Assembly: GCA_001464275.1 (NCBI GenBank)
Contig: LNFL01000098.1
Span: 1-51,254 of the forward strand
DNA from: Actinobacteria bacterium Ga0077560
GTDB lineage: Bacteria > Actinomycetota > Thermoleophilia > Miltoncostaeales > Miltoncostaeaceae
Direction: 5' to 3'
DNA length: 51,254 bases
The first letter of the stretch is position 1; the number at the start of each line of letters is the position of its first letter. Of this stretch, positions 1 to 51,254 are shown piece by piece. The position numbers and the translations under genes are program-made. The notes below the pieces were generated by a model that was given only the letters and a program-made list of their open reading frames with translations, searched no databases and was not told where the DNA came from.

Positions 1-2
1 TC

Positions 3-476
3 ACGGTGGCACTCAACACCGGCGGCACCGTGGTGCTGAGCCTGCACCGCGGGGCGGTTCGCCTGGACGCCTGCTCCACCAAGGCGCCGGCCGGGCAGAC
101 CGTGTCCTGCAAGTTCCAGCTCAGCAAGGCCTACGACCCCGGCACCATCACCGTGAAGGCGGTGCTCACCACCGCCGACAAGAAGGTCTACCGGACGCAG
201 TCCTCGGCCGGGCCGTCGAACTTCCGCAAGGTCACGGTGCGCCGCAGCGGCCGCCGGGTCTCGATGGTCATCACGCCGCAGCGCCCCGGCTCCGTCACGG
301 TGGTCCTCACCGCCCGCGGCAGGGTCGTCGCCAAGTGCGCCGGCCGGGTCCTGCCGAACCGCTCGCTCAGCTGCAGCCGCACGCTGGGTGCCCGGGTGGG
401 CTCGGCCAAGCTGAACGTGTCGGTGTCCTTCCGCGACAACCAGGGCCGCCTGGCCATCCGGGAGCTCACGAAGTAG
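3..476 (+). CDS. Lysyl-oxidase-like secreted protein, C-terminal fragment (cut by window edge)
   Basis: The reading frame is open from the first bases of the window, so the gene starts upstream and only about 157 C-terminal residues are visible. They match the C-terminal part of the next gene (560-2560) closely. Both have two beta-rich modules, each with a Cys pair about 12 residues apart, of the form VVAKCAGRVLPNRSLSC, and both end in a DxQGRLxxRE tail. The catalytic LOX domain would lie upstream of the window. The fragment is therefore the end of a third tandem lysyl-oxidase-like paralogue (inference from the neighbour). The role of the C-terminal modules is unknown; cell-surface anchoring or adhesion is possible. 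Confidence 0.75.
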   Translation, partial: TVALNTGGTVVLSLHRGAVRLDACSTKAPAGQTVSCKFQLSKAYDPGTITVKAVLTTADKKVYRTQSSAGPSNFRKVTVRRSGRRVSMVITPQRPGSVTVVLTARGRVVAKCAGRVLPNRSLSCSRTLGARVGSAKLNVSVSFRDNQGRLAIRELTK

Positions 477-547
477 CAACACGTTTCTCACAGGTCGGGC
501 GTGTCGTCCTGAACCAATGGACGGTGCGCCCGGCCTCGGCACGACCC

Positions 548-553
548 TAAAGT
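548..553 (+). promoter_or_regulatory. Possible -10 hexamer (TAAAGT) for the 560 gene
   Basis: TAAAGT ends 6 nt before the ATG at 560. This is the spacing seen at about ten other genes in the window and would give a leaderless or near-leaderless mRNA. No -35 hexamer is evident and there is no Shine-Dalgarno sequence before the ATG. Confidence 0.45.
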
Positions 554-559
554 GGGTGC

Positions 560-2560
560 ATGCCGAAACGTCGCCGAACTTCCCTGAGCCTGGTGGCCGC
601 CGCCGCGGCCGCCGCCGTCACCGTCCCGATCCTGGCCCAGGCCGGACCGGGGAACCCCGCCGCACGCCTCCCCGACCTGGTGGTCAACGAGGAGTCGCTG
701 CCCGCCAACCCGGTCTTCAACGTCTACGCCGGCCAGTTCGACAACACGAAGCTGCTGCTGCGGTTCGACGGGTTCGTGCACAACGTCGGCGACGGCCCGC
801 TGGACCTGCAGGGCGACCCGCGCAAGGCGGCGGGCACCCCGGGCGCCGTGGAGCAGTACCTGTCCACGCAGCCCCCGACCAACCTCGCCGCCCGCATCAG
901 CACGGCGGCGGCGCAACCCGGCAACTGGGTGCCGGTGACCGGCCACAAGGACCCCGTGGTCGTGTTCGACTCCTCGGACACGCACAACCACTGGCACGTG
1001 CAGAAGGCGGCCGAGTACTCGCTGTGGAACGAGGCGAAGACCGCGCAGGTGGTGCCCGGGCAGAAGGTGGGCTTCTGCCTCTACGACTCCCGCGGCGACA
1101 GCACGCCCAACGGCCCGTCCCCGGTCTACAGCGAGACCACGGGCGTGATCACCAACTTCTGCCAGCAGGGCAACCCCAACGCCCCCTTCCTGCGGGAGGG
1201 CGTGAGCGAGGGCTACATGGACGTGTACGACGCGACGCTGGACTTCCAGTGGATCGACGTCTCCAACATCCCGCCCGGGCGTTACTACCTGGCCGCCCGC
1301 ATGGACCCGGACAACCACATCAAGGAGAAGGACGAGGACAACAAGTACGGCTTCTCCGCCGCGCCCGTCGTCGTCCCCGGCTTCCGCGCCTCAGCGGTGA
1401 CCACCAGCACGGCGTTCCGCACAGCCAAGCCGATCGCGCTCACCAGCCAGCGCTTCAACCCGACGGTGCCGATCGGCCCGGACGGCGCGCCGCCCGGCTA
1501 CGCGATTCCCGGCACCGTCCGCTACCGCGTCGAGTCCCTGCCCGCCAACGGCGTGCTCCGCAACGGGTCGGCGCCCGTGGTTGCCGGCACAACCCTCCCC
1601 GCGGGTGTCGCGCAGCTCACCTACACGCCGAACCCCAACTTCAGCGGCCAGGACACCTTCGCGTTCTCGGCGGTCAACTTCGTCGGCAGCTCGCCGAGCA
1701 AGTACCCGCTGCAGCCGGCGCAGGCGACGGCGGCGATCAACGTCGGTGGGTCCGGCATCACCGTCAACGTGTCGGGCATCCCGGGGCAGATGGTGGTGGG
1801 GACGCAGGCCCAGTTCACGGCCATCCCCAGCTCCGGTGGCGTCACCTGGACCGTGAACGGCGTCGCCGGGGGCAACCCCGCGGTCGGCACCGTCACCCCC
1901 ACCGGGCTCTACACCGCGCCGGCGGCCGTGCCCGCGGGCGGCAAGGTCACCGTGCAGGCGCTCTCCACCGAGGACCTGGGAGCCCGCTCGGCGCCCGTCG
2001 ACGTGGGCATCGTCGCCGAGGAGCGGCCGGTCCCGAAGCCCATCATCGGCGGCACGGTGAAGAAGCCGGGCGTCCTGGCGGTGGGCCGCAACGTCACCAT
2101 CAGCGTGCTGGTGCCGAAGGCCGGCACCATCACCCTGTCGCTGCACAGGGGCGCAAAGCGCCTCGGCCAGTGCGTCACCAAGGTGACCGCGGGCCAGACC
2201 GCGACCTGCAAGCTGCAGATGTCCAAGCCCTTCGACCCCGGCACCCTGCGGGTGCGGTCGGTGTTCGTGAGCGGCGGCAGCGTCACCCGCGGCAGCGTCT
2301 CGGTCGGCGGCAGCAGCTTCAGCCGCGTCGCCGTGAAGCGCCGTGGCGGCAAGGTGACCTTCTCGGTCGCCCCGAAGCGTTCCGGGCTCGTGCGCGTCGT
2401 CGTCACCCGCAAGGGCCGCGTGGTCGCTCAGTGCTCCGCCCGCGTCCTGCCCGGGCGGGCCCTCACCTGCACCCGCTCGGTCGGCCGCGGCTCGCTGGGT
2501 CTGTCGGTGAGCCTCAAGGACCTCCAGGGCCGCCTGGTCGTCCGGGAGTCGCGCCTGTAG
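560..2560 (+). CDS. Secreted lysyl-oxidase-like copper protein
   Basis: 666 aa. A signal peptide (Arg/Lys-rich start, long Ala/Val core, residues 1-30) is followed by a lysyl oxidase domain of roughly 230 residues. The copper-ligand cluster THNHWH lies near residues 141-146, followed by AAEYSLW. Lysyl oxidases oxidise primary amines to aldehydes using copper and a tyrosine-derived quinone; the bacterial substrates are mostly unknown. After the LOX domain come Ig/cadherin-like segments (about 290-480) and two C-terminal beta modules with paired cysteines (about 510-666), shared with both neighbours. The start at 560 is supported by the signal peptide and a -10-like hexamer 6 nt upstream. It is the middle member of a tandem family. 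The family is well supported; the substrate is unknown. Confidence 0.85.
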   Translation: MPKRRRTSLSLVAAAAAAAVTVPILAQAGPGNPAARLPDLVVNEESLPANPVFNVYAGQFDNTKLLLRFDGFVHNVGDGPLDLQGDPRKAAGTPGAVEQYLSTQPPTNLAARISTAAAQPGNWVPVTGHKDPVVVFDSSDTHNHWHVQKAAEYSLWNEAKTAQVVPGQKVGFCLYDSRGDSTPNGPSPVYSETTGVITNFCQQGNPNAPFLREGVSEGYMDVYDATLDFQWIDVSNIPPGRYYLAARMDPDNHIKEKDEDNKYGFSAAPVVVPGFRASAVTTSTAFRTAKPIALTSQRFNPTVPIGPDGAPPGYAIPGTVRYRVESLPANGVLRNGSAPVVAGTTLPAGVAQLTYTPNPNFSGQDTFAFSAVNFVGSSPSKYPLQPAQATAAINVGGSGITVNVSGIPGQMVVGTQAQFTAIPSSGGVTWTVNGVAGGNPAVGTVTPTGLYTAPAAVPAGGKVTVQALSTEDLGARSAPVDVGIVAEERPVPKPIIGGTVKKPGVLAVGRNVTISVLVPKAGTITLSLHRGAKRLGQCVTKVTAGQTATCKLQMSKPFDPGTLRVRSVFVSGGSVTRGSVSVGGSSFSRVAVKRRGGKVTFSVAPKRSGLVRVVVTRKGRVVAQCSARVLPGRALTCTRSVGRGSLGLSVSLKDLQGRLVVRESRL

Positions 2561-2576
2561 CACCGTCCCCCCGGAA

Positions 2577-2602
2577 GGGCGGCGGGCAATCGCCCGCCGC
2601 CC
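2577..2602 (+). terminator. Perfect 11-bp stem hairpin after the 560 gene
   Basis: GGGCGGCGGGC (2577-2587) pairs with GCCCGCCGCCC (2592-2602) around an AATC loop. There is no T-tract, as is common for high-GC terminators. It lies between two tandem LOX-like genes. Confidence 0.6.
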
Positions 2603-2637
2603 TCCACCGGGGCACCCGCGATGCCGATGAAGACGGC

Positions 2638-4593
2638 ATGGCGTCCCTCCCGCGAGCCGCGCTGCTCACCGCCGCGTGCCTCGCGGCCGCGCTGCCCATC
2701 GCCGCCATCGGCGGGGCGACGGCCACGTACGACCTGCCCGACCTGGTGGGCGACGCGCCCGCGCGGCCCTACCTGCAGCGCTACACCGTGGACACCCATG
2801 GCATCGGCCAGGTGAACCGTCTGCTCATGCGCTTCGACGGCTACGTCCTGAACGACGGCGACGGCCCGCTCGACTTCCAGGGGAACCCCTCCGGCGGGAC
2901 CGTCGTGCAGTACGTGCAGCCCACCGGGGGCGGCCCCCTCACCGCGTGGACCTACGGTGTGGGCGAGGCGCGGCCGGACTTCGTGTTCAGCACCGCCGAC
3001 GGGCACAACCACTGGCACCTGCAGGCGGCCGTCGAGTACTCGCTGTGGGACCAGACGCGCAGCACCATCGTGAAGCCCGGGTCGAAGACCGGCTTCTGCC
3101 TCTACGACATCGACCGCATCACCACCCAGGGCCCGGCGTCCCCGGTCTATGACGGGACGCTGACCGGCGACTTCTGCCGGCGCGGCGATCCCGCCGCCAC
3201 CAGCCTGCGCACCGGCGTCTCGGCCGGGTGGCGCGACGTCTACGACGCCGGCCTGGCGATGCAGTGGGTGGACGTGTCGGACGTCGCCCCGGGTCGCTAC
3301 GTCCTGGCGGCCCGCCCGGACCCCGACGACGTGGTGCGCGAATCCGACGAGGGCAACAACGGCACGGTGTTCGCCGCGTCGGCGGTCACCGTGCCGGGGT
3401 ACGTGGCCCAGCCGGTCACGGCCGCCACCCGCGCCGGGCGGACGGTGGCCGTGACCCTCGCCGCCGCCACGGTCTCCGACCCGGCCTTCGGCGTCCCCGG
3501 CGTCCGGCGCTACCGCATCCGCACCCTGCCGGCCGCGGGCGCGCTCACCGTGTCGGGCGCCCCGGTCGCGGCGGGGGACCTGCTGCCGGCCGGCGCCGAG
3601 TCCGTGCGCTACACCGCTCCCGCCGGGTTCGAGGGCGTCGCGACGTTCACGTACACGGCCGAGGACACGGCCAGCATGTTCCCCACCGACGGCGCCGGGA
3701 CCCCCCAGGGCGGGGCCGTCCAGGCCACGGCGACCGTCACCGTGGGGCCCCCGGCGCCGCTCACCGTCGGCATCGCCGGCGCGCCCGCGACCATGGCCCC
3801 GGGCGCGTCCGCCCAGCTGCGCGCCGTCGTCGCCGGCGGCGACGCCGGCGTGGTGTGGTCGGTGCGCACCGCCTCCGGCTCCGCGGCCGGCGCCGGGACC
3901 ATCACGCCGTCCGGCCGGTACGTCGCCCCTCCCGCGGCTCCCGCCGGCGGGGCCGTGATCATCACCGCCACCAGCGAGGAGCTGCCGTCCGCCGCCGCCC
4001 GGGTGCGGGTGAACGTCGGCCGCGCGCTGCCGGGTGGCCCGGCGCCGTCACCCGACGGCGAACTGCCGCCGGGCGCCCTGATCGGGATCCCCGGCATCCA
4101 GGTCGTTCGCGGCACCCACATCGCCACCGTGCGCGTCGCGGCACGCGGCAGGGTGGTCATCACGGCCGAGCGCGGCGGCCGCCGGCTGGCCGGCTGCGCA
4201 ACCACGGTGCTGGCCGGTCAGTCCGTGTCGTGCCGCATGCGCATCCCCGCGGTCGCGGGTGTCCGCGTCGTCGCCCGCCTGCGGGCGTCCGGCGGACAGC
4301 GCCGCACGACCGCCGTCGCGCTCGAGCCGCTGCTGAGCGGCCTGGGCGAGCTACGCGCGCGGCGTGAGCGCGGACGCGTGGTGGTCGGCGTCACCGCCCT
4401 GCGCGCCGGGGTGGTGGAGATCGCCGTCCGCGACGGGCGGGCGGTGGTGGCACGGTGTCGCGCCCGCGTCGCCGCGGGGGACGCCATGACGTGCCGGCGG
4501 GCGATCCCGCCGGGGCGGCCGGCCGGGGCCCTCACCATCACGGCCCGGCTGCGCGCCCCCGGGCTGACGGGAACACGCGGCCTGACCGTGTGA
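2638..4593 (+). CDS. Secreted lysyl-oxidase-like copper protein (second complete copy)
   Basis: 651 aa from ATG 2638; this start gives a clear signal peptide (residues 1-30). The LOX domain carries the cluster GHNHWHLQ near residues 122-129 and the EYSLWD stretch, as in the gene before it. It is followed by a conserved GRYVLAARPDPDD..ESDEGNN segment, then beta-sandwich-like repeats (about 280-460), then two C-terminal beta modules each with a Cys pair (CATTVLAGQSVSC and CRARVAAGDAMTC). It is a diverged paralogue of 560-2560. Copper binding is expected from the His cluster. The physiological substrate is unknown; cross-linking of surface protein or matrix is a guess. Confidence 0.83.
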   Translation: MASLPRAALLTAACLAAALPIAAIGGATATYDLPDLVGDAPARPYLQRYTVDTHGIGQVNRLLMRFDGYVLNDGDGPLDFQGNPSGGTVVQYVQPTGGGPLTAWTYGVGEARPDFVFSTADGHNHWHLQAAVEYSLWDQTRSTIVKPGSKTGFCLYDIDRITTQGPASPVYDGTLTGDFCRRGDPAATSLRTGVSAGWRDVYDAGLAMQWVDVSDVAPGRYVLAARPDPDDVVRESDEGNNGTVFAASAVTVPGYVAQPVTAATRAGRTVAVTLAAATVSDPAFGVPGVRRYRIRTLPAAGALTVSGAPVAAGDLLPAGAESVRYTAPAGFEGVATFTYTAEDTASMFPTDGAGTPQGGAVQATATVTVGPPAPLTVGIAGAPATMAPGASAQLRAVVAGGDAGVVWSVRTASGSAAGAGTITPSGRYVAPPAAPAGGAVIITATSEELPSAAARVRVNVGRALPGGPAPSPDGELPPGALIGIPGIQVVRGTHIATVRVAARGRVVITAERGGRRLAGCATTVLAGQSVSCRMRIPAVAGVRVVARLRASGGQRRTTAVALEPLLSGLGELRARRERGRVVVGVTALRAGVVEIAVRDGRAVVARCRARVAAGDAMTCRRAIPPGRPAGALTITARLRAPGLTGTRGLTV

Positions 4594-4595
4594 GG

Positions 4596-4609
4596 CGGCC
4601 CGTGGGCCG
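4596..4609. terminator. Short GC hairpin between convergent genes
   Basis: CGGCCC-GT-GGGCCG lies between the stop of the LOX gene (4591-4593) and the stop of the minus-strand small ORF (4611-4613). It could serve both strands. The stem is only 6 bp with a 2-nt loop, so this is weak. Confidence 0.3.
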
Positions 4610-4610
4610 G

Positions 4611-4718
4611 CTAGTGCTCGTCGTCGTGCGGCTCCGCCATCGCCTTCTTCATGACGAAGACGGTGAGCCCGGCGAGGAAGACCCACACCGCGTACAGAAA
4701 ACCGATGCCGACGATCAC
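4611..4718 (-). CDS. Small single-pass membrane protein, 35 aa
   Basis: The minus strand has a GTG start at 4718-4716 preceded by a strong Shine-Dalgarno GGAGG (4728-4724) with 5-nt spacing. The ORF encodes an N-terminal hydrophobic helix (residues 2-22, starting MIVGIGFLYAVWVF), then a short basic stretch KKAM and an acidic/His tail EPHDDEH. The topology resembles small regulatory or accessory subunits of membrane complexes, but I recognise no family. It sits alone between the convergent LOX gene and the divergent acyl-CoA carboxylase operon. A perfectly placed ribosome site and a clean transmembrane profile favour a real gene; there is no homology evidence. Confidence 0.55.
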   Translation of the reverse strand: MIVGIGFLYAVWVFLAGLTVFVMKKAMAEPHDDEH

Positions 4719-4886
4719 GAGTGCCTCCGGGGAAGTGGATCCGACCAACCGAATCTAGGCCCGTTCCATGGGCGGCGAATCCGTGCGTGCGCTGAGAGCG
4801 CGGTCGGGGGCAATGCGGACTCGGCACTGCGGAGAAACCCCCACGTCATGAGCATTTCGGCGCCGGGATCGGGGGCGGGCGTCTGG

Positions 4887-4892
4887 TAGCCT
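4887..4892 (+). promoter_or_regulatory. Possible -10 hexamer (TAGCCT) for the acyl-CoA carboxylase operon
   Basis: TAGCCT lies 57 nt before the carboxyltransferase start at 4950. Transcription from it would give a leader of about 50 nt that includes the GGAGGTGGG-like ribosome site region. No convincing -35 element is visible. The rest of 4719-4949 contains nothing I can assign. Confidence 0.25.
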
Positions 4893-4949
4893 CCGGCGGC
4901 GCCGGGAGCCCCCCGGCGGGGACCCCAGAACCATTCCCGGCGAGGTGGG

Positions 4950-6512
4950 ATGTCGGTCGAGGAGAAGCGCCAGCGGCTCCGCGAGCTGCGCGACGAGGCG
5001 CTGCACGCGGGCAGTGAGAAGGCGGTCGAGCGTCAGCACGCCCGCGGGAAGCTGACCGCGCGTGAGCGCATCGACCTGCTGCTGGATCCCGGCTCGTTCA
5101 CCGAGCTCGACATGTTCACCCGGCACCGCGCCCACGGCTTCGGCCTGGAGGACAACCGCCCCTGGGGCGACGGCGTCGTGACCGGTCACGGCACGGTCGA
5201 CGGCCGCCGGGTCTTCGTCTTCTCCCAGGACTTCACGGTGTTCGGCGGGAGCCTCGGCGAGGTGTTCGCCGAGAAGATCTGCAAGGTCATGGACCTCGCC
5301 GTGAAGATGGGCGCCCCGGTCATCGGCATCAACGACTCGGGCGGCGCCCGCATCCAGGAGGGCGTGGTCTCCCTGGGCGGCTACGCGGACATCTTCTACC
5401 GCAACGTCCGGGCCAGCGGCGTGGTGCCGCAGATCTCGGTGGTCATGGGCCCGTGCGCCGGCGGCGCCGTGTACAGCCCGGCGATCACCGACTTCATCTT
5501 CATGGTCCGCGAGACCAGCCACATGTTCATCACCGGGCCGGAGGTCATCAAGACCGTCACCGGCGAGGAGGTGAGCATGGAGGAGCTGGGCGGCGCCCAG
5601 AGCCACGCCACCAAGTCCGGCGTGGCCCACTTCGCCGCCGACTCCGAGCAGGACTGCCTGGAGATGGTGCGGGAGCTGCTCTCCTACATCCCGCAGAACA
5701 ACCTGGAGATGCCGCCGCACGTCCCCACGGCCGATCCGCCGGACCGGATGGCGCCCGAGCTGGCGACGATCATCCCGGACCTGCCCACCAAGCCGTACGA
5801 CGTGAAGAAGCTCATCGAGCTGGTCGTCGACGACGGGGACTTCTTCGAGGTCGCCCCGCTCTACGCCGACAACATCGTGGTGGGGTACGCCCGGTTGAAC
5901 GGCCACTCGGTGGGGATCGTGGGCAACCAGCCGCGTGCGCTCGCCGGCGTGCTCGACATCAACGCGTCGATCAAGGCCGCCCGCTTCATCCGGTTCTGCG
6001 ACGCCTTCAACATCCCGATCGTGAGCTTCGTGGACGTCCCCGGGTTCCTCCCCGGCACGGCGCAGGAGTACGGCGGGATCATCCTCCACGGCGCAAAGCT
6101 GCTGTACGCCTACGCCGAGGCGACCGTGCCGAAGCTCACCGTCATCACGCGCAAGGCCTACGGCGGCGCCTACGACGTCATGAGCAGCAAGCACCTGGGC
6201 GCCGACTTCAACGCCGCGTGGCCCACCGCGGAGGTCGCGGTGATGGGGCCCGACGGCGCGGTGAACATCATCTTCAAGAAGGAGATCGAGGCCGCCGCCG
6301 CCGCGGGCAACGACCCGGTCGAGCGCCGCGCGGAGCTGGTGGAGGAGTACAAGGAGCGCTTCGCCAACCCGTACATCGCGGCCGAGCGCGGCTACGTGGA
6401 CGACGTGATCGAGCCGGAGGAGACCCGGCCCTGGCTCATCAAGGCGCTCGAGGCGTCGCTCACCAAGCGCGAGGCCGGACCGCAGCGCAAGCACGGGAAC
6501 ATCCCGCTGTGA
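4950..6512 (+). CDS. pccB: Acyl-CoA (propionyl-CoA) carboxylase carboxyltransferase beta subunit
   Basis: 520 aa, the normal length for the PccB/AccD-type beta subunit. It transfers CO2 from carboxybiotin to acetyl- or propionyl-CoA to make malonyl- or methylmalonyl-CoA in the cytoplasm. The crotonase-like N-half has [20 protein letters not shown] and the oxyanion-hole stretch [12 protein letters not shown]. The C-half has [17 protein letters not shown] and [19 protein letters not shown], all family signatures. ATG 4950 is preceded by GAGGTGG. It overlaps the epsilon gene by 4 bp and leads an operon with the biotin carboxylase-BCCP chain. Acetyl- versus propionyl-CoA preference cannot be decided from motifs alone. 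Confidence 0.95.
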
Positions 6513-6709
6513 GCATCGCGGTCGAGGGCGACGCGCCGCCGGAGGTGGTGGCCGCCATCGTCGCGGCCGTCGAGGCGGTCACCCGCACCGTCGTCGCCGC
6601 GCCCGCCGGCCCATCCGTCCCCGCGTGGCGTCGCGCCGGCCTGCTCGAGGGTGTCGCCCGCGCCCCGCTGCCCTCCGCGCTGCCCGCCTGGCGCGCGTCA
6701 GCGTCGTAG
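6509..6709 (+). CDS. Acyl-CoA carboxylase epsilon-like small subunit, 66 aa
   Basis: The GTG at 6509 overlaps the stop of the carboxyltransferase gene (GTGA). The product is a 66-residue Ala/Val-rich protein with an N-terminal [13 protein letters not shown] helix, an Ala/Pro linker and a C-terminal [12 protein letters not shown] segment followed by PALPAW. Actinobacterial acyl-CoA carboxylases carry a poorly conserved small epsilon subunit with this layout (an ExxAxxAA helix, then xxSxWxxAxRxE/G) that stabilises the alpha-beta complex. Position, overlap and pattern support the call even though sequence conservation is low. Confidence 0.75.
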
Positions 6710-6735
6710 ACCACTCCCAAGGAGCCGACGAACCG

Positions 6736-8517
6736 GTGTTCAGCAAGGTCCTGGTCGCAAACCGCGGTGAGATCGCCATCCGCATCTTCCGGACACTCCG
6801 GGAGATGGGCATCGCGTCGGTCGCCGTGTACAGCGAGGTCGACCGCGACGCGCTGTTCGTCGCCCACGCCGACGAGGCATACCTCATCGGCCCGGGGCCG
6901 GCGGCCGAGAGCTACCTGAAGATCGACACCGTCATCGACGTGGCCAAGCGGTCCGGCGCCGAGGCGATCCACCCGGGCTACGGGTTCCTGGCCGAGAACG
7001 CCACGTTCGCGACGGCGTGCGCCGAGGCGGGCATCACGTTCATCGGCCCGCCGCCGTCGGCCATCGACGCCATGGGCTCCAAGATCGGCGCCCGCGCCCT
7101 CATGCAGCAGGCCGGGGTCCCGATCGTCCCGGGCGTCACCGACGCGGTGCACACCGTCGAGGAGGCCCGCGGCATCGCCGAGGACATCGGCTACCCGATC
7201 GCCGTGAAGGCCGCCGCCGGCGGCGGCGGCAAGGGCTTCCGCGTCGCGCTCACCCCGGACGACCTGCAGGACGCCTTCGAGGGCGCGCGCCGCGAGGCCG
7301 AGAAGTTCTTCGCGGACACGGTGGTCTACCTGGAGCGGTACCTCCCCGAGCCGCGGCACGTGGAGATCCAGATCCTCGCCGACACCCACGGGGACTGCGT
7401 GTGGCTGGGCGAGCGGGACTGCTCGGTGCAGCGCCGGCACCAGAAGCTCGTGGAGGAGACCCCGAGCCCCATCGTCTCCGACGACCTGCGGCAGCGGATG
7501 GGCGAGGCGTCCGTGCGCGCCGCCAAGGCCGTGGGCTACGCGTCCGCCGGGACGCTGGAGTACCTGGTGTCCGGTGAGGAGTTCTTCTTCCTGGAGATGA
7601 ACACGCGCATCCAGGTGGAGCACACCGTCACCGAGATGGTCACGGGCATGGACCTCATCCGCGAGATGGTGCGGATCGCCGCGGGCGAGCCGCTGGGCAT
7701 CACCCAGGACGACGTGCGTCCCCGCGGCCACGCGTTCGAGTGCCGCATCAACGCCGAGGACGCCTCGAACCGCTTCCTGCCGGCCCCGGCCGAGATCACC
7801 GCGTACCGGGAGCCTTCCGGCCCCGGCGTGCGGGTGGACTCCGGGGTGCGCGCAGGGTCGGTGATCGCGGAGATCTACGACCCGATGGTCGCCAAGCTCA
7901 TCGTCTGGGACACCGACCGCGAGACGGCGCGCCGCCGCATGCTGCGGGCCCTGGGCGAGTACGTGGTGGAGGGCCCCGCCACGCTCATCCCGTTCCACCG
8001 CTGGCTGCTGGAGCTGCCCGAGTTCATCGCGGGCGGCGCCTGCCACGGCGAGCTGGCCAAGCTGGCCGACGCCGCCACGCCGATCCCGCCCGCGGCCTCG
8101 CCCGCCCCGGAGATCCCGGGCGACCCGGCGCCGGAGTCCGAGCCCGAGGTGGTGCGCACCCTCACCGCCGAGGTCGACGGCCGCCGGTTCAGCGTGCGCC
8201 TGTCGATCCCCGAGAGCCAGGCCGGAGGCGTCGCCGCCGCGGCCGGCCCGGTGCGCAAGAAGCGCGAGAAGTCCGGCGGCGGATCGCACCACGCCGGCGC
8301 CGCCCCCGAGGCGGTGGTCACCCCGATGCAGGGCACGGTCCTGCGGGTGCTGGTGAGCGAGGGCCAGGAGGTCGCCGCCGGCGACGTCCTGTGCATCGTC
8401 GAGGCCATGAAGATGGAGAACGAGGTGCTGGCGCACCAGCCCGGCACCGTGCACAAGCTGTCGGTCGCCGAGGGCGACGCGGTGCAGGCCGGCCAGGTGC
8501 TCGCGATCGTCTCGTAG
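6736..8517 (+). CDS. accA: Biotin carboxylase / biotin carboxyl carrier fusion (acyl-CoA carboxylase alpha)
   Basis: 593 aa from GTG 6736, where MFSKVLVANRGEIAIRIFR begins the biotin carboxylase domain; an AAGGAG lies about 11 nt upstream. The ATP-grasp domain has the Gly-rich AAAGGGGKGFR loop and the catalytic EMNTRIQVEHTVTE block. After a linker (about 450-515) a BCCP domain ends the protein, with biotinylation motif EAMKMEN and acceptor Lys near residue 559. It carboxylates biotin with ATP and bicarbonate and passes CO2 to the beta subunit encoded just upstream. BC-BCCP fusion is the usual actinobacterial arrangement. The gene ends in a palindromic terminator shared with the convergent gene. 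Confidence 0.95.
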   Translation: MFSKVLVANRGEIAIRIFRTLREMGIASVAVYSEVDRDALFVAHADEAYLIGPGPAAESYLKIDTVIDVAKRSGAEAIHPGYGFLAENATFATACAEAGITFIGPPPSAIDAMGSKIGARALMQQAGVPIVPGVTDAVHTVEEARGIAEDIGYPIAVKAAAGGGGKGFRVALTPDDLQDAFEGARREAEKFFADTVVYLERYLPEPRHVEIQILADTHGDCVWLGERDCSVQRRHQKLVEETPSPIVSDDLRQRMGEASVRAAKAVGYASAGTLEYLVSGEEFFFLEMNTRIQVEHTVTEMVTGMDLIREMVRIAAGEPLGITQDDVRPRGHAFECRINAEDASNRFLPAPAEITAYREPSGPGVRVDSGVRAGSVIAEIYDPMVAKLIVWDTDRETARRRMLRALGEYVVEGPATLIPFHRWLLELPEFIAGGACHGELAKLADAATPIPPAASPAPEIPGDPAPESEPEVVRTLTAEVDGRRFSVRLSIPESQAGGVAAAAGPVRKKREKSGGGSHHAGAAPEAVVTPMQGTVLRVLVSEGQEVAAGDVLCIVEAMKMENEVLAHQPGTVHKLSVAEGDAVQAGQVLAIVS

Positions 8518-8541
8518 GACCCGGGGCGTGCCCGGGTCCTA
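8515..8541. terminator. Palindromic bidirectional terminator containing both stop codons
   Basis: The 27-nt palindrome has a stem of about 10-11 bp (AGGACCCGGG / CCCGGGTCCT) and loop GCGTG. Its outer bases are the TAG stop of the accA gene (8515-8517) and, on the other strand, the TAG stop of the convergent gene (8541-8539). Confidence 0.7.
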
Positions 8542-9933
8542 CGGGATGCCGGGCACGAAGATGGTGCCGGTGCTGCGCCGCTCGTCGGTGTTCGCGTTGA
8601 TGTCCCGCACGACCAGCCGCCAGCGGTAGCGGCCCGGCGACCAGCCGAGGTCCGCCGGGAACACCGAGAAGCTGTTGGTGCCCGGCTTGCTGCGCGACCG
8701 GATCTCCCGCCGGATCATGTGCCGCTCCTGCCCGGACAGGCGCAGGATCACGAAGGTGGTGCCCCGGTCGGTGTCGTCGCACCAGCGCACCCACCAGCGC
8801 AGCTCGTAGAGGTCCGGCGTGACGCCGGCGTCGATGATGACCGGCTTGTCGGCGTTCCCGTTGAAGGAGCTGGGGCAGACGTCGCCCTCGGTGGTGCTCG
8901 TGCGTGTCGCGTCCGTGGTGGTTCCGCCGCCCTGACCGCGTCCCTGCTGGCCGCTGGCGGCGCTGCGGTCGTCGCCACCACCGCCGCCGGCGGTGAGCGC
9001 CAGCACCACGACGGCGCCGGCGACGGCGAGGACGCCGAGCAGCACCATCCGCGCGGTCGAGTCGGGCCGGCCCGAGACCAGCACGCCCATGCCCTCCAGC
9101 GGCACCGGCCCGGTCCCCATGAGCTCGTCGGTGTCGATCACGTCCGCGCTGGCGAGCCGCGCCACGCGATCGTCGGCGGTGGGCGGGATGAACTCGCGCA
9201 CGAACCGCGGCGGCGGCACGAGCAGCAGCGCGGAGGCCAGGAGCCATCCCCGCCCACGCGGCGGGTGGCGGTCGATCGAACGGATCGCCTCCTCCACGGC
9301 GAAGCGCTGCCCGGTGCGCTCCAGGGCCTCGTCGTCGGCGATCGTCTCGCGGGCGTGGATCACGATCACCAGCGCCGCGAGCGCGATGGCCAGCCCCAGC
9401 ACCCCCAGCACGATGCCGCCGAGGCTCGGCAGCCGTGCGATCAGGGCCACGAGCCCGAGCGGAGCGAGCACCCAGGCGAAGGCGTCCACCGCCGCGTACG
9501 GCTGGCGCATGCGCGAGAGCTCCCGCGTGATCATGGCCATCTGCGCGTCGTGCCCGAGGTCGCTGAGCATCCCGGTGGAGACCACCAGGCGCGACCGCAG
9601 CGGCCAGCCGGCCGCCACGGCCACGGGGGCGTCGGTGTTGGTGAGCAGGATGCGCGGTTCCGCGATGCGCTCGCGCACCTGGCACATCTGCCGGACGAGC
9701 CGGTAGAGCTCGGGCTCCTCGGTCTCCGGGAGGTCGCGGGCGCCGATGAGCCGGGGGCCGATGACGGCGCGCACGAAGGGCGCGGCGACGAGCCCGATCA
9801 GGATGGGCACGCCCAGCCAGACGGAGCGGCTCCAGGCGAGGGAGACCAGGACGATCGATGCGAGGACTGCGAGTCCGGCGCCGGCGAGCAGGCGCGGATC
9901 GGATGAGGTGGGGCGGGGGGCCGGTTCGGTCAT
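8539..9933 (-). CDS. M48-like membrane protein with lost zinc site, plus extracellular C-terminal domain
   Basis: 464 aa from ATG 9933. Two N-terminal transmembrane helices (about 14-55) are followed by a segment laid out like M48/HtpX peptidases: a DAPVAVAAG..VVSTGMLSDL approach strand, a helix, two more membrane helices, then ARETIADDEALERTG, which matches the M48 third-ligand ExxADxxA block. The HExxH helix reads RELSR here, with both zinc histidines replaced by Arg, so protease activity is unlikely. A further transmembrane helix near 305-325, a Gly/Thr linker and a roughly 110-residue C-terminal domain with two Cys follow. It is downstream of the sigma factor gene with about 45 nt between, probably one operon. 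A scaffolding or sensing role is inference. Confidence 0.6.
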   Translation of the reverse strand: MTEPAPRPTSSDPRLLAGAGLAVLASIVLVSLAWSRSVWLGVPILIGLVAAPFVRAVIGPRLIGARDLPETEEPELYRLVRQMCQVRERIAEPRILLTNTDAPVAVAAGWPLRSRLVVSTGMLSDLGHDAQMAMITRELSRMRQPYAAVDAFAWVLAPLGLVALIARLPSLGGIVLGVLGLAIALAALVIVIHARETIADDEALERTGQRFAVEEAIRSIDRHPPRGRGWLLASALLLVPPPRFVREFIPPTADDRVARLASADVIDTDELMGTGPVPLEGMGVLVSGRPDSTARMVLLGVLAVAGAVVVLALTAGGGGGDDRSAASGQQGRGQGGGTTTDATRTSTTEGDVCPSSFNGNADKPVIIDAGVTPDLYELRWWVRWCDDTDRGTTFVILRLSGQERHMIRREIRSRSKPGTNSFSVFPADLGWSPGRYRWRLVVRDINANTDERRSTGTIFVPGIP

Positions 9934-9977
9934 GTCCGTGGAGAGTTCGACGGACCTGCGGAAAGACCCTCCTGCCG

Positions 9978-10832
9978 CTAGGCGGCCTGCATGCCCTCGA
10001 GCTCGCGGTCGGTGGCGAGCCGGCGCAGGGCGCGGATCTCGGCCCGGCGCACCGCGTCGGGGGACAGGCCCAGCTGCCGTCCCACCTCGGCTCCGGAGGT
10101 GGGCTGGTGACCGGCCAGGCCGTACCGCATCTGGAGAATGTCGCGTTCCCGTTCCGGGATGCGCTGCAGGGCGCGTTCCAGTGCGAGGTCGCGCAGGCCG
10201 CTCTGCACCTGCTCGTCGGGACCGGGGGCCGGCTCCTCGGGCTCCAGCAGGTCGCCGAGCGTGCCGTCGCCGTCCTCTCCCACCGGCCGGTCCAGGCTGG
10301 TGACCACCCGTGCGCTGGAGCGCACCTGGGCCACCCACTCCACGGTCATCTCGGCGTGCTCGGCGACCTCGGCGTCGGTGGGCCGCCGGCCGAGCCGGGT
10401 CTCGAGCTCCACCTCGGCCTGGGTGACGCGCCGCTCGCGCTCGACGACGTGCACGGGCAGCCGGATGGTGCGGGCCTTGTCGGCGAGCCCGCGCTGCACG
10501 GCCTGCCGGATCCACCACGTCGCGTAGGTCGAGAACTTGAGGCCGCGCCGCCAGTCGAACCGCTCCACCGCGCGGATGAGCCCCAGGATGCCCTCCTGGA
10601 TGAGGTCCAGCAGGGGGAGCCCCTGCCCCTGGAACCGCCGGGCGATCGACACCACGAGCCGGAGGTTGGCGTTCACCATGCGGTCGCGGGCCGCCGGGTC
10701 GCCCTGCTCGATCCGTCGCGCGAGCGCGATCTCGTCCTCGGCCGTCAGGAGGGGGTAGCTGCGGATCTCGCGCAGGAACAGCGCGAGCGCATCGTCGGTG
10801 TCGGAGCTCCGGTCAATCACGTTGGTAGACAT
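9978..10832 (-). CDS. RNA polymerase sigma-70 family factor (group 2/3)
   Basis: 284 aa. Region 1.2 ([21 protein letters not shown]) is followed by region 2 with [26 protein letters not shown] and the 2.4 element [20 protein letters not shown], then region 3 and region 4 ([12 protein letters not shown] and a helix-turn-helix [21 protein letters not shown]). Region 1.1 is absent, so this is an alternative or secondary sigma factor rather than the housekeeping one. The ATG at 10832 has GGAGGG 8 nt upstream. Its pairing with the membrane M48-like gene suggests an envelope or stress response, but no anti-sigma factor is recognisable nearby. It could recognise some of the -10-like hexamers listed here; this is untested. 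Confidence 0.92.
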
Positions 10833-10950
10833 CGCTCAAACCCTCCGTCCGGGGCCGGTCGACCGCATCCGGGGTGACCCCGAGGGGTGATCGGCACCTT
10901 GACCACACACGACGCGCGGGGCACCCACAGCGGGCCCCCCGAGCATGGGG

Positions 10951-10978
10951 TGGACGGCGCCCCCAGGGACGCCGTCCA
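10951..10978 (-). terminator. Hairpin after the universal stress protein gene
   Basis: TGGACGGCG (10951-10959) pairs with CGCCGTCCA (10970-10978) around a 10-nt loop, just past the minus-strand stop at 10989. No T-tract is present. Confidence 0.5.
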
Positions 10979-10988
10979 TCGACCGGCC

Positions 10989-11447
10989 TCAGGTCCCCGC
11001 CGTCACCGCGGGCCGCACCAGGTGGACCGCGCAGGGCGCGTGGTAGGCCACGTAGCCGGCGAACGAGCCCAGCAGGGCCCGGTCGAACAGGCCGCGGTGG
11101 GAGGCCGCGACGATGAGGTCGGCCTGGTGGTGGGCCGCCCACTCGCACACGGCGATCCCGGCGTGGCCCTCCAGGAGGGCCGTCTGGACGCCCGCCTCCG
11201 AGCCCGCGGCGGTGAGCGTCGCGCGGACCTGCTCGGCCCGCTCAGCGAGCCACGCCTCGGCGTCGGCGTACACCGCGGACATGTCGGGCGCGGGCAGCGC
11301 CAGCACGGCCACGGGCGGTGGAACCACGTGGAGGAGCGTGAGGGTGCCCTCCCGTGCCTCCACCAGACGCGTTCCCGCCTCGATGACGGCGTCACTGGCG
11401 GAGGATCCCTCGACGCAGCAGGCGACGTGCCGGTATCCGGGTCCCAT
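10989..11447 (-). CDS. Universal stress protein (UspA family)
   Basis: 152 aa, typical single-domain length. It starts YRHVACCVEGSSASDAVIEAG, the first beta-strand and helix of the Usp fold. It continues with LLHVVPPP and ADLIVAASHRGLFDRALLGSFAGYVAYHAPCAVHLVRP; the last part corresponds to the ATP-binding G-2x-G-9x-G(S/T) region, here weak at the glycines (SHRGLFDRALLGS). ATG 11447 has AAAGGA about 8 nt upstream. It sits between a sigma factor gene and sucCD but has terminators on both sides, so it is probably monocistronic. Nucleotide binding cannot be assumed. Confidence 0.9.
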   Translation of the reverse strand: MGPGYRHVACCVEGSSASDAVIEAGTRLVEAREGTLTLLHVVPPPVAVLALPAPDMSAVYADAEAWLAERAEQVRATLTAAGSEAGVQTALLEGHAGIAVCEWAAHHQADLIVAASHRGLFDRALLGSFAGYVAYHAPCAVHLVRPAVTAGT

Positions 11448-11562
11448 GGTGACGTCCTTTCCGGTGGGGGCCGTACTCGGAGGTTCCCACCGGGGAGGGG
11501 CGCCACGCATCGGTGGATCCCCAGCGTGCGATGCGGCCCGGCACGGACGGGCGTCCGGGGCC

Positions 11563-11591
11563 GTCCCGCGGGCCGTGAGGCCCGGCGGGAC
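11563..11591 (-). terminator. Terminator of the sucCD operon
   Basis: GTCCCGC+GGGCC pairs with GGCCC+GCGGGAC with one bulged G around a GTGA loop. It lies 16 nt past the sucD stop on the minus strand. Confidence 0.55.
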
Positions 11592-11606
11592 GCCCTGGAA
11601 CGGGTG

Positions 11607-12457
11607 CTACTTGCCGAGCGCCTGACGCACGAGGTCGGCGACCTCGGTCGGGCTCTCGCCCACGCGCACGCCACGGGCCTCGAGGGCCTCCTTCTTGGCG
11701 GCGGCGGTCCCGGACGAACCGGTGATGATCGCGCCGGCGTGACCCATCTGCTTGCCGGGCGGGGCCTGGAAGCCGGCGATGTAGCCCACCACGGGGGTGG
11801 ACATGTTCGCGGCGATGAAGTCCGCGGCCTTCTCCTCCTCGCTGCCGCCGATCTCGCCCACCATGACCACCAGATCGGTCTCGGGGTCGGCATCGAAGCG
11901 CGACAGGATGTCGATGAAGGAGCTGCCGATGACCGGGTCGCCACCGATGCCGACGACGGTGCTCTGGCCGATCCCGAGGAGCGCCAGCTCCTTGGAGATC
12001 TGGTACGTGAGCGTGCCGGAGCGGCTCACGAGGCCGACGCGGCCGGGCTGGAACACCTGGGTGGGCATGATGCCCACGGAGGCGACGCCCGGGGTGATGA
12101 CGCCGGGGCAGTTCGGGCCGATGAGCGTCTTCCCGGTGGACTTCATGTGCGTGTAGACCCGCAGCATGTCGTGCGCCGGGATGCCCTCGGTGATCGCCAC
12201 CACGGTGTCCACCGGGCTGGCGAGCGCCTCGAGGATGGCGTCCGCCGCGAACCGCGGCGGCACGAACACCATCGCGGTGTTGGCCCCGGTGGCCTCCGCG
12301 GCGTCGTCGACGCTGTTGAAGACCGGGATGCCCTCGACGTTCTGCCGGCGACCACCTGGGTCCCGTAGGCCAGGTTGCGGGTTGCGTGGAACGCACCCTC
12401 ACGGCCGGTGATGCCCTGGACGACCAGCTTGGTCGTCGCGTCCACGAGGATGCTCAT
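11607..12457 (-). pseudogene. sucD: Succinyl-CoA ligase alpha subunit, frameshifted (small internal deletion)
   Basis: The first frame (12457 down to about 12345) encodes the SucD start [20 protein letters not shown] followed by [13 protein letters not shown]. The reading then jumps one frame, and from about 12345 to 11607 it encodes the rest, beginning [20 protein letters not shown]. The active-site GKQMGHAGAII (phosphohistidine) is present. SucD normally has a Gly-rich CoA-phosphate loop (VTPGKGG) between VVAG and QNVEG. It is missing here, which implies loss of about 22 nt (3n+1). SucD makes succinyl phosphate and succinyl-CoA with SucC in the TCA cycle. As written the protein would be truncated at about 100 residues. 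Start and stop overlap sucC by ATGA. A sequencing or assembly artefact is the likeliest cause because the partner gene is intact. Confidence 0.88.
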
Positions 12458-13602
12458 GCCTGCCCCTTCGCGAGTTCCACAGCCTTGGCCGCCGCGGAGA
12501 GCATGGTGCTCTCGACGACCACGTTCGACGGGGCGCGGTCACGGATGATCGCGCGGCCCTCGTCCTCGTTGGTGCCGTCGAGCCGCACCACGATCGGGAG
12601 GGTCGCCCCCAGCTTGTCGAGCGCGGTGAGCAGGCCCTCGGCCACCTCGTCGCAGCGGGTGATGCCGCCGAAGATGTTGATCAGCAGCGCCTTCACCTTG
12701 TCGTCGCTCAGCAGGACCTCGAGGGCGGTGACGACCTCGTCGGCCTTGGACCCGCCGCCCGCGTCCAGGAAGTTCGCGGGACGGCCGCCGGCGAGGGCGA
12801 CCACGTCCAGGGTGCTCATGACCAGGCCGGCACCGTTGCCGAGGATGCCGACGTCGCCGTCGAGCTTCACGTAGGTGACGCCACGCTCGTGGGCCATCCG
12901 CTCCTGCGGGTCGTCCGGGAGGATGTCGCCGACGTCGGCGAGCTCGGTCCGGCGGTACAGGGCGTTGTTGTCGATGGTCACCTTCGCGTCGAGCGCGATC
13001 ACCCGGTCGTCCTCGGTGAGGACCAGCGGGTTGATCTCCACGAGCATCGCGTCGAGCGACACGAACGCGTCGTAGAGGGTGTGGAGGATGGCCATCGTGC
13101 CCTTCATGGCCTCGGCGTCGATGCCGGCGTGATAGACGAGCCACCGCGCGTCATGGGCCTGGAAGCCGATGAGCGGGTCGATGTGGCGACGGACCAGGGC
13201 GCCCGGCTGCGAGACGGCGACCTCTTCGATGTCCATGCCGCCCACCGCGGAGAGCATCACGAGCGGCTTGCGCTCGGCGCGGTCGAACGTGACCGACGCG
13301 TAGTACTCCTTCTTGATCGCGGACGCGGCCTCGATCCAGACGCTCTTCACGACGTGCCCGCGGATGTCCATCCCCAGGATGGCCTTGGCGTGCTCGTACG
13401 CCTCGTCGGGGTTCTCGGCGAGCTTGATGCCGCCGGCCTTGCCCCGGCCGCCGATCTGCACCTGCGCCTTGACCACGACCTTGCCGCCGATCGCCGCGGC
13501 GGCCTCACGGGCCTGCTCCGGCGTCTCGGCGACCTGGCCCTGCGGGATCTCGATCCCGCGGCTCGCGAGCAGGCGCTTTCCCTGATACTCAAGTAGGTCC
13601 AC
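12454..13602 (-). CDS. sucC: Succinyl-CoA ligase (ADP/GDP-forming) beta subunit
   Basis: 382 aa, usual length. It starts [17 protein letters not shown] from GTG 13602 with AAGGAG 4-5 nt before it. The ATP-grasp domain has [22 protein letters not shown]. The C-terminal half has [14 protein letters not shown] and [15 protein letters not shown], the phosphate-binding power-helix region, and ends [12 protein letters not shown]. It couples succinyl-CoA hydrolysis to nucleotide phosphorylation in the TCA cycle as a complex with SucD, encoded immediately downstream with a 4-bp overlap. It is intact, in contrast to sucD. Confidence 0.96.
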
Positions 13603-13668
13603 ATGGCTCCTTGTCGCCGCATGAGGGGGCCTGCTGAGCGCGTCTTGGCGAGCTCGCGGCCACCGGGC

Positions 13669-13714
13669 ATCCTATCCCGCCTCCGCAGCCTGCGACGCGG
13701 GGGCTTCCATCCTA
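13669..13714 (-). promoter_or_regulatory. Two GATAGGATG -10-like elements upstream of sucC
   Basis: On the minus strand GATAGGATG occurs twice, with TAGGAT at 13674-13669 and at 13714-13709. Either could serve as a -10 hexamer for sucCD with a leader of roughly 60-100 nt. No clear -35 is visible. The region also separates sucC from the divergent GNAT gene. Confidence 0.35.
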
Positions 13715-13727
13715 TCGACGGCGATGT

Positions 13728-13743
13728 CCTCGACTTTCGTCGG
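13728..13743 (-). promoter_or_regulatory. Possible operator: CCGACGAAAGTCGAGG
   Basis: The minus-strand 16-mer differs at one position from the 16-mer at 38354-38369, which lies in the loop of a long hairpin upstream of a secreted-protein gene. It lies 14 nt upstream of a -10-like TAGGAT. A shared regulator site is possible; two occurrences are weak evidence. Confidence 0.25.
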
Positions 13744-13784
13744 TTCCCGAGAGGGCCGTCCATCACCAGACTCCTCGCGGGCAC

Positions 13785-14549
13785 ATGTTCACCAGCGCGA
13801 TCTCCCATGACCACGCCACCCCGGTGGTGGCGGTGGCGACCACAGGCATGAGCGGCGTCCGGCGACGGTTCGGGACGCTCACGAGCGCGTGGCGTGACGT
13901 CGGGCCCGCGGGTCTCGCGATGGCGCTGGCCGGTCACCTCCCGCGCCCCGTGGGGCACATGGAGTGGTACTCCGTGCAGGAGGTCCCGGTGGGGCCGAAG
14001 CACGTCACCGAGCCGTGGCCACACGCGTGGGCGGCCGGCGAGGACGACCTGGAGGCGCTCATCGCGGTGGGGCATGCGCCGGAGGACGAGCTGCGCAGGC
14101 GGCTCGCGCGCCGGGACGAGGTGTTCATCGCCTGCGACGAGAACGGCCGCGGCATCGGCTACATGTGGTACCGGGCGGGGAACTGGCGCGAGGACGACGT
14201 GGAGTTCGTGCTGGGTCCCGACGAGCGGTGGGGATACGACCTCTACGTGCACCCCGACTGGCGCGGGCACCGCGTCGCCTCGCGGCTGGTGGCCGTGGCG
14301 CTGGTCGGGCTCCACGCGCGGGGCGTGAGCCGGGTGATCTCGGTCATCGACTACCTCAACGTGTCCTCGCGCCGCTCCGCCCGCCACTACGGATCCCGGG
14401 GCGTCACCTCGATCTTCACGCTCGCCACCCCCTGGGCCGGGCTCATCCGCGAGCGCCCGGTGGGCGTGGCCCGGGGCTCGTGGAGCGCCTACCGGCGTCC
14501 GGCCGGCGTGGTCCGCCGCGCCCCGTCGCGCACCCGTGAGGCCCGGTGA
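13785..14549 (+). CDS. GNAT-family N-acetyltransferase
   Basis: Up to 254 aa. The central part (about 95-190) has the GNAT pattern: DEVFIACDENGRGIGYMWYR, then DLYVHPDWRGHRVASRLVAVAL. The latter contains an acetyl-CoA P-loop-like RGHRVA, somewhat degenerate against R/Q-x-x-G-x-G/A. A later VISVIDYLNVSSRRSARHYGSRG segment resembles the end of the fold (N..A..Y.R.GF). The start is uncertain: ATG 13785 is the first in frame, and ATG 13848 gives a shorter protein; neither has a good ribosome site. The last codons overlap the next gene (GTGA), so it is translationally coupled to the FemAB-like gene. It may acylate a sugar or an envelope component; the substrate is unknown. Confidence 0.7.
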   Translation: MFTSAISHDHATPVVAVATTGMSGVRRRFGTLTSAWRDVGPAGLAMALAGHLPRPVGHMEWYSVQEVPVGPKHVTEPWPHAWAAGEDDLEALIAVGHAPEDELRRRLARRDEVFIACDENGRGIGYMWYRAGNWREDDVEFVLGPDERWGYDLYVHPDWRGHRVASRLVAVALVGLHARGVSRVISVIDYLNVSSRRSARHYGSRGVTSIFTLATPWAGLIRERPVGVARGSWSAYRRPAGVVRRAPSRTREAR

Positions 14550-15802
14550 CGGTGACCACCCGAACGTCGGGGCCTCCCGCCGAGGAGACCCCCACCGCCC
14601 GTCTGCGCACCGCCGTGGAGCCGCACACCCCGGAGCTGGAGCTCGAGTGGGACGCCCTGGCCGCGCGCATCGACGCGCCGCCGTTCCTGCGGCCCGGGTA
14701 CGTGCGGGTGCGCAACGCCGCGTTCGACGAGCGCGCCGGCTTCCAGGTGGTCACGGTGCGGCGGGGCGGGGCGCTGCACGGGGCCCTGCCGGTCACCGAC
14801 GGCCCGCACGGCTTCGGGCCGCCCAGCAACTACGAGACGCCCATCGAGGGCATCGTCGCCGACGACCCGATGGCGATGTCAGAGGTCGCCCGCGCGCTGA
14901 TGGAGATGCGCGTCCCGCGCGTGGCGTTCACGTACCTCATCGCCGGCGGCCCCTCGCTGGCGGTCATCGAGGCCGCGTGCTCGTGCACCGGGCGGCGCTC
15001 GTACGCCAGGACGACGATCCGCGTGCCGGTGGTCGACACCACGGGCACCTGGGACGCCTACTGGGCCACCCGCTCGCGCAACCTGCGGCACAACGTCGAG
15101 CGCTGCTGGCGGCGGGCCGCCGAGACCGGGGCGCTGAGCTTCGACGTGCACGACACGTTCGAGGACGGGTCGCTGGACGCCCTGCTGGACGAGGGGTTCG
15201 CCGTCGAGGCGTCGGGCTGGAAGGGCGAGGAGGGCACCGCCATCCTCGCCGACCCCAGGACGCGCGAGTACTACAGCGGGCTCGCGGCCTGGGCCGCCAA
15301 GGAGGGCTGGCTGCGGCTGTCGTTCATCCGGCTGGACGGCACCGCCATCGCCTTCTGCTTCGGCATCGAGGCGTTCGGCGTCCACTACGCGCTCAAGGTG
15401 GGCTACGAGGACCGCATGAAGAAGCTCTCCCCGGGGATGCTGCTCATGCGCGGCCTCATCCACCGCTCGTTCGCGACCGGCCTGCGGTGCTTCGACTTCG
15501 CCGGGCACGAGGCGGCCTGGAAGACCGCCTGGGCCACACGCATCGACGAGTACCAGGGGGTTCTGGCCTTCGCGCCCACCGCGGCGGGGCGCGCCGCCCA
15601 TGCGCGATACCGTGCCCGCAGGTGGCTCGCCGACGGCCCGCTGCGCCCCGCGCTGCAGCGGTTGCGCGATCCCGCCGGTGGCGGCGCCCGCCGCGAGGCG
15701 CCACCCGCGACGTCCCCGTCTCCATCCGCTCCCGCGCCCGCGGTTGCGGCGACCGGCCTCGATGCTGAGGCTCCCACGACGCAAGTAGAGTCCTCCGGAT
15801 GA
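14546..15802 (+). CDS. FemAB/BioF2-like (GNAT-fold) acyltransferase of the exopolysaccharide cluster
   Basis: 418 aa from GTG 14546. It has the two-lobed BioF2/CelD-like layout. A first half leads to [13 protein letters not shown] basic helix follows, [23 protein letters not shown], typical of the S-R-K-x-R-x-x-x-R-R linker in this family. The second GNAT-like half has [35 protein letters not shown] and [17 protein letters not shown]. Such proteins often sit in polysaccharide loci and are thought to acylate sugars or lipid-linked intermediates. It is coupled by GTGA to the GNAT gene upstream and followed directly by the Wzz-like gene. The C-terminal 50 residues are a disordered Pro/Ala tail. 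Substrate unknown. Confidence 0.72.
15786..15791 (+). promoter_or_regulatory. -10-like TAGAGT before the Wzz/BY-kinase gene
   Basis: TAGAGT ends 7 nt before ATG 15799 and lies within the end of the upstream CDS. It fits the leaderless spacing seen repeatedly in this window. Confidence 0.4.
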
Positions 15803-18195
15803 GCACCTCTTTCGACCCCACCAACGCCTCCTCCGGCCGCGCGTCCGCGCGTGGCTGGGTCCGCGAGGCCGAGCACCGCGGCGGCCTGAGCCGATACATC
15901 CAGGTCACCAAGGACCACTGGCGCCTCATGCTGATCCTCCTCGGCCTGGTGGTCGGGGCGGCGCTGCTGGCGGTCACCGTGTCCGCCAAGGACTACAAGG
16001 CGGAGGCGCTGCTGAGCGTGTCGCCGGTGTCCACCGGCGACGACCGGTTCGAGGGCATCAACGTCATCCGTGAGACCAGCGTCCCCGGCCGTGACGTGGA
16101 GACGCTCGCCCGCCTGGTGAAGACCATCCCCGTGGCGCGCGCGGCCGCCGCCACCGAGGGCGTGGGCGGCAACCCGCAGGCGCTGCTGTCTCGCGTCGAG
16201 GTCTCGCCGATCGGCGGCAGCTTCCTGGTGTCGGTGACGGCGACCGCGCCGACCGGTGAGGAGGCCGCCGCGCTGGCGAACGCCTTCGCGCAGGGCACCA
16301 TCGCGGTGCGCTCCGCCGCGTTCCGCGAGCAGGTGGAGAGCCGGATCGAGTCGGTGAACGCCCAGCTGGCGTCCGACGTGCTGGGTGAGGGCACCCGGGC
16401 GGAGCTGAACACCAAGCTGTCGCAGCTCCAGGCGCTCCGCGCCGCCGACGACCCGTCGCTGCAGCTCGAGACCCTGGCGACGGTGCCGGACTCCCCCGAC
16501 AGCCCGCCGCTGCTGTTCGTGCTGGCCATCGCCATCGTGGTGGGCGGCATCATGGCGTTCGGTGGCGCGGTCGCCGCCGACACCGCCAGCAGCCGGGTCC
16601 GCACGGAGGGCCAGCTCTCGGAGCGGTTCAACCTGGCGGTGCTCGCCCGTGTCCCCAAGCCGGCCGCCGGCGCCGCCGCGGTGGCCGACGCCTACCGCGA
16701 CCTGGCCCAGGCCATCGCGGTGTCCCGGAAGGACCCCGACGCGCCGCGCTCGCTGCTGTTCACCAGCGCCGGCGACAACGAGGGCTGCACCGCGGCCGCG
16801 GTGGAGGCGGCCCGCACGCTCGCCGACGCCGGGCAGCGCGTGCTGCTGGTGGACGCCGACCTGCGCCAGCCCACCATCGCCCGTGGCTTCGGCCTGATGC
16901 CGCGCACCGGCACGGGGTCGGTGCTGCTGGGCGAGGTGCCGCTGGAGCGCGCCATCGAGAACGTGCCCGGCTTCCGCGGCACGCTCGAGGTGGTGGGCGG
17001 TGACGACCCCGAGTCGGCCGCCGCCGCCGTGTCGCTGTCGCCCGCCCAGGTGACGCGCCTGGTGAAGGCCGCGCGGGACCGAGCGGACTTCGTGATCTTC
17101 GACGGCGCCCCTCTGGGCACCGTGGCCGACGCCGCGCCCGTCGCCAACGCGGTCGACGATGTGGTCATCGTGGTGCGCCGTGGTGAGACCGAGCTGTCGC
17201 GCCTGAACCGCCTCACCGAGGTGCTCACCCGCTTCGACGTCACGCCGAGCGGCCTGTGCCTGGTGGACTGGTCGCAGCACGCCAGCGACCGCGCCGCGGG
17301 TGGCTCGCTGCACCGCGGCGACAAGGGCGAGGGCGAGGGCCGCCCGGCCCGTCCCGCGCGCACTCGCGAGCGCGCGCCCCGTCCGCGCACCGATGACCGC
17401 CCCGCGCGCCGTCGCGCCGCCGAGCCCGCCGTCGAGGTGGCGTCGGCCCGTCGCGGCGAGGAGGCCGCGAGCGCCCTCGCGGAGGAGCGCGCCGCCGCGC
17501 CCGCCGTGACGCGTCCGGAGGCCGAACGGCCCCGGGTCCCCGAACCGCGCCCCTCGCTGCGCGAGCTGCGTCAGCGCCAGGAGGCCACCCGCGCGGACGC
17601 GCCCGCGCCGCCGCCGGTGGCCGCCGCGCCCGCGGACACCGTTCGCGTGGAGCTGCCGACGGCCGCTCGCCCCGAGGTGAGCGGTCCGGTGACCGAGGAG
17701 CGCATCGCTCCGGAGCCGGTTGCCGTCGTCGAGCCGGAGCCTGTGGTTCAGACGCCCGAGCCGGAGCCGGTTGCCGTGGAGCCGGAACCCGTGGTGGAGG
17801 CGCCCGAGCCGGAGCCGGTTGCCGTGGCGGAGCCGGAGCCCGCGGTGGAGCCGGAGCCGGTTGCGGTGGTGGAGCCGGAGCCCGTGGTGGAGGCGCCGGA
17901 GCCGGAGCCCGTGGTGGAGGTGCCCGAGCCGGAGCCGGTTGCCGTGGTGGAGCCGGATCCCGAGCCCGTCGTCGAGACCCCGGAGCCCGAGGCCGTCGCC
18001 GAGCCGGAGGTCCTGACCGCCGAGGAGCGTCCGTCCGACGAGGAGTCCGAGCCCGACGCCGGCGAGTCCGTGACCGACGCCGACGAGGCCGAGGCGTCGT
18101 CGAGCGCCGGCAACGGCCGCCCCACCCGTGGCCGCGCGCCGGCCTCCCGGACCCAGCGCAACCCCCGGCGGCGCAACCCGCCGCGGGGTCGGTAG
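15799..18195 (+). CDS. Wzz chain-length/BY-kinase-like protein with degenerate Walker A and long acidic Pro-Glu tail
   Basis: 798 aa. Transmembrane helix 1 is at about 43-64, an extracytoplasmic Wzz-type domain at 65-230, and helix 2 at about 236-258. A cytoplasmic tyrosine-kinase-like domain follows (about 280-500). Walker A' [11 protein letters not shown] (near 350) and a Walker-B-like FVIFDGAPL (near 431) are present. The P-loop, however, reads [12 protein letters not shown], so the conserved Lys of GEGKST is Cys (residue 330) and the following Ser/Thr pair is TA. ATP turnover is doubtful. A roughly 290-residue Arg/Ala-rich then Pro-Glu-Val-repeat tail (about 638-735) ends in a basic stretch; no Tyr cluster is present. 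It probably sets polysaccharide chain length with the Wzx-Wzy fusion encoded next. Confidence 0.8.
17711..18000 (+). repeat. In-frame GAGCCGGAGCC-type repeats (Pro-Glu-Val tail)
   Basis: Imperfect tandem units encode [21 protein letters not shown] repeats. They form an acidic, extended cytoplasmic tail. Repeats of this kind vary in length easily by slippage. Confidence 0.75.
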
Positions 18196-18240
18196 CGCCC
18201 GCGCGCATGGCTCACGCGGCGCCCCGGGGGCACTGACCGC

Positions 18241-21222
18241 ATGTCCGGGGACGGGAACGCCCCCGTCGCCGTCGCCGAGGCCGGCCCCCCGCAGGGGGGC
18301 CGCTCCAGCGGCGTCGCGTACCAGACCGCCCTGATCCTGGGTGCGCGGGTCGTGGGCGCCGTGTCCACGGCGGTCATCACGATCGCCCTCGCGCGCCTGC
18401 TCGGCGTGTCCGGGTACGGCAACTACGCGCTCGCGCTCACGATCGCGACGCTCGTGGGCATGTTCGCCTCGCTCGGCGTCGACTCCGCGACGTCCCGATG
18501 GGTCGCCGAGGGCTTCAACCGGGGCGAGGCCGTCTGGCGCGCCGTGCGGGTGGGGCTGCGGATCCGCACGATCCTGGCGTCGGTCACCTTCGGGCTGCTG
18601 TTCCTCCTGGCCGGACCGGTGGCGACGCTCTTCGGTGAACCCGGGCTCGCCGACGCGGTGCGCGCGGCCACCATCGCCCTGTTCTTCAGCGCCGGGTTCT
18701 CCTGGGTCAGCGGCGTCTACGAGGGCCTGCGCGGCGGCGTGATGCTCGCGGTCGTCTCGCTGGTCAAGGCCGTCGTGGAGTTCGCGATCGTCGTGGGCCT
18801 GCTGGTCGCAGGGTTCGGCGTCGTCGCCGCGCTGCTCGGCAACGCCGCGTCGTACGCCGCCGCCGTGGGTGTCGGCATCTGGGTGATGCGCCGGCATCTG
18901 CGCCGGGGCGACGAGAGCTCCCAGGAGGTCACCGGCCAGGAGATCCTGCGCTACGGCATGCACATCTGGCTGGCCGGGGTCGCCTGGCTGCTGTTCGAGC
19001 GCGTCGACCTCGTGCTGCTGGGCGCCTTCATCGACACCACCGCCGTCGGCCTGTACGACGCCCCGTGGCGCGTCGCGACGATCCTGGGCCTGCTCGGCCT
19101 CAGCCTCGCCTCCGCGGTGACCCCGAGGCTGGCCGCCGCCGACGCCGACGACGCGGCGCGCCTGCTCACCAAGGCGCTGCGCGTCGGCCTGGTGTTCTAC
19201 ATCGTCTTCGGCGTGATCATCGCGTTCGCCGCGCGGGACATCGTGATCCTCCTGCTGGGCCAGGAGTTCGCCCGCAGCGCCGACGTGCTGCGCATGCTGA
19301 CGCCCTACATCGTGCTGATCGGCTTCGCGCCGATCGTCTCCCGCGCGCTGGACTACCTGGGCGGCGTCGAGATCCGGAAGTGGATCGCCCTCGCGGCGTT
19401 CCTGGTGAACCTGGTGCTCGACCTCATCCTCATCCCCACCGTGGGGCTGCTGGGTCCGGCGATCGGCACCGGCGTGGCGATCTTCGTGTTCGTGGCCGGC
19501 CACTACGTGGTGGTCGCGCGCAGCGTGCCGCTCGACCACCGGCGGATCATGGCGACCTTCCTGCGCGCGCTGCTGTCGGCCGCGGCGGGCGGCGCCTTCT
19601 ACTGGGCCCTGCTCGTGCTGGAGGTGCCCTCCCTGGTGCGCCTGCTCGTCGGCTTCCCGATGGCCGTGGGCGTCGCGATCGTGATGCTCATCGGCGTGGG
19701 CGAGGTGCGCGACGAGCCGGGGATCCCCCCGGCGGTCGCGGAGCGCCTGCGCGCCATCGACGACTGGTTCGCCCGCCACCTCGACGGCATCACGCCACGG
19801 GACCTGGCGCTGATGGTGCCCATCTCGGGCGTCGCCCTGGTGGCCGGCCTGGCCGTCGGCAGGTCCCCGCTCATCGCGATCGGCGCGCTGGTCGCGCTCG
19901 GGGTGATGGCGCTCCTGCTGTCGGACCTCACCGTGGGCGTCGTCGCCTTCGTGCTCATCCAGCCGCTGGCGCTCATCATCCCGGCCGGTGAGTCGCTGGT
20001 CGCCAAGGGCGCGGGCGTGATGCTCATGCTCACCTGGGTCGTGGCGCTGCGGTACCGCAGCTCGCGCACGCGGTACCTCGGCTTCGTCGCCAGCAACCCG
20101 CAGGTCACGTTCATCATCGTGGCGTTCATCGGCTGGCTGCTCGCGTCGATGCTCTGGACGATCAACGTCGCCGCGTCCACCGACGCCATCCAGCGGTACG
20201 TCCTGGGCTTCGTGCTGCTCGGGATCGTCTTCACCGCGACCTTCGACCGCCGGGCCGCGATCCGCATCGCGGGCGCCTTCTCACTGTCCGGGGGGCTGTC
20301 CACGCTGATCGGCCTGGCCATGAACCGGCGTGGTGACGAGGGCCGGTTCATCGGCACGTTCCTGGATGCCAACGAGTACGCGGCGTTCTGCGTGCCCGCG
20401 CTCCTCATCGCCATCGCGCTGGCGGCCACCGGGACCAACCCGCTGCGCCGGATCGCCTTCGGGGTGACCGCCGTGCTGTGCGCCGGGGGCATCGTCCTCT
20501 CCGGTTCGCGCGGCGGGATCATCGCCATCGCCGTCGCCCTGCTGGTGTGGGTGGTGTTCGGCGGGAGGTGGCGCATGCGCGTGCTGGCCGCAAGCGTCGC
20601 CGTGGTCTTCATCCTGGCGGGGTACATCCAGACGGCCGCCTCTCCGCAGACCCGTGAGCGCATCGAGACCATCACCCAGGGCCAGCAGTTCGGCACCAGC
20701 GCCGGAACGGGCCGGGCCGACATCTGGCAGGTGGGTCTGCGGGCGTACCGCGACCGGCCCGGGATCGGCACGGGCATCGGCACCTTCACCGACGCCACGC
20801 CCCGCTATCTCGCCCAGCCGGGCCTGGTGCGACGCGTCGACTTCTTCACCGAGACGCCCAAGGTGGCCCACAACATGTACCTCCACCTGCTGGTGGAGGT
20901 GGGCATCGTCGGCCTCGCCCTGTTCTCGTCCATCCTGCTCGCGTGCCTGGCGTCGCTCATCCGCGCCACGTGGCTGTTCCGCAGCATCGGGGACGTGCGC
21001 ATGGAGTTGCTGTGCCGCACCACGCTGGCCGGCAGCGTGGGCCTGCTGGTCGCCGACTTCTTCATCTCCGGGCAGTACCAGCGCACGCTGTGGATCATCA
21101 TGGGCCTCTGCCTGGGGCTGTACGGCGTCGCGCGGCGCCAGGCGGCCCAGGCGGCCACGCCCCGGTTCGCACCCGGACCGCTCGCCGAACCGCCCGCACG
21201 CACGCCGTCCGGCACCCGCTGA
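18241..21222 (+). CDS. Wzx-Wzy fusion: polysaccharide flippase joined to O-antigen polymerase/ligase-type protein
   Basis: 993 aa, about twice the length of either family. Residues 30-490 form an MVF/PST-type flippase with about 12-14 helices (start GVAYQTALILGARVVGAVST; later DLVLLGAFIDTTAVGLYDAP). After a linker (about 495-520) a second polytopic domain (525-960) carries the Wzy_C/WaaL signatures: VLSGSRGGIIAIAVALLVW near 755, a large loop with GTGRADIWQVGLRAYRDRP and GTGIGTF, then HNMYLHLLVEVGIVGLALF near 876. There is no internal stop, frameshift or ribosome site between the halves. It would flip lipid-linked repeats and polymerise them within one chain, working with the Wzz-like protein upstream. 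The second domain could instead act as a ligase. Confidence 0.85.
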   Translation: MSGDGNAPVAVAEAGPPQGGRSSGVAYQTALILGARVVGAVSTAVITIALARLLGVSGYGNYALALTIATLVGMFASLGVDSATSRWVAEGFNRGEAVWRAVRVGLRIRTILASVTFGLLFLLAGPVATLFGEPGLADAVRAATIALFFSAGFSWVSGVYEGLRGGVMLAVVSLVKAVVEFAIVVGLLVAGFGVVAALLGNAASYAAAVGVGIWVMRRHLRRGDESSQEVTGQEILRYGMHIWLAGVAWLLFERVDLVLLGAFIDTTAVGLYDAPWRVATILGLLGLSLASAVTPRLAAADADDAARLLTKALRVGLVFYIVFGVIIAFAARDIVILLLGQEFARSADVLRMLTPYIVLIGFAPIVSRALDYLGGVEIRKWIALAAFLVNLVLDLILIPTVGLLGPAIGTGVAIFVFVAGHYVVVARSVPLDHRRIMATFLRALLSAAAGGAFYWALLVLEVPSLVRLLVGFPMAVGVAIVMLIGVGEVRDEPGIPPAVAERLRAIDDWFARHLDGITPRDLALMVPISGVALVAGLAVGRSPLIAIGALVALGVMALLLSDLTVGVVAFVLIQPLALIIPAGESLVAKGAGVMLMLTWVVALRYRSSRTRYLGFVASNPQVTFIIVAFIGWLLASMLWTINVAASTDAIQRYVLGFVLLGIVFTATFDRRAAIRIAGAFSLSGGLSTLIGLAMNRRGDEGRFIGTFLDANEYAAFCVPALLIAIALAATGTNPLRRIAFGVTAVLCAGGIVLSGSRGGIIAIAVALLVWVVFGGRWRMRVLAASVAVVFILAGYIQTAASPQTRERIETITQGQQFGTSAGTGRADIWQVGLRAYRDRPGIGTGIGTFTDATPRYLAQPGLVRRVDFFTETPKVAHNMYLHLLVEVGIVGLALFSSILLACLASLIRATWLFRSIGDVRMELLCRTTLAGSVGLLVADFFISGQYQRTLWIIMGLCLGLYGVARRQAAQAATPRFAPGPLAEPPARTPSGTR

Positions 21223-21251
21223 CCCGGCCGCGCTGACACCCGCACCCGGGC

Positions 21252-21290
21252 CGGCATCCCCCATCCGGCGGGACGGCATCCCCCATCCGG
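21252..21290 (+). repeat. Two direct copies of a 17-bp sequence (CGGCATCCCCCATCCGG)
   Basis: Identical copies at 21252-21268 and 21274-21290, 22 bp apart (about two helical turns), lie between the Wzx-Wzy gene and the beta-helix gene. They could be an operator or local duplication. Confidence 0.5.
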
Positions 21291-21309
21291 GGACGAGCGC
21301 GTGAGACCT

Positions 21310-21331
21310 GGGCGCATTAAGCGCTGCGCCC
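21310..21331. terminator. Hairpin GGGCGCA / TGCGCCC
   Basis: A 7-bp stem with an 8-nt loop lies about 90 nt past the Wzx-Wzy stop. There is no T-tract. It may be a terminator or a leader structure for the gene at 21449. Confidence 0.35.
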
Positions 21332-21448
21332 GGTCATCCGATACCTGAAGCACGAGGGCCGACCGGGAAGGTGCCCCACCGGTTCCTGGTGCCCCAGGGC
21401 GGTGCTTTCCGATGACGGGCCCTCCGTTCTTCATGGAGGAAGATCGTC

Positions 21449-23266
21449 ATGGACCGTGCCCGATCCGTCCGCGGCCGGCTGCCCAGATGGGTGCCCGGCT
21501 GGTGTCTCGCCGTCGGCGTGCTCGCGCCGCTCGCGCTCACCCAGTCCGCCGTCGCCGTGGACTGCACCAAGTACGCCGCCACCACCGGGAGCGACACCGC
21601 CGCCGGAACGTCGGCGGCCCCGTACCGCACCGCGCAGAAGCTCGCCGACAGCCTCACCGCAGGACAGGTGGGGTGCCTCTCCGGGGGCGGTGTCTTCGGC
21701 GGGGTGAAGGTCAACCGCAGCGGGATCACCCTGACCAGCACGCCGGGCGGCCCCCGCGCGACGCTGCTGGGCAAGACGTGGATCCCCGACGCCAGCAACG
21801 ACGTGGTCATCGAGAACCTCATCATCAACGGCCGCACGTCGGGGTCGCGCGTGAACCCGGACGTGCAGGGCGACCGCGTGGTGTTCCGCAACAACGAGAT
21901 CACCAACGACAACACCGCCATCTGCCTGCACATCGGTTCCAACATCGGCTACGGCGTGGCGTACGACGTGGTGGTGGAGGGGAACCGCATCCACAACTGC
22001 GGCCGTCTCCCCGCCACCGGCTTTGACCACGGCATCTACGTCAACAACGCCGAGCGCACGCGGATCGTGAACAACGCGATCTACGACAACTCCGACTACG
22101 GCGTGCACCTCTATCCTGGCGCGCGCAACAGCTACATCGCCAACAACGTGATCGACGGGAACGGCCGCGGCCTCACCTTCTCCGGCGAGGGCGGCCTGGT
22201 CTCCAGCGGAAACCTGGTGGAGAACAACATCATCAGCAACTCGCTGATCCGCCACAACGTCGAATCCTGGTGGGCCGCGGAGATCGGCGTGAACAACCGC
22301 GCCGACCGCAACTGCCTCTGGAACGGCCGGCTGGGCAACGTGGCGGCCCAGGTGGGGTTCACCGCCACCGCCAACATCGTCGCCGATCCGCTGTTCGCGA
22401 ACCGCGCGGGCAAGGACTTCACCCTGCAGCTGGCCAGCCCGTGCGCGGGCAAGGGCCTCGTGGTGGCGGCTCCGCCGCCGCCGCCCTCGCTCCCGCCGGA
22501 CCCCGACCCGACGCCGCCGCCGGACCCCACGCCGCCGCCGCCGGACCCCACCCCGCCGCCGGCTCCGGACCCGACGCCGCCGCCGCCGGACCCCACCCCG
22601 CCGCCGGCTCCGGACCCGACGCCGCCGCCCGATCCCACGCCGCCGCCGGCTCCGAACCCGACGCCGCCGCCGCCGCCCGATCCCACGCCGCCGCCGGCTC
22701 CGGACCCCACGCCGCCGCCGGTTCCGGACCCGACCCCGCCGCCGGCTCCGGACCCCACGCCGTCGCCGGGTCCGGACCCCACGCCCGCTCCGGTTCCGGA
22801 TCCCACGCCGCCGGCTCCGCCGTCGCCGCCCGCGGATCCGGTGCCCTCACCGGCACCCGTGCCCGTGCAGCCGCCCGCGCCCAAGCCCGGGAAGGGCAGG
22901 GCGGACGCGCCACCGGCCCGCGCCGTCGCATCCGCACGCCGTGAGGCGCTGGACCTGCTGCGCCGCATCGGCCAGATCGAGCGGAGGGTCCTGGGCCGCA
23001 ACATGGTCTGGGTGCCCGGCCTCTACACCGACGCGGATGAGTCCACGGAGGTCCAGCTGCGGGCCGGGCGCTGGCTCGCGCTGGAGGCGCAACGGCACCT
23101 CAGCCTCATCGAGGACCGGCAGCGCGGGCGACGCGTCAACCGCCCGCAGACGCAGCCGCAGCACGGCCTGCCGTTCACGAACGAGACGCTGGCCACGACC
23201 CGCAGGATCCTCGCCCAGGCGGACGATCGCCTGGATCAGCTGCGGGTGCGGGTGACCCGGCGGTAG
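21449..23266 (+). CDS. Secreted right-handed beta-helix protein with Pro-rich stalk and helical C-terminal domain
   Basis: 605 aa. The start at 21449 has GGAGGAAG 5-6 nt upstream. A signal peptide (1-37) is followed by a parallel beta-helix of pectate-lyase/polysaccharide-degrading type (40-340), with repeating rungs such as VVIENLIINGRT, RVVFRNNEITND, VVVEGNRIHNCG, RIVNNAIYDNS and SYIANNVIDGNG, and the stretch CGRLPATGFDHGIY. Residues 345-480 are a Pro-rich stalk of (D)PTPPP(A)P repeats. The last 125 residues form a charged, probably helical domain. It may bind or cleave the locally made polysaccharide. Its paralogue at 35866-37312 shares the helix domain but not the stalk. Whether it is lyase or hydrolase cannot be told from sequence. 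Confidence 0.82.
   Translation: MDRARSVRGRLPRWVPGWCLAVGVLAPLALTQSAVAVDCTKYAATTGSDTAAGTSAAPYRTAQKLADSLTAGQVGCLSGGGVFGGVKVNRSGITLTSTPGGPRATLLGKTWIPDASNDVVIENLIINGRTSGSRVNPDVQGDRVVFRNNEITNDNTAICLHIGSNIGYGVAYDVVVEGNRIHNCGRLPATGFDHGIYVNNAERTRIVNNAIYDNSDYGVHLYPGARNSYIANNVIDGNGRGLTFSGEGGLVSSGNLVENNIISNSLIRHNVESWWAAEIGVNNRADRNCLWNGRLGNVAAQVGFTATANIVADPLFANRAGKDFTLQLASPCAGKGLVVAAPPPPPSLPPDPDPTPPPDPTPPPPDPTPPPAPDPTPPPPDPTPPPAPDPTPPPDPTPPPAPNPTPPPPPDPTPPPAPDPTPPPVPDPTPPPAPDPTPSPGPDPTPAPVPDPTPPAPPSPPADPVPSPAPVPVQPPAPKPGKGRADAPPARAVASARREALDLLRRIGQIERRVLGRNMVWVPGLYTDADESTEVQLRAGRWLALEAQRHLSLIEDRQRGRRVNRPQTQPQHGLPFTNETLATTRRILAQADDRLDQLRVRVTRR
22468..22890 (+). repeat. In-frame Pro-rich repeats (PDPTPPPAP units)
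   Basis: About fifteen imperfect CCGGACCC(C/G)ACGCCGCCGCC-like units, period 18-27 bp, encode the stalk of the beta-helix protein. The array is prone to assembly length errors. Confidence 0.8.
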
Positions 23267-23274
23267 CCCGCGGC

Positions 23275-23310
23275 GGGGGTGCCGGACCGTGGACACGGCC
23301 CGGCACCCCC
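23275..23310. terminator. Strong bidirectional hairpin between convergent genes
   Basis: GGGGGTGCCGG (23275-23285) pairs with CCGGCACCCCC (23300-23310), and the loop holds a second CCGTG/CACGG stem. It lies between the beta-helix stop (23266) and the minus-strand glycosyltransferase stop (23317). Confidence 0.7.
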
Positions 23311-23316
23311 GCGCGG

Positions 23317-24588
23317 TCACCTCGTGCGGCCCGCCCGGGCGGACGCGGTGAGCAGCTCCCGCAGCGCGGCGGTGTTGCGGGTCAGGTCGTAGGCGTCCAG
23401 CACCCGCACCCGCCCGGCCGCGGCCATCCGCGCCGCGCCCTCGGGGTCGTCATGGATGCGCCGCAGCGCCGCGGCGATGGCCTGCGGGTCCCGCTCGGGC
23501 ACCAGGAATCCGGTGACCCCGTCCTCGACGAGCTCCGGGATGCCGGACAGCGAGGAGGCCACCACGGGCACCTCCGACGCGAGGGCCTCCATGAGCGCCA
23601 CGGGGATCCCCTCCATGTCGCCGTCGTCGGTGGTGATGCTGGGCAGGGCCATCGCATCGCTGGCGCGCAGGGTCTCGCTCACCTGCTCGCGGCCGCAGTG
23701 GCCCAGCAGCGTGACGTGCGGGCCGAGCCCGAGCTCGGCGATGCGCCGCTCGATCGCCGGACGCATCTCGCCGTCGCCCACCAGCACGCAGCGCACGTCC
23801 AGGCCGTCGGCGCGCAACAGGCCGACCGCGTCGATGAGGTGGATCTGGCCCTTCTTCTCGCGCAGGCCGGCGACGCACGACACCGTGAACGGCTCGCCGT
23901 CGGCGCGGGTGCGCGCGGGACGCGGGGTGAAGGCGGTGAGGTCGACGCCGCAGCGGATGACCGAGGTCTTGTCGGTCGCCCACGAGCCGTACCAGGTGCC
24001 GAAGAGCCGCCGGTTGAACTCCGAGATGGTCACCACGAAGCGTGCGCGGCGCAGCTTCTCGGCGAGCATCGAGCGGTCCACGTAGATGTCGTGGGCGTGC
24101 GCGGTGATGCTGTACGGGATCCCCGTGAGGCGGTTCACGGTCCAGGCGGCGAGGGCCGGGTGGGTCGCCCAGTGCGCGTGGACGTGCTGGACCCCCGCGG
24201 CCTCCATCTCCCGGGCGAAGCGCGCGCCCAGCGGAACCGCCACCGCGGCACGGGCGAGGAACGCCGGCGAGCGCAGGTTCTCCCGGATGGCGCGCGCCCA
24301 GGCGCCCAGGTAGGCGGCGGGCCGACGCCGCAGCCAGTAGGCCTGCGCCGCGAGCGTCTCGCGGGACCCGATCCCGGCGTAGTGGGTGCGCTCGGCCAGC
24401 GGCTCGGCCTCCGGGTGCGGGTTCTCGGAGCCGCGGCGTAGCGGGAAGATCTCGACCCGCACACCCGTGCGTTCCAGCTCGATGATCTCGAACAGGATGA
24501 AGGTCTCGGTGACGATCGGGAACGCCGACATCGTGTAGGCGACGCGCACGGGCGCGTCGGCACGGTCGGCCGGGGGCGTGGCGGACAT
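23317..24588 (-). CDS. Glycosyltransferase family 4 (WcaL/AmsK-like)
   Basis: 423 aa from ATG 24588. The N-terminal Rossmann lobe begins RVAYTMSAFPIVTETFILFEI, typical of colanic-acid/amylovoran GT4 enzymes, with VQHVHAHWATHPALAA and the acceptor-side ITAHAHDIYVD. The C-terminal donor lobe has LVGDGEMRPAIERR, HVTLLGHCGREQV and the EGIPVALMEALASEVPVVAS block with the family E-x7-E pair, then PELVEDGVTGFLV. It adds a sugar from a nucleotide sugar to the growing lipid-linked repeat at the inner membrane face. A -10-like TAGGGT lies 7 nt upstream of the ATG, favouring this start over the GTG two codons earlier. Donor and acceptor unknown. Confidence 0.9.
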   Translation of the reverse strand: MSATPPADRADAPVRVAYTMSAFPIVTETFILFEIIELERTGVRVEIFPLRRGSENPHPEAEPLAERTHYAGIGSRETLAAQAYWLRRRPAAYLGAWARAIRENLRSPAFLARAAVAVPLGARFAREMEAAGVQHVHAHWATHPALAAWTVNRLTGIPYSITAHAHDIYVDRSMLAEKLRRARFVVTISEFNRRLFGTWYGSWATDKTSVIRCGVDLTAFTPRPARTRADGEPFTVSCVAGLREKKGQIHLIDAVGLLRADGLDVRCVLVGDGEMRPAIERRIAELGLGPHVTLLGHCGREQVSETLRASDAMALPSITTDDGDMEGIPVALMEALASEVPVVASSLSGIPELVEDGVTGFLVPERDPQAIAAALRRIHDDPEGAARMAAAGRVRVLDAYDLTRNTAALRELLTASARAGRTR

Positions 24589-24595
24589 GGGCACG

Positions 24596-24601
24596 ACCCT
24601 A
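24596..24601 (-). promoter_or_regulatory. -10-like TAGGGT for the GT4 gene
   Basis: On the minus strand TAGGGT ends 7 nt before the ATG at 24588, consistent with a leaderless transcript. Confidence 0.45.
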
Positions 24602-24648
24602 GCGGCTGCCGGTGGAGGCCACCCCGGCCGGACGGACAGTGCGGCGGG

Positions 24649-25401
24649 TCAGCTGCCGGTGAGGAACAGCAGCAGCACCACGCCGCTGCCGAGCGCGACG
24701 ACGCCCGAGACGATCTCGGTGCGGCGTCCGGCCATGACCTCGATCACGGCATCCACCTGGCGCGGAGCGAACTCGGCGACCAGCTCGGAGCGCAGCAGCA
24801 GTGGCGCCGCGGCGGCCAGCGCGCCGACCCCCAGCGCGAGCACCGCGACCAGGCCGAGGATGACGGGGAACCCTCCGCCGTCGTCCGAGGACAGGTCGGT
24901 GGTGGGTGCCTGCGCGCCACCCGCGGCGAGGATCGCGGCGTCCTGCTCGCGCTTCTGCGCGATGGCCTCCGCCTGGCGGCGGCGTGCCTCCCGGAGGCGC
25001 TGGACCTCCGCCCGCTGCTGCAGGGCGATGAGCCGCGCGTTCGCGGCGCGGGCGCGCGCATCGCGCGCGGCACGCTCTCGGGCGATGCGCGCCTGGCGCT
25101 CGCGCCGCAGCTGCTCCTGGCGCCGCCGGGCGATCTCCTCCGGGCTCAGCGTGGGCGCCGTCGGCGTCACCGGCGTCGTGTTCGTGGGCGCGGGGGTGTT
25201 GGGGGTGCTGGGCCGGGACGGCGTGCTGGGCCGGGTCGGCGCGCGCGGCGGCGTGGGAGCCGGGTCGGGCCGCGCCGCGGGGGGCAGCGGATCCGGCGCG
25301 TCCGGCAGCGGCTGCGCACCCGCGAACGCCGCCAGGCACAGGCCCGCGACGATCGTGAGCAGGACGGCGAGCCGCGTCGTCGAAAACCACACCTTGGTCA
25401 C
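24649..25401 (-). CDS. Membrane protein with Pro-rich and Arg/Ala coiled-coil regions (unknown function)
   Basis: 250 aa. A signal peptide or signal anchor (1-30) is followed by a Pro/Thr-rich low-complexity region (30-85, P-x-PS/T-P repeats), then a highly charged Arg/Glu/Gln/Ala helix (about 85-160) that should form a coiled coil. Two hydrophobic helices follow (about 180-200 and 228-248) around a short charged loop. I recognise no family. It lies between two GT4 genes of the polysaccharide cluster and has its own leaderless-type promoter, so it may be an envelope structural or scaffold protein. GTG 25401 is the start, with TAGACT ending 6 nt before it. Confidence 0.6.
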   Translation of the reverse strand: MTKVWFSTTRLAVLLTIVAGLCLAAFAGAQPLPDAPDPLPPAARPDPAPTPPRAPTRPSTPSRPSTPNTPAPTNTTPVTPTAPTLSPEEIARRRQEQLRRERQARIARERAARDARARAANARLIALQQRAEVQRLREARRRQAEAIAQKREQDAAILAAGGAQAPTTDLSSDDGGGFPVILGLVAVLALGVGALAAAAPLLLRSELVAEFAPRQVDAVIEVMAGRRTEIVSGVVALGSGVVLLLFLTGS

Positions 25402-25407
25402 GAGACG

Positions 25408-25413
25408 AGTCTA
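25408..25413 (-). promoter_or_regulatory. -10-like TAGACT for the 24649-25401 gene
   Basis: Minus-strand TAGACT ends 6 nt before GTG 25401, the leaderless arrangement seen elsewhere in the window. Confidence 0.45.
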
Positions 25414-25453
25414 AACCGCGGGAATCGCCGGAGCACCAATCGTCCGGGGGGTT

Positions 25454-26575
25454 TCACCCGCGCAGCTCGCGGTAGAGGTCGGACCACCGGTCGCGGACCC
25501 GATCGATGGTGTACTCCGACAGCGCGCGCTCCCGCGCGCGGGATGCGAGCTCGGCGCGCCGGGCCGGGTCCGTGAGCAGTCCCGCGACCGCCCGGCCCAT
25601 CTCCTGCGGACGCCGCGGCGGAACCAGGACGCCGCACCGGTCGCCGTCGAGGATCGCCGGCATCCCGCCCACGTCGGTGGCCACGATTGCCCGCTCCGCG
25701 ATCATCGCCTCGATCAGCGCGATGGGGCTCCCCTCGGAGTCCGACGGGAGCACCATCACGTCGAGCGACCGCAGCACGTTGGGGACGTCCTCGCGCACCC
25801 CCAGCAGGTGCACGCGGTCGGCGATGCCCAGCCGGTCGATGACCGCCTCCACCTCGCCGCGCAGCGGGCCGTCGCCGGCGACCACCAGGTGCGCGTCCGG
25901 CACCGCCGCCAACACGTGCGGGAACGACTCCACGAGCACGTCCACCGCCTTCATCGGGCGCAGCATCGCGATGGCGCCCACCAGCGGGGTGCCGTCCGGC
26001 AGCCCCAGCTCGGCGCGAAGCGCCCCCGGCGCGTCCCGCAGCTCGGCGGGGTCGCGCAGCAGCCCCGTGGGGATCGTGCGGATGCGCGCCGCGGGGACGT
26101 GCTCGATCTCCCGCATGCGGCGGGCGTCCTCGGGGGACACGGCGACGAACGCGGAGACCGTCCGCCCGATCCAGAACCCGTCCAGGAGCTTGCGGACGCG
26201 CTGGCCCTCGTACGTCCAGGAGTGCTCGGTGGCGATCACCACGGGCACACGCGCGAGGCGCCCCACCAGCGGCGCCCACACGTTCGAGCCGAACATGTGC
26301 GAATGCAGCACGTCCACGCGCTCGCGGCGCAGGTACCGCACGAGCCGCCACCACTCACGCGGGGACAGCGTGCGGCGCCGGCCGAGCATGAGGACCCGGA
26401 CGCCCGTCTCGTGCGCCATGGGGATGGTGTTGCCGCCGGGGTCGCGGCTCGCGCACACCACCACGTCGTCGCCGCCGTCCGCGAGCGCGCGCGCCAGGCC
26501 GACGGTGAAGCGCTCCGCGCCACCCCCGTACACCGACTCGATGAGCATCACGATCTTGAGGGGGTGCCGGGTCAC
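25454..26575 (-). CDS. Glycosyltransferase family 4
   Basis: 373 aa from GTG 26575, which overlaps the upstream FemAB-like gene by GTGA. The N-lobe begins KIVMLIESVYGGGAERFTVG, with the GGAE loop of GT4 enzymes, followed by DVLHSHMFGSNVWAPL and VVIATEHSW. The C-lobe has GAIAMLRPMKAVDVLVE, LVVAGDGPLRGEVEA, HLLGVREDVPNVL and the donor-binding EGSPIALIEAMIAERAIVAT (E-x7-E). It transfers a sugar to a lipid-linked intermediate in the cytoplasm. It is co-transcribed with the acyltransferase gene upstream, suggesting that sugar addition and acyl decoration are coupled. Donor sugar unknown. Confidence 0.9.
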   Translation of the reverse strand: MTRHPLKIVMLIESVYGGGAERFTVGLARALADGGDDVVVCASRDPGGNTIPMAHETGVRVLMLGRRRTLSPREWWRLVRYLRRERVDVLHSHMFGSNVWAPLVGRLARVPVVIATEHSWTYEGQRVRKLLDGFWIGRTVSAFVAVSPEDARRMREIEHVPAARIRTIPTGLLRDPAELRDAPGALRAELGLPDGTPLVGAIAMLRPMKAVDVLVESFPHVLAAVPDAHLVVAGDGPLRGEVEAVIDRLGIADRVHLLGVREDVPNVLRSLDVMVLPSDSEGSPIALIEAMIAERAIVATDVGGMPAILDGDRCGVLVPPRRPQEMGRAVAGLLTDPARRAELASRARERALSEYTIDRVRDRWSDLYRELRG

Positions 26576-27672
26576 GCTGCGGCCTCCACGTCCGCGGCGC
26601 CGCGCCGTTCGCGCAGGCTCCGCACGGTCCCGGCGAGCCGGTGGGCGGCCAGCGCCGCACGGCCCTTCATCGACAGGGGCGCGGTTGCGCGCACCAACGG
26701 GACCGACCGGGAGATCAGGTCCTTGTAGGGGGCCGGGCCCGGCCCGAAGTCCACCACCTCCACGCCCTCGGATGAGAGCGCCTCGACCATGTTGAGCATC
26801 GAGATCCACCCCAGCATCATCAGGTCCTCGCGGGACCGGTCGAACGCGCCGGCGTAGGCGACCGCGGAGCCCCCGTCGCCCACGAAGGCCAGGTCCCAGG
26901 CCAGCAGCCGGCCGTCACCGGCGATCACACGCGAGAGCCGCGCGCGCCCCTCCGCGCCGAGGGCGGGGATCGCGGCCTCCGCGAACCGGCGTCGCACGCC
27001 GGGGCCCGCCAGCAGGTTCGGGCCGTCGCCCGGGAAGTTCACCGCGTGGTGGTCCAGCAGCGTCCCGAGCTGCGGTGCGATCTGGGCCCAGTCGGCCGTC
27101 CAGTCCACGTGCATCTCGACGCCCCGCTCCGCGGCGCGGCGGCGCGCGCGGCCCGCCTCCTTGCGCCGCTTGCGCACGGACCGCGGCGGATCGGCGATCT
27201 CCAGGCGCCAGGTCTCATGGGGTGTGAGCCGGACGCCGGGGATGGCGGCGCGCAGGGCGCCGATGGTCGCCGTGTCGGCGGGACAGCCGTCCAGCATCAG
27301 GACGTCGCCGGGCTCGCGGGCGATCTCAACCATGAGCGCCCGGAGCGCCTCGGTGTCGGTCGCCGGCGGCGCCACGTTGAACCACGCGTCGCCCTGCCCC
27401 AGGAACCGGACGAACCGGACGCCGCCGCGCGGCACGCATTCCAGGGCGGCGGCGGCCACCACGGCGCCGCCGCGGTCCACCACCACGGCCCGCGGCTCGG
27501 CCGGGCCGGAGGCCTCGCGCAGCCATGCCTCGAGCCATGCGATCCGGCGCAGCGGATCCGCCGGACGGGTGGCCGCCACGAGGTCGTCCCAGCCGGCCTC
27601 GGCGAGCCGTGCGAGGGCGGCGGCACCGGCCGTGCGGAGCACCTGGGGTGCGGTGTCGGTCGAGGAACTCAA
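26572..27672 (-). CDS. BioF2/FemAB-like (GNAT-fold) acyltransferase
   Basis: 366 aa if the TTG at 27672 is used; the start is uncertain. It follows the CelD/BioF2 plan. The N-half leads to RRIAWLEAWLREA and VRFVRFLGQGDAWFNV. A basic linker follows, RSVRKRRKEAGRARRRAAERG, matching the S-x-x-x-R-x-x-K-R pattern. The C-half has ARLSRVIAGDGRLLAWDLAF, AYAGAFDRSREDLMMLGW and VEVVDFGPGPAPYKDLIS, with the final FGPGxxxYK typical of this family. It is the second member of this family in the cluster (see 14546-15802) and is coupled by 4 bp to a GT4 gene. It probably acylates a sugar or lipid-linked glycan; substrate unknown. Confidence 0.75.
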   Translation of the reverse strand: MSSSTDTAPQVLRTAGAAALARLAEAGWDDLVAATRPADPLRRIAWLEAWLREASGPAEPRAVVVDRGGAVVAAAALECVPRGGVRFVRFLGQGDAWFNVAPPATDTEALRALMVEIAREPGDVLMLDGCPADTATIGALRAAIPGVRLTPHETWRLEIADPPRSVRKRRKEAGRARRRAAERGVEMHVDWTADWAQIAPQLGTLLDHHAVNFPGDGPNLLAGPGVRRRFAEAAIPALGAEGRARLSRVIAGDGRLLAWDLAFVGDGGSAVAYAGAFDRSREDLMMLGWISMLNMVEALSSEGVEVVDFGPGPAPYKDLISRSVPLVRATAPLSMKGRAALAAHRLAGTVRSLRERRGAADVEAAA

Positions 27673-27755
27673 GCGGGGGCGCTCCCGGGTCGAGATGACT
27701 GTTGCAGAACGGCTTCAGCATGCCGCGCACGGCGGGTCGGAGACACGGTCCGGTG

Positions 27756-27761
27756 TAGCAT
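27756..27761 (+). promoter_or_regulatory. -10-like TAGCAT before a 20-codon leader ORF
   Basis: TAGCAT ends 7 nt before the GTG at 27769, which would begin a leaderless 20-codon reading frame. It is the only good promoter candidate for the SDR gene at 27828. Confidence 0.4.
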
Positions 27762-27768
27762 CCGAGGC

Positions 27769-27831
27769 GTGTCCACGACCGCTCCGGGGCCCTGCCCGGA
27801 CGGTCTCGCAGCGACGAACGGAGTGACGTGA
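27769..27831 (+). CDS. Possible leader peptide, 20 aa, coupled to the SDR gene
   Basis: GTG 27769 begins a 20-codon frame (MSTTAPGPCPDGLAATNGVT) that ends in TGA at 27829-27831, overlapping the GTG start of the SDR gene as GTGA. A -10-like hexamer lies 7 nt upstream. It may be a translated leader that couples ribosomes into the SDR gene. The peptide has no recognisable function and the ORF may be chance. Confidence 0.3.
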   Translation: MSTTAPGPCPDGLAATNGVT

Positions 27832-28793
27832 GAAGAATCCTGGTCACCGGCGCCGCCGGCTATGTCGGCGGTACCCTGATCCGCCGCCTGCTGGCGGATC
27901 CCGACACCGAGGTCGTGGGTGTCGACCTGTGCGAGATGGATCACGGCGCCGAGGGCGTCCGGGAGATCATCGACCACCCGCGCCTCACCCTCGTGCGCGA
28001 GGACGTCCGGAACACCGCCGCGCTGGCCGAGCTGCTTCCCGGCACCGATGCCGTGGTGCACCTGGCCGCGATCGTCGGTGACCCCGCCGGCCGCCGCGAC
28101 CCCGACAAGACCCGCGCGATCAACATCGACGCGAGCGTCAACCTCATCGACGCGAGCCGTGACGCGGGCGTCGGCCACTTCGTGTTCGTGTCGACGTGCA
28201 GCAACTACGGCGTCTCCGACACCGACAACCTGGTCACCGAGGACGGCGACCTGAACCCGGTCTCCCTGTACGCCGAGACCAAGGTGGCGGTCGAGAAGCG
28301 GCTCATGGACGAGAAGACCCTCCCATGGACGGTGTGCCGGTTCGCGACCGTCTACGGCGTGGGGCCGCGCATGCGCTTCGACCTCACGGTGAACGAGTTC
28401 GCCATCGACGCGCTGAACGAGGGCGTGCTGGAGATCTACGGTGAGCAGTTCTGGCGTCCCTATGTGCATGTCGAGGATGCGGCGCGCGGCGTCGAGATGG
28501 TGCTCGCCCAGCCCGACAAGAGCGCCTTCCGGGTCTTCAACGTCGGCAACTCCGACGAGAACTACACCAAGCGCATGATGTACGAGCTGCTGAAGGAACG
28601 GCTTCCCTCGCTCGAGGCGAAGTGGGTGCAGATCGATGAGGACCCCCGGTCCTACAAGGTCAGCTTCCAGCGGATCAAGGACGAGCTCGGCTACGAGACC
28701 ACCTGGACGGTGCCCTCGGGGATGGATCAGATCCTCGATCACGCGCGCCTCGGTGCGTTCCCCGACCCGAAGGCCGCCCGCTTCCGGAACTAG
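27828..28793 (+). CDS. NAD-dependent nucleotide-sugar epimerase/dehydratase (extended SDR)
   Basis: 321 aa from GTG 27828 with GGAG 5 nt upstream. The Rossmann start RRILVTGAAGYVGGTLIRRLL has the GxxGxxG loop. VVHLAAIVGDPAGRRDP, then FVFVSTCSNYG and the intact catalytic YAETK (Y-x3-K) follow, then a substrate domain ending VHVEDAARGVEMVL, FNVGNSDENYTKRMM and ELGYETTWTV. It is likely to epimerise, dehydrate or reduce a nucleotide-diphosphate sugar for the polysaccharide. It resembles the UDP-glucose 4-epimerase-related subgroup with a shortened N-terminal motif spacing. Unlike the second SDR (40214-41167), all catalytic residues are present. Confidence 0.88.
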   Translation: MRRILVTGAAGYVGGTLIRRLLADPDTEVVGVDLCEMDHGAEGVREIIDHPRLTLVREDVRNTAALAELLPGTDAVVHLAAIVGDPAGRRDPDKTRAINIDASVNLIDASRDAGVGHFVFVSTCSNYGVSDTDNLVTEDGDLNPVSLYAETKVAVEKRLMDEKTLPWTVCRFATVYGVGPRMRFDLTVNEFAIDALNEGVLEIYGEQFWRPYVHVEDAARGVEMVLAQPDKSAFRVFNVGNSDENYTKRMMYELLKERLPSLEAKWVQIDEDPRSYKVSFQRIKDELGYETTWTVPSGMDQILDHARLGAFPDPKAARFRN

Positions 28794-28834
28794 TGGGGAG
28801 GCCGGGGGCGCGCACCGCGTCCCCGGCCACCCAC
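28793..28834 (+). terminator. Terminator after the SDR gene
   Basis: GTGGG..GGCCGGGG pairs with CCCCGGCC..CCCAC around a 13-nt loop, starting at the stop codon of the SDR gene. Confidence 0.6.
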
Positions 28835-28893
28835 CGCCCCCGCCACACGGGGGCCGCCGAATCGGGCGGCCACGGTGGCGGGTGGGAACCTCA

Positions 28894-28927
28894 CCGTCCG
28901 CGCGGCGGGCACGGCCTGCGCGGACGG
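28894..28927. terminator. Hairpin CCGTCCGCGC / GCGCGGACGG
   Basis: A perfect 10-bp stem with a 14-nt loop lies midway between the convergent SDR and sugar-transferase genes. It is one of three hairpins in a 227-bp gap. Confidence 0.45.
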
Positions 28928-28946
28928 TATCGGGCCCGCTCAACGC

Positions 28947-28980
28947 GACGGCCCGCCCGGGAGTGTTGGGGCGGGCCGTC
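28947..28980 (-). terminator. Terminator of the sugar-transferase gene
   Basis: GACGGCCCGCCC (28947-28958) pairs perfectly with GGGCGGGCCGTC (28969-28980). It lies 41 nt past the minus-strand stop at 29021. Confidence 0.55.
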
Positions 28981-29020
28981 GGGGTGGTGCGGGCGCGGCG
29001 GCGATCCGTCGCCGGCCGGA

Positions 29021-30541
29021 TCAGGCGGTGTGCTCCGCCCCGCCGGTGGCGGCAACCGGCTTGGACGAGCTGTCCTTGCCGGAGCGGAACTTCACGTGGC
29101 TGGCGAGCTGGCTCAGGTGGAGCTCCCCGCCCCGGAAGATCGCGACCGCGGTCCAGAGGAGGCACTTCATGTCGAGCAGCCAGCTCTGGTGGTCCACGTA
29201 GTACTGGTCGATCGCCAGCTTGGTGGGGAGCAGCGTGCTGAGGTAGAAGGCCTCGAAGTCGTCACCGACGAGGTGCTCGAACTCGGAGCGGTAGCGGATC
29301 TGGCTGAGGCCGGTGATGCCCGGGCGGACGGCCAGGACGCTTCGGTACGCCTCGTGGTGGGCCCGGACGTAGCGGGCGTCCTCCGGCCGGGGGCCGACGA
29401 GGCTCATGTCGCCCTTCAGCACGTTCCACAGCTGCGGAAGCTCGTCGAGCTTGGAGTGGGCCAGGAAGCGACCCATCCGGGTGAACCGGTCGTCGTTGTC
29501 GAGCGTGAGGGCGGGGCCCGTCGCGCCGTCGTACATCTTCCGGAACTTGAGCATCTTGAAGGGCTGCTCGTTGCGGCCGATCCGGTTGGCGCGGTAGATG
29601 ACCGGGCCGGGCGAGTCGAGCTTGATCGCCGCCGCCAGGACCGCCCACACCGGCGCGGCGACCAGCAGGAGCGCAGAGGAGAGCACGACGTCGGTCACCC
29701 GCTGGGCGATCTCCGACCCGCGGCGGCTGCTGTGGCTGCTGGCCACGACCACCGGAAGGCCCTCGAGGCGCCGCAGGCTCAGGTTGCCGTCGAGCCCCTC
29801 GAACAGGCGTGACACGACCGCGACCTGCGTGCCGGTGGACCGGCACTCACGGACGGCCTCCTGCAGCTCGTGGTCCGGGGACCCGAGGAACGAGAAGACG
29901 ACCAGGTCGATGCGGTGACGACGGACCACGTCGCTGATCTCGGTGATGTCGCCGAGCGTGGCCGGAACGGGGCCACCGGCCTCCGCGGCATCCGAGTGGT
30001 GGTCGTCGACCGTGCCGACCACGTCGAACCGGCGGCCACGGGGAAGGGACTCCACGAGGTGCTCCGCGACGTCGCCGGCCCCGACCACCAGGACGCGGCA
30101 CGGGAAGCCGAACGCCTTGGACATGATCGCCCCGACGAGCCAGGCCGACGCGACCGAGGCCGCGGCCAGCAGGAACGCGTCCGCCGCGGTAAGGCCCGTG
30201 ATGAGGCCCTGCCCGGCGATCGACAGCACCATCGCGATTGCGAGGACCGCGCCCGCGGCGTGCCCGATGCGGTGCCGGCGAACCAGCACGGGACGGGCCC
30301 GCTCGGTGGGCGGGATGCTCCAGGAGACCACAGCCGCACTGAGGATGCCCATCAGCACCCCGATGCCGAGCCCACTTCGCAGGCTCACATCGGCAAGCGC
30401 AAGCACGATGTTGGAGGCGACCAGGCTGGCGACGACGACCTCGGCGGAGCGCATGAACCGCGGCGAGCGGCTCCGTGCGGTGTCCTCTGCGGTCGCCGTG
30501 GAGAGCTTTGGTTCCTGGCGGAGAGCGGCATGTGTGGTCAT
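29021..30541 (-). CDS. Polyprenyl-phosphate sugar phosphotransferase (WcaJ/WbaP type), initiates the repeat unit
   Basis: 506 aa from ATG 30541. Four to five N-terminal transmembrane helices (about 30-150) precede a Rossmann-like domain (CRVLVVGAGDVAEHLVE, about 155-270). The C-terminal bacterial sugar transferase domain has a membrane helix (VVLSSALLLVAAPVWAVLAA), then KLDSPGPVIYRANRIGRNEQ, FKMLKFRKM, RFTRMGRFLAHSKLDELPQL, NVLKGDMSLVGPRPED and RPGITGLSQIRYRSE. It transfers a hexose-1-phosphate from a UDP-sugar to undecaprenyl phosphate at the inner membrane, the first committed step of the polysaccharide. TATCGT, a -10-like hexamer, ends 7 nt before the ATG and favours this start over the GTG three codons upstream. 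Confidence 0.93.
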   Translation of the reverse strand: MTTHAALRQEPKLSTATAEDTARSRSPRFMRSAEVVVASLVASNIVLALADVSLRSGLGIGVLMGILSAAVVSWSIPPTERARPVLVRRHRIGHAAGAVLAIAMVLSIAGQGLITGLTAADAFLLAAASVASAWLVGAIMSKAFGFPCRVLVVGAGDVAEHLVESLPRGRRFDVVGTVDDHHSDAAEAGGPVPATLGDITEISDVVRRHRIDLVVFSFLGSPDHELQEAVRECRSTGTQVAVVSRLFEGLDGNLSLRRLEGLPVVVASSHSSRRGSEIAQRVTDVVLSSALLLVAAPVWAVLAAAIKLDSPGPVIYRANRIGRNEQPFKMLKFRKMYDGATGPALTLDNDDRFTRMGRFLAHSKLDELPQLWNVLKGDMSLVGPRPEDARYVRAHHEAYRSVLAVRPGITGLSQIRYRSEFEHLVGDDFEAFYLSTLLPTKLAIDQYYVDHQSWLLDMKCLLWTAVAIFRGGELHLSQLASHVKFRSGKDSSSKPVAATGGAEHTA

Positions 30542-30548
30542 GTGGGCC

Positions 30549-30554
30549 ACGATA
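30549..30554 (-). promoter_or_regulatory. -10-like TATCGT for the sugar transferase gene
   Basis: Minus-strand TATCGT ends 7 nt before ATG 30541, consistent with a leaderless mRNA. Confidence 0.45.
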
Positions 30555-30761
30555 GGTCGCCCCCGGAGCCCCTCGCGCGGGTCGGTCGGCTAGGTCTTCC
30601 TGACCCGGCGGAGGGTTTCGCCGGTCCCTCACGACGGTATACTGCGATTTTGGCAAGTTTCGGGGGTCGTCCGAGGCCCCTACGACCGCCCGCCCCCGCG
30701 CAGGCTTTGGCGCACAGCGGCGTTGGAGTGATCCGGGCTTTGCGAGGTGCAGCAGCTGTTT

Positions 30762-30782
30762 CGGCGCCCCGCAGGGGCGCCG
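30762..30782 (+). terminator. Terminator-type hairpin, repeat arm 1
   Basis: CGGCGCCCC-GCA-GGGGCGCCG followed by TCTGCTTTTCG on the plus strand. No plus-strand gene ends upstream of it, so it belongs to the repeat rather than to a transcription unit. Confidence 0.6.
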
Positions 30783-30978
30783 TCTGCTTTTCGCCTGTGG
30801 TCGTGATCGGGCTTCTTATGGCCTGGTCGACTCGCGCAAACGCTGCCCATGGCGCGTCTGAGGGCGTTGGCCCCAGGAACCACGGCTTGCGCCTGCGCTG
30901 CCACTGAGCATTTGGTCCTCGCCATCCACAAGGGCTGCCTCGCATCCCCGGACAGTGGTGCACCGCAGCCATGAGTTG

Positions 30979-30997
30979 CCGCGCCGGGACGGCGCGG
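30979..30997. other. Core hairpin of repeat copy A
   Basis: CCGCGCC-GGGAC-GGCGCGG is conserved identically in copy B at 51083-51101, followed in both by GTTTCCACCCCTGGCGCGCT. Confidence 0.55.
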
Positions 30998-31119
30998 TTT
31001 CCACCCCTGGCGCGCTCCCGAGGACAGCCGAGGCAATTCGCCTATCGGTACCCGTGAGGACGCTGACCCCGGACGGCCGCAGAGCACCCAATCCGGTGGA
31101 CGACTGAATGGAGTCCCCA

Positions 31120-31137
31120 CGGCGCATGGATGCGCCG
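31120..31137. other. Covarying palindrome of repeat copy A
   Basis: CGGCGCAT-GG-ATGCGCCG. The equivalent in copy B (51223-51240) is CGGCTCAT-GG-ATGAGCCG. One G:C pair has become T:A, so pairing is kept. Confidence 0.6.
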
Positions 31138-31269
31138 TTCGAACCAACTGCAGGCAGCCGCAAGGCGTGGTTCCTGGGGCAAACGTCGCCGGACGCCAAT
31201 CAGCGACTCGCTTGCGCGAGTCGAAACGGCGATGAGAAGCCGCTGAAACGACCACAAACGAAAAGCAAA

Positions 31270-31290
31270 CGGCGCCCCTGCGGGGCGCCG
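31270..31290 (-). terminator. Terminator-type hairpin, repeat arm 2 (inverted)
   Basis: The same 9-bp stem as arm 1; read on the minus strand it is followed by TTTGCTTTTCG. It lies downstream of the DegT operon in the direction of its transcription. Confidence 0.6.
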
Positions 31291-31305
31291 AAGGAACTAC
31301 TGCAC

Positions 31306-31385
31306 CACTCCAGGCCCGGATCACTCCAAGAACGGATCACTCCAGGCCCGGATCACTCCAAGAACGGATCACTCCGAGCCCGGAC
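31306..31385. repeat. Five tandem 16-bp units (CACTCCAGGCCCGGAT / CACTCCAAGAACGGAT)
   Basis: Units start at 31306, 31322, 31338, 31354 and 31370 and alternate between two versions, giving a 32-bp higher-order period. The unit is the reverse complement of the outer edge of the large repeat's arms (GGAGTGATCCGGGC). Confidence 0.8.
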
Positions 31386-31431
31386 TACGCAACGCCCGGA
31401 CCTTCTCCCTGTCGCCGGTCCGAAAAGCAAA

Positions 31432-31452
31432 CGGCGCCCCTGCGGGGCGCCG
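31432..31452 (-). terminator. Intrinsic terminator of the aminotransferase/nucleotidyltransferase operon
   Basis: On the minus strand CGGCGCCCC-GCA-GGGGCGCCG is followed by TTTGCTTTTCG, 65 nt past the DegT stop. It is the same hairpin as in the large repeat, with a partial arm (GGAGTGATCC..GGCTTT) beside it. Confidence 0.75.
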
Positions 31453-31516
31453 TTCTACAACTACGCCAGCTGAAAGCCGGGATCACTCCAGGTGACCGCC
31501 GTCGATGCGGCTCGTC

Positions 31517-32644
31517 CTACGCGTTCACCATTGCGAAGAGGCCCAGGACCCGGTCGACGTCGCTGTCGGCCATTGCGGGGTACAGGGGGAGGGTCACCTC
31601 ACGGGCGGCGTAGTCCTCGGTGATCGGGAGGGCGGCCTGCGGCTGGAAGACCTTGAACGAGTGGACCGGCTGGTAGTGGACCGAGGTCTGGATGCCGGCG
31701 TCGGCGGCGGCCGCGCGGAGGCGGTCCCGCTCCTCGTTGCTGGGGGTGACCAGCGGCATGATGTGGCAGGAGCTCATCTCGTCCAGCTCGGCCGAGAACG
31801 GGACGAACCCGACCTCGGGGGTCCGCTCGAGGCCCAGCCGGTAACGGCCGACCAGTTCGCGGCGACGGGCGAGCATGGCGGGGAGCTTGTCCAGCTGCAC
31901 CAGGCCGAGGGCGGCCTCCAGCTCGCTGGGACGGTAGTTGTAGCCCCGCTCGATGACGTCGTACCCGCTGGCGTGGCCGCGCTCGCGGTCCCAGGAGGTG
32001 GCGGTCATCCCGTGGGCGCGCAGCAGGCGCATCCGGCGGACGAGCTCCTCGTCGTCGGAGGTGCACATGCCGCCCTCGCCGGTCACGAGGTTCTTGTTCG
32101 AGAAGAACGAGAAGCAGGAGATGTCGCCGAGCGAGCCGGCCGGGCCCTCGGCGGAGCGGGCGCCGGGAGAGTGCGCGGCGTCCTCCACCAGGGCGAGCCC
32201 GTGGGCGTCGCTGAGCGCGCGCAGCGCGACCATGTCGGCGACGTAGCCGGCGTAGTGCACGGTGCAGATCGCCTTGGTGCGCGGACCGATGAGGGCGCGG
32301 ACGGCCTCCGGGTCCATGAGGGGGCACTCCGGCGACACGATGTCGGCGAACACCGGGGTGGCGCCCGTGTAGGCCACGGCGTTGGCGGTCGCGACGAAGG
32401 TGAGGGACGGGACGATGACCTCGTCGCCCGGGCCCAGGTCCAGCGCGGCGAACGCCAGGTGGAGCGCGGCGGTGCACGAGGACGCCATCACGCCGTGCTT
32501 GGAGCCGACGAACGTGGAGAACGCCTGCTCGAACTGCGCGGTCCGGGGGCCCATGGTGAGCCAGCCGGAGCGGACGACGTCCGCCACGGCCTGCACCTCG
32601 GCCTCGTCGAAGCTGGGGGCGGAAAGGGGAAGCTGGTCGCTCAC
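31517..32644 (-). CDS. DegT/DnrJ/EryC1/StrS-family nucleotide-sugar aminotransferase
   Basis: 375 aa from GTG 32644. It is PLP-dependent with aspartate-aminotransferase fold. Seen here are VMASSCTAALHLAF (phosphate-cup SCTAA), EVIVPSLTFVATANAV, VHYAGYVADM, ALVEDAAHSPGAR (Asp that contacts PLP) and SFFSNKNLVTGEGG, with the internal-aldimine Lys at residue 184. Such enzymes put an amino group on a 3- or 4-keto nucleotide sugar. It overlaps the nucleotidyltransferase gene by GTGA, so the two are made together to supply an amino sugar. The keto-sugar precursor could come from the SDR encoded at 27828. Regiochemistry unknown. Confidence 0.93.
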   Translation of the reverse strand: MSDQLPLSAPSFDEAEVQAVADVVRSGWLTMGPRTAQFEQAFSTFVGSKHGVMASSCTAALHLAFAALDLGPGDEVIVPSLTFVATANAVAYTGATPVFADIVSPECPLMDPEAVRALIGPRTKAICTVHYAGYVADMVALRALSDAHGLALVEDAAHSPGARSAEGPAGSLGDISCFSFFSNKNLVTGEGGMCTSDDEELVRRMRLLRAHGMTATSWDRERGHASGYDVIERGYNYRPSELEAALGLVQLDKLPAMLARRRELVGRYRLGLERTPEVGFVPFSAELDEMSSCHIMPLVTPSNEERDRLRAAAADAGIQTSVHYQPVHSFKVFQPQAALPITEDYAAREVTLPLYPAMADSDVDRVLGLFAMVNA

Positions 32645-33477
32645 GCGCGCACCTCCTGCACGGGCGCGAGCAACTGCTCGCGGATCTTCTCGAAGTCGTC
32701 GATGGCCTGCTGGTAGTCCGAGTGGCGGCCGATGTCGAGCCAGTACCCGTCGAACGGGTAGCCGGCGACGGGACGGCCGTCGGCGAGGAGCCGGTTGATG
32801 AGCGTCGGGATGTCGAGCGGCTCGCCGGGCGTCACGTAGGTGAGGGCCTCGGGCTCGAAGACGTAGACGCCCATGGAGACCGTGGACTCGATCTCCGGCT
32901 TCTCGCGGTAGCTGGTGATGGCCCGCGCGGCACCGATGTGCTCGCCCAGGTCGAGCACGCCGAACTCCACCTTGATGGGGCGGCGCATGACGGCGATCGT
33001 CAGGACCGCGCCGCTCTCGTCGTGCGCGTCCACCAGGTCGTTGAAGCGCAGCGTGGTGAGCAGATCGCCGTTCATGACGATGAGCCGGCGGGACCGGGTC
33101 TCCTCGGGCAGGAACGCGAGGGGGCCGACGGTGCCGAGGGGGGTGGTCTCCTGGATGTAGGAGACGTCCATCCCGTAGCGCTCGCCGTTCCCGCAGTACG
33201 CCCGGATGAGGTCGGCCATGTGGCCGACCGCCAGGGTCGTCTCATCCCAGCCCTGCGCGTGGAGCTGCCGCAGCAGCACGTCGAGGATCGGTCCGTCACC
33301 GAGCGGCATCAGCGGCTTGGGCAGGACGGAGGTGAAGGGCGCGAGGCGCGTCCCCTTGCCGCCGGCGAGGATCACCGGCGCTGGCCGGCGGTCGTCACCG
33401 CCGCGCGAGGTTCCGTTCTCGCGGGCGAAGCGGCGGGTGGGTGCATCCATGCTCATGTGGGTCTCCTGTTCGGACAT
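32641..33477 (-). CDS. Nucleotide-sugar pyrophosphorylase (NTP_transferase family)
   Basis: 278 aa. After a polar 30-residue N-terminal extension comes PVILAGGKGTRLAPFTSVLPKPLMPLG, the family signature with the catalytic GxGTRL..PK(P). It continues with PILDVLLRQL, LIVMNGDLLTTLRF (the D that holds Mg2+), and EVEFGVLDLG-like and DIPTLINRLLADGRPVAGYPFDGYWLDIG. It activates a sugar-1-phosphate with an NTP to give an NDP-sugar and pyrophosphate. The closest type is glucose- or mannose-1-phosphate nucleotidyltransferase (RmlA/HddC/GmhD-like). ATG 33477 is preceded by GGAGG at 8 nt. Co-operonic with the DegT aminotransferase. Exact sugar and nucleotide unknown. Confidence 0.9.
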   Translation of the reverse strand: MSEQETHMSMDAPTRRFARENGTSRGGDDRRPAPVILAGGKGTRLAPFTSVLPKPLMPLGDGPILDVLLRQLHAQGWDETTLAVGHMADLIRAYCGNGERYGMDVSYIQETTPLGTVGPLAFLPEETRSRRLIVMNGDLLTTLRFNDLVDAHDESGAVLTIAVMRRPIKVEFGVLDLGEHIGAARAITSYREKPEIESTVSMGVYVFEPEALTYVTPGEPLDIPTLINRLLADGRPVAGYPFDGYWLDIGRHSDYQQAIDDFEKIREQLLAPVQEVRA

Positions 33478-33700
33478 CGCGCGTCCTCCAGAGCTGTGCG
33501 CATCCGGCCGGATGTCCGGCCGCTGTGGGGGCCGACCGTGGGGGGTCGGTGACGAGGTTCAGCGTCGCACGCGCACTCATGGCGCTGGAACGGGTCAGGG
33601 GCATAGTCCGATGGCTATGCGTTCGTTGGGGTGCGCACGTGGTTACATCCGTGTTGCCAGCCTTCGGGTTGCAGGATTCACGCATTGGGGGAGGATTCGG

Positions 33701-34762
33701 GTGCCGATCGGAGGGGCGGTGCGTCGTGCGGTGCTGGCCGGGCTCGCCTCGGCCTCCCGCGGGTGCTCCGGAGATGTGCTCTGGGGACGGGACCGGCTCA
33801 CCGCGCTCGTCTACCACCGCATCGGTGACCCGGCCGAGCCGGGCATGGAGTTCGACCCGGCGGTGTTCAGCGCCACGCCGGAGATGTTCGATCGCCAGAT
33901 GCGGTGGGTGTCGGCCAACTTCAATGTCATCGGCATCCCGGACCTGTTGGCACACATGGACGGTGGGCCGCGGCTGCCGGAGCGCCCGCTGCTGATCACC
34001 TTCGACGACGGGTACCGGGACAACCACGAGCTGGCCTTTCCCGTGCTGCGGGGCCTCAACCTCCCCGCGGTGATCTTCCTGGCGACCGGCGCCATCGGGA
34101 CGGATCGGGTGATGTGGTGGGACGAGCTCCGCTTCCTGCTGCTGCGCACCGAGCGCACCGGGGCGGACCTGCCCCTGGTGGGTCCCCGGTCGCTGCACGG
34201 CGCGCCCTCGCGCACGTCCGCGCGGATGGAGTTGCTGGCCGCCCTGAAGGCCGTCACGGACGACGAGCGGGTCGCCGCGATGGCGAACCTGCGCGAGGTG
34301 CTGGGCGTCGGGGCTCCGCGGCCGCAGACACCGCTGTTCATGGACTGGGACGCCGTCGCGGAGCTGGTGGCCAACCGCGTGGAGTGCCAGCCGCACACGG
34401 TCGACCACCCCATCCTGATCCGCGTGGACGGCGATCGGGCCCGCCGGGAGATCTCGGAGTCGGCGGCGGAGATCGCCCGCCGCACCGGCCGGCCGTCGGT
34501 GGCGTTCGCCTATCCGAACGGCGACTGGTCCACGGATGTCATGCGCGCCGTCGGCGAGGCGGGCATGCGGCTTGCGTTCACGATGCGGCTCGGGCCGGTT
34601 CGCGCCCGCGACTGGCAGGAGGCGCCGCTGGAGATCCCGCGCGTGCCCCTGGACGCGACCGACAGCTGGGACATGTTCCGTCTCAAGGCGTGCGGAATGG
34701 TCTCCACCCTTCTGGGCGTCACGGGGCGCAGGCCGCCTGCGCGCCTGACGGAGCTCGTGTGA
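33701..34762 (+). CDS. Polysaccharide deacetylase (NodB homology, CE4)
   Basis: 353 aa from GTG 33701, chosen because GGGGGAGGA lies about 5 nt upstream; the frame is open further upstream but lacks a ribosome site. NodB motifs are present: LVYHRIGD (start of domain), motif 1 TFDDGYRDNH (Asp102-Asp103), motif 2 HTVDHP (metal-binding His232 and His236) and motif 3 AFAYPNGDWS. A metal-dependent N-deacetylase acting on hexosamine residues of the polysaccharide is expected. No obvious signal peptide, so it could act in the cytoplasm or be exported by other means. It overlaps the PAP2 gene by 4 bp. The 223-bp gap upstream separates it from the divergent nucleotidyltransferase and shows nothing clear. 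Confidence 0.88.
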   Translation: MPIGGAVRRAVLAGLASASRGCSGDVLWGRDRLTALVYHRIGDPAEPGMEFDPAVFSATPEMFDRQMRWVSANFNVIGIPDLLAHMDGGPRLPERPLLITFDDGYRDNHELAFPVLRGLNLPAVIFLATGAIGTDRVMWWDELRFLLLRTERTGADLPLVGPRSLHGAPSRTSARMELLAALKAVTDDERVAAMANLREVLGVGAPRPQTPLFMDWDAVAELVANRVECQPHTVDHPILIRVDGDRARREISESAAEIARRTGRPSVAFAYPNGDWSTDVMRAVGEAGMRLAFTMRLGPVRARDWQEAPLEIPRVPLDATDSWDMFRLKACGMVSTLLGVTGRRPPARLTELV

Positions 34763-35714
34763 CGGGTGCGCCGCCGGCGGCCGGGCCGCCGGCCGAGCAC
34801 GTCGCGGCGTCCCATCACCCGCAGCGGCGGGATCCGTCGCGACGGCGCCTGATGTGGCTCGCGGGCGCCTCCCTGGTCGCGGCCCTGGCGGTGTATCTGC
34901 TGGCGCTCGGGGTGGACGTCTTCCGTGACCTCGACCGGGATCTGCGCTACCCGCAGATCGTCGGGGACTGGCGCGTGCGCGACGACGCCTCCGACGAGTT
35001 CGGCCCTGGGGTGCGGCCCTCGCCGTGCTCGCCCTCACGGTGGGCCGCCTTCGCGGCGCCGTCCTCGCGGGCGGCGCGGTGGGACTCGGCGCCCTCGCCA
35101 CCTGGGTCGCCTCGGAGGGGCTTGGACGGCTCGACCCCGTGGGGGGCGAGATGCTGCGCTACGCGATCGACGGCGACGGGGTGCGCACACCCTCGCCCGG
35201 TGCGTTCCCGAGCGGACATGCGGCGGTCGCGATGGCGCTGGCGGTGGGGACGGTCCTCGCCCTGCCGCCGCGGCTGCGCCCGCTCGGCATCGCCCTCACT
35301 GCTCCGCCGGTGGCGGCGGTCTGCGTGGCGATCATGGCGCTGGGCTGGCACTACCCCAGCGACATGCTGGGAGCGGTGCTGCTGAGCACCGCGGCCGGTG
35401 CCGCGGTGGCGGCCATCCTGGCCGGCCGGCCGGAGCGGGGCCGCCCCGCCTCGGGACGCATGACGGCGCTCGGGGCGGCCGTCGCCTGCCTCGCGTGCGC
35501 GGGCGCGGCTGTCTGGGCTCTGCGCAGCCTGCCCGCCGAGCCCGCGGGGGAGTTCGTGGAGGCCCACCCGGCCTTCATCGCCTACGGCGTGGTCACCGTC
35601 CTCGGCACGGTCGGATGCCTCGCTGCGCTATCGATCGCGTTCGTCACACGGAACGCAACCCAAAATACTGGCCGGGACCGCTCAGGTTTGACCCCCGGGG
35701 ACCCGATCGGATAG
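34759..35714 (+). pseudogene. PAP2-family membrane phosphatase, frameshifted
   Basis: GTG 34759 overlaps the deacetylase stop. The first frame encodes a cytoplasmic start, one transmembrane helix (LMWLAGASLVAALAVYLLAL) and VFRDLDRDLRYPQIVGD, up to FGP at about 35007. The remaining helices and motifs continue one frame over from TGG 35007 (WGAALAVLALTVGRL) to 35714. The shift implies loss of 3n+1 nt. Motif 2 PSGH is present (FPSGHAAVAMALA) and motif 3 is HYPSDMLGAV, but the Arg of the usual SR-x5-H is absent. Motif 1 (K-x6-RP) is not recognisable. PAP2 proteins dephosphorylate lipid carriers such as undecaprenyl pyrophosphate. Here activity is doubtful even if the frameshift is artefactual. 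Confidence 0.75.
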
Positions 35715-35717
35715 CAA
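35688..35717 (+). promoter_or_regulatory. Possible promoter TTGACC-N18-TAGCAA for the second beta-helix gene
   Basis: TTGACC (35688-35693) lies 18 bp before TAGCAA (35712-35717), within the last codons of the PAP2 frame. It would give a leader of about 140 nt before ATG 35866. Confidence 0.3.
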
Positions 35718-35865
35718 TGCGGAGCACTCGCTCGGCATGTCCGGGTGGCGCGCCCGGCCGATGCCCCCAGGTCGTGGTGCGAGGCGCGGCCCGGTGGCGC
35801 TCCGATGGAGTCGCCGCCGCCGTCCCACCGCCCGGGGTGCTCCATGCCCACCGAAAGGACGCCGC

Positions 35866-37312
35866 ATGCCCGTCGGGACCCGGCCGATGCTCGTGAAATC
35901 CCCCCTTCTGTTCGCCGCGACCTGCCTCGCGGGGGTGGCTGCCCTCGCAGGACCGGCGGCCGCCCAGCAGTACGGGGGCTCGACGCCCACCACCACGGCG
36001 TCCACGCCGGCCCCGCCACCGGCGGCCGCACCCATCGACGTGGTCCAGGTCGCGGCGTCGTGCGACAAGTTCGCCGCGCCGAACGGCAGCGACAGCGCAC
36101 CCGGCACCGCCGGCGCCCCGTTCCGCACGGCGCAGAAGCTGCAGGACTCCCTCAGCGCCGGCCAGACCGGCTGCCTCAAGCCCGGCGCGGTGTTCACCGG
36201 CCGGCTGCGGGGCAACAAGAGCGGCCAGAACGGGCGCCCGATCGTGATGACCAGCGGCCCCGGCTCGGGCCGCGCCACGATCCTGGGTGAGATCTACATC
36301 CCGGACGGCACGAGCGACATCACGTACCTGAACCTCGTCATCAACGGCCGCGACGCGTTCCGCGTGAACCCCAGCGTGAACGGCGACCGCATCACCTTCC
36401 GCAACAACGAGATCACCGACGAGCGCAACGGGATCTGCTTCCACATCGGCAAGCCCGGCGAGGGTGTGGCCGAGGGCATCATCATCGACGGCAACCGCAT
36501 CCACGGCTGCGGGCGGCTGCCCGCCACCGGCTTCGACCACGGCGTCTACCTGAACACCACCCGCAACGTGCGGATCACCAACAACTACATCTACGACAAC
36601 GCCGACTACGGCATCCACCTCTACCCGAACGCCCAGAACACCTACATCGCGAACAACGTGATCGACGGCAACGGGCGCGGGATCACCTTCTCGGGGCAAC
36701 GTCGTGGTGAACAACATCATCAGCAACTCCAAGGACACCACGAACATCGAGTCCTACTGGGGCGGCCCCGTCGGCACCGGCAACCGTGCCGACGACAACT
36801 GCCTGTGGAACGGCGCCAAGGGCAACATCGGCGCGCAGCGCGGCTTCAGCCTCTCGGGCAACAGGGTGGCGAACCCGATGTTCGTGAACCGGGCCGCGGC
36901 GAACTTCGCCCTCCTGCCCGGCAGCCCGTGCGCGGGCAAGGGCCCGGGCAACCCGCTGCCCGGGGGCGGCGGGTCCGGCGGCTCGGGCGGCGGCAGCGGC
37001 GGGTCCGGCGGCGCGAGCGGCGGCGGGGCCCCCGCGCCCGCGGTCAAGGCCGCCCGCCTGAAGCTGGGAACCTCCTGGATCGCATCGAACCGCCTGCGGG
37101 TCTCCGCCACCGTTCGGGTGGCCGGGCGTGTCACGATGTCGGCCCGCATCGGCCGGCGCGTCGTCGGCAGCTGCACGCGGCGGGCCCTCGCGGGTCGCAA
37201 GGTGAGCTGTGTCTTCACCTCGCGCTCCCGGGTCACCGTCACCGTGTCGCTCAGGCCGAACAACACGCGTCTCGGCATCACGCGGAAGAAGATCACCCGC
37301 AACCCGAAGTAG
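35866..37312 (+). pseudogene. Secreted right-handed beta-helix protein, frameshifted; paralogue of 21449-23266
   Basis: ATG 35866 has AAAGGA 7 nt upstream. A signal peptide and a short Thr/Pro/Ala linker precede a beta-helix domain almost parallel to the gene at 21449: ITFRNNEITDERNGICFHIG, CGRLPATGFDHGVYLN, YGIHLYPNAQNTYIANNVI. After TCG at 36691-36693 the frame shifts; the remainder (VVVNNIISNSK.., CLWNGAKGNIG, NPMFVNRAAANFAL) continues from GGC 36695. Compared with the paralogue, about eight residues (EGGLVSSG) are missing at the join, implying loss of 3n+2 nt. After a Gly/Ser linker the C-terminus carries a beta module with a Cys pair (CTRRALAGRKVSC) like the LOX proteins. Probable carbohydrate-binding or -cleaving surface protein. 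Confidence 0.8.
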
Positions 37313-37316
37313 GCAC

Positions 37317-38327
37317 ATGACACCACTGGGTCAGGCACCGCTCGTCACGGTCATCATGCCCATCCGGAACGAGGAGGCCTTCATCGAGCGCTCCCTCGGG
37401 GCGGTCCTGACCCAGAACTACCCCGCGGACCGCATGCAGGTGCTCGTCGCGGACGGCATGTCCGACGACGACACCCGCGGCGTGATCGCCCGGCTCGCCG
37501 CCGAGCACCCCGGCCACGAGGTGGAGGTGGTGGACAACCCGGGGCGCATCGTGCCCACCGGGTTCAACGCCGCCCTGGACCGCGCGAAGGGCGACGTGGT
37601 GGTGCGGGTGGATGGGCACACCATCATCGAGCCCGACTACGTCACCGAGTGCGTGGCCGCGATCGCCGAGACCGGCGCCGACAACGTGGGCGGCCGGATG
37701 GACGCGGTCAGCGACGGCCCGATGGGACACGCGATCGCCCTGGCGACCTCGTCGCCGTTCGGCGTCGGGAACTCCGCGTTCCACTACGCCAGCGGCCAGC
37801 GCTGGGTCGACTCGGTCTACATGGGGGCCTGGCCGCGCGAGGTGTTCGAGCGGATCGGCCGCTTCGACCCCGAGATGGTCCGCAACCAGGACGACGAGTT
37901 CAACTACCGCCTCAGCGCCAGCGGCGGGCGGATCCTGCTCACCGACCGCATCCGGTCGAGGTACTACAACCGCAGCTCGCTGAAGAAGCTGTTCAGCCAG
38001 TACCGGCAGTACGGCTTCTGGAAGGTGCGGGTGCTGCAGAAGCACCCCGGCCAGATGAGCGCGCGGCAGTTCGCGCCGCCCGCCCTGGTGGCGGCCCTGG
38101 CCGCGGGGGCGGTGCTCGCGCCGTTCAGCCGGCCGGTGCGGCTGGCGTGGGCCGGGGTGGTGGTGCTGTACGTGGCGGCCAACCTGGCCGCATCGCTCAT
38201 CGTGGCCCGCAGGAACGGCGGACGGCACCTGTTCCGTCTGCCGGTGGTGTTCGGGGCGCTGCACATCGGCTACGGCGCGGGGTTCCTGGCCGGCCTGGTG
38301 CGCTTCGCCAACCGCTGGCGGGGGTAG
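37317..38327 (+). CDS. Membrane-associated glycosyltransferase family 2 (ExoA-like)
   Basis: 336 aa; ATG 37317 lies 4 nt after the beta-helix stop. The GT-A domain starts PLVTVIMPIRNEEAFIERSL, with QVLVADGMSDDDTRGVI, then VVVRVDGHTIIEPDYV (DxD-like DGH), GGRMDAVSDGPMG and the acceptor/catalytic NQDDEFNYRLSASGGRI. After RYYNRSSLKKLFSQYRQYGFWK come two or three C-terminal transmembrane helices (about 245-325). This layout matches succinoglycan ExoA-type GT2 enzymes, which add a sugar to a lipid-linked intermediate at the cytoplasmic membrane. Its partner genes are the rest of the polysaccharide cluster. Donor sugar unknown. Confidence 0.92.
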   Translation: MTPLGQAPLVTVIMPIRNEEAFIERSLGAVLTQNYPADRMQVLVADGMSDDDTRGVIARLAAEHPGHEVEVVDNPGRIVPTGFNAALDRAKGDVVVRVDGHTIIEPDYVTECVAAIAETGADNVGGRMDAVSDGPMGHAIALATSSPFGVGNSAFHYASGQRWVDSVYMGAWPREVFERIGRFDPEMVRNQDDEFNYRLSASGGRILLTDRIRSRYYNRSSLKKLFSQYRQYGFWKVRVLQKHPGQMSARQFAPPALVAALAAGAVLAPFSRPVRLAWAGVVVLYVAANLAASLIVARRNGGRHLFRLPVVFGALHIGYGAGFLAGLVRFANRWRG

Positions 38328-38341
38328 GCGCGGCCGACAGG

Positions 38342-38383
38342 CGGGGCGTTTGGCCTACGAAAGTCGAGGGGCCAAACCCCCCG
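38342..38383. terminator. Long hairpin after the GT2 gene, loop carrying an operator-like motif
   Basis: CGGGG-C-GTTTGGCC pairs with GGCCAAAC-C-CCCCG, 13 bp with one mismatch, around a 14-nt loop containing ACGAAAGTCGAGG. It lies 15 nt past the GT2 stop and upstream of the P-domain gene. It may terminate transcription, regulate the next gene, or both. Confidence 0.5.
38354..38369 (+). promoter_or_regulatory. Possible operator: CCTACGAAAGTCGAGG
   Basis: Identical at 15 of 16 positions to the minus-strand sequence at 13743-13728 upstream of sucC. It sits in the loop of the hairpin at 38342-38383. Confidence 0.25.
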
Positions 38384-38464
38384 TCCGACCCTGACCTGGA
38401 CCGGGCCGGCGCGGGAACATCGTCGAGGTCGAACACACCCCTCATGACGAACGGAGTTCCGACA

Positions 38465-40012
38465 ATGACGGTTCGAGACCACCTGGGACGGAGCCTGGCC
38501 GTTGGCGCTGGTGCGCTTGCGGTGCTCGGTATCGCAGCCCTGACGATGACCGAGCGGGCCTTGCCCGTCGCCCCCGACGCGACCGCCGGAACCACCGGCC
38601 TCACCCAGCAGCTGAGCAGCCAGGGTGCGCAGAACAACAAGGCGCTCGGCCCGCTGGCCACCTCGCAGCCCGCCGGCGTGACCTCCACCATCACGGTGCC
38701 GGAGACCGCGCAGACCTACCTGCGCGACGTGGACGTCCGCACCTTCATCAAGCACACCGGCAGCGGCGACCTCGAGATCGAGCTCACCTCCCCGGCCCGC
38801 ACCGGCCAGGCGGCCCGGACCGTGCGGTTCATCACCGGCTCCACGAACCCCGCCCTGCCGAACGCCATCGGCGGCACGAACGACGTCTTCGACGGCACGC
38901 TGTGGGACGACTCGGCCACCACGCTGGCGAGCGACCTCACCGCCGCCGCCCTGGGTGAGAACGCCCCGCAGTTGAGCCTGGTGCCCGAGGGCGCCCTGGG
39001 AGCCTTCGTCGGCATCGACCCGCGCGGCACCTGGACCCTGAAGGTCACGGACAAGACCGACACGGGCGTCCCGCCGCCGCCGCCGGCTCCGGACCCCGGC
39101 TCGGACGGCGGAACGCTGGTGAGCTGGGGCCTCGACCTGGCCACCCAGTCGGCCGCCCCGACCGTCAACCCGGTCGCCGAGTTCGCGTCCACCGGCCCGT
39201 CGATCCAGGTCCCCGATGCCGGCCCGGGCGGCACGCCCCCCGGCGTGGCCACCAGCCAGATCGTGGTGAACGGCCAGACCAACTTCCTGCAGGACGTCGA
39301 CGTCATCCCGAACATCACCGGGACCTCGCAGCCGGACGACCTCACCATCACGGTCTCGCACGCCGGCAAGACGGCCGTGCTCGCCAGCCGCGCCGGTGGC
39401 GGCAGCACCTTCTACGCGAACAAGACGTTCAACGACAACGGCACCACGCTCATCCGCAGCGCCGTGGACAGCTCGACCTCGGTGATCCCGGAGGGCGCGC
39501 TGTCGGTCTTCCGCGGCACCGACCCGAACGGCGTCTGGACGCTCACCGTCACGGACAGCGCCAACCTGGACATCGCGACGCTGAACGGCTGGAAGCTGCG
39601 GATCGCCTCGGCCGCGGCCGGCGGGACCACCACGCCGACCACGCCGACCACGCCCACCACCCCCACCACGCCCACCACCCCGACCACGCCGGTTCTCCCG
39701 AACCCGCCGGTCGTCACGGCGGTGTCGCTGAGGAAGTTCGGTCTGGGCGTCAACCGGCGGACCCGCACCGTCTCGCTCAACCTGGGCCTGGCGAACGGGA
39801 CCGGCAGCGTCGGCTACACCGCGACCTTCAGCACCAAGGTCGGTCGCAAGACGGTCCGCAAGGTCGTCCGCGGCTCCCGCGTGGCGGGCGCCATCAGCCT
39901 CACCCGCAGGGTCGTCATGCCCGCGTCCTTCAAGGGCAAGCGCGTGACCGTGCGCCTCGTCGTCAAGAACGGCACGACGACGATCATCCGCACCAAGACG
40001 GTGAAGCTCTAA
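38465..40012 (+). CDS. Secreted protein with two proprotein-convertase P-like domains
   Basis: 515 aa from ATG 38465 (CGGAG about 9 nt upstream). Signal peptide about 1-35. Two beta-sandwich domains resemble the P/Homo-B domain of subtilisin-like convertases. The first (about 65-225) has YLRDVDVRTFIKHTGSGDLE, FDGTLWDDSA and GIDPRGTWTLKVTDKTDTG..LVSWGLDLA. The second (about 245-385) has FLQDVDVIPNI, FNDNGTT and GTDPNGVWTLTVTDSANLD..LNGWKLRIA. No protease domain is present. A (TTP)n linker and a C-terminal basic beta domain (about 415-515) follow. Probably a surface-exposed or matrix protein made alongside the polysaccharide. Function beyond domain type is unknown. Confidence 0.82.
   Translation: MTVRDHLGRSLAVGAGALAVLGIAALTMTERALPVAPDATAGTTGLTQQLSSQGAQNNKALGPLATSQPAGVTSTITVPETAQTYLRDVDVRTFIKHTGSGDLEIELTSPARTGQAARTVRFITGSTNPALPNAIGGTNDVFDGTLWDDSATTLASDLTAAALGENAPQLSLVPEGALGAFVGIDPRGTWTLKVTDKTDTGVPPPPPAPDPGSDGGTLVSWGLDLATQSAAPTVNPVAEFASTGPSIQVPDAGPGGTPPGVATSQIVVNGQTNFLQDVDVIPNITGTSQPDDLTITVSHAGKTAVLASRAGGGSTFYANKTFNDNGTTLIRSAVDSSTSVIPEGALSVFRGTDPNGVWTLTVTDSANLDIATLNGWKLRIASAAAGGTTTPTTPTTPTTPTTPTTPTTPVLPNPPVVTAVSLRKFGLGVNRRTRTVSLNLGLANGTGSVGYTATFSTKVGRKTVRKVVRGSRVAGAISLTRRVVMPASFKGKRVTVRLVVKNGTTTIIRTKTVKL
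39626..39690 (+). repeat. In-frame 9-bp repeats encoding (Thr-Thr-Pro)n
   Basis: About seven ACCACGCCG/ACCACCCCC units encode a flexible Thr-Pro linker in the P-domain protein. Confidence 0.8.
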
Positions 40013-40026
40013 GCACCGTCGGCGGC

Positions 40027-40050
40027 GGCGGGGGGCTCCGGCCCCCCGCC
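40027..40050 (+). terminator. Terminator after the P-domain gene
   Basis: GGCGGGGGGC pairs perfectly with GCCCCCCGCC around a TCCG tetraloop, 15 nt past the stop. Confidence 0.65.
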
Positions 40051-40213
40051 CGCCACCTCCCCTCCCGGGCGGGACCCCGACTCGACGATCGGGTGTCGTC
40101 CCCCCGTGATGCCCTTGCTTCACTCGTTGCCGGGATGGCCGGCCACGACGGCGGGGGACGATGAAGCACATGAACCGAGGCGGACGGCACGGCATGGTGG
40201 GAGGACTCCGCTG

Positions 40214-41167
40214 ATGCGCGTGGTCGTGACCGGCGCCGCCGGGTTCATGGGATCCCACCTGGTGGACCACCTGCTCCACGCCGGGCATGAGGTCATCGGG
40301 ATCGATGCGTTCACCCCGTCCGCCTCGCGGGAGTGCAAGGAGGCGAACCTCGCGGGCGCGCTGGGTCATCCACGCTTCGGCCTCATCGACGCCGACCTGT
40401 GCGTGGCCGGCCTGGCCGAGGCGTTCGGCGGGGCGGAGGTGGTGGTGCACATGGCCGGCCAGGCCGGCGTGCGCGAGAGCTGGGGCGACCACTTCGCCGC
40501 CTACGCCGGGAACAACCTGCTGGCGACCCAGCGGGTGCTCGAGGCCGCCGTCGCGGCCGGGGTGCGCCGCGTCGTCTACGCGTCGTCGTCGGCGGTGTAC
40601 GGATGCCCGCCCCCGGGCCCGTGCGGTGAGGAGACCCCGCCGCGCCCGGTCTCACCCTTCGGGGTGAGCGTCCTGGCGGGCGAGGGGCTGCTCGATGCCT
40701 ACGCCCAGCACGGCCTCTCGACGACGGCCATCCGCTACTCCTCGGTGTACGGACCGCGGCAGCGCCGCGGCATGGCCGTCGAGCGGTTCATCGCCTCCGC
40801 CCTCACGGGCACGCCGGTGCCGCTCTTCGGCTCCGGTGGGCAGTGCCGGGATCTCATCTTCGTGGGCGACGCGGTGGAGGCCACCGCCGCGGTCATCGCC
40901 TCCGAGCTGGAGGGGGCGGTGAACGTCGGATCGGGGGAGGCGTTCACGATCAACGAGGTGCTGGAGATCATCGCCGACGTCGTGGGATCGGCCCCGGTGC
41001 TGGAACGGCGCCCCGCGGTGGCCGGAGACCCGCCCCGCGAGCGACTGGCGATCGACCGTCTGCGAGCGGCCACGGGCTTCGTCCCAGGGACCGATCTGCA
41101 CGCTGGGATCGTGGCGCAGGTCGGCGTCGTTCGCGGGGCCGTCATGACCGCGCTGGCCTCCGGATAG
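40214..41167 (+). CDS. Extended-SDR epimerase-like protein lacking the catalytic Tyr and Lys
   Basis: 317 aa from ATG 40214 (GGGAGGA 7-8 nt upstream). It has the full UDP-sugar 4-epimerase/4,6-dehydratase layout: RVVVTGAAGFMGSHLVDHLL, VVHMAGQAGVRESW, NLLATQRVLEAA, RVVYASSSAVYG, RYSSVYGPRQRRGMAVERFI and DLIFVGDAVEATAAVI. But the catalytic YxxxK, normally SPYGVSKLAGE, is SPFGVSVLAGE here: Tyr149 is Phe and Lys153 is Val. The NAD loop is intact, so it may bind dinucleotide or sugar without turning it over. It follows a terminator and is followed by an L,D-transpeptidase gene. A structural or regulatory role is inference. Confidence 0.82.
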   Translation: MRVVVTGAAGFMGSHLVDHLLHAGHEVIGIDAFTPSASRECKEANLAGALGHPRFGLIDADLCVAGLAEAFGGAEVVVHMAGQAGVRESWGDHFAAYAGNNLLATQRVLEAAVAAGVRRVVYASSSAVYGCPPPGPCGEETPPRPVSPFGVSVLAGEGLLDAYAQHGLSTTAIRYSSVYGPRQRRGMAVERFIASALTGTPVPLFGSGGQCRDLIFVGDAVEATAAVIASELEGAVNVGSGEAFTINEVLEIIADVVGSAPVLERRPAVAGDPPRERLAIDRLRAATGFVPGTDLHAGIVAQVGVVRGAVMTALASG

Positions 41168-41288
41168 GCCCGCCGAGGCGCGTCGTCCGGGCGACACGCA
41201 TGCCCGACTCACAGAACCAATACATCTGAAAGACCCGTTTCCCGAGGGCGATCGGAAGGGTTTTGGCGCTGCACGTGCACGGGATGAC

Positions 41289-41317
41289 TTGACTGTCACT
41301 TAACCGTGTAGTCCAAT
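41289..41317 (+). promoter_or_regulatory. Promoter TTGACT-N17-TCCAAT for the L,D-transpeptidase gene
   Basis: TTGACT (41289-41294) and TCCAAT (41312-41317) are 17 bp apart. The hexamer ends 7 nt before GTG 41325, giving a leaderless transcript. It is the only promoter in the window with both hexamers well placed. Confidence 0.5.
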
Positions 41318-41324
41318 GCCGCCC

Positions 41325-42089
41325 GTGCCCCTGAGCCGACCGACACTCGTCGGGATGGCTGTTCTCGTCGCCGGGCTTTCGGCGACGGGCGCTGCCGTTC
41401 CCGCGACCCAGAGCGCACCGCCGGCGACCGAGACGGTCGCGCCCGAGCCCGGGGTCACCACCCCGCAGGTCTCCTGGGTGGCCCGTGTGCTGCTCCCCGC
41501 CGCGGGACGCACCGCGCCGAACGCCCGGGCCCGCGCCGTCGGCCGCGTGATGCACTACACGGCGTACTCGCGCCGTCCGAACGACCTGATGGTGACGGGG
41601 ACGTTCGTGGGCACCAACGGCCGCCGCTGGGTGCGTGTGCAGCTCCCCAAGCGGCCGAACGGCAGCACGGCATGGCTCCCCGCCTCGGCCGTCCAGCTGC
41701 GTGCGATCAACAAGCGCATCCGGGTCCGGCTCGCCTCCCGGACCGTCGAGCTCCTGCAGAACGGTGTGGTCGTGAAGCGCTTCCGCGCCGCGGTCGGCAC
41801 CGGTGGCACGCCCACCCCGGTCGGCACCTTTGCGGTGCAGGACCCCGTGCACTCCACGGCGAGCCAGCGCTCCTACCTGGGGCCCTACATCATCACCCTC
41901 ACGGCCTTCTCGCCGGTGCTCCGCACCTTCATGGGCGGCCCCGGGCTCATCGCCATCCACGGCACCAGCGCGCCGCAGCTGCTGGGCCAGGCGGTCAGCC
42001 ACGGATGCATCCGCGTGTCGAACCAGTCCGTCTCGCAGCTCTGGTCGGTTGTGGAGCCGGGCATGCGGGTGGAGATCACCAAAACCTGA
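41325..42089 (+). CDS. Secreted L,D-transpeptidase (YkuD family)
   Basis: 254 aa from GTG 41325; the ATG at 41316 would add three residues. Signal peptide about 1-30, then an SH3-like region (VMHYTAYSRRPNDLMVTGTF, RRWVRVQLPKRPNGSTAWLP). The YkuD domain follows (about 130-254): RIRVRLASRTVELLQNGVVV, GGTPTPVGTFAVQ and the catalytic IAIHGTSAP....SHGCIRVSN with nucleophile Cys near residue 228. It forms 3-3 cross-links in peptidoglycan or attaches proteins to it, outside the membrane. The gene has its own promoter. It may anchor the secreted proteins encoded around it (inference). Confidence 0.93.
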   Translation: MPLSRPTLVGMAVLVAGLSATGAAVPATQSAPPATETVAPEPGVTTPQVSWVARVLLPAAGRTAPNARARAVGRVMHYTAYSRRPNDLMVTGTFVGTNGRRWVRVQLPKRPNGSTAWLPASAVQLRAINKRIRVRLASRTVELLQNGVVVKRFRAAVGTGGTPTPVGTFAVQDPVHSTASQRSYLGPYIITLTAFSPVLRTFMGGPGLIAIHGTSAPQLLGQAVSHGCIRVSNQSVSQLWSVVEPGMRVEITKT

Positions 42090-42166
42090 TGTAACGGGCG
42101 GTGCAAGGTGCCCCGTGTGCCTGAAACCCCCCCGTTCGATCAGTCTGGCCGGCGCATGAACGCGGG

Positions 42167-42172
42167 TAGCAT
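42167..42172 (+). promoter_or_regulatory. -10-like TAGCAT before the first Ig-like secreted protein
   Basis: TAGCAT ends 13 nt before ATG 42186, which would leave a leader of about 6 nt. It lies downstream of the alternative ATG at 42156 and therefore argues for the later start. Confidence 0.35.
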
Positions 42173-42185
42173 CGGGCTTATCGCG

Positions 42186-44225
42186 ATGCTGTGTCCCCTT
42201 GCGCTTCGACGCCGCGCTGCCCTCGCTGGCGCGCTCGGGCTGTCCGCCTTCGCTCTGGCGGCCGGTACGGCCCTCTCGGCGCCGCCTGCACCTACGTTTA
42301 CGTTCACACCGCAACCAAACGCGGCGGGTTGGACGACGACGCCGGTCACGGTGGGGGTGGTGTGCGGCACCGGCTCCGTGGCCGAACCCGGCGTTCTGGG
42401 CCCCTTCGCAACCGCGACCGCGTTCGCCGCCGCCTGCGTCGACCCGGTCACCGCCGAGCGGACGGACGGTGGCGGAACCTCCCCGCAGGTCGACTCGGCC
42501 GACCCCACGGTGCAGGCGGGGCTCGACCCCGCGGCGCCCAACGGGGCCAACGGCTGGTACCGGACCGCGCCGCTCGTGTCGTTCGTGTGCGCGGACACCC
42601 AGTCCGGGGTCGCCTCCTGCCCCCGGCAGGAGCGGCTCACCGACGGCGCCGGCCCCTGGGTGCGCTCCGCCACCGACGGCGCAGGCCGCACCGGCTCCGT
42701 GAGCATCGCCGTCCGGGTGGACACCACCGCTCCTCCCGTGCCGAACGTGACCGTGCCGGCCAACGGCGGGTCGTACGAGATCGGGGTGCCCCGGACCGCG
42801 GAGTACGGCTGCGGCGCGGACGCGACCTCGGGCGTGGCGCTGTGCTCGGCCTCCTATGGCGGCGGTGGCGGCGTGGGCCCCGGGGGACGCCTGGACACCG
42901 GGGAGCCCGGGAACCCGGCCACCCTCGGTCCCCGCACGCTCACGGTCTTCAGCATCGACGCGGCCGGCAATCGCTCCGAGCGCGTCATCAGCTACACCGT
43001 CACCGACACCACCAAGCCGTCGGCCCCGGTGCTGGCCAACCCCGCCCCGGACGCCCTCACCAGCCAGCGCAGCCCCAGTTTCACCTGGGGGGCGGCCTCC
43101 GACGGCGGCGCGGGGATGCGGGAGTACCGCATCAACATCGGCGGCAAGAACTACTCGCTGCCGGCGTCCGCCTCGATGCAGCCCGGCTTCGTGCTGCCCG
43201 ACGTGCTCACCGACGGCCTGTACGAGTGGCAGGTGTTCGCCGTCGACCAGGCCGGCAACGTGTCGGCCTCGCCCAAGCGCAGGTTCCGGGTGGACCCGTC
43301 GGCGGTCGCGCCTCCGGTGATCTCCCAGGGGCCGCGGGGCGGCGCCGCCACCTCGAACCGCGCGCCCACCTTCACCTTCTCCGGCCTCGCCGGCAGCACC
43401 TTCACCTGGCAGACGCTGGACGCGATGGACACGCCCGTGCCCGGCGGATCGGGCAGCGGCGGATCGCCCGTGACGCTGCCGGCGCTGCCGGACGGCACCT
43501 ACTCGTTCGCGCTCACGCAGGTGAACGCGCTGGGCCTGCCCAGCGAGCCGGCCGTGGCCCTCTTCCGTGTGGACACCGTGGCGCCGCCCGCGCCGCGCAT
43601 CACCGCCGCGCCCACGATCACCGGTGACACCCAGCCGTCGTTCGCCTGGGCGGCCGGGGAGCAGGGCGGCACGTTCACCTGGGAGGTCCTCAACCCGGCG
43701 GGCACCCGCGTGATGGGGCCCGCGGGAAGCCCGGACACCTCCGTGCGGCTGCCCAGCCCGCTCACCGGCGGCGCCTTCCAGTTCCGCGTGCGGCAGACGG
43801 ACGCGGCGGGCAACGCGGGTCCGTGGAGCGACACCGTGGCGTTCACGATCGTGGCGCCGCCCGCACCCGGGACGGGGCCGGTCGGCGCCGGGCGCGGCCT
43901 GGCGCTGCCGGCGACGCGGAACGCCCGGTTCCTGACCCCGCGAGCCGGGTCGCGGCTGCTTCCGGCGAGGGTCACGCTGCGGTGGCGCGCCACCCGGGGC
44001 GCGGGGCTCTACAACGTCCAGGTGTTCCGTCTGAAGGGCACCAAGTACGTGAAGGTCCTGTCGGCGTTCCCGCGCGGGACCGCCTACAGGGTGCCCAGGG
44101 GCAAGCTCAAGGCCGGCCAGCGCTACGTGTGGCGGGTGTGGCCGTACATGACCCGGACCAAGGGCTACAGCAGGAAGCCGTTGGGCGTGAGCTGGTTCGA
44201 CACCCGGCGGGTCTCCGGCCGCTGA
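42186..44225 (+). CDS. Secreted multi-domain Ig/FN3-like protein with conserved C-terminal module
   Basis: 679 aa from ATG 42186; earlier in-frame starts exist at 42156 and 42108, but 42186 gives a clean signal peptide (LRRRAALAGALGLSAFALAAG). Several beta-sandwich repeats follow, each ending like DxAGNxS..RFRVD or DTTAPPVP, as in bacterial Ig-like and FN3 modules. Two small Cys-containing repeats occur early (VCGTGS..ACVD, FVCADTQSGVASC). The last 95 residues (TRNARFLTPRAGSRLLPARV, LYNVQVFRLKGTKY, YVWRVWPYM, LGVSWFDTR) recur at the end of the next gene. It is probably a surface or adhesive protein; no catalytic motif seen. Confidence 0.8.
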   Translation: MLCPLALRRRAALAGALGLSAFALAAGTALSAPPAPTFTFTPQPNAAGWTTTPVTVGVVCGTGSVAEPGVLGPFATATAFAAACVDPVTAERTDGGGTSPQVDSADPTVQAGLDPAAPNGANGWYRTAPLVSFVCADTQSGVASCPRQERLTDGAGPWVRSATDGAGRTGSVSIAVRVDTTAPPVPNVTVPANGGSYEIGVPRTAEYGCGADATSGVALCSASYGGGGGVGPGGRLDTGEPGNPATLGPRTLTVFSIDAAGNRSERVISYTVTDTTKPSAPVLANPAPDALTSQRSPSFTWGAASDGGAGMREYRINIGGKNYSLPASASMQPGFVLPDVLTDGLYEWQVFAVDQAGNVSASPKRRFRVDPSAVAPPVISQGPRGGAATSNRAPTFTFSGLAGSTFTWQTLDAMDTPVPGGSGSGGSPVTLPALPDGTYSFALTQVNALGLPSEPAVALFRVDTVAPPAPRITAAPTITGDTQPSFAWAAGEQGGTFTWEVLNPAGTRVMGPAGSPDTSVRLPSPLTGGAFQFRVRQTDAAGNAGPWSDTVAFTIVAPPAPGTGPVGAGRGLALPATRNARFLTPRAGSRLLPARVTLRWRATRGAGLYNVQVFRLKGTKYVKVLSAFPRGTAYRVPRGKLKAGQRYVWRVWPYMTRTKGYSRKPLGVSWFDTRRVSGR

Positions 44226-44306
44226 ACCGCCCCCCTCGGGCGACACTCCCCCAAGGTCCAGCCAGAACCCCCCTGGCGGGTCGGGCGGCCGGCGGCTTCG
44301 GCGCTT

Positions 44307-44312
44307 TATGGT
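44307..44312 (+). promoter_or_regulatory. -10-like TATGGT for the second Ig-like secreted protein
   Basis: TATGGT ends 6 nt before GTG 44319, leaderless spacing. Confidence 0.45.
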
Positions 44313-44318
44313 GACCGC

Positions 44319-46208
44319 GTGACCAAGCCTCGCCGTACCCGAAACCGCGCGATCACCGCAGCCATCGCCGCAGGGGCACTCCTGATCGGTGGCGCCGTCG
44401 TCGCCCTCGCAGACCCGGCCTCCGAGCCGACGATCACCGGGCCGACCGGATTCATCACTGACGCGACGCCGACGTTCACGATCGCGGACGGCGACCTGAT
44501 CAACGGGTCGGGCACCTTCCTCTGGGACTTCGACGGAACGCCCAGCAACGGGCCCGTGGCGGACGGGACCGTCATCACGCCTCTTTCGGCGCTTGGGGAG
44601 GGGCCGCACACCTTCCAGGCGCGGGAGGTCGGTGTCGCGCCGCCTGGGGACAACGGTGCGATCGGGACGAAGAGCTTCTTCGTCGACACCGTGAATCCGA
44701 CACTTGGAATCAGCGGTGCCGGTCTGGGGTCGCCGAACGGGACCAACGGCTGGTTCAACACCCCGGCGACGATCATCTACAGCTGCGTCGATCCGGGAGG
44801 CACGGACGCGTCGGGCTTCGCGGCGAACACGTGCCCTGAGAATGTGACAACGGACGGGGTCTACGTGCTTCCTGCGCGGCAGATCTCAGATCTCGCCGGG
44901 AACCTATCGGGGACCGTCGCAGGCCTCACCTTCAAGCGCGACTCCACGGACCCGGCGAAGCCCACGCTCGATGGGCCCCTCGCGATCTCGAATGTGCTCA
45001 ACCCCACGTTCACGTGGTCCGAGGTGGAGGACGTCACCCCCACCGGTGTCACGCAGATCTCCGGGTTGAAGGAGTACATCATCACCATCCGCCAGGGCTC
45101 CACGGGCGGAAGTGGAACCGTCGTCCACCAGGCGACCGTCGCCCCGGGCGCCGGCGCGCAGGCGAGCTACGCCAGCGTTCCGAACCTGACGAACGGGACG
45201 ACGTATAACTGGCGGATCGAGGCGGTCGACAACGCCGGGAACGGACGTCTCTCGGACGCGGGCGTGTTCCAGGTGGACATCACCGCGCCGGATGAGCCGC
45301 TGTTCTCCGCGGGTCCAACGAACGGCCAGGCGACGAACGACAACACGCCGACCTTCAGCTTCACGGGAGTCCCCGGCGCGACGTTCACCTGGGAGACCCG
45401 GAACGGCCTGGACGCACTGGTCCCGGGCGTGGGCTTCGCCGGGACCGGTGCGCAGAGCACCGTGACGCTCCCGACGCTGCCGGACGGCACCTACACCTTC
45501 AAGGTGAAGCAGACCGCCCCGAACAACAAGGAGAGCGGCTTCGGCAGCGCGCTCTTCACCGTGGACACCACGGCCCCGGCGGCGCCCTCCATCACCAGCA
45601 GCCCCGGCACCACCGGCAACGCGCAGCCGTCATTCGGATGGAGCGCGTCCGAGCAGGACGGCACGTTCGTGTGGGAGGTCACCGGCGTGGGCGGTGTGCG
45701 GGTGCAGGGTCCGGGCGACGCCTCATCGGCGGCCGTCCAGCTCGCATCGCCGCTCAGCCCCGGCAACTACGCCTTCCGGGTCCGTCAGCGCGACCGCGCG
45801 GGCAACCTCAGCGACTGGAGCGCTCCCGAGCCCTTCACGATCGTCACGCAGCCCGGCGCCGGCTCGGGCAGCCCGAACCCGGGCACCGGCGTCTCCCGCT
45901 TCAGGCCCACCACGCGCAACGCGAAGGCGCTGCTGCCCAGGGTGGGCAGCAAGGTCCGGCCCGCCCGGGCGATCCTGCGGTGGAAGAAGACCCGGGGCGC
46001 GACGCTCTACAACGTGCAGGTCTTCCGCATCGACGGCAGCACCTACCGCAAGGTCCACTCCGCCTTCCCGCGCGGCATCCGGTACACGATCCCCAAGCGT
46101 GTGCTGAAGGCCGACAAGCGGTACGTGTGGCGGGTGTGGCCGTACCTGGGCGCCAAGAAGCGCTACACGCCCGCGCCGCTCGGCATCAGCTGGTTCGACA
46201 CCCCGTGA
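44319..46208 (+). CDS. Secreted multi-domain Ig/FN3-like protein, paralogue of the preceding gene
   Basis: 629 aa from GTG 44319. Signal peptide about 1-32, then Ig-like repeats with the same boundaries as the gene before it (KSFFVDTVNPTL, FKRDSTDPAKPTL, VFQVDITAPDEP, LFTVDTTAPAAP). The early repeat has CVDPGGTDASGFAANTC. The C-terminal 95-residue module is shared: TRNAKALLPRVGSKVRPARA, LYNVQVFRIDGSTYRKV, YVWRVWPYLGAKKRYTPAP, then SWFDTP. The first third (to about 45300) looks less GC-rich in third positions than the rest, hinting at a mosaic origin. Both paralogues are probably surface proteins; ligand unknown. A terminator follows at 46220-46255. Confidence 0.8.
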   Translation: MTKPRRTRNRAITAAIAAGALLIGGAVVALADPASEPTITGPTGFITDATPTFTIADGDLINGSGTFLWDFDGTPSNGPVADGTVITPLSALGEGPHTFQAREVGVAPPGDNGAIGTKSFFVDTVNPTLGISGAGLGSPNGTNGWFNTPATIIYSCVDPGGTDASGFAANTCPENVTTDGVYVLPARQISDLAGNLSGTVAGLTFKRDSTDPAKPTLDGPLAISNVLNPTFTWSEVEDVTPTGVTQISGLKEYIITIRQGSTGGSGTVVHQATVAPGAGAQASYASVPNLTNGTTYNWRIEAVDNAGNGRLSDAGVFQVDITAPDEPLFSAGPTNGQATNDNTPTFSFTGVPGATFTWETRNGLDALVPGVGFAGTGAQSTVTLPTLPDGTYTFKVKQTAPNNKESGFGSALFTVDTTAPAAPSITSSPGTTGNAQPSFGWSASEQDGTFVWEVTGVGGVRVQGPGDASSAAVQLASPLSPGNYAFRVRQRDRAGNLSDWSAPEPFTIVTQPGAGSGSPNPGTGVSRFRPTTRNAKALLPRVGSKVRPARAILRWKKTRGATLYNVQVFRIDGSTYRKVHSAFPRGIRYTIPKRVLKADKRYVWRVWPYLGAKKRYTPAPLGISWFDTP

Positions 46209-46219
46209 CCGGGCGTCCG

Positions 46220-46255
46220 GCGACCCCCACCCGCGCCACCGCGGGCGGGGGTCGC
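46220..46255 (+). terminator. Terminator after the Ig-like genes
   Basis: GCGACCCCC-A-CCCGCG pairs with CGCGGG-C-GGGGGTCGC, 15 bp with one mismatch, loop CCAC. Its last base abuts the -10-like hexamer of the next gene. Confidence 0.65.
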
Positions 46256-46261
46256 TAGACT
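46256..46261 (+). promoter_or_regulatory. -10-like TAGACT for the aminotransferase gene
   Basis: TAGACT ends 8 nt before GTG 46270. The terminator of the upstream gene occupies the place of the -35 region. Confidence 0.45.
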
Positions 46262-46269
46262 CCCGCGCC

Positions 46270-47358
46270 GTGTCTAACGCCATCTCATTCGCCCGCGGGG
46301 CCCCGGCTCCCGAGGCGCTCTCAGCCGACCTGATCGCCACCTGCACCGCCGCCGCCCTCCAGGCGGACGGCACGCGGGTGCTCTCCTACGGAACCGGGAA
46401 CGGGTACCCGCCGCTGCGCGAGGTGCTCGCCGCCGAACACGGCGTCGCCGCCGACCAGGTCTTCATCACCAACGGTTCGCTGCAGGGCTTCGTGTTCATG
46501 CTCGAGACCCTGCTCAGCCCCGGCGACCTGGTCGCCGTGGAGGCGCCCACGTACGACCGGGCGCTCCTGCAGCTCAAGCTGCACGGCATGGAGGTCCTGC
46601 CCATCCCGGTGCAGTCCGACGGCATGGACGTGGACGTGCTCGCCGCCGCCTGCGCGGCCGGCCGCGTGCCGAAGCTGGTCTACACCATCAGCAACTTCCA
46701 GAACCCGTCCGGCGCGACGCTGTCCGCCGAGAAGCGTGCGGCGCTGCTGGCCCTGGTCGAGAAGTACGGCTTCTCGGTGCTGGAGGACGACCCGTACGGC
46801 AAGCTGCGGTTCGAGGGCGAGGCCCTCACGGGGCTGCACGAGGCGGACCAGACCGGCAAGGTCATGTTCACCTCGTCCTTCTCGAAGACCGTCGCGCCGG
46901 GCCTGCGGGTGGGGTACATCATCGCCCCCAAGGAGGCGGCCGGCACGCTCACCGCGGCCGCCGGGCGCACGTACATCTCGCCGTCGCTGCTGGCCGAGGG
47001 CGCGATCCACCAGCTCATCGTGAACGGCCACCTGCCCGGCAACATCGCCAAGGTCACGGCGCTCATGAAGGCGCGCTGCGACGCGATGGTCGCCGGCCTG
47101 GTGCACATGCCGGCCGGCACCGCGTGCACCCCGCCCCTGGGCGGGTTCTTCATGTGGATGGAGCTCCCGGAGGGCCTGTCCGCGGATGCGCTGTTCCAGC
47201 CGGCGGTGGACGCGGGCATCACGTTTGTGAAGGGCAGCGACTGCTTCCTGGAGGGCGGCGAGCGCACCCTCCGGCTCGCCTACAGCGGGGTGTCCCCGGC
47301 GGAGATCGCCGAGGGCATGGAGCGGCTCGGCGCGGTCTTCAAGGCCGCGGCGGGGTAG
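46270..47358 (+). CDS. PLP-dependent aminotransferase class I/II (2-aminoadipate/aromatic type)
   Basis: 362 aa from GTG 46270. It has the fold-type I plan of LysN/MocR-like aminotransferases without a DNA-binding domain: LSYGTGNGYPPLREVLAAEH, FITNGSLQGFVFMLETLL, VAVEAPTYDRALLQ, YTISNFQNPSGATLS (Asn-Pro-x-G), VLEDDPYGKLRFEG (Asp/Tyr that contact PLP) and SSFSKTVAPGLRVGY with the PLP Lys at residue 206. The C-terminal domain ends RTLRLAYSGVSPAEIAEGMERL, containing the carboxylate-binding Arg. It transfers amino groups between amino acids and 2-oxo acids in the cytoplasm; exact substrate not predictable. It is followed after 5 nt by a LapA-like gene. Confidence 0.92.
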   Translation: MSNAISFARGAPAPEALSADLIATCTAAALQADGTRVLSYGTGNGYPPLREVLAAEHGVAADQVFITNGSLQGFVFMLETLLSPGDLVAVEAPTYDRALLQLKLHGMEVLPIPVQSDGMDVDVLAAACAAGRVPKLVYTISNFQNPSGATLSAEKRAALLALVEKYGFSVLEDDPYGKLRFEGEALTGLHEADQTGKVMFTSSFSKTVAPGLRVGYIIAPKEAAGTLTAAAGRTYISPSLLAEGAIHQLIVNGHLPGNIAKVTALMKARCDAMVAGLVHMPAGTACTPPLGGFFMWMELPEGLSADALFQPAVDAGITFVKGSDCFLEGGERTLRLAYSGVSPAEIAEGMERLGAVFKAAAG

Positions 47359-47363
47359 ACGGC

Positions 47364-47660
47364 ATGACGGGCGAGCACCCGGGGGGCCTCACGCCCCCGC
47401 CCGGGGGCCCGCCCGAGCGTGCCCGCATCGACGAGGGGGACGCCCGGCGCATCGGCATCATCGGTGCGATCGTGCTGGGCATCTCGCTCCTGCTGATCTT
47501 CATCGTGGAGAACAGCCGGCAGGTGCGCGTGTCGTTCGTGTTCTTCGACGCCCAGATGTCGCTGATCTGGGTGATCGTGCTGTCGGCGGTCACCGGCTGG
47601 GTGGTGGGGTTCCTCCTGGCGCGCCTCATCCGCCGGCGGTTCCTCAGTCACCCGGACTGA
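47364..47660 (+). CDS. Small two-helix membrane protein, LapA/DUF1049 type
   Basis: 98 aa. A polar Pro/Gly-rich N-terminus (1-28) precedes two transmembrane helices (IGIIGAIVLGISLLLIFIV and LIWVIVLSAVTGWVVGFLLA). Between them lies the short ENSRQVRVSFVFFDAQMS segment, typical of LapA-domain proteins (EN..xVxVxFLFW..xxPL). It ends in a basic RLIRRRFLS tail. The family is linked to envelope assembly in proteobacteria; its role in actinobacteria is unknown. The gene starts 5 nt after the aminotransferase stop. Its 3' end overlaps the convergent MOSC gene by 17 bp. Confidence 0.8.
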   Translation: MTGEHPGGLTPPPGGPPERARIDEGDARRIGIIGAIVLGISLLLIFIVENSRQVRVSFVFFDAQMSLIWVIVLSAVTGWVVGFLLARLIRRRFLSHPD

Positions 47661-48300
47661 CGTCCGCCAGGCGGCGGCGGAGCCACTCGGTCCACCGCGG
47701 GTGCAGCAGCGCCTCGGCCGTGAGCGCGTCGCGGATCTCCTCCTCGGTGCCGCCGTTCCGGTGGATCCGGCCCAGGAATGCCATCGAGACCGGATGCGGA
47801 CCCCGTCCGGCCCGCTCCACGGGGTCCCCCGCGCACACCGGCCCCGGCTCCAGCACCCGCACGTAGAACCCCAGGCGCGCGGCGTCGGCGAACTCCGCGA
47901 CGAAGCGCTTGTCACCCATGCGGATGCCGAGCTTGAAGCAGGGCGTCCGGGGGATCGTGGCCTCCACCAGGGCGCCGCCGATGCGGAAGCGGTCGCCCAC
48001 CAGCACGGCCTCGTCACGCAGACCGGTCACGGTGAGGTTCTCGCCGAAGGTGGCCGGCGGCAGGTCCCGCCCCAGCCGCTTCGACCACCAGGCGTAGTCG
48101 TCGGCGCTGTAGACGTACGCGGCCATGTGGGACCCGCCGTGCACCGAGAGGTCCGCCTGCCGGTCACCCGTCAGGCCCTCGGTTCCCAGCGCCACCGCGC
48201 CCTCGACCGGGGACTTGAAGATCGCGGTCATCACCGTCGCGCCGGCGTGCGGGACCTCCCGCGGCTCGCCGACGTTCACCGACACCACACGCTCAGACAC
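47644..48300 (-). CDS. MOSC-domain protein (YiiM-like)
   Basis: 218 aa from GTG 48300, chosen because GGAGG lies 4 nt upstream; an ATG at 48327 is the longer alternative. The MOSC core shows EGLTGDRQADLSVHGGSHMA, YSADDYAWWSKRL, FGENLTVTGL and the molybdenum-cofactor-associated RTPCFKLGIRMGD with its conserved Cys. A C-terminal helical extension (DALTAEALLHPRWTEWLRRR) resembles the YiiM 3-alpha domain. MOSC proteins carry or use sulfurated molybdenum cofactor, for example in reductive detoxification of N-hydroxylated compounds. Divergent from the AlkA-like gene. Confidence 0.9.
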   Translation of the reverse strand: MSERVVSVNVGEPREVPHAGATVMTAIFKSPVEGAVALGTEGLTGDRQADLSVHGGSHMAAYVYSADDYAWWSKRLGRDLPPATFGENLTVTGLRDEAVLVGDRFRIGGALVEATIPRTPCFKLGIRMGDKRFVAEFADAARLGFYVRVLEPGPVCAGDPVERAGRGPHPVSMAFLGRIHRNGGTEEEIRDALTAEALLHPRWTEWLRRRLADVSPGD

Positions 48301-48339
48301 CGGACCTCCGTTGGACGACCGCGTCATGCTGACACGCAG

Positions 48340-49239
48340 GTGATCACCGAGGATCGCATCTCCCCCGCGGGGCCGTACAGCCTCGCCCGGTCGGCGGCCA
48401 CCGGCGCCTGCCCCACGCGCCGGTTCACCGGCGGCGTGCTCACCCTCGCCCTGGACGCTGAGGGCGGGCCGGCGATCGCCTCGGTGGCCCAGGACCGCGA
48501 CGGCGGCCTGCGGGTACGGCTCGACGCGCCGGACCCCGACCGCGCGATCCCCCTGCTGCGCCGGTGCCTGGCGGTGGACGTGGACCCCACGCCGTTCTAC
48601 GAGATGGCCGCGGGGGATCCGGTGCTGGGACCCGCCATCCGGCGGCTGCGGGGCATGCGGCCGCTGCCGCTCATGTCACCGGCGCACGCGCTGCTGCGCG
48701 GGGTGGCGGGACAGCTGGTGCGGCAGGTCGATGCCCGCCGCATCGAGTTCGCCGCGGTGCGTGCGGTGGGACGCGCGCATGGGGGCCTGCACCTGCCGCT
48801 GCGCACCGATGAGCTGCGCCGGGTGGGGATCCCGCCGCTGCAGTCCGCCGGCCTCGCCGCCCGGCGCGCCGAGCACCTGGTGCGCGCGGTGCGGGCCGTG
48901 GCCCCGGACACCCTGCAGGCCCTTCCCACCGACCGGGTGGTGGCCCGCCTGTGCGCGCAGCCGGGCATCGGCCCGTGGACCGCGGGGGTGGTGTGCACGA
49001 TCGGCCTGGGCCGCCTGGACCACGGCCTGGTGGGGGATCTGGGCCTGGTGCGGCACATGGCCCACGCCGAGGGCCGGATGGTGGAGGGCCACGAGACCGC
49101 GGCGCTGCTGGAGCCGTACGCGCCGTACCAGGCGCTGGCCGCGATGTACCTCATCGCCGGCGGGCCCGGGGCCGGCATCCACGCGACGCCGGCGGCGATC
49201 GCGCGCGAGGTGGCGCGGGGTCAGAGGTCGCGCCGGTAA
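48340..49239 (+). CDS. AlkA-like DNA-3-methyladenine glycosylase (HhH-GPD superfamily)
   Basis: 299 aa from GTG 48340. The N-terminal domain (1-95) is beta-rich, as in AlkA (FTGGVLTLALDAEGGPAIAS). The helical HhH-GPD domain then has PLMSPAHALLRGVAGQLVRQ, the helix-hairpin-helix LCAQPGIGPWTAGVV and the catalytic Asp at about residue 233 within LVGDLGLVRHM. It excises alkylated purines from DNA, starting base-excision repair. The start is set by the first in-frame start codon after the divergent MOSC gene; no Shine-Dalgarno is visible. Its 3' end overlaps the convergent GNAT gene by 19 bp. Confidence 0.88.
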   Translation: MITEDRISPAGPYSLARSAATGACPTRRFTGGVLTLALDAEGGPAIASVAQDRDGGLRVRLDAPDPDRAIPLLRRCLAVDVDPTPFYEMAAGDPVLGPAIRRLRGMRPLPLMSPAHALLRGVAGQLVRQVDARRIEFAAVRAVGRAHGGLHLPLRTDELRRVGIPPLQSAGLAARRAEHLVRAVRAVAPDTLQALPTDRVVARLCAQPGIGPWTAGVVCTIGLGRLDHGLVGDLGLVRHMAHAEGRMVEGHETAALLEPYAPYQALAAMYLIAGGPGAGIHATPAAIAREVARGQRSRR

Positions 49240-49754
49240 CGCACCGACGGGATCCCCAGGCCGTCGGTCTGCGGGTCCATGCCGCCGTCCGGCGCCCAGC
49301 CCGCCCGCTCGTAGAAGCGCCGCGCCCGGGCGTTCCCCCGCAGCACCCACAGCACCGCCGCCGGGTGGCCCGCGTCGCGCAGGAGATCGACCGTGGCCGC
49401 CATCAGGGCGCGTCCCAGTCCCGACCCGATGCGCTCGGGGGAGACGTAGAGCGCGTAGATCTCTCCGGTGCCCGGGTCGGCCGCGCCCAGGAACTCCCGC
49501 ACCGGCCCCGCGGAGGCGAAGCCGCGCACGGCGCCGTCCTCGACCGCCACCAGGTCGCGGGCGCCCGCCGGACCGCCGCGCCCGGCCAGGGTGTGCGCCC
49601 AGCGGGCGGCGCGCTCGTCCTCGTCCATCGCGTCCAGGAACCTGCGGGGCACGAGCCCGCGGTACGCGTGGCGCCAGGTCGCCACCTGCACGCGTGCGAT
49701 CCCCCGGGCGTCTGCCTGCGTGGCCACGCGGATCAGCGGCGGGCGGGCGGACAT
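49221..49754 (-). CDS. GNAT-family N-acetyltransferase
   Basis: 177 aa from ATG 49754. Single GNAT domain: IRVATQADARGIARVQVATW at the start, RRFLDAMDEDERAARW, then GEIYALYVSPERIGSGLGRALMAA with the acetyl-CoA loop (RIGSGLG; Q/R-x-x-G-x-G/A) and VLWVLRGNARARRFYERAGW at the C-terminal end. It resembles RimI-like or amino-acid N-acetyltransferases; the substrate is unknown. TAGCGT, a -10-like hexamer, ends 7 nt before the ATG, so it is probably leaderless. Divergent from the thioesterase gene. Confidence 0.9.
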   Translation of the reverse strand: MSARPPLIRVATQADARGIARVQVATWRHAYRGLVPRRFLDAMDEDERAARWAHTLAGRGGPAGARDLVAVEDGAVRGFASAGPVREFLGAADPGTGEIYALYVSPERIGSGLGRALMAATVDLLRDAGHPAAVLWVLRGNARARRFYERAGWAPDGGMDPQTDGLGIPSVRYRRDL

Positions 49755-49761
49755 GACCCGT

Positions 49762-49767
49762 ACGCTA
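49762..49767 (-). promoter_or_regulatory. -10-like TAGCGT for the GNAT gene
   Basis: Minus-strand TAGCGT ends 7 nt before ATG 49754. The plus strand of the same spot reads TACGCT, a possible -10 for the divergent thioesterase gene. Confidence 0.45.
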
Positions 49768-49808
49768 TCGGTGATCGTCCGGCCCACGCTCGCGAGGAGG
49801 ATCGGCCC

Positions 49809-50186
49809 ATGCAGGCCAGCATCCTGCAGTCCGTGTTCCCCCAGGACACCAACTCCCTGGGCACCCTGTTCGCCGGGACACTGGTGGGGTGGATGGACAA
49901 GGCCGCGGCCTACGCCGCCATGCGCCGGGTGCGCGGCGGGGTGGTGACCGCCGCCATGGAGGAGATCGCCTTCCGGGAGCCCATCCGTCAGGGCGACCTG
50001 GTGGAGGTGGACGCCCAGGTCGTCTCCGTGGGCCGCACCAGCCTGCGCGTGCGCATCGACGTCTGGCGCGAGCGCCTGGAGGACGGCAGCCGCGAGCTGT
50101 GCGTGCAGGGCCACTTCACCCTGGTGGCCGTCGGCCGCGACGGCAAGCCGATCCCGGTGCCGCCGGAGCCGGTCCCCACGGCCTGA
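49809..50186 (+). CDS. Acyl-CoA thioesterase (hotdog fold, YciA/BACH-like)
   Basis: 125 aa, one hotdog domain. ATG 49809 has GAGGAGGA about 7 nt upstream. Typical features are PQDTNSLGTLFAGTLVGWMDKAAAYAA, in which the Asn/Asp that polarise the thioester and the WMD helix are present, and VTAAMEEIAFREPIRQGDLVEV and VGRTSLRVRIDVW for the central strands. It hydrolyses acyl-CoA to free fatty acid and CoA in the cytoplasm. It probably forms an operon with the glyoxalase-like gene 5 nt downstream. Chain-length preference unknown. Confidence 0.9.
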   Translation: MQASILQSVFPQDTNSLGTLFAGTLVGWMDKAAAYAAMRRVRGGVVTAAMEEIAFREPIRQGDLVEVDAQVVSVGRTSLRVRIDVWRERLEDGSRELCVQGHFTLVAVGRDGKPIPVPPEPVPTA

Positions 50187-50191
50187 CACGG

Positions 50192-50791
50192 GTGCATCGC
50201 CTCGACCACGTCTTCGTGATGTGCGCCCCGGGCGCACCGGAGGGACGCGCGCTCGAGGACGCCGGCCTGGAGTGCGTGCGGTCGCGGGCGCATCCCGGAC
50301 AAGGCACGCACAACCGCTGCTGGTTCGTGGGCGACCTCATGCTGGAGTTGCTGTGGATCGATGACCCGGTCGCGGCCGCATCGCCGGGGGTCGCCCGCCT
50401 GCGGCTGCCCGAGCGCGACCGGTGGAGCGAGACGGGTGCCGCGCCGTTCGGCGCCGCCCTGCACGGCCCGGACGGCGAGCCGCCCTTCCCCGCGTGGGAC
50501 TACGCGCCGCCGTACTTCCCGGACGGGCGCGTCATCCCCGTGGCGGTGGCACCGCCCTCAGAGCCGCTGCTCTTCATCACGCCGGGCGTGTCGGTGCCGA
50601 CCGATCCGGAACGGCCGGCGGCGCGGTGCGAGATCCGGCTCCCCGCGTGGGACCCGGCAGGGCCGATGGCATCCCTGGCCGTGGCCGGGCTCACGTTGAC
50701 CACCGGAGACCCACTGCTCTCCATCGCCCTGGAAGGCGGCTCACGCACCGTGGATCTCACTCCGGACCTGCCCATTCGGGTCAGGTTCTGA
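50192..50791 (+). CDS. Glyoxalase-like (VOC superfamily) protein
   Basis: 199 aa from GTG 50192, 5 nt after the thioesterase stop. It starts HRLDHVFVMCAPGAPEGRALEDAGL, followed by GQGTHNRCWFVGDLMLELLWIDDP, the first beta-alpha-beta-beta unit of a glyoxalase-like fold with a possible metal His and Glu. The second half (DYAPPYFPDGRVIPVAV, LLFITPG) is less conserved. Family members include dioxygenases, isomerases and resistance proteins, so no reaction can be assigned. The stop is followed directly by the large repeat whose first hairpin would terminate this operon. Confidence 0.72.
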   Translation: MHRLDHVFVMCAPGAPEGRALEDAGLECVRSRAHPGQGTHNRCWFVGDLMLELLWIDDPVAAASPGVARLRLPERDRWSETGAAPFGAALHGPDGEPPFPAWDYAPPYFPDGRVIPVAVAPPSEPLLFITPGVSVPTDPERPAARCEIRLPAWDPAGPMASLAVAGLTLTTGDPLLSIALEGGSRTVDLTPDLPIRVRF

Positions 50792-50837
50792 TCCGGGCGC
50801 TCTGCGATCCGGGCTTTGCGAGGTGCAGCAGTTGTCT

Positions 50838-50858
50838 CGGCGCCCCGCAGGGGCGCCG
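50838..50858 (+). terminator. Terminator-type hairpin in repeat copy B
   Basis: CGGCGCCCC-GCA-GGGGCGCCG followed by ACTGCTTTTCG, 46 nt past the glyoxalase-like stop. It is probably the terminator of the thioesterase/glyoxalase operon. GCAGT/ACTGC flanks extend the pairing. Confidence 0.7.
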
Positions 50859-51222
50859 ACTGCTTTTCGTTTGTGGTCGTTCTCGTTGCTTTTCATCGCC
50901 TGGTCGACTCGCGCAAGCGCTGCCCATGTGCGCGTCTGGGGGCGTTGGCCCCAGGAACAACGCCTTGCGGCTGCGCTGCCACTGAGCCCAGCTCCCCATC
51001 CATGGGTCGCCCTCATCCATTCCTCGCCGTCCACAAGGGCTGCCGTGCCATCCCGATCAGTGGTGCACCGCATGATGAGGCGCCGCGCCGGGACGGCGCG
51101 GTTTCCACCCCTGGCGCGCTATCCGGTCAGCTCACCTGCAATTCGACTATCGGTACCCGTGTGGACGCTGATCCCAGACGGCCGCAGAGCACCCAATCCG
51201 GTGGACGACTGCCAAATGCAAT

Positions 51223-51240
51223 CGGCTCATGGATGAGCCG
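51223..51240. other. Covarying palindrome of repeat copy B
   Basis: CGGCTCAT-GG-ATGAGCCG, counterpart of 31120-31137 in copy A with a compensated base-pair change. Confidence 0.6.
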
Positions 51241-51254
51241 AGCTGGTTGGTTGC

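Follow-up and report, generated by a model that had tools for sequence, protein, structure and literature searches.

BIME and REP sequences of enterobacteria lie between genes, past gene ends, and combine two unit types, palindromes of about 35 nt, in inverted order and in mosaic combinations. MITEs and foldback elements, such as Correia and RUP, are non-coding, dispersed and bounded by inverted arms. CsrA activity is restrained either by decoy small RNAs or by FliW. The decoys CsrB/CsrC and RsmX/Y/Z carry GGA-loop hairpins that mimic CsrA targets; they are the products of one to three genes devoted to them, and each offers many GGA sites. The flagellin mRNA leader, that of flaA in Campylobacter and of hag in Bacillus, is both a target and an antagonist of CsrA. 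Passages of PMC4894983 describe the CANGGANG apical hexaloop as a high-affinity target of CsrA/RsmE. Parts of PMC7652899 report that RsmE contacts an ANGGAN hexaloop, that in-vitro selection with CsrA yielded RUACARGGAUGU, and that hairpins selected in this way mostly have four pairs or fewer. These sources also describe two CsrA sites, one over the Shine-Dalgarno sequence, in the leaders of hag of Bacillus (PMC7652899) and flaA of Campylobacter (PMC4894983).

The repeat family described here shares features with each of these systems. Like BIME/REP sequences, it has two unit types in an inverted mosaic arrangement between genes and past gene ends, but its unit is a 190-nt multi-hairpin structure and neither host genome encodes a RAYT-type transposase. 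Like MITEs and foldback elements, it is non-coding, dispersed and has inverted terminal repeats, but its arms are imperfect and internally structured, its ends are ragged, and the unit also occurs singly or in direct tandem. It shares GGA-loop hairpins with the decoy RNAs but offers one hexaloop per unit in dozens of dispersed units, and its host, unlike those of CsrB/RsmZ-type systems, is a FliW-bearing actinobacterium. In the flagellin leader of its hosts, as in Campylobacter and Bacillus, there are two GGA hexaloop sites, and one of them covers the ribosome site; the repeats, unlike such leaders, are mostly found past gene ends.

The element in the window

The window, the whole 51,254-nt stretch of DNA that was analyzed, is contig C98 of a 3.8-Mb MAG (G000; 193 contigs, 84% complete, 1.9% contamination). 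An element of 607 nt, copy A, occupies positions 30723-31329 between a sugar transferase gene and a DegT aminotransferase gene. The original prediction placed it in the only large gene-free gap of the window. This is roughly right: a simple gene caller placed nothing in 30455-31516, but nothing in 35715-36703 either, possibly because of a missed gene. The features of copy A and of a second copy, B, are as follows.

30723..30738, plus strand: outer 16-nt iteron TTGGAGTGATCCGGGC at the left end of copy A; an inverted match to the right-end iterons that recurs at outer ends elsewhere
30762..30793, plus strand: inward-directed intrinsic-terminator-like hairpin on the left, with a T-rich tail (terminator scan site 30762-30782); in most aligned copies
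30811..30957, minus strand: copy A unit of the L type, with its 5' end inside (profile search and covariance model; model match 30811-30940)
30979..30997, plus strand: inner hairpin CCGCGCCGGGACGGCGCGG between the units (alignment; identical in 14 of 15 copies, with one base different in L007)
31048..31240, plus strand: R-type unit of copy A, 5' end inside (profile search and covariance model; model match 31082-31240)
31119..31138, plus strand: P2 hairpin of the copy A R unit, ACGGCGC-[ATGGAT]-GCGCCGT, with the CANGGANG hexaloop
31157..31166, plus strand: P3 hairpin GCC-[GCAA]-GGC with a GNRA tetraloop; other units have GGC-GNRA-GCC
31259..31290, minus strand: right intrinsic-terminator-like hairpin with T-rich tail, pointing inward (terminator scan site 31290-31270)
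31306..31400, plus strand: tandem 16-nt iterons GGAGTGATCCGGGC(TT) at the right end of copy A (repeat family D1)
31421..31490, no strand assigned: additional outer end module, a hairpin plus iteron (repeat comparison)
50806..51254, plus strand: copy B, cut by the contig end
50838..50858, plus strand: left terminator-like hairpin of copy B (read from the sequence and the alignment of copies)
50888..51061, minus strand: L-type unit of copy B (profile search and covariance model)
50991..51010, minus strand: P2 hairpin of the copy B L unit, GCGACCC-[ATGGAT]-GGGGAGC, with tandem G.A (position read from the sequence)
51153..51254, plus strand: R-type unit of copy B, truncated, with a P2 hexaloop hairpin at 51222-51241

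The inverted arms that had been predicted around a core are real. The outer pair (30723-30804 with 31248-31329) spans 82 nt at 87% complementarity, and further inside 33 nt pair at 82% and 43 nt at 84%. The observation is confirmed, and the structure goes beyond arms around a core. A profile search identified the left and right halves as copies of one unit of about 190 nt, and copy A consists of two such units, diverged and structured, placed head to head with their 5' ends inside. Each outer end carries an inward-pointing hairpin that is rich in G+C and has a T-rich tail, and beyond these hairpins are 16-nt iterons. The prediction of a terminator-type hairpin in each arm was correct: three terminator-like sites were found in 30450-31560 (0.6 expected from shuffles), two of which are the copy A arms. 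Copy B starts at 50806, as proposed, and is cut off at 51254; the blocks of identity noticed between the two copies reach 38 nt in the alignment of copies. That alignment also shows that the right ends of copies are ragged. The GGAGTGATCCGGGC(TT) iterons are present at the outer ends of other copies too, and some units in the related genome G001 have GGCTTCTCATGGCCT-like iterons there instead.

No Pfam or Rfam family accounts for the element. Its three ORFs had no Pfam match at E 0.1 and are fragmented by stops and frame jumps in 14 other copies, so a hidden protein gene was rejected and the predicted lack of a conserved reading frame stands. Rfam searches gave no match at the curated threshold for the whole window. 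For copy A and for three G001 loci no match came close to it: copy A gave two sub-threshold matches that resemble chance, the G001 loci none.

A repeat family confined to one genus

Both predicted copies are present in the window, but they belong to a larger family. Searching G000 with the 607-nt element returned 80 matches, which, grouped with profile and covariance-model matches, define 20 loci on 19 contigs. Inverted pairs are found at 15 of these loci (copy B being incomplete), and the five others hold single or partial units (C173, C185, C111 and C190) or a direct double (C116). Two loci, copy B and C190, run into a contig end. The original prediction was to be abandoned if there were only two copies or if the element lay inside a protein gene; the 20 loci lie between called genes where examined. 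A recent plain duplication was rejected, since the 14 longest other matches are only 74-84% identical to copy A.

Among 60 relatives, a nucleotide search found clear copies in G001 alone, the MAG of Thermoleophilia bacterium SJ49 and the only congener examined; a 30-nt match in G029 looks like chance. The covariance-model search that had been proposed matched 35 units in G000 and 22 in G001; 40 other genomes of the family, from 11 other genera, gave no match, with filters that lose some weak matches. An exact degenerate pattern of the unit, run against one genome per species for 84,980 species, matched five contigs, all from SJ49, in a scan that possibly did not include the window's genome. 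A plasmid or phage origin was rejected: the element had no match in plasmids or phages, and the exact unit pattern had none in viral contigs. Several contigs of both MAGs stop inside the repeat (the window at 51254, C190 in G000, and C60/C121, C36 and C56 in G001), so the true copy numbers are probably higher. The family is a genuine, structured repeat and, within the scope of these searches, is confined to one genus.

The units are arranged differently in the two species. Units in G001 occur singly, in direct tandem (C118, C22, and C60/C121 at a period of about 260 bp) and as inverted pairs (on C53 and, in decayed form, on C11); units without an inverted partner are common. In a tree of 53 units, cut from the 57 model matches after excluding the four weakest G001 matches, all 18 G001 units group together (support 0.90), and the G000 units form two types, L and R. 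The G000 unit L003 (C162:38992-39147) is placed beside the G001 clade (support 0.97), as if it had been retained or transferred. The species-specific clades indicate either concerted evolution of the copies or separate amplification in each species.

Covarying helices and a conserved hexaloop

We aligned 37 of 38 units (one partial unit was dropped; short matches and the left unit of copy A were not among them). Covariation is seen in three helices, namely a closing helix and the stems of P2 and P3. Both sides have changed in 65 cells, compared with 19.6 in shuffles, and 97.9% of cells are paired, compared with 90.9% in shuffles and 33.7-47.2% in slid versions. The covariation score and the number of both-side-change cells exceed those of all 500 shuffles, which ignore relatedness, and of every slid version. 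Two other counts do not stand out: five pairs with change on both sides were matched by 107 of 500 shuffles, and ten further pair types by 498 of 500. P3 has the form GSC-loop-GSC; its loop is GNRA in 33 of 37 rows, and the other four have GUCA. The original prediction offered a MITE-like foldback element or a large structured RNA. This interpretation is partly supported: each half has evidence behind it, in the dispersed foldback-like arrangement and in the covarying hairpins, and the head-to-head unit and its hexaloop had been missed.

The P2 loop has the form C[ANGGAN]G in 48 of the 53 units, 47 with at least three stem pairs. For CANGGANG the count is 48, compared with a mean of six and a maximum of 13 in shuffles. 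The loops are AUGGAU (34), AUGGAC (6), AAGGAU (5) and, once each, ACGGAU, AGGGAG and AUGGAG. Three of the five units without a hexaloop lost the stretch, including the left unit of copy A through a 27-nt deletion at 30908/30909; two have changed bases. The stem exists in six compensated versions, with each outer position paired throughout, and one degenerate version. Its two middle pairs are either Watson-Crick or, in 28 of 48 stems, tandem G.A. Because tandem G.A would be C.U on the opposite strand, the conserved form is that of one strand. ANGGA likewise occurs 57 times on the sense strand of units and twice on the opposite strand. Elsewhere in the window, over 101,580 strand-bases, there are 11 comparable hairpins with at least three pairs, three with at least four, and none with the G.A extension. 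One hairpin outside the element, near 12540 on the plus strand, has an ACGGAT CANGGANG hexaloop on an 8-pair stem antisense to a called gene and is probably a chance occurrence.

Two comparisons of the strands do not favor RNA on the sense strand. Among pairs predicted on both strands, eight G.U and 12 A.C variants give no sign of selection on a sense-strand RNA; the test is neutral to slightly against it. The consensus folding energy is equal on both strands (-13.4 and -13.6). Folding of whole units put the loop-closing pair at a probability of 0.5 or more in 27 of 34 G000 units but only 3 of 14 G001 units; the tandem G.A stem may be scored too low by the energy model. GGA is not enriched in units overall (204 observed, 206 expected from shuffles).

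CsrA and a probable flagellin circuit

Both genomes encode a CsrA protein (PF02599, 79 aa) that matches CsrA chains of known structure, including 2jpp, which is RsmE. Both also encode FliW, found in G001 and matched in G000 at 89% identity. In each species csrA is followed by a flagellin gene, recognized by a Flagellin_N match in G001 and by a similar start in G000, where the contig ends soon after.

G000 C110:61979 onward: csrA-flagellin locus (L109)
G001 C165:20066 onward: csrA-flagellin locus (L108)

The stretch between csrA and flagellin contains, in both species, two C[ANGGAN]G hairpins, CCGC-ACGGAT-GCGG and GATTC-AAGGAG-GAATC, the second of which lies over the Shine-Dalgarno sequence. 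These loci likely represent a CsrA-FliW-flagellin circuit in Thermoleophilia. A csrA locus from another genus of the family (L112) likewise has two hexaloop hairpins before flagellin. Five other csrA loci had no flagellin by a simple pattern; two hexaloop hairpins lie elsewhere at L113, one is found at L115, and there are none in L110, L111 and L114. The hairpin at L115 (G007, position 1484) has a CANGGANG hexaloop and immediately precedes the start codon of csrA, a place where csrA might regulate itself.

The presence of hexaloop hairpins in both the repeat and the flagellin leader indicates that the repeat loop is the motif of the organism's likely native CsrA sites, and the loop ACGGAU is common to one repeat unit and the leader. 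Co-occurrence of the repeat with CsrA was discarded as support because it is unspecific: 18 of 40 other family genomes encode CsrA and contain no repeat.

Placement and alternative explanations

We examined the neighbors at 18 of the 20 G000 loci and at 15 G001 loci, 33 in all, with a simple, unpublished codon-score gene caller that skips ORFs inside the element. Genes were called on both sides at 27 loci, of which 17 have neighbors in the same direction, seven convergent and three divergent; overlaps with the element are at most 28 nt. At 15 of the 18 G000 loci, the element is no more than 60 nt from a neighbor's stop codon.

Five sites were informative in comparing the species, one common to both and four occupied in one only. 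The copy A site in G001 (flanks 83 and 86% identical) has one diverged unit in the place and orientation of copy A's left unit, with a short inverted match that is apparently a trace of the other end. G001 has no unit at the L013 and L006 sites, and G000 lacks one at the site of the G001 pair on C53. A degenerate unit (L106, G001 C165:17514-17668) lies just after a terminator-like hairpin behind fliW and is absent from the G000 counterpart. At L003 the species align on one side only. Three unit-free counterpart sites contain other DNA, and clean empty sites with target duplications were not obtained. Together with the species-specific clades, the sites occupied in one species only suggest that the repeat spread within each genome by a mover or by gene conversion.

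These observations make a passive BIME- or foldback-like intergenic repeat a serious rival, which we consider possible, though rather less than an even prospect. Such a repeat would be non-autonomous, spread by a mover and homogenized by gene conversion, and would be tolerated because it inserts just past stop codons and brings terminators along; its hexaloop would be coincidental or the recognition hairpin of the mover. The species-specific clades, the four sites occupied in one species, the nearby stop codons, and the occurrence of units as pairs, tandem arrays and singles with end iterons all agree with this explanation. It does not account for the constancy of A-N-GGA-N while both N positions vary and the stem is rebuilt. 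The ragged right ends and the failure to establish a target duplication also count against it, as does the lack of a mover in a search for the Y1 family only: the Y1 (TnpA_REP/RAYT-type) transposase PF01797 is absent from G000 (84% complete) and G001, with controls positive in 5 of 14. A RAYT-driven REP was rejected on this basis.

Placement at gene ends, and the two inward terminator-like hairpins of copy A that recur in most G000 pairs, would also suit a portable bidirectional transcription terminator domesticated between genes, with the units as ballast. We regard this as improbable because the common, covarying part is the unit rather than the terminator, and because the modules at the outer ends of copy A (query 1-61 and 521-607) had no match among the G001 candidates scored, while the unit did. 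Long inverted arms, palindromic hairpins, iterons and a G.U versus A.C test that does not favor sense RNA could point to a DNA-level structured site, a cruciform or protein-binding array serving, for example, nucleoid or chromosome organization, but the strand-specific hexaloop, the tandem G.A conserved on one strand only, and the many partnerless units in G001 make this quite unlikely.

A possible role as dispersed CsrA decoys

We tentatively favor the explanation that this is a genus-specific, mobile-like repeat whose unit RNAs, if transcribed, are predicted to bind CsrA and act as dispersed decoys. Nearly all units retain a hairpin loop predicted to be a CsrA target, and this is the sequence argument that transcribed units would likely be such decoys. 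Each unit would be read outward from the center of the pair, or would form the 3' portion of a transcript begun upstream. CsrA would bind the P2 hexaloop of the unit RNA, and the unit RNAs would compete for CsrA with the flagellin leader and other targets. The inward terminator-like hairpins would stop read-through from neighbors, insulating the pair and making insertion beside gene ends harmless.

Several observations count against this decoy explanation. Compared with CsrB/RsmZ-type decoys, the csrA gene is present and the sequence contains a CANGGANG hexaloop hairpin, but each unit has a single hexaloop instead of many GGA sites per RNA. Only tandem arrays offer several, and the left unit of copy A has none. 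In the P2 stems, 19 of 48 have seven contiguous pairs and are longer than most selected CsrA hairpins. The G.U/A.C test, the equal folding of both strands, the weak folding of G001 units and the lack of GGA enrichment also count against the explanation, as do the 18 family genomes with CsrA and no repeat and the two covariation counts that do not stand out. A scan of copy A for sigma-70-type sites recognized no sigma-70-like promoter. In G000 pairs with both end hairpins, transcripts from the neighbors would be expected to stop before the units, which counts against decoys.

Whatever part CsrA plays, the family is a genus-restricted, structured interspersed repeat that is undescribed in the literature searched; we found no description of it in open-licence literature with limited search wording. 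A further step, which we consider possible but less likely than not, is that dozens of unit RNAs titrate CsrA through their CANGGANG hexaloops as a distributed sponge, so that RNA and FliW antagonists would coexist and a mobile-like repeat would act as a global regulator. If true, a FliW-bearing actinobacterium would carry dozens of dispersed CsrA-type hairpins, with RNA and protein antagonists of CsrA side by side, and an interspersed repeat would have been recruited to a global regulatory role.
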